Assembly (NCBI RefSeq): GCF_000003605.2
Contig: NW_003137329.1
Span: forward strand, 86,410 to 110,939
Reading direction: 5' to 3'
Source: Saccoglossus kowalevskii
Lineage: Eukaryota; Hemichordata; Enteropneusta; Harrimaniidae
DNA: 24,530 bases
Position numbers and translations under genes: made by a program. Below, piece by piece: positions 1-24,530 of this stretch. Under the pieces are notes generated by a model. That model was given only the letters and a program-made list of their open reading frames with translations, searched no databases and was not told the origin of the DNA. Positions within the stretch are counted from its first letter, which is position 1. The number at the start of each line of letters is the position of its first letter.

Positions 1-254
1 GTAGTGTAAAAAGGGACTATGTTAAGATGGAGTGAAAAACAGAATGTGCTAATATGCAAACGTAATGACTTCGATTAAAAATCGAATGTCTTCACATAGA
101 AAAGTAATCATGGTAATTTTGGCATGGATAATATAGTGTGGCATTTTATTGAATTCCTTGGATAAATCGAGAAAATAGCATCAATAGCAGAAAGTAATAG
201 CTTAGCAAGAATTGAGCACCAATAATAAATTATATTTGAAGCTGACTTATATCA
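1..254. other. Left edge, no recognisable gene
   Basis: AT-rich sequence with stops in all frames. It lies just downstream, in the minus-strand sense, of the decayed LINE reading frame and may be its eroded continuation. I could not recognise the expected later reverse transcriptase motifs in any minus-strand frame. Confidence 0.5.
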
Positions 255-1090
255 GAACGGTATTGCCATGGGGACAGAATTACTTGGCCTGGTAGATTGA
301 TTTTAATTTCTACAATTGTTTCATCACTTTTGGCAATGTCAACATATTTCCAAACAGTCGGAAGGGCGCCCTCATCAATAGATAATCCAAATAGCCACCA
401 CCATAGATAAAGAACTCGTACGGGAGCACCTTTAAGCAGAAGACGATGAGAAATATTACTTGATCCAGACGTCTTTATGACAGAAATAGAGTTAATGGAT
501 TAAAAAAAGAACTAAACTAATACTAGACAGTATTGGGATTGTTAAGTGATGACGAATATGCGCGTGGGCCTGAAACATTTGTCCTTGCCTATTAACAATT
601 TTAAGCGTTGAAAATGAACACGATATATGGTCATTAAAAACTTCGGCAATAATTAAAGAAGTCCCACCTTCGTCAATGAAAGATTTGGTAGCTTGCTTGA
701 ACGCCAGTTTCTGACAAACGTCCAGAAATGCGACAAGTGACTGGTAGTTTTTGTTATTGGTATCTCAAGAACCAACATTAAAATCGCCGACAGATAAAAC
801 ACGATGTAACTCATGTACCATATAAGGAAATTCTGTATAGAAATTGTTCAGGCTTGCAGTAACAGCTTTAGGGACACTACTAGTATTTTCAAATTACCAT
901 AAACACAAATCGTGGTTACTATCGGTAGGTGACGAGGCTACACATTTAATTGCGATAAGATCTTCCTTAAAAGTGTACGAGTTTCTGTTCCGACGAAAAC
1001 TGTCATCAGTTAATCATCATTGGCATCAAGCCATGTTTCAATTAAAGAGTAAATGTCGATATTTAATACATTACTGTGTGCAGATATTTG
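255..1090 (-). mobile_element. Decayed non-LTR retrotransposon (LINE): APE endonuclease and N-terminal RT fragment
   Basis: Read on the minus strand, broken frames show LINE ORF2 landmarks in the right order. Near 1013-1060 is IDIYSLIETWLDAND, the ETWL box of the apurinic-type endonuclease. At about 777-788 is GDFN, the second endonuclease signature, followed by a tail of the expected length. At about 395-490 is KTSGSSNISHRLLLKGAP, the usual 'KKSPGPDGI..LLK' start of the reverse transcriptase. At 347-394 is LFGLSIDEGALPTVWK, which matches the 'LFNLSL..G.FP..WK' segment. Several in-frame stops (e.g. at 1010-1012 and next to GDFN) show it is dead. The FADD catalytic box is not present in the window. 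The wording looks more CR1/L2-like than L1-like, which is an inference. The long plus-strand open frame over 844-1239 is a shadow of this fossil. Confidence 0.85.
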
Positions 1091-1150
1091 TTTATTACTG
1101 TTGGAGGTTGAACAGAAGATGTCTGCAATACTGGATAAAATTATATGTAT

Positions 1151-1548
1151 TATCAGAGGTACATTATTTGGGGTTTGCAACGCACATAGTACTGTATGGT
1201 GACATCATGCCAAGATCCCATTCAAGTCTCATCTCGTAGATAGCGAGACTGATGCTACTACCTTCTGACATGACAGAGGCGGTTTGTAATAAAGCAATAA
1301 AACATGTATTACCACATTCATAGGGAAAAAATGTAATACATAGAAAATGTACAGAAAATATAGTTATCGTAATCCGTCATATCGTGAGCAGCTATTTTGA
1401 CCCACCTGGACATCCCAGTATCGTAGTTACCTCGGGCATAAGCATTCGCATTTTTCTGAGTTGGAACGCTTATGCGAGGGCGAGATAGTAACGGGATTTT
1501 GGTATCATGTCACTGTAGTTGCAAACCCCAAGTAATGTACCTCTGATA
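1151..1548. repeat. Foldback: long imperfect inverted repeat
   Basis: The segment 1151-1181 is repeated in inverted form at 1518-1548 with one mismatch over 31 bases. Similarity continues inwards with more differences, to about 1229 on the left and 1492 on the right, and the left arm has a roughly 12-base insertion. Inside the loop a shorter inverted pair, CATAAGC with GCTTATG, lies near 1437-1479. A TA tract (about 1549-1564) follows the right arm. This may be a foldback transposon, or an inverted duplication of the 5' end of the adjacent LINE fossil. Confidence 0.75.
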
Positions 1549-1564
1549 TTATATATATATATAT

Positions 1565-2169
1565 TAAATATTCGAATACTTGGTGTAGTCACGTATATTA
1601 TGCTGTATCAGTGACATTTGCAATGATTTTATGATATAAAGCAAACATGGCATCAACAAGGATTAGTTTAACTGTACATATTGATGGCGCGCGTGCATAT
1701 TTCAATAAAAACAAAGGCAACACATTTTCTTGTCGTTAGGGGTTATGATACTTGACCACCCGGGCGTTCTCTCCAATTATGTTTTGCGATATAGTTAAGA
1801 ATTATAAATCCATTGATATTAATTATAGCTAGTGTAGCTAGCAAAGCAAAGTAGCAGATCCGGAATATAGTCAAAAGTCTTCGGCAGATTTGTTTTGTGT
1901 AAAATTTTCAGTAATTTGAGATATAGCATAATACCTCCACCATAGCAACTAAAAATATGGCCGTCATTCATTAAAATCTAACCACAAAAAGAAGTTGGTG
2001 ATGTTCAAAACGTTAAGTCAACATTGTTATATTTCCTGAGGGTGAGTTTTATTTCACAATAGATAAATTCTGGATATTTCCATTTATGGTTATGATTATG
2101 TCTACTATAAAGTTCTCTTAACGAACAGAATTCCGTGAAAAGATTGATTTTGCAACTGAAATACTTGTA
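1565..2169. other. Upstream spacer
   Basis: AT-rich sequence without a supportable exon or repeat. I see only short palindromic patches such as GCTAG repeats near 1829-1840. Confidence 0.5.
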
Positions 2170-2363
2170 AAATACTTTATTTTAGCTAGAATTAATTTTA
2201 GCTGAAAAGACATTTCGCTGTTTTGTATGGAATTTATTTTCACTCATTTTTGACGAGTTGAATGTAAAATATAGGAAAAGAGGTATATTCGCTGGAATTT
2301 TGCACTGAATCATTCCTTCAGCGAAAATAGCGAAAATTAATTCCAAGCGAAAATAAAGTATTT
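2170..2363. mobile_element. MITE-like element with terminal inverted repeats
   Basis: About 194 bases flanked by inverted ends. The left end (2170-2206) starts AAATACTTTATTTTAGCT and the right end (2317-2363) finishes with its complement, AAGCGAAAATAAAGTATTT. The arms differ mainly at TTAGCT versus TTCGCT, as expected from CpG decay. The ends also contain internal repeats of the AATTAATTTTCGCT type. There is no transposase, so it would be non-autonomous. I could not settle a target-site duplication. It ends about 90 bases before the predicted TATA box of the receptor gene. A shortened relative lies at about 16096-16158. Confidence 0.75.
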
Positions 2364-2452
2364 GTTTATGTGACAACTTACGTCCGTTGGGGGCGGTGTA
2401 TCTGTGTGGCTATTGACGTATTAGAAATTACAATGGCAGATAATCACACCCA

Positions 2453-2487
2453 TATAAACCATTCGCTATTGTGATTCCCTACTCTGG
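2453..2487 (+). promoter_or_regulatory. Predicted core promoter: TATA box and initiator
   Basis: TATAAA lies at 2453-2458. CTACTCT, a full match to the YYANWYY initiator, places the +1 A at 2481, 28 bases after the first T of the TATA box, which is the usual distance. A strong splice donor follows 106 bases later, so the sequence between behaves like a first exon. Transcription start is inferred from spacing alone. Confidence 0.5.
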
Positions 2488-2586
2488 AGTGACCTCGGAA
2501 GATTTGACAGAACGCCGAATCTGTATTTATTAATGATTCGACGCATTATCGGATACAACTCGCGAGAAAAGGATTCATACATACAG
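2481..2586 (+). other. Predicted non-coding exon 1 (5' UTR) of the receptor gene
   Basis: This runs from the predicted start site to a consensus donor, CAG|GTAAGT, at 2586/2587. The matching acceptor would be the pyrimidine tract and GCCACAG ending at 5077, one base before the receptor start codon. Joining them gives ACAGAATGG, with A at -3 and G at +4, a good metazoan start context. The exon contains an upstream ATG at 2533 in a poor context and in another frame from the receptor. Confidence 0.5.
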
Positions 2587-5077
2587 GTAAGTCGTTCATT
2601 TAGTTGTTGTTTGTTTGATTGTTCCTCAGGACACCTCGGTTATCTATTTTCTTTACCAATGAAAATTGTAAAATAGATATGTGTTATAGATCGTCTAAAC
2701 CACGCCAGCATTCCCCCGTACGTGACGTAATATACATAATGTAAGTGTCAATTTCAGTGATTTAATTAGCTGAAAATAAATCCCTGCCGACCCAAAACCT
2801 GATGCCACGATATACCCGTACTGAATTTGATGTATTTAGGCCAACTTTTAAACTGTTCGTTGAAAATTACACTCTGAACTTGGCCAGGTGAAAGTACCAC
2901 CTTCACAGACGACTCGCACCCCACCCAACTACTTCCATTATAACCACGGAGAATTGACTGATGACCGGTGACAACATTTCTTTTCGTTACTATAAATATC
3001 TTAGATTTTCTTTTCGGTTGGCGTTCACCAAACTTGTTTTTTTTGTGTGTGTTTTTTTTTAATCATTGGCACAGAGTGCGTATATATTTGTCCCTACTTT
3101 TATTATGTCGCCATGTTTAAGTTATGCAAGATACCATTTTGAAAAGCATTGAAATGTATTACAAAAAAAAAAACACGAACGCTCAGCTCGTTTGTCGAGT
3201 AAGCCTTTATTTGGTCGGATTTTGGGGAGGTCCGGGTTTTATTTTGCTGTTTTTGGTAATTGTTTCGTCATTGAAGACGTTTATGATGGTTTTAGGCGAT
3301 TGGCATTACGCAAATAGTTGTGTGCACATGGTTTGTCAATAAAGTCCCATCAAAACCACAGAGCATAGTTATAGTTAGTTTATACGAGGTCAGTTAAGTT
3401 ATGCCGCTTGTTCAAAAATGGTCTCTATAGTTGGTCCAGTTTCTAACACGGTCGTATATAAAACTGTGTGAAAACCTCCACATTGCTTTCCGACATAGAC
3501 ACGCCATGTTGCGGTTCAAAACGTTTCGACGAATAAACTAAAATGCTAAATGTTACTACCTCCATTAAGGTATCAAGGTCATGTGACCCCCACACATGTG
3601 TTTACGAATTATTCACCTTGATCTTATTACACGGTAGTTAACCATAAAATGACGTCACATTGAATTGAAACGTTTCTTTAAAACCCGACTTTAAAACATT
3701 ATAGGCGGCAAAGTAAATAGACTAGCACGGCAACGAGTCTTTGTATGAAGGGTGTAGTCAGACCGAAGCCATACAACAAAACGACCTCTAAGAGGTTTTG
3801 GCTTTTCAGAACTTGGGCGTGTATGTCATGCGTCAGTGGAGAGATGTGGTTTGTCGACTATTGAACTTCAATTTGCTGACATGTAAACTATTATTTTACA
3901 ATTGAGTCGTATTTTTTCTTCTTTTAGTTTATATTTGTGCATCCAATGCACAGACCATCGCCGCTGTTTACACTCAGCCAATGGCAGTCAAATTCACATC
4001 GTCTTTAATCCATTAAATAAATTGCTTCGTCAAATTGATTGTTTTACTCACGACAGTTGTCAGTATTTTTGTGAATCAAAGTTACCATGTCAGCAAATCT
4101 TTTTTATCATTAGTGAATATCGTGACCCGAATGTAAATAACACCATAATGTGAGCTGGAATGGACCGTTTTTACGTCCAACATGAATGAATGAAGCGTTG
4201 TGACCCAACAATACGACCCCGTCGCACCTTACTTCTATTTTAAAGACTTCTTTCATCGACTTTGTATTCCATTCTTGTCCATATTTATTTTGTCCCGTCG
4301 CACCGATAAAAATAGGAACTCACATTCAACGACAGAATACTGAATGTTTCAGGGTTACCTCAGTATGCAAAGAGCGTTCTGTTGAAACGGCTTATATGCT
4401 AAACTGAATGTCATTTATTGTGGCGCGGTATTGTGAATGACATATTTACTGTTAAACTCAAAGGCTCTAATTTACATGCATGCACAAACACAATGGCGCA
4501 TGGAGTCCAGTCGTTTAAGCATAGCAAGTTCAGATTTAAAGTAGTATGCGGTGACAGAACGGGCTATACACGTATAAATATTGCGTTTCAGTTTATCTTA
4601 GAATGTTGCAGCATTCACGAAACTGCAACTCATCATGATTGCGCTCTGGTCGCAATAGTTACAAGATTAGTGGTTGTGATTTTGAATACCAAGAGGCTTT
4701 AAGTTGCAGCAGCACTACACCCCCCCCCCCGGTTACACGGTAAACACACAACAAATACATTTCATTCATTTTTACCACACGCAGATAAAAGTTCATGTAA
4801 ATGATTTTATTAGTGGTTCTGCCTAACATTAATTCGCATATGAAAACAAAAGTACATTTCGATTCTAGCGACAACCCACAACTCTACTGCATATCCATGC
4901 ACTAATGACGCCTTGACGTGGGAAGCATCTTTTTACCATAATAGGCTATGATTTTACAACTGTATGTACATTGGGCGTTAAAATTTCCAATGTCGCAAAC
5001 CTTGACCTGTTTGCGGCACGTTGTAGTTTATGCATCATTATCATTATGCATGTTTTTTGTTGTGTTTTTTGCCACAG
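2587..5077 (+). other. Predicted 5' UTR intron / upstream region
   Basis: About 2.5 kb lies between the donor GTAAGT at 2587 and the acceptor TTTTTTGCCACAG ending at 5077. Open frames here (around 3124-3342, 3902-4153 and 4418-4702) show no family motif, no good splice borders and no biased composition, so I do not call them genes. The region contains a run of eleven C at 4720-4730. If the promoter call is wrong, this is simply upstream intergenic DNA. Confidence 0.45.
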
Positions 5078-5078
5078 A

Positions 5079-5157
5079 ATGGCGTGGATGAAGACGAAAC
5101 TGGTTATGGGAGTGATATGTGTCCTTCATTTACTACAAGTGAGGGCGCTAGATGCAG
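5079..5157 (+). CDS. Coding exon 1: start codon and signal peptide
   Basis: The ATG at 5079 opens 26 codons plus one base. The short basic start (MAWMKTK) is followed by a hydrophobic core of about 14 residues (LVMGVICVLHLLQV), then RA-LDA, with a likely signal peptidase site after A23. The next in-frame M codons at residues 4 and 10 would shorten the signal peptide, so M1 is preferred. The donor is CAG|GTAAGG at 5158. The last G joins AT of the next exon to make Asp. The base before the ATG is an intron boundary, so the exon really begins at about 5078. Confidence 0.85.
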
Positions 5158-8100
5158 GTAAGGGAAATCACGTGACTATAAGCTGTTAGAGTTGTTCGCA
5201 ACCCTGAAACAGGAAAAAATGATCACAGTAAATCATTCAAAAATTGTACGTCAATGATTCACATATATACAAGTCATTTATATTTACGGAGAAAGAAGGA
5301 TGTGTTTTCAAGAATGCATATGCAAAATAATAAAAAATATATTCGAGGATTTCTTAGGATGATTTTCAATGATAGCGAAAAAGCCTCAAGATATATATAA
5401 AATAAAGCAAAAAAAAAAAAAAAAAAAGCAATTGTTTTTAGTACTATTCAACTCCTGTCATCTTTAAAAAACAAACCTGCATACTTTTAATATAAAATAT
5501 TTTGATCAAGACGAAAATCGGAATTTGGTTTAAAGTTAACAAAGAAATTATAGAGAAACAATGTTCAAAATGTGGCAGCAAATTAATGGCGAGAAAATTT
5601 GAAAATTGGAAGTGCTGAATATTAGCTGAACATGTAACAATTGTACATCAGTTCGGTAGATTCAAGCACCCTAACAATTAGCAGCCAGTCACTGTCAATG
5701 ATACAGTATTAGTAACTTTTAAACAACTGATCATTTGGTTCCACACACTTCGTGTGAGTGTGTGTTGAACCTTAGCACATTTGCAGACCCCTATTCGTCA
5801 TTATGAACCAAAAAATCAACACACTTGTTTGTATAATCGTGGTCATACGTTATTATGACCTAGCAACAATGAACGCCCCAGTGAGGAGGAGTTGCTTATG
5901 TGCAATCAGAATTATGCGATTATCATGCTAATTTTTAGAATATTATTCCATTCATATGTGTTAAATCGGCGGTGATATCGTTGGTTTTGCCTTGTTGTAC
6001 GTCCCAAAGTAGTGCAATAGCTGGTGCTCAGGTAGAGCGACGTGGCCCTGGAACATGTATGCGCGTATCATCTACACTGAAACACGCAGACACATCGTAA
6101 ATAAATATTTACAGTTGGCGTGTGTTTCATGTTTGTTTGCATTAATGTATATTTGCATAATATGCTTTTATTTTCATGTTACACACTTTTCAACAACATA
6201 AAATGATGCAAACATTATAATTACGTTAGGTAGATTCAGGGAGTAATACTCTTGATAGTGTACACCAATGACGTCACGCATTATGCAATAATACGGCAAT
6301 TGTACGTTATAATATCCAGTTATATGGTACTTTGACAGATCTCGAGATGACCCACGTGATTGTCAATTCAGTGGATGACATCATACCGTTAGACACGCCA
6401 AGTGGACTTTTTCCTGTTGTCAACTTCAAGAATTCGGGACCGACGTCTATCAACGAAGCCAGTGGTGAGAACCTGAACTTCGAACTCAAAGCTTATCTAT
6501 CAAGTGTGAATGGAAGGCCAGATGCTAGTAGTTACATATTGGGCGATATCGGAAACCTGTCGCAGTCTGTGGACAGTTTACGTCGCGGAATCAGTGTAGA
6601 TCATACCATCGGGATTACACTATTCGATGTCGATATAGAAATACCATCCTCAGTATGTGATTGGGTCAAATATTTCTGTGTTGAAGTGCAACTACTTGAC
6701 ACCACAGGTTTAGTTGATCGTAATCCCAATAACAATTATGCTTGCAAGCTGTTTGATTTACCAATATCCATGGATGACAGAATTGGAAAGTTTCTTTGTT
6801 ACATAGGTAAGTAGAGATTCGCTTACTATAAACATAGTCGGAAGAATAAATTGTCCAAGCCATTACAAAATTTGCGATTATGTAATGAGATGTTAGAGCG
6901 CCCTCAGTAGTAAGTATATTGCGGTATCATTGAGATATTCTATTATTTAACTCATACTACTGAAAATACTCTGAATTAGAATCGTGTGGGGCAATTGTTA
7001 TCAACATATCTCTGGAATGTTGAGCAGTGAATCTACTTGTTGAACAGTCTGTATTCTACCCTACACCCTATGTGTACAACATGTTAGTCTTAACAACCGC
7101 ATGCCTCATAATGCATATTATTATACCTCATTTCAATTGATTGGCTTAATAGGATGGCAATATGAATAAGAATACTTCACTTTAAATTTCCACATAAACT
7201 GGCCCATTGCCGAAGTATTCTACTGTTGCTATAGCGATACTAGAGTGTTCTGATGTGCATATTTTGGAACTTTAGTGGTAAATTGCAAGTTTGAAAGCTG
7301 CTGTATTTAGATTTGTTTGTTGATGATTCATAACATTACATCGCATCAATTGTACCTCCTCGTATTCATGCATTGGTTGAAACAAGATTCGTCTTGATTG
7401 CCGTTAATACAATATATCAACACTTCACTAACATTGAGCTGACATGTAATATGAGTCCCTCCGATCACACTGGACCCACGGCCCGACATATTCATTGTAA
7501 TTCACCATAACTGTGTCAATGTATAGCTTACAATTGCATAGACCTTTGTTAACAACATTACCTTTCTTTGAGACTCTATTTGTATGTTGACTTTTTGGGC
7601 CAAACTGCGAAATAACTCACAGCTGATCCGACCAACACAATTGATGCTATATAATTATAATACACGTTTAAACTGTTATTTCGGTATGCATCTCTTTTTA
7701 ATATATTGATGAAGGTCTGTGTGGGTGTTTTAAATGTTCATGTTGAAGTTTGGAACTTCATGTTCATGTTTGAAAGGTTCGTGGGGAGGATATAAAGGGT
7801 TCATGTGGATGTTCGGAAATCCATGTGGGTGTTTAAAAGGTACGAGTGGATGTTCGGGAGTCTTATGTGAGTGTTCACGAGGTTCATGTGGGTGTTTGGA
7901 ATGGTCAATGGGGTTAATAATTTTAAGACCAGATATTTGTTATTGTAATATATATATATATATATATATTTATTGTTTAGTTTAAACGTGCAAAATCAAT
8001 GATTATATATTTTAATCAAGATTTTCGAATTTGTCAAAAAATTATGTGCAAATTACTTATTTTTCAGGGAAATTAAAATAGTTGTTCATTTCTTTTACTT

Positions 8101-11100
8101 TTTGTATATTTGGTCAGTGTAATCAAATCCTTTAATCGCCATAATTATCAAGTATGAGTTATATACACATTAATGCATTATGTTGTTTACTTTCAGATAT
8201 TGCATCTACAGCTGCTAAGGTGACTGATCCAGCTGATTTGGAATATCTGGCCGGCACTTCGTATGACGTCACCTTCGAAACAAGTATCACCAATTATGGA
8301 GGAATCCCTTTGGGCTCTCCACCTAGTGGACAACACAATTTGAAACCAATTGTGTTTCTTACTGACAGCGATCAACTGGAGGACGCTACTTTCTCTATAG
8401 AACAACCTGCCATAATCACAACCTATGACGATACAGTGGATCCAAATGAGAATATTACTCTGGGAGTTTTTACTGCAAGTATAACAATTCCCCTAGATGA
8501 AGCTGACTGCCTGAAGATTACTCATGTATGTGTAGAAATCGTCGGAGACAGAGACTACGGCGAGGAATACCCTGATAACAACGATTATTGTTTGATGTTT
8601 GGTCCAGTTGACGAAGGCAAAGCAGGCAAAAAGTATGGCTGTCCCGCGGACGGGGTCGGTAAGTCGGATTTTAATTTTCTGTGTAATATATCTTATTAGA
8701 TTTGTCACAGGTAGTCTCAGTGAGGTTTACATATGCCGAGGAATTTTTATATAAATCCAGTTGTCAAACAAATGGCACGTTCTAGTCTAAGTGATATATG
8801 TTATTCAATAGCCGTCAATATTTTTCAGATCTTCAGATTGAATCTTTTGAAGTGGTTGATTATGCGACTGTGATTTACAACATTGGACGCGACACTGATA
8901 TAGAAATCAATGCAATAATCAAAAACGTTGGCGATACAGCGATCGAAGATTCAACACCTACAGGACCAATCAACTATGAATTTGATGTTTATTTCATCAA
9001 CCACAGATCTGACTTTGATTCAAGCACTGATACATTGACCTTCACCGCTGATTACACTAGTGCTACGAACATGAAAGTTGGTTTATCATATGGAAATGTT
9101 TTAAGCATAAGCCAAATAGCGACAACTACGAACCTACCAGCCGACACGGCTAGGTGTACCGCCTATCAAAGTGTTTGTTTAAGAGTAAGAGAAGGATCAA
9201 ATGCACCATATGATGAAGATGTTACAGATAACAACATATTGTGTAACGAATTTGATACAGTCGTAGGGCACAAGGATTGTCCTGATCTGGATATTGGTGA
9301 GTGAGAATTTGAGTTCATTTTATGAGGATGGATGTCTATTCGTACACTATACTTTAATATGTCCTTGTAGAACAGGTACCCCCCCCCCCCGAACAATGTT
9401 TGTTGAATTTGTTAAGTCGAAATGATATTCATATCTCTCCTCTTAATGGACATTTGCTCATCTCCCCTAAAGCAGATAATTGATGTTGCAAATGGTTCCA
9501 TCTGTTTCGGTGTTACATTCCACTTTACAGGATTGTAATTAGGTAAATGTCACAACCTGTCCATCATTCACTTTTTAACACATGTGCATCTATTCTGTGT
9601 ATTGTGCTTTAAAATTATGTAGTCCAATAAATATGGCTAGAAAATTTTATCGATAAATTCAATTCACCAAAGTTAACAACAACCCCCCCCCCCCAAACAA
9701 AATCTCATAAAATAGATCTCTTCCAACACGAAAATGCACTTGATGTAATTCGCTTGATAAAGTGCTTCTTTGGCTACACTTGCATGTCACAGTCCTGATA
9801 GAACGAACCATGATAGGTGTCTTCTGTGATCATCATTACGTTACAGTACTCGAAACACTGCAGCAAAAGAAGACTAAACATTGCATCTGTATTTTGTTCT
9901 TCAGATATTGAACCAGTGAACATGACAGTGACTCCAGTGACAGACCCTTATCCATTAGATACTCCAGTAGACACAACTATTGAAATTGGGATTACTAACA
10001 TCGGACCTGGTAATCTACCTGATGTTGCTGACCCGGAAGTGAATTACGTAGTGAAAGTGTTCCTCTCAGACAGTGATGAGCTCGAGAATGCGAACCTTAA
10101 AATAGAACAGACATCTATCACCACTGACGATAATCAGTTAAGACAAGGACTTGTTAAAGATGGAATAATTGACATCTCGCTTAATCCAGCAGTCATCACT
10201 TTACCTGAAAATGATTGTTATGATTTGCTTTACATCTGTGTGGAAATATCTTTGCATCCTGACAGTATTTATATAGAAACGAACCCAGATACTAATGATT
10301 TCTGTGTTCAATTTGGGCCCCAGAATGACGGCAAAGCTGGAGAAACAGAATGTTTCATTGGTAAGATGTAACTATATTCTAGCTACATGGTTTATATTGG
10401 TGATATATTCTCGGGGCGGACATCCGGGCATTTTCATCTCCTGGCAACCCGCGGCGGTGAAAACAAAGGCCAAAAACTCGCAGAAAACGATACTTTGGGA
10501 TGATTGTTGAGACTATTCTGAACAGTGTAACACGATTAGCCCTACGTGTGTAACATATATAAATTTGGTTGTTCGGGATTACTTCAAAGTTGAGTTTGTG
10601 TTGTTTTCTCGAATTTTCACCGACTCGACCGTCGTTCCACAGCAGCGCGCACAGAGCCCATAGAAATGCATGTACAGTGGTGCGCGTCGTAGCAACGTGG
10701 AACGTCTTGTGACGTAGCTCCGCCCCCGAGGATAGAGTGCGAATTTCATTGGTTTCATTAGTTAACCTTTTCGCCAACAGTTCCCTCTTCTCATCACAAA
10801 TTCACAAAACAGTTCTGTTTATAGTCTGCACATTCCTTCAGCTGATTGGGACAAAAATAACCATTTTCTTTACTAAAAACAAGAAATTATCTCAAATTTT
10901 GTCTGATGGCTCCAAAATTAGGGTTCATTATTGAAGAATATAAGAACAAAATGCAGAAACATGTGGGTGAGAAAGTCTGAAGGTGAAAATTAAGGTTAAT
11001 TGCTTTATTAAATATGTGTATAGCCATGTGTTTCATGAATTTAAAAACTTATTGAACACTTGTTCTTATTGTAGATATCGCTGCTACCAGCGTTGAAGTT

Positions 11101-14100
11101 ACATCCCCACAAGACCTAACCTATAAACCAGGGATCGCTACTGCCATACAGATTCAACTATCTGTAGACAATAATGGAGGCGTCACGTTAGATGAAATGA
11201 CAGAGATGGCGGAATACAATTTTGTTCCTCTCATATTACTCACAGACAATGATGACCTGGCAAGAGTTGGATCACCCATAGAAGCAGTCGTAATCAGTGG
11301 TGGATTCACACAAGAAGTTACAGGGAAGACATCAAATCTGACTCTATCTCCAAAAATTGATGTGGAGGTCATTATTCCAACAGAGAGGGATCAGTGTGAA
11401 AAGATCCGATATCTTTGCCTGGAGATATTTCACAGTGTCGATGTGTATGTAGACACAGATGCATCAAATGACTTCAAATGTATAGAGTTTGGAGCAATCA
11501 GTGAAGGAAAAGCTGGAATTATTGAATGTAACATCACTATTGGTAAATATTCCAATCCTAATTTGTCCACATAATCATATATAATAATAATATAATTGTC
11601 AAAACGTTAGTATGACCACGAAATGTGTGTGTAAGGTACACACTACAGGAAATCATGATGTATACAATGACAGTGAAAATATAAATACATATCCTTAGTA
11701 TACAATTAAACGTTGCCTTCGATAAATTTGATTTAAACTGGTATGCGTGTTTGTCACTCAATCAAACACACGGTAAACTGAGGTCCAATAATTCAATAAT
11801 ATTAATATTTGTAAAATTTAAAACAATATGCTGGTAGTGTTTATATATGTCACACAAACACAACTAATGCAACGTATCATGTAATATATTAACAGACTTG
11901 TCAGCTAACAATCTAGTAGTGGCTCCAGAGGTACCGAAGTACGACTTTGATGTAGACACAGATGTTGAACTATCCGTGGATTTAACCAACAACGGTGCTG
12001 GTGACATTCCTCAAGCGATAGGTGAAAGGCCAAACTTCAATGTCAGAGCATATATAACTGATAGCGCAAATCTCGAAGCCGCTTCACTGATGATTGAACA
12101 GGACCTTAACTATGATCAAGAAACTCTTTCCGGTGCAATTGATAACGGGGATCTTCTTACGCTGCTGACTGACCAAGCCATACTGAACATTCCGCTTGAT
12201 AGGTGTTTGGAAATTTCTCATATATGTGTGATTGTGACTCTGGCAGACGATGGTAATTCGGTATTCTGGGATCCTGACCTCACTAATAACGATGCTTGCT
12301 TAGGATTCGGGCTAATTACAGAAGGATATGCTGGTGTTATCCCATGCTTCATAGGTAGGACATTTTATATATGTGCACGTAGAAACTGTATACATCTCCA
12401 AAATGAAAGCATTTTTGTTTTGTCTGTGGTATTAGTGTTCCAATATGTATTTGATGTCATCTATATTTCTGGCTTCTGACGGATCTTTTTTTTTTAATTT
12501 TTCCAAAATACATGACAAGGAAAACTTCCTTATCATACAGGCAGAGCTGTCTCAGAGAGTGAGGTTATTTACTGTCAGTTTTTTGTTTTGTTTTTTTTTG
12601 GGGGGGGGTATATTTCTGACTTCTATGCCATGAACTGAAACACGTCTTGACTAAATTTATAGCGGAGATATTATCATGATTATATTGTACCAGCAATCTA
12701 AGGATGTGTTTCGTTCGTCTGAATAAAAAAGTGGGGGGGGGGCAACAATATTAGCCTTTTTGAAACTTAACTATGTAGCAGTCGCTCACCTTTTAGCCTT
12801 TTAGAACTCAATATTACCATTGCTAGCTAGATGACCACTCTGCAATACATGTACATACTTTACAATGTAGAATCACGTGAGATCTCGTAACGATCATATA
12901 ACTATTTGTCTACTCCAGATCTTGCTGCCATAAATCTAAAAGTCATCTCGCCACGGAATCTGCGCTATCTCGTTGGCGTACCAACTGAAGTCGAAGTCCA
13001 GCTTACCGTGCATAACTACGGCGCGCTCACTTTGCCTCATGCACCGGAAGAAGCTCCCAATAAGCTGTATAATTTCAAACCGGAAATGTTCATAACAAAC
13101 GGAAACAATCTGGACACCGCATCCATGGTTGACCCACAAGATGACGTTGAGAAAACGTTCAAGCATGAAGTAGCATCTGGCGTGACCGTGATTTTGGTAT
13201 CATTTATGATAACTGTAAAGATACCTGAAGAAACGGAAGACTGCAGAGACGTTTCACATCTCTGTATTCGCATCAATGACAATAATTTCGTGTATGTAGA
13301 TGGCTATGCACCCAACGATAACACGTGCACTGCCTTCGGTGATGTGAGAGATGGGAAGGCAGGACTGTACACGTGCCTCGGAGGTAGGTTATTAGGCTCT
13401 CAGAGAAAGGGACACACAATGGAATCGGAGAACAGAAGCAATAATAATTGCAGAATACTCCTAGCTTAAAGCGGGGGAGTCGTCACCCTGCGCATGCGTC
13501 AGATGGCCATACATGTCACAGATTACTAAAAAGCGTCCACCCATGAAGCCTTTGNNNNNNNNNNNNNNNNNNNNNNNNNNNNNNNNNNNNNNNNNNNNNN
13601 NNNNCCCTCCCGCCTTAACAAAATAATACTCATCTCTAAGTGAACATAAACACTTTAACGTGTCACAGAGAAAGTCATTAATATATCACATGGTATATTC
13701 AGTTAACCGTCTGACCGTAATGTTTTATGATGTCTCGCCTTCTATTTGGTTTATATTTGGTTCAAGGTTCAGGTGCATTGTAGCTATCTTTAGGGTTGAC
13801 TCGGCTAACTAAAAACTTGCAGAATATTTCAAGGTTCTTTTTTTTTTCTTAGCCAGTCACGGGGAACTAAATTCCTATGTCAAATCTGTGTTAGCGTTAT
13901 CCATGCGGTAGTTTGACAATTTGCTATGTGCTATTGCATTTCAGACGAGATACCCGATGGCGAAGAACGATCGGGCTTACCAATTGCGTACACCATCGGT
14001 ATAGTTGTTGTAGTAGTCATTGCTGTCCTCATTGGTATTACAGTGGCTATATGCAATGGATGTAAAAAGTAAGTAATTCTGTTGTACGCATACATAATTT

Positions 14101-14739
14101 GGGTGTCAATTCGAGTCAGATACTGTATGTGGGTCTCATGTTACGTGTACAACGCATGTAACATACATACTGGAAATTTGAAAGCTAAAAGACTGGAGAA
14201 ATTCAATCTTCGTCCGATTACCAAGTAGGGATAGTAGTGAATTTGAATATTTACTGACTACTATATTCCATTTCGATATTAACCTTATTTGATGTTTGTA
14301 CTTAAAGCGCCATAGTCGTTTATTTGGGACAACATGCTAATGAATGTATATTGTTCTCTAGGTTCATTTTAACTTATACGCCATTCGTCTAAGTACATTT
14401 TAACTTATACGCCATTCCTCTAAGTCGCGCCCTCTAGCGACGAATCATTTCGACGGGAGTAATGACGCCATTCACATCGCCCTTTTTAGCGATCGTCTGT
14501 CAATAAAAATTCGCTATACTCTAAATAACGAACGGCTAAATAACTAAACGTTGTTGTTTACCAACATCACTTTCACTCATCTATGTTGACATCACAAAAT
14601 CGCTTTGCTCTCACGGGACGCAACTAATGAAGGTCTACTGCGCATGACTTTAAAATATATTTATATCTACTACAGCCTGTTCTTATTATCTGTTGTTTTT
14701 TCTCTTAACAGGCGAAATCCAAAGTATATGACTGCCTAG
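5079..14739 (+). CDS. Seven-domain type I membrane protein, receptor- or adhesion-like (ten coding exons)
   Basis: The spliced coding sequence is join(5079-5157, 6339-6806, 8197-8658, 8829-9296, 9905-10360, 11075-11542, 11896-12354, 12919-13383, 13945-14068, 14712-14739), 3477 nt or 1158 residues. All introns are GT-AG and the frame is open throughout. Layout: signal peptide (about 1-23), seven homologous domains (27-182, 183-336, 337-492, 493-644, 645-800, 801-953, 954-1108), an acidic linker, a transmembrane helix (about 1122-1144) and a 14-residue tail with NPKY at 1152-1155. Each domain has four cysteines, C-x6-C-x(19-23)-C-x(11-17)-C, and most carry a GKAG loop between the last two. The N-x-G strand ending and the 'PDNND' turn recall CARDB/Ig-like folds, which is an inference. 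Predicted N-glycosylation sequons are at 99, 268, 498, 732 and 797. I know no named homologue. Ligand and function are unknown. A gap in intron 8 could hide another exon. Confidence 0.9.
5158..6338 (+). other. Intron between signal peptide and domain 1
   Basis: 1181 bases, GTAAGG...TTTGACAG. It contains a run of 19 A at 5409-5427 and a small GTG-rich hairpin near 5740-5765. No coding content was recognised. Confidence 0.7.
6339..6806 (+). CDS. Coding exon 2: domain 1 (type B)
   Basis: 468 nt, phase 1-1, encoding residues 27-182. The first half is a beta-rich stretch with the NSG turn (NFKNSGPT). The second half has CDWVKYFC, then NPNNNYACKLF, then a final Cys in GKFLCYI. It keeps the C-x6-C-x21-C-x17-C spacing. 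The LDTP(S/V) start groups it with domains 4 and 6. The LxDSxxLE(x)A strand is weak here (LSSVNGRPDASS). One N-glycosylation sequon is at residue 99. Acceptor TTTGACAG, donor ATAG|GTAAGT. Confidence 0.9.
7714..7905 (+). repeat. Degenerate minisatellite, unit about 21 bp
   Basis: Repeated variants of TTCATGTGGGTGTTTGGAAG occur about eight to nine times, with substitutions and small indels. They keep one plus-strand frame open and create a spurious Cys/Gly-rich peptide (GSCGCLE-like). It lies wholly within intron 2, so it is not called as coding. A TA microsatellite follows. Confidence 0.75.
7947..7969. repeat. TA dinucleotide microsatellite
   Basis: An uninterrupted alternating TA run of about 23 bases inside intron 2. 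Confidence 0.9.
8197..8658 (+). CDS. Coding exon 3: domain 2 (type A)
   Basis: 462 nt, phase 1-1, encoding residues 183-336. It starts DIASTAAKVTDPADLEYLAG, has ITNYGG, then LTDSDQLEDATFSIEQ, CLKITHVC, EEYPDNNDYC and DEGKAGKKYGC. This is the clearest CARDB-like copy, with the N-x-G strand and the acidic PDNN turn. It groups with domains 5 and 7, which share the P-x-(D/N)-L-x-Y-x-x-G start. A sequon is at residue 268. The donor is TCG|GTAAGT; an earlier GT at 8655 would break the frame. Confidence 0.92.
8829..9296 (+). CDS. Coding exon 4: domain 3 (divergent copy)
   Basis: 468 nt, phase 1-1, encoding residues 337-492. It keeps the fold landmarks: IKNVGD, CTAYQSVC, and TDNNILC, then Cys in GHKDC. 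It has lost the GKAG loop, so the last two cysteines are only 11 residues apart (15-17 in the others), and it has a Thr/Ser-rich middle (SSTDTLTFTADYTSAT) instead of the SDSxxLExA strand. The preceding intron is only 170 bases. It belongs clearly to neither the A nor the B type. Confidence 0.9.
9297..9904 (+). other. Intron 4
   Basis: 608 bases, GTGAGT...TTCTTCAG. It contains two C tracts, twelve C at 9379-9390 and twelve C at 9683-9694. No coding content was recognised. Confidence 0.75.
9905..10360 (+). CDS. Coding exon 5: domain 4 (type B)
   Basis: 456 nt, phase 1-1, encoding residues 493-644. Landmarks are YPLDTPVDTTIEIGITNIGP, LSDSDELENANLKIEQ, CYDLLYIC, NPDTNDFC and NDGKAGETEC. It pairs with domain 6, sharing the GxGxxP and EQ features. 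The sequon NMT is at residue 498. Acceptor TTCTTCAG, donor ATTG|GTAAGA. Confidence 0.92.
10361..11074 (+). other. Intron 5, with a CpG-rich insert
   Basis: 714 bases, GTAAGA...TTATTGTAG. The middle part, about 10411-10735, is clearly richer in G+C and CpG than other introns (e.g. CGGGGCGGACATCCGGGC and ACGTAGCTCCGCCCCCG). It carries a minus-strand open frame of 132 codons that I do not recognise. This looks like a foreign insert or a regulatory block, not an exon. Confidence 0.6.
11075..11542 (+). CDS. Coding exon 6: domain 5 (type A)
   Basis: 468 nt, phase 1-1, encoding residues 645-800. It starts DIAATSVEVTSPQDLTYKPG, then VDNNGG, LTDNDDLARV, CEKIRYLC, DASNDFKC and SEGKAGIIEC. Sequons are at 732 (NLT) and 797 (NIT, just after the last Cys). 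It is closest to domain 7 and domain 2. Acceptor TTATTGTAG, donor ATTG|GTAAAT. Confidence 0.92.
11543..11895 (+). other. Intron 6
   Basis: 353 bases, GTAAAT...TATTAACAG. AT-rich, with nothing recognisable in it. Confidence 0.8.
11896..12354 (+). CDS. Coding exon 7: domain 6 (type B)
   Basis: 459 nt, phase 1-1, encoding residues 801-953. Landmarks are DFDVDTDVELSVDLTNNGAG, ITDSANLEAASLMIEQ, CLEISHIC, DPDLTNNDAC and TEGYAGVIPC (GKAG changed to GYAG). Open sequence continues past the donor to 12479, but the ATAG|GTAGGA donor and alignment with the sister domains fix the exon end. Confidence 0.9.
12355..12918 (+). other. Intron 7
   Basis: 564 bases, GTAGGA...TACTCCAG. It includes T-rich runs, nine G at 12600-12608 and ten G at 12733-12742. 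No exon was recognised. Confidence 0.75.
12919..13383 (+). CDS. Coding exon 8: domain 7 (type A)
   Basis: 465 nt, phase 1-1, encoding residues 954-1108. Landmarks are DLAAINLKVISPRNLRYLVG, VHNYGA, ITNGNNLDTASM, CRDVSHLC, APNDNTC and RDGKAGLYTC. It is the membrane-proximal domain as far as the assembly shows. Donor GGAG|GTAGGT. Confidence 0.92.
13384..13944 (+). other. Intron 8, interrupted by an assembly gap
   Basis: 561 bases as drawn, of which 13555-13604 are N. A round 50-base run of N usually marks a join of unknown length. The true intron may be longer and could carry additional domain exons. Right end: CTATTGCATTTCAG. Confidence 0.85.
13555..13604. other. Assembly gap (50 N)
   Basis: Fifty undetermined bases between a sequence ending GCCTTTG and one starting CCCTCCCGCC. 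The real size is unknown. Confidence 0.99.
13945..14068 (+). CDS. Coding exon 9: juxtamembrane linker and transmembrane helix
   Basis: 124 nt, entry phase 1, exit phase 2, encoding residues 1109-1149 plus two bases. An acidic linker (DEIPDGEERSG) is followed by about 23 uninterrupted hydrophobic residues rich in Val and Ile (about 1122-1144), then CNGCKK. The positive charges after the helix fit a type I orientation. The two cysteines at the inner face (1145 and 1148) could be acylated, which is an inference. Donor AAAA|GTAAGT. Confidence 0.9.
14069..14711 (+). other. Intron 9
   Basis: 643 bases, GTAAGT...TCTCTTAACAG. It contains two direct copies of a 31-bp unit (14365-14395 and 14396-14425) and, directly after, a CGCCCTCTAGCG motif at 14428-14439. 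Confidence 0.75.
14365..14425. repeat. 31-bp tandem duplication in intron 9
   Basis: CATTTTAACTTATACGCCAT followed by TC(G/C)TCTAAGT occurs twice in a row, with one internal difference. A recent local duplication. Confidence 0.9.
14712..14739 (+). CDS. Coding exon 10: cytoplasmic tail end with NPKY
   Basis: One base completes Lys1150, then RNPKYMTA and the stop TAG at 14737-14739. NPKY is an NPxY motif, known from integrin beta tails and endocytic receptors as a PTB-domain or clathrin-adaptor docking site. With only 14 residues after the membrane, this is nearly the whole tail. Confidence 0.85.
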
Positions 14740-14912
14740 GATACATTTTATAAGTGGATGAAATGAAGTCTTGTTGAGTTTTTTTGTATATCCCTGTACG
14801 ATTTTGGCGTAATTTCTACTACATGTATTGATTTCGTGGAATGGATCAAGATGGTGGTCATTAAATGAATATGCAATAAGACATTGATTTAGATTAAATT
14901 CTGCACATAAAG
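14740..14912 (+). terminator. 3' UTR with poly(A) signals
   Basis: There are two variant signals, ATTAAA at 14860-14865 and at 14893-14898. The second is followed within about 20 bases by a GTGTTTAATTTTACTTTT stretch of the GU/U-rich downstream type. I expect cleavage near 14905-14915, giving a 3' UTR of about 170 bases. No nearby canonical AATAAA was seen; the first is at 15340-15345. Confidence 0.5.
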
Positions 14913-15098
14913 AGTGTTTAATTTTACTTTTATATCAGTCCCATGCTACATGTATGTGTTGCTAGTAAATACTGTACAATATTTTATTTTCGCTTGGAAT
15001 ATATTTTCCCTGGTGAATATTCCGTTTCTTCCGATATAAATAAGATTTTTCCTAACCACCTTCAGACACACCCTGGGACTCAAATCATTCCCATAAAC

Positions 15099-15235
15099 CA
15101 TGGAGGTCTTTTTACCTCCATGCATAAACAAAGCACAGCTATCGGCAGGGCTATCGGGGAGACTGTGCTTTGTTTTCTCAGATATCACGTGATGTCGTCA
15201 CGGTATGACGTGTGTAATGTGATGTCACGTGATAT
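15099..15235. repeat. Three consecutive inverted repeats downstream of the receptor gene
   Basis: First, 15099-15107 and 15114-15122 form a perfect 9-bp stem (CATGGAGGT) with a 6-base loop. Second, 15126-15138 and 15163-15175 form a perfect 13-bp stem (AAACAAAGCACAG). Third, 15182-15196 and 15221-15235 form a 15-bp stem with a TG/CA pair mismatch around CACGTG. Stop codons and position argue against coding. These could be remnants of foldback elements or structured 3' sequence. Confidence 0.8.
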
Positions 15236-16095
15236 GAAGTGACGAGATGACTTAAATGTTTCTATCACTTTAACCAGTCCAGCGGTGGGGGGAAATGTAG
15301 CTAGCAATATTTTTTTTAATAATATTTATATACTAAACTAATAAATATATAATATTGATATTAGAAGATTATAAAACACTACGATTGGTTGCAATTTGAC
15401 TTTGACAGAAACCAACATTTGTGAACGTTCTGTTGAAGTGTAGGTACATTTCATTCTGATATATGGGCAAATTTAATTTTTATTAAGATAATTTAGTTTT
15501 AACATTGATGACAATATATAAGATCAGAATCTAATCAAACTATCACAATCACGTATTTTAAAAGTAACTCTTCAAGTTGTTGGATTGATTTCAAGAAAAT
15601 TATGACAGATACAGATAAAGATACAGCATGGATAGAAACATGATTTTAAATTTGTTGTTCGATACTTCATAATGTATCCCAAATCATAATATAATTTATC
15701 ATATACTAAAAATGTTGCGTTCGTCGGACACACAACAATATACGTATGTACAGCAGTAGTAGACACCATTGCCAGCAGTGCGCATGCGTACTAGAGAATT
15801 TCATTGAACCAATACTAAGACGTGTGGTACAAAAATAGAATTGTTATGTTATGTTATGATAAAGCAATTATCAATAAAAAACAACAATCATAAAAATTAC
15901 ATGTGCTCATTCACATTGAATCTTTAACAAACTGCCATAAATGAAAAAATTCTGGAAAGTTCAGTGAATATATACAAGTGATCCAAAACTGTAATTGAAG
16001 TCATTGAAGTGTCTATACATATGAATGATATTATATATTCTGCTTTCTTGTAATTTGTTTATTTCATCTGTATATGTGTTTGTTTCATATTTTAA
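15236..16095. other. AT-rich spacer
   Basis: No gene was recognised. There is a short TTATG tandem near 15842-15858. AATAAA occurs at 15340-15345. Confidence 0.5.
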
Positions 16096-16158
16096 CACTT
16101 TATTATCGCTTGGAGTTATTTTCGCTGAAGGAGTGACTCAGTCTGAGTGAAAATAAAG
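16096..16158. mobile_element. Deleted relative of the 2.17-kb MITE
   Basis: ACTTTATTATCGCTTGGAGT with TTATTTTCGCTGAA on the left, and GAGTGAAAATAAAGT on the right, match the ends of the 2170-2363 element with most of the middle missing. More TTTCGCTG-like pieces lie at 16187-16235, so the true borders may be wider. Confidence 0.6.
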
Positions 16159-17179
16159 TCAATACGTGACAGCCAAAATATTTGTTTCAACGAAAATTAG
16201 TTCACAATATATTTCTCCCAATTTCGCTGTTACCCGAGTGAGTTTAAATGATTCAATTTATAGAATAGTATACAAAGTGAAGCGTTATCTGTAATGACAT
16301 TGATGCCTATAATTGGAAATAAAACTATACATATTTTAACGATTCAAGTTGTCAATCATTTTATTACATATTCAGAGCATCTTGTATATATCCGGAAAAC
16401 ACAATATAATACAGTGTTGCTCAAAACGGTGCTAGTGTTTGTCATATTTTTCCAGCATCAGTGCCCCCACAGTCAGCTAAAAACAATGAACCAATTAAGT
16501 ATTAGATAAATTCACAGTTTGTACTGGTGTACGTTTTGGTAATGACCGTATGTGCAATGCATTGTGGGAAAGCACTCCAAGTAAACATACTTTGGAAATA
16601 TTTACATACTATAGAAACTCGTCATATTCAATATTAGGATTAAAATGTGTGTGAAGTTAATTTGTTTATATTTATATAACTATTATTCATTTTTATCACA
16701 TAAATAATACATAACATTCACAATACATAACATTGTAGTAAGTTATCAACATCTAGCACTACTTCAGCGTCAAATCAGTGCCTGGAATTGCTGTAAGATA
16801 GAAAAAAGAGATACTCAAGAAAATACAAACTAAGGGGGGAAATAGTTTATGCTGTTTCTATACACTAAAGCCCTACTGAAAATCTTCGTCAATAAAATTT
16901 TGCATTTTTAATTTAGTACATTTGGAGTGATGGGCATGCATTTTTTTTTTACTTTTTGCTATCATCTTTTCAACACAACACAAATTTGTAAACACCGGTA
17001 GGTAGATCTTCATCTTAGATTAATACGGGCAGCGTTTTCCATTAATCAGCAAGTGATTTGATATTTGAGAAAAGTCGGGTGAGTCTAAAATCACATGTTG
17101 AAAAGTCAGGATATTTTACCAGACCTGCGAAGGACTGTTTGAAAGAATTACAGAAGGAATAGTTTATACTTCTATCTGC
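16159..17179. other. AT-rich spacer, possibly eroded LINE 3' end
   Basis: The right part (about 16980-17179) would be downstream of the LINE fossil in its own sense and may be its 3' end, but no motif is convincing. An open frame at 16294-16509 has no recognisable feature. Confidence 0.4.
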
Positions 17180-18235
17180 AAAACGGGACATAAAGGGTCA
17201 TCAACCTTAAGTGATTTCATTCTATATAAATTGTCATTGATATACAGAATACGGTGCAATACGTTAAGAGCTTTCACATATAAGTCGCAAAGATTAATGG
17301 GCAACAGCCTGTATCAAAATTACAGTTGAACAAAAAAGGTGCTAAAATGATGCATCTAAATATCTTTGAATCCAAGAGATGCGCAGTAACTTATATAAAG
17401 GTATAATATCAGGTGATTTTATACAACCACATTGAATATCATACATCAATGTTTCGCGTGCAAGTCTGTCTACCATTCCAGATAAAATGAAAAATGTTCT
17501 TATTAATCTTTTTCTGAAATATCCCTTGAAACACAAGTCATTCTCATCAAGAAATCAAACTTAGAGACAGCTGGACTTTTAACAATTCGAATTTTACCCA
17601 AAAAGTTTAAAATTTAAAGTTATTATCAAATTCTCTAATGGTTCAGTGTAATTTATTGTTGCTGCCCGTTTATTGTTAATTGGCTGAGTTAGCCAGTTTA
17701 TGCCAATTAATTTAATGTTTCCGTGTTTCCAGTTATTAATCCAAATTTGTAGTCCTGGTGAATTGTGAAATCTTGGGTTGTCGTCAGCACGTGGGCCGGT
17801 CAAGTCGTCAGCAAAATAGTCTTAACATGTTCACTGTCTACCCGAATATACGTACATTTTGAATTACATCGAATGGCAACTAAAGGAGTTTCAAACGCTA
17901 ATACAAAAAGGGCGCGGTGAACGAGGGTCACCTTGACGGACCCCCCCCCCCCCCTCCGGAGATTGAAATAACCAGTTGTGTGCCCATAATCGATAACCGA
18001 GGTCTCAATGTCATTGTAGTAGGTTTTAACCTTATGAGGGATATTCAAAAATTGAATGCATGAAAACATTAATAAAGGTAAATCAATTCAAGCGAATCAA
18101 ATGTTTTTTTTGGAAATCAATCGCAAGCAAAATACTTGGTACGCCTTGTTCATCGTCATAGTTTCATCGAACATACGTTTATTTGTATTGGTGTCGATAA
18201 TGGTATCTAGTGTTTTGCTTTATTCGCACAATGAG
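17180..18235 (-). mobile_element. Decayed L1/Tx1-like LINE: reverse transcriptase to C-terminal region
   Basis: On the minus strand the landmarks come in the right order across frameshifts and stops. LLAIDFQK (about 18111-18135) is RT motif A. SVIDYGHTTGYFNLRRG (about 17960-18010), then VRQGDP, is motif B. LFVLAFE follows, then an ADD box at about 17805-17815, where a frameshift sits, is motif C. KIRIVKSPAVSK follows. FIWNG (about 17466-17490) and SPDIIPLYKLLRISWIQRYL (about 17350-17415) match the region after the RT domain in L1/Tx1-type elements. Fourteen C at 17941-17954 fall within RG-VRQGDP and put VRQGDP out of frame. It is an inactive fossil, different in type from the LINE at 255-1090. 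Confidence 0.85.
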
Positions 18236-20400
18236 CGCTGAACTTGACTAAACTTTCTACTTTTCGCGTTGTTGCCTACATTCGTCTTTTTATGTATAAC
18301 AATTACAAGTATTTTAGACACAGTGCGCCATAATTGATGAGATCCTGCCAAAATGTGTGACACGACAACCTCACTGCTTTAGATGCTTTCCGTCTTTCTT
18401 GCTTACATTATTACATTATATGGATGCCATCATGGTACAACAATTAAAATAAAATGTGTGTGCTTGGTACAACTTTCTTGCTCAAAAGTTGGGCGTGCTT
18501 CATGATGTCTTCATGACTAAGATTCTGTTCTGTGATCAAGTGTTTGGCTCCTCCTTCACGACCATTGTGGCTATTTATAAATATGCTAATTACTCCAGTT
18601 GTGAATAGAATTATTTTATATGCGCATACCTCCATGATATGCGTAATAGACGGAGGTCAAGTAGCCACACCCAGACGACACACTTCAGACAAGTTCTTTT
18701 AGTAGCTCGTAGACGAACCCATAATGACCCAAATACCCCCTGCACATACCACACCTAACAACTTATAACAATCTAACATGTTTACGCATTTTGGAATTCA
18801 TGTACCCAACGCTACGCCCATGGCGTCTCAATCCCCGGTATTGTTAAACCATCGATGAGGGCGCCATCTTATATAAACCCGATGACTTCGCTATGAATAT
18901 AATACAGCCGATCGTAAATAAAGTAAATGGACTATAGTTTATCAATTCCTGATCGATAAGTCCATGATACTGTTTTAACGATGTTTGCATCAAAGTGTGT
19001 TAAAGGGCGACAGTTGTCGACGTAGCGACGTACACACGATGTACAATACATTGTTTGTTTACATGAAATTCGAACACGCGTCAGTGGTTTTTGGATGATG
19101 CGCTATGGAAATAAAAATTATCCCAGTACTAAACACAGTAATTTTCACCGTCAACGAGTTTTCAAATCCAATCAACTGCACATGCGCACTAAAGCACCAC
19201 GATATAACCTCATCGTGGCAGATAGGAATCGAGTCGGTCCTAAAGAAATACCTAAGTGTGTTGCGCGTAACTAACATTCCCCACATACCCGATTAACCAC
19301 TGTCCCTCTATCCGCCCGGGTTGCAATGAGTGCGTTTAATCATGTAGTTAGCTCTATGGTTTAATTCCACAAGATAGATTCAACTGAAAATGTATCATTA
19401 AAGGATGCTTGCTTTCTGATTACACGATGCACTTTGTATATTGTGCGTGTTCTTGGCAAATATAAGTAGTGTAAGAATCATGATAAAAAAGGATCTTTTC
19501 TGTTATCATTATTTATTTACGAAGTGTCCACTACATAATATAGCACAAGATGTAATAGACTTGAAAGCAAACGAAACTGCTGCAATTAGCTGTAACTCAA
19601 TCAGTTCACTGAGATGATAGTATATTATCTAAACACACCCCACTCAGTATCGCGAGATGCCTTTACTGTACATTGCATCACATCTAAGCGTCCAACAATC
19701 CCATACAGGTTGTCTTTGCTGAATTAGCAACATCCTGAATTAGTAGCTACATTACAAACTGAAATGGTGTCACCCGGTAATCACAGCCGCGTATATTTCA
19801 CTTCGTAGGAGTCTGAGAACCACAAATGAAGAACCTTTGTTATAATTGTCCCTACTTTCTGTTTGTTGCGCTGAGGTATGTGGCGGAATATGTGTTTCAG
19901 CCAATCAATTGGGCATACTATTCTTTTATATTTGCTTTTCCTTTCACAACACCACAGTCACCTTGAAATCTATTCGACCGGAGACGATAACGACCGACGT
20001 GGTAGCGTCATTTATCCAACAGGAGTCATCGTACGTGTGTATCGCAATGAATAACGGGTCAATGCTAGAAATCAGAGCTCCAACTCCTACAATATGATGG
20101 TTTAATTTCATGGCAACTAACAAAAAAAACGAACGCGTTTTCTTAAACTTGATATTGTGTTTTCGGAATTTAGAAGAAAATAGAGAAAAGCAATTCCACG
20201 AGTCCAACGACAATTGGTTGGTACAAGACGATCAAACGTTATTGTTGTAATATTACTATAACGGCTGGCTATGGGGAATTGTATTTATAATTTGTTGGAA
20301 CTTACTGTATTTGCAAGTATTGATTGACCTCCCTTTATGACCTCGGGCGTTGAAAATGCCATTGCACAAAAAGAATATATTTAATGCTCTAGCGAGTCTG
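18236..20400. other. Intergenic region, no supportable gene
   Basis: Short open frames occur on both strands (e.g. 19105-19296 and 19846-20097), with none showing a domain, signal peptide or paired splice sites. An ACCTCCATG motif lies at 18628-18636 and a CGCCCTC motif (minus strand) at 18857-18863. Confidence 0.45.
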
Positions 20401-22300
20401 TATTGAAAGGCGTATCTCCCATTGAACGCGGTGGTCATTCAAAGCTGTCACAGGGTGTATTCCTGTACAAGAACAGTTTATTGCTGTTTATGTGTTATTT
20501 TTGCTTCTTCCATCTAAGACTGGAGATCGTAATCTGCTGGTCACTAGTTGTCGGTTGTTGTATTGCTGTTGGAGTGTCAGCTGAGGTACTGTGTGTGACA
20601 AAAGGAAAAGGTCTGTCACGCCCAATGCTAGGCGATCCGAACCCGCTGACGTACTAGTCACTCCGTCGCCAACGCAATGTCGTGTCGCTGTCGAAATTAA
20701 ATTCAGGTGAGAATTCCGAAATCAAATTTGTACATTATACGGTCTTAATATCTCAGGTGTGTTATGTATACGAAATCGTAACAGTGTTTGGTAGTATGTG
20801 TTACAGAAAGGTGTGTATAAAAAGTGACACTGTTACTGATATACTGTTGAGTGCGTGTGTACACGTGTTTACAACTTACTGTAAGCATCGATTGTATCGA
20901 CCTCTATACATTAGTTCGTCTGCCAATACGGCGTATGTCAGACTAGTTTCATTGAGTGGGGTCGTCATGTATATGGCAACCTCAACTAACAATTAATTGA
21001 TTTCAGGGAGTACACCCCTTGAGGGCGCTTAGATCAACGATTATAGGCAATCAACCGGTAACGCAACACACACGGACTCAGACTGAAGCATGGCATGTTT
21101 GTATTGTAAACTTAACTACTACATGCGACCGACCCGCCCGTGATTTGGGTCATGCTAGTAAATTTGTTTTGTTTGTTTGATCACTTGATGTGGTGATTGG
21201 GCACGGATTATATAATCACGTTACTCGGAAAAGAAATGCTACCACGTACCACACATCATAGTAACAAGTCTGTGGGACGTAGGCATGCGTACTCTGTCAA
21301 TGTGCACTGTACAGTGAAAGTAATAACTGCCAGACTGAACTGCAGAGAAATTCAAACACCGTGACTACACGTCACAGAAAGAAGGATGCTATAAGTATAT
21401 TTACATTGACAGTAAAAGTAACCACTATCGGTTTATAAACCAAGATGGCAGCTCTCATTGAAACAGGTCGAAGTCTTGTCACATATTGGCTGTCGTAATA
21501 AATCTTAATATTGTAAATTAATGAATAATTTATATTTAAATATCTCGAATTTAAAGAGAAACAATCCCATTCATGTATCAATTCGCAAATTCCGTATATA
21601 CTACTACCGTGTGGGTCATACAAACCACTTGTTACGATCATGGTTTTCCTTCTATACAGCGAAGTGCATCAGATACGCATGTACAGTACGTCCATACTTA
21701 TGTTGTGCTGGTATATTGTTGATGGCGATGTCCCAGGTAGATAGTTACATTCATTCTTCCAGGTTGAGAAATTTACAGGGAAAGTAATTTGTTATAATAT
21801 TACAGCCAACTAATAAACCTTATTGGTCAGTCACGGTGTTATTGCAAAAAATAATAATCTTGTTGTTAAAGCGAACCTAAATGCGGTCTTAATTTATAGT
21901 TGTGTATATAGTTGTGTATTCGAAATAATATTGCAGTGGTTTAATTTTGTTTTAATTATAACTGTAGCTTGGATAGGCATTTGAAGTGCTCGCAATTAAA
22001 CACCATGGAGGCCATTCATGGAGGGGAATAAATAACGAACGAACATGATTTTTATATATAATTTTCTATAAAAATGTGCAAATTGGGGGGAAACCTCGAG
22101 CGTGTTACCAGTGATACTGTATGTTACTATCCATTGTTATGCAAATAAGGGTCAAGGAATAACCATTGTCAAACATTACTGTTCAACAACATTAACTGAC
22201 TGATTACAAATAAGCTATAGTTCAAGTGCGTCTCATAAGGCACAATACACCATCAAATATATATGAACTTCGTCTAAGCTTCCCCAAAACAACATAGTGC
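20401..22300. other. Intergenic region with a weak possible exon border
   Basis: A donor-like TTCAG|GTGAGA at 20707 and an acceptor-like ATTGATTTCAG ending at 21006 could bound an intron, but the sequence before the donor has no long open frame. Open frames at 20403-20657, 20682-20996 and 21521-21787 resemble nothing I know. Two copies of CATGGAGG lie at 22004 and 22017. Confidence 0.35.
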
Positions 22301-22337
22301 AACCATGGAGGTATAAACTGTTTATACATCCATGGTT
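22301..22337. repeat. Near-perfect palindrome with CATGGAGG core
   Basis: AACCATGGAGGTATAAAC is followed after a two-base spacer by TTTATACATCCATGGTT. The stems match over 17 positions with one mismatch. It shares its core with the hairpin at 15099-15122. Confidence 0.9.
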
Positions 22338-23299
22338 CAACAAACTTCATAGCAGTGCTATTTTTTAATGTTTCAAACTCATTTTGAGTAACATTCCAAC
22401 GGACTTCAGATTTTAAACAAATCCAAGAAAAAAAATGCGTCTCTTCTCACTACTTTAACTAGTAATCCAAATGAATTAATTGCCAGAAATTAATTAAGTC
22501 AACAACACTGCTCGTTAATTTAGATTTCCCAATAGATGAGATGGTTAGGGCAACTGACACTCTTTACTAGTAGTTGTTCCTTCACGTATGTTTACCGTTG
22601 CGTATAAGAAGCCCACACCTTTCCCTAATATTGATTTATTCTATTCATTCGTCTCACCCATACAAATAATTGTTCACTTTTAGACCGTCCACTCTTCATT
22701 CAAAGGAAGTTTCCCTGTGAAGAGTTGTATATACAAAGCAAGGATCGTGTTTAACCCACGCCAACGCCGTCCATAGAAACGAAACAAGTACGCTACCTGA
22801 TTATAAGTTGCTTGTCGACCGCACCCAGTAAATTTGCATAGGTATGTTGACACGATGGCTGGAAAACAACAAAACGACGAAAACGCAGTGCAGTGACCGA
22901 TTGTTCCACTGTGTTCGTTTCTACCTCAGACCACTTATTTTAGCGAAGGTGGAGTTTCTACTCGCAGTATGATTGTTAAGAGTACAACGCCCTCTTTACT
23001 GTAAATTCTATACTGGGCGTGGCTTGAAATACATGTGTTGTGCAATATAATTGTAATCATGGTGAGACGTGGTTACCGTACACAATATTGGAAACATTGA
23101 TATACAAGTTGTTCGATTTCAAATTTAGGTCAGTTGGAATAGATTATTAGGAGGCCCATCGCCTAGTTAAATTGATATTCATTTCTCTTTTAAAAAATCC
23201 TTTATTAATAGCATACATACCTTACAAATGTATGATCTATGTACTAAATTTGAATGAAAACTGACAAAGCATGTCCAAAATACGACATTTTCAAAAAAC
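22338..23299. other. Intergenic AT-rich region
   Basis: No gene or clear repeat was recognised. A CGCCCTC motif is at 22988-22994. Confidence 0.5.
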
Positions 23300-23324
23300 A
23301 AGATGGCTGCCAGTCGGCCATCTT
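23300..23324. repeat. Palindrome with YY1-like cores
   Basis: AAGATGGC at 23300-23307 and GCCATCTT at 23317-23324 face each other across nine bases. Around it, loosely similar direct repeats of the ATGTATRATCTATGTAC type occur at about 23229-23244 and 23370-23384. This suggests the centre of a dispersed non-autonomous element of uncertain borders. Confidence 0.6.
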
Positions 23325-24176
23325 TGATCCAGTTGTGAAATAAATCATCATGGACATGTATCCTAACATGTATAATCTATGTACCATCCCCGTGTGCTCT
23401 ATTCTGTAAAACTTGTCATTTTAGCTTACATTTTATTTTAGCTTATTTAGCTAATCGATAACTTTGCTATTTCAAGATGTAGCTATAATAAATTATATTC
23501 TCACAGTGAGATTGTTGGTACTTAAGCTAAATTAAAATTATGTTAATTTATACATTGAGTCAAATTCGCCAGAAATTACTTGTACCTATTTCAACATGTT
23601 TACATTATGTCGTCGTTTGCCACGCCCTCTAGCGGTGGCTTATTTGTAGTCCTGTGTTTTCGTTATGACCGATAACGCCATTAAATTGCCATACTCTCCA
23701 TAATATTTGACATTTTTCTCTAAAAAAGTATTTATAGTGAGTAAAAGAACATTCAGATTAAATTTAAACGATTAGTGCTACATTAAGCGAACGTATGAGA
23801 AAGCATCTCTCCGTCCACGCCCAATAAAGTATAACCAAAACAAAACTTCAGAGCACACTCTAGCATAGTTTTTTTTTTTTTTTTTTAATAAACGCAATTA
23901 TTATCCGTGTTACAGAGCGTAAAAGAAAAAGATGGCACAGAGAATGTAGAAAAAAAATACAATGATTCAATTGGGGAGAAATTCTTACAGTAATAATTGC
24001 CTATGCTACTTAACTTCAAGTTGAATACAAGATGACAACTAATCATGCATTTTTGATGGAACTTCAAAATTTACTCATTTGCGCTGCTTTGGTAATAGTG
24101 TTACGGCGGAGATTTACCGGCGGTGTTCTCTTCATAAATAATGCAAGTTATCGGCCATCTGCTCATCCATGAATAT
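23325..24176. other. Intergenic region
   Basis: No gene was recognised. It contains CGCCCTCTAGCGG at 23623-23635 and a run of about 18 T at 23869-23886, which could be the poly(A) tail of a minus-strand retroposed sequence, although I see no matching element. Confidence 0.45.
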
Positions 24177-24530
24177 CTGAACAGTCATCATAATTGCAAT
24201 CTCTCTGTCCACGCTTACCTGAACACTTATGATTTGAATCTATCTGAACAGTCATCATAATTGCAATCTCTCTGTCCACGCTTACCTGAACACTTATTAT
24301 TTGAATCTATCTGAACAGTCATCATAATTGCAATCTCTCTGTCCACGCTTACCTGAACACTTATGATTTGAATCTATCTGAACAGTCATCATAATTGCAA
24401 TCTCTCTGTCTACGCTTACCTGAACACTCACAATTTGAATCTATCTGAACAGTCATCATAAGTGCAATCTCTCTGTCCACGCTTACCTGAACACTTATTA
24501 TTTGAATCTATCTGAACAGTCATCATAATT
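24177..24530. repeat. 67-bp minisatellite, at least 5.3 copies, open at the window edge
   Basis: Units start with CTGAACAGTCATCATAATTG at 24177, 24244, 24311, 24378, 24445 and 24512 (partial). Copies differ by only a few bases: TTATG versus TTATT near position 55, and a more changed fourth unit with CTCACAATTTG. Within each unit CTGAACA occurs twice (at +1 and +43), followed by related sequence, so the unit itself probably arose from a duplicated shorter half. The array continues beyond the window. Confidence 0.97.

What the first reader, a model, noticed from the sequence alone, without database searches (positions are those of the whole stretch)
5079..14739. Unrecognised seven-domain type I receptor-like protein
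Ten exons give an open frame of 1158 codons: signal peptide, seven homologous domains of about 155 residues, one transmembrane helix and a tiny tail. The domains align with one another along their whole length, yet I cannot assign them to a named metazoan family. The N-x-G strand end and the acidic PDNN turn suggest a CARDB/Ig-like beta sandwich. If so, this would be an uncommon animal surface protein built almost wholly from such repeats.
Basis: partly seen in the sequence, partly recalled or inferred. Interest (0 to 1): 0.85.

Follow-up and report, generated by a model that had tools for sequence, protein, structure and literature searches.

The report
Unnamed animal surface-protein repeat family
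A marine-animal gene, probably from a hemichordate, appears to encode a membrane-anchored surface protein built from seven copies of a four-cysteine beta-sandwich domain that matches no curated domain family searched here and recurs elsewhere in the same genome.

The parts
5079..5157 (+). Exon 1: start codon and signal peptide (MAWMKTKLVMGVICVLHLLQVRALDA)
   Evidence: GT donor at 5158; hydropathy 1.75 over residues 8-26; preceded by an acceptor-like ...TTTTTTGCCACAG, so a 5' UTR intron is possible
6339..6806 (+). Exon 2: domain 1 (residues 27-182)
   Evidence: AG/GT borders, phase 1-1; leave-one-out 54 bits
8197..8658 (+). Exon 3: domain 2 (residues 183-336)
   Evidence: AG/GT borders, phase 1-1; leave-one-out 98 bits
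8829..9296 (+). Exon 4: domain 3 (residues 337-492), the most divergent copy by leave-one-out score
   Evidence: AG/GT borders, phase 1-1; leave-one-out 44 bits
9905..10360 (+). Exon 5: domain 4 (residues 493-644), modelled by AlphaFold2
   Evidence: AG/GT borders, phase 1-1; leave-one-out 107 bits; model pLDDT 90.1, pTM 0.86
11075..11542 (+). Exon 6: domain 5 (residues 645-800)
   Evidence: AG/GT borders, phase 1-1; leave-one-out 92 bits
11896..12354 (+). Exon 7: domain 6 (residues 801-953)
   Evidence: AG/GT borders, phase 1-1; leave-one-out 94 bits
12919..13383 (+). Exon 8: domain 7 (residues 954-1108)
   Evidence: AG/GT borders, phase 1-1; leave-one-out 104 bits
13945..14068 (+). Exon 9: short acidic stalk, transmembrane helix (about 1120-1144), C-N-G-C-K membrane border
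   Evidence: Phase 1 in, phase 2 out; hydropathy peak 3.28
14712..14739 (+). Exon 10: last residues of the cytoplasmic tail (KRNPKYMTA, the first K split by intron 9) and stop
   Evidence: AG acceptor, phase 2

Best explanation
It is a type I membrane protein whose ectodomain is a chain of seven very acidic, seven-stranded beta-sandwich modules with four conserved cysteines each, of an unnamed E-set/Ig-like family. It belongs to a family of probably a dozen or more genes in this animal (gene borders of the paralogs were not worked out), probably a hemichordate. Most likely it works as a rod that holds binding surfaces away from the cell: an adhesion or recognition receptor that binds a partner cell, matrix or microbial ligand. 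Any signal would have to pass through a partner, because the tail is too short to signal. Shown by computation: gene structure, domain homology, family size, fold class, one transmembrane helix, tiny tail. Inferred: the junctions as expressed, disulfides and their pairing, the rod shape, possible cation binding at the acidic F-G turn, and adhesion/recognition as the function.
For: Gene and domains. Phase-1 symmetric one-domain exons, the usual sign of extracellular modules multiplied by exon duplication (general knowledge). Family: 48 merged places, every row E below 1, on 17 contigs. Four paralogous stretches (L033, L036, L041, L042) end with the last part of the same domain, a stalk, a transmembrane helix and a short tail; three of these four C-termini were scanned and reach no Pfam cut-off. 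In all 13 pairs of at least 45% identity, out of 105 pairs tried, pN is well below pS (0.15-0.36 against 0.55-0.85), so these copies look like constrained coding sequence. Fold: pLDDT 90.1 and 92.2 for two different subfamilies. Ectodomain pI 4.05, 187 acidic against 56 basic residues. On C2884 the four first domains group together (100/98) and so do the four second domains (99/98), so a two-domain stretch, probably a gene, was duplicated as a unit.
Against: No expression, binding or localisation data. No ligand-binding family is matched, so adhesion rests on architecture alone. My script found no clear transmembrane exon in 11 of the 15 paralog loci scanned, C2884 among them (one doubtful row in L031, one candidate in L038), so membrane anchoring is not shown for most of the family. 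dS is saturated in 7 of the 13 pairs, so the selection test is coarse. Only 6 of 25 inner branches of the tree are well supported.
Confidence: 0.55

Rival explanations
1. A true but highly diverged CARDB (PF07705) lineage that animals took over from prokaryotes or inherited, enlarged and given four cysteines. It would work like prokaryotic CARDB repeats: surface adhesion spacers, perhaps binding metal ions at the acidic F-G turn. (Not exclusive of the best explanation: it concerns descent.)
Confidence: 0.2
2. An innate-immune recognition family (pathogen-binding receptors or decoys) expanded in tandem, as other invertebrate receptor families are.
For: Tandem cluster of 8 domains within 20 kb of C2884, strong divergence between paralogs, short tails.
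Against: pN well below pS in the 13 pairs reported, so no sign of diversifying selection over whole domains; no known immune domain was looked for or found beside them apart from the Pfam scans.
Confidence: 0.2
3. A structural or mucus/matrix protein (coat, tube or mucus scaffold) rather than a recognition receptor.
For: A stretch on C2888 has four divergent copies of the domain beside a long Thr/Pro/Glu-rich mucin-like repeat; ectodomain very acidic.
Against: The window gene and four paralogous stretches have a transmembrane helix; only 5 N-glycosylation sequons and no mucin-like stretch in the window protein.
Confidence: 0.15
4. Not one gene: chance frames or a decayed array.
For: No RNA evidence; one run of 50 N lies in intron 8 (13555-13604).
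Against: Seven in-frame domain exons with matching phases and splice borders and no stops; constraint in the family.
Confidence: 0.02

Closest known systems
CARDB domain (PF07705; cell adhesion related domain of bacteria and archaea; 2kl6, 3idu, 2l0d)
   Same: E-set sandwich of surface proteins; N-x-G at the end of strand B; acidic/Asn turn before strand G; structures among the best matches of both models
   Different: 101 positions against about 153 residues; no cysteine in the four PDB sequences aligned over the matched stretch; Pfam model does not hit; profile comparison not significant
Integrin alpha leg (calf) domains
   Different: No Pfam family matches the full protein at E<=10; Z in the range of common arrangements; integrins have a beta-propeller and no sevenfold repeat (recalled)
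Fibronectin type III / Ig superfamily adhesion receptors
   Same: Works like them: chain of sandwich modules on one transmembrane helix, one module per phase-1 exon (the likeness is recalled)
   Different: Different cysteine pattern and length; no FN3 or Ig match above cut-off (one of 28 members has Fn3_nematode at E 0.088); FN3 profile score 7.8-8.7, at noise level

Membership tests
CARDB (PF07705) | Match to the curated Pfam model | tested here: not met
   0 of 28 domains at E<=1; 0 matches in the whole genome at E<=1, control rings in 7 of 14
CARDB (PF07705) | Profile-profile similarity to prokaryotic CARDB sequences | tested here: inconclusive
   hhalign local probability 6-23%, E 0.0009-0.006 for one comparison, 26-27 columns; global 1.5%; 0 of 200 column permutations as good
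CARDB (PF07705) | E-set beta-sandwich fold like 2kl6/3idu/2l0d | tested here: inconclusive
CARDB (PF07705) | N-x-G after strand B and D/E...N turn before strand G (motif read from the alignments) | tested here: met
   N 26/28, G 25/28; D/E 24/28, N 23/28
CARDB (PF07705) | Length about 100 residues (Pfam model 101 positions), no conserved cysteines | tested here: not met
   152-156 residues in the window, four Cys in each; three Cys invariant in 28 of 28, the fourth in 26
FN3, Ig, cadherin, integrin and other named animal sandwich families | Match to their Pfam models | tested here: not met
   Full protein: no family at E<=10; 7 domains: none above cut-off, best E 0.0025 (DUF5027). 28 domains: no family matches more than one member, best E 0.0013 (SlpA_C), Fn3_nematode 0.088 in one (which shows cut-offs for the first member only)
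Integrin alpha leg domains | Calf/thigh fold | tested here: inconclusive
Type I membrane receptor | Signal peptide, ectodomain, one transmembrane helix, cytoplasmic tail | tested here: met
   By sequence and hydropathy only; no dedicated predictor was on hand

The most novel reading that the evidence does not exclude
A previously unnamed animal domain family (about 153 residues, four-cysteine E-set sandwich) that makes up a whole class of cell-surface receptors in hemichordates, perhaps ambulacrarians, and may be the first animal branch of the CARDB adhesion lineage otherwise known from prokaryotes.
Probability: 0.35. Interest if true: 0.75.

Novelty: new variant of a known kind. Interest (0 to 1): 0.58.

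Why it matters
A surface-protein family with tens of domain copies in one animal genome and no curated model means that part of that animal's cell surface is invisible to standard annotation. With an alignment and a confident fold in hand, a family model can be built and its spread over animals tested at once. If the CARDB link held, it would tie an animal adhesion family to a prokaryotic one.

Tried and rejected
Named families: Pfam on the full protein, on seven domains and on 28 domains, and NCBIfam on the seven window domains, gave only isolated weak hits (PIF3, DUF5027, SlpA_C, Fn3_nematode, RelN antitoxin and the like), each on one member; rejected as chance.

PDB by sequence: phmmer none at E<=10; profiles of 7 and 28 domains best E 0.79 and 1.4. 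Foldseek: no match at E<=0.001 for either model (best rows Asf1 0.0099 and a shark antigen receptor 0.0036, with low TM-scores). With model 1 the best VIA rows were GH2-enzyme sandwiches and archaellum stator proteins, above CARDB; taken as a common arrangement. The fourth CARDB entry (2kut) is not among the 50 rows shown for either model.

Relatives in prokaryotic genomes and viral contigs: P0004 found none by tblastn (104 and 18 pattern stretches, 0 relatives), so bacterial contamination or a recent transfer of this very domain finds no support.

A 4080-aa open frame reported beside one relative on C2888 was followed: it is inflated by runs of N (9394 of 10000 bases of L307, 866 of 7000 of L306).

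Alternating A/B domain types in the window gene (domains 1, 4, 6 against 2, 5, 7): separated in 95% of 200 bootstrap trees but with 63/61 branch support, and not recovered as such in the tree of 28, so only a hint.

Literature: six searches bore on the family or on CARDB in animals and one on mitochondrial gene order. None listed a description of the family, but they were narrow: searches returned 0 papers (62 was badly worded) and 51 was swamped by words such as cardboard. Nothing is claimed about print.

Full report
WHAT WAS CHECKED. Ten exons at 5079-5157, 6339-6806, 8197-8658, 8829-9296, 9905-10360, 11075-11542, 11896-12354, 12919-13383, 13945-14068 and 14712-14739 join to 1158 codons and a stop. 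All nine introns are GT-AG; introns 1-8 are phase 1 and intron 9 phase 2. Seven stop-to-stop frames of 150 codons or more lie in the window, all on the + strand and all of them domain exons; a first-order Markov null gives 0.2 on average and at most 2 in 200 runs. A profile of the seven domains finds these seven and no other in the six-frame translation of the window, and leave-one-out profiles find each with 44-107 bits, against 13.5 or less for 500 shuffles each.

THE PROTEIN. Residues 1-26 look like a signal peptide. Seven domains of 152-156 residues follow, one per exon. A short stalk leads to a hydrophobic helix (peak at 1126-1144) and a basic tail of 14 residues beginning C-N-G-C-K-K. 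The seven domains share N-x-G, a second Asn, four cysteines, a Phe and a Gly. Each has exactly four cysteines; the other three of the 31 cysteines are in the signal peptide and at the membrane border. The ectodomain is very acidic (pI 4.05), and the protein has five N-glycosylation sequons. Even if intron 9 were kept, translation would stop after C-N-G-C-K-K (read).

A FAMILY, NOT A SINGLETON. The window lies in a genome of 572 Mb in 4830 contigs. Domain 4 finds 29 places (weakest E 0.53), a paralog from contig C2472 finds 24 (E<=1), and a distant one from C1358 finds 17 (E<=1). Merged, they are 48 places on 17 contigs; some are weak or partial, and the tool calls its counts lower bounds. In the 15 fetched loci a profile of the window domains gives 42 paralog rows, per-domain E 3.9e-30 to 0.64. 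On C2884 eight domains lie within 20 kb as four pairs; their first domains form one group and their second domains another (100/98 and 99/98 support), so a two-domain stretch was duplicated as a unit. L033, L036, L041 and L042 end with the last part of a domain, a stalk, a transmembrane helix and a tail; the C-termini of L033, L036 and L041 reach no Pfam cut-off. In the other 11 of the 15 loci the same script found no clear such exon, C2884 included, so anchoring is shown only for part of the family, and gene borders were not worked out. C2888 has four divergent copies beside a Thr/Pro/Glu-rich repeat. In all 13 pairs of at least 45% identity, out of 105 tried, pN is 0.15-0.36 and pS 0.55-0.85: these copies are constrained as coding sequence.

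CARDB OR NOT. Pfam CARDB does not hit any domain or anything in the genome. A profile of 54 prokaryotic CARDB sequences aligns with A2 over strand B, N-x-G and strand C with score 21.8-23.9 and probability 12-21%; paralogs alone give 22.8%, window copies alone 5.9%. Forced over the whole domain the probability is 1.5%. No permutation of 200 reaches the local score (maximum 14.4; the reversed profile 15.5), and FN3, PKD and Big_2 profiles from phage contigs score 7.8-13.9. So there is a weak signal, which may reflect no more than the strand-N-x-G-strand pattern of E-set domains. PMC8416519 (passages seen) calls CARDB a cell adhesion related domain of the E-set clan. I do not file this as CARDB.

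WHICH ANIMAL. Contig C4830 holds mitochondrial COX1. In 256 aligned codons ATA stands at Ile (5) or Val (1), never Met, and TGA at Trp (4 of 5); no AGA, AGG or AAA occurs there. AAA stands at Lys positions of COX2 and ND1 that I recall as conserved. tRNA-Gln and tRNA-Ala lie on the fetched piece, which speaks against a cnidarian (recalled). PMC2697986 (passages) says that ATA=Ile is shared by echinoderms and hemichordates, and that AAA is Asn in echinoderms but Lys in the hemichordate Saccoglossus. A hemichordate is therefore the best guess (my estimate about 0.8). Sponges share these readings (recalled) but use AGA/AGG for Arg (recalled). COX1 lies on the strand opposite to ND1 and COX2, which is unlike the hemichordate orders that I recall and speaks somewhat against the guess.

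HOW IT LIKELY WORKS. One transmembrane helix, a tail too short for a signalling domain and seven modules with four cysteines each make a rod suited to holding a binding site away from the membrane. Multiplied, diverged copies fit a family of adhesion or recognition receptors with different partners. The acidic F-G turn could bind cations (3idu is titled as a complex with di-metal ions), but this is inference. I give adhesion/recognition about 0.55, with immunity and matrix structure as the main rivals.

NOVELTY. No curated family in the libraries searched covers the domain, and the six paper searches that bore on it listed no description, but they were narrow, and no animal proteome or uncurated database could be searched; the proteins may well sit in public sets as uncharacterised. 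It is a new domain family of a known kind (extracellular sandwich repeats), hence 'new variant of a known kind'.

Noticed in passing
window 24174-24530: 67-bp tandem array, 5.3 copies, 95% matches, running to the window end.
   Followed up: no
window 13555-13604: Assembly gap of 50 N inside intron 8.
   Followed up: no
window 1127-1181 and 1518-1572: Inverted repeat of 55 nt, 84% complementary, 336 nt apart; perhaps a small transposon.
   Followed up: no
L125 (contig C4830 of the genome): Mitochondrial contig with COX1 on the strand opposite to ND1 and COX2; ATA stands at Ile positions and AAA at Lys positions.
   Followed up: partly
L306 2-2848 and 3376-5934: Four divergent copies of the domain beside a long Thr/Pro/Glu-rich mucin-like repeat broken by an assembly gap.
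   Followed up: partly
L040 4045-4407: Paralog whose C-terminus ends in a hydrophobic stretch without a tail, as in GPI-anchored proteins.
   Followed up: no
window exons 2-8: Domains may alternate between two types (1, 4, 6 and 2, 5, 7), hinting at duplication of a two-domain unit; weak branch support.
   Followed up: partly
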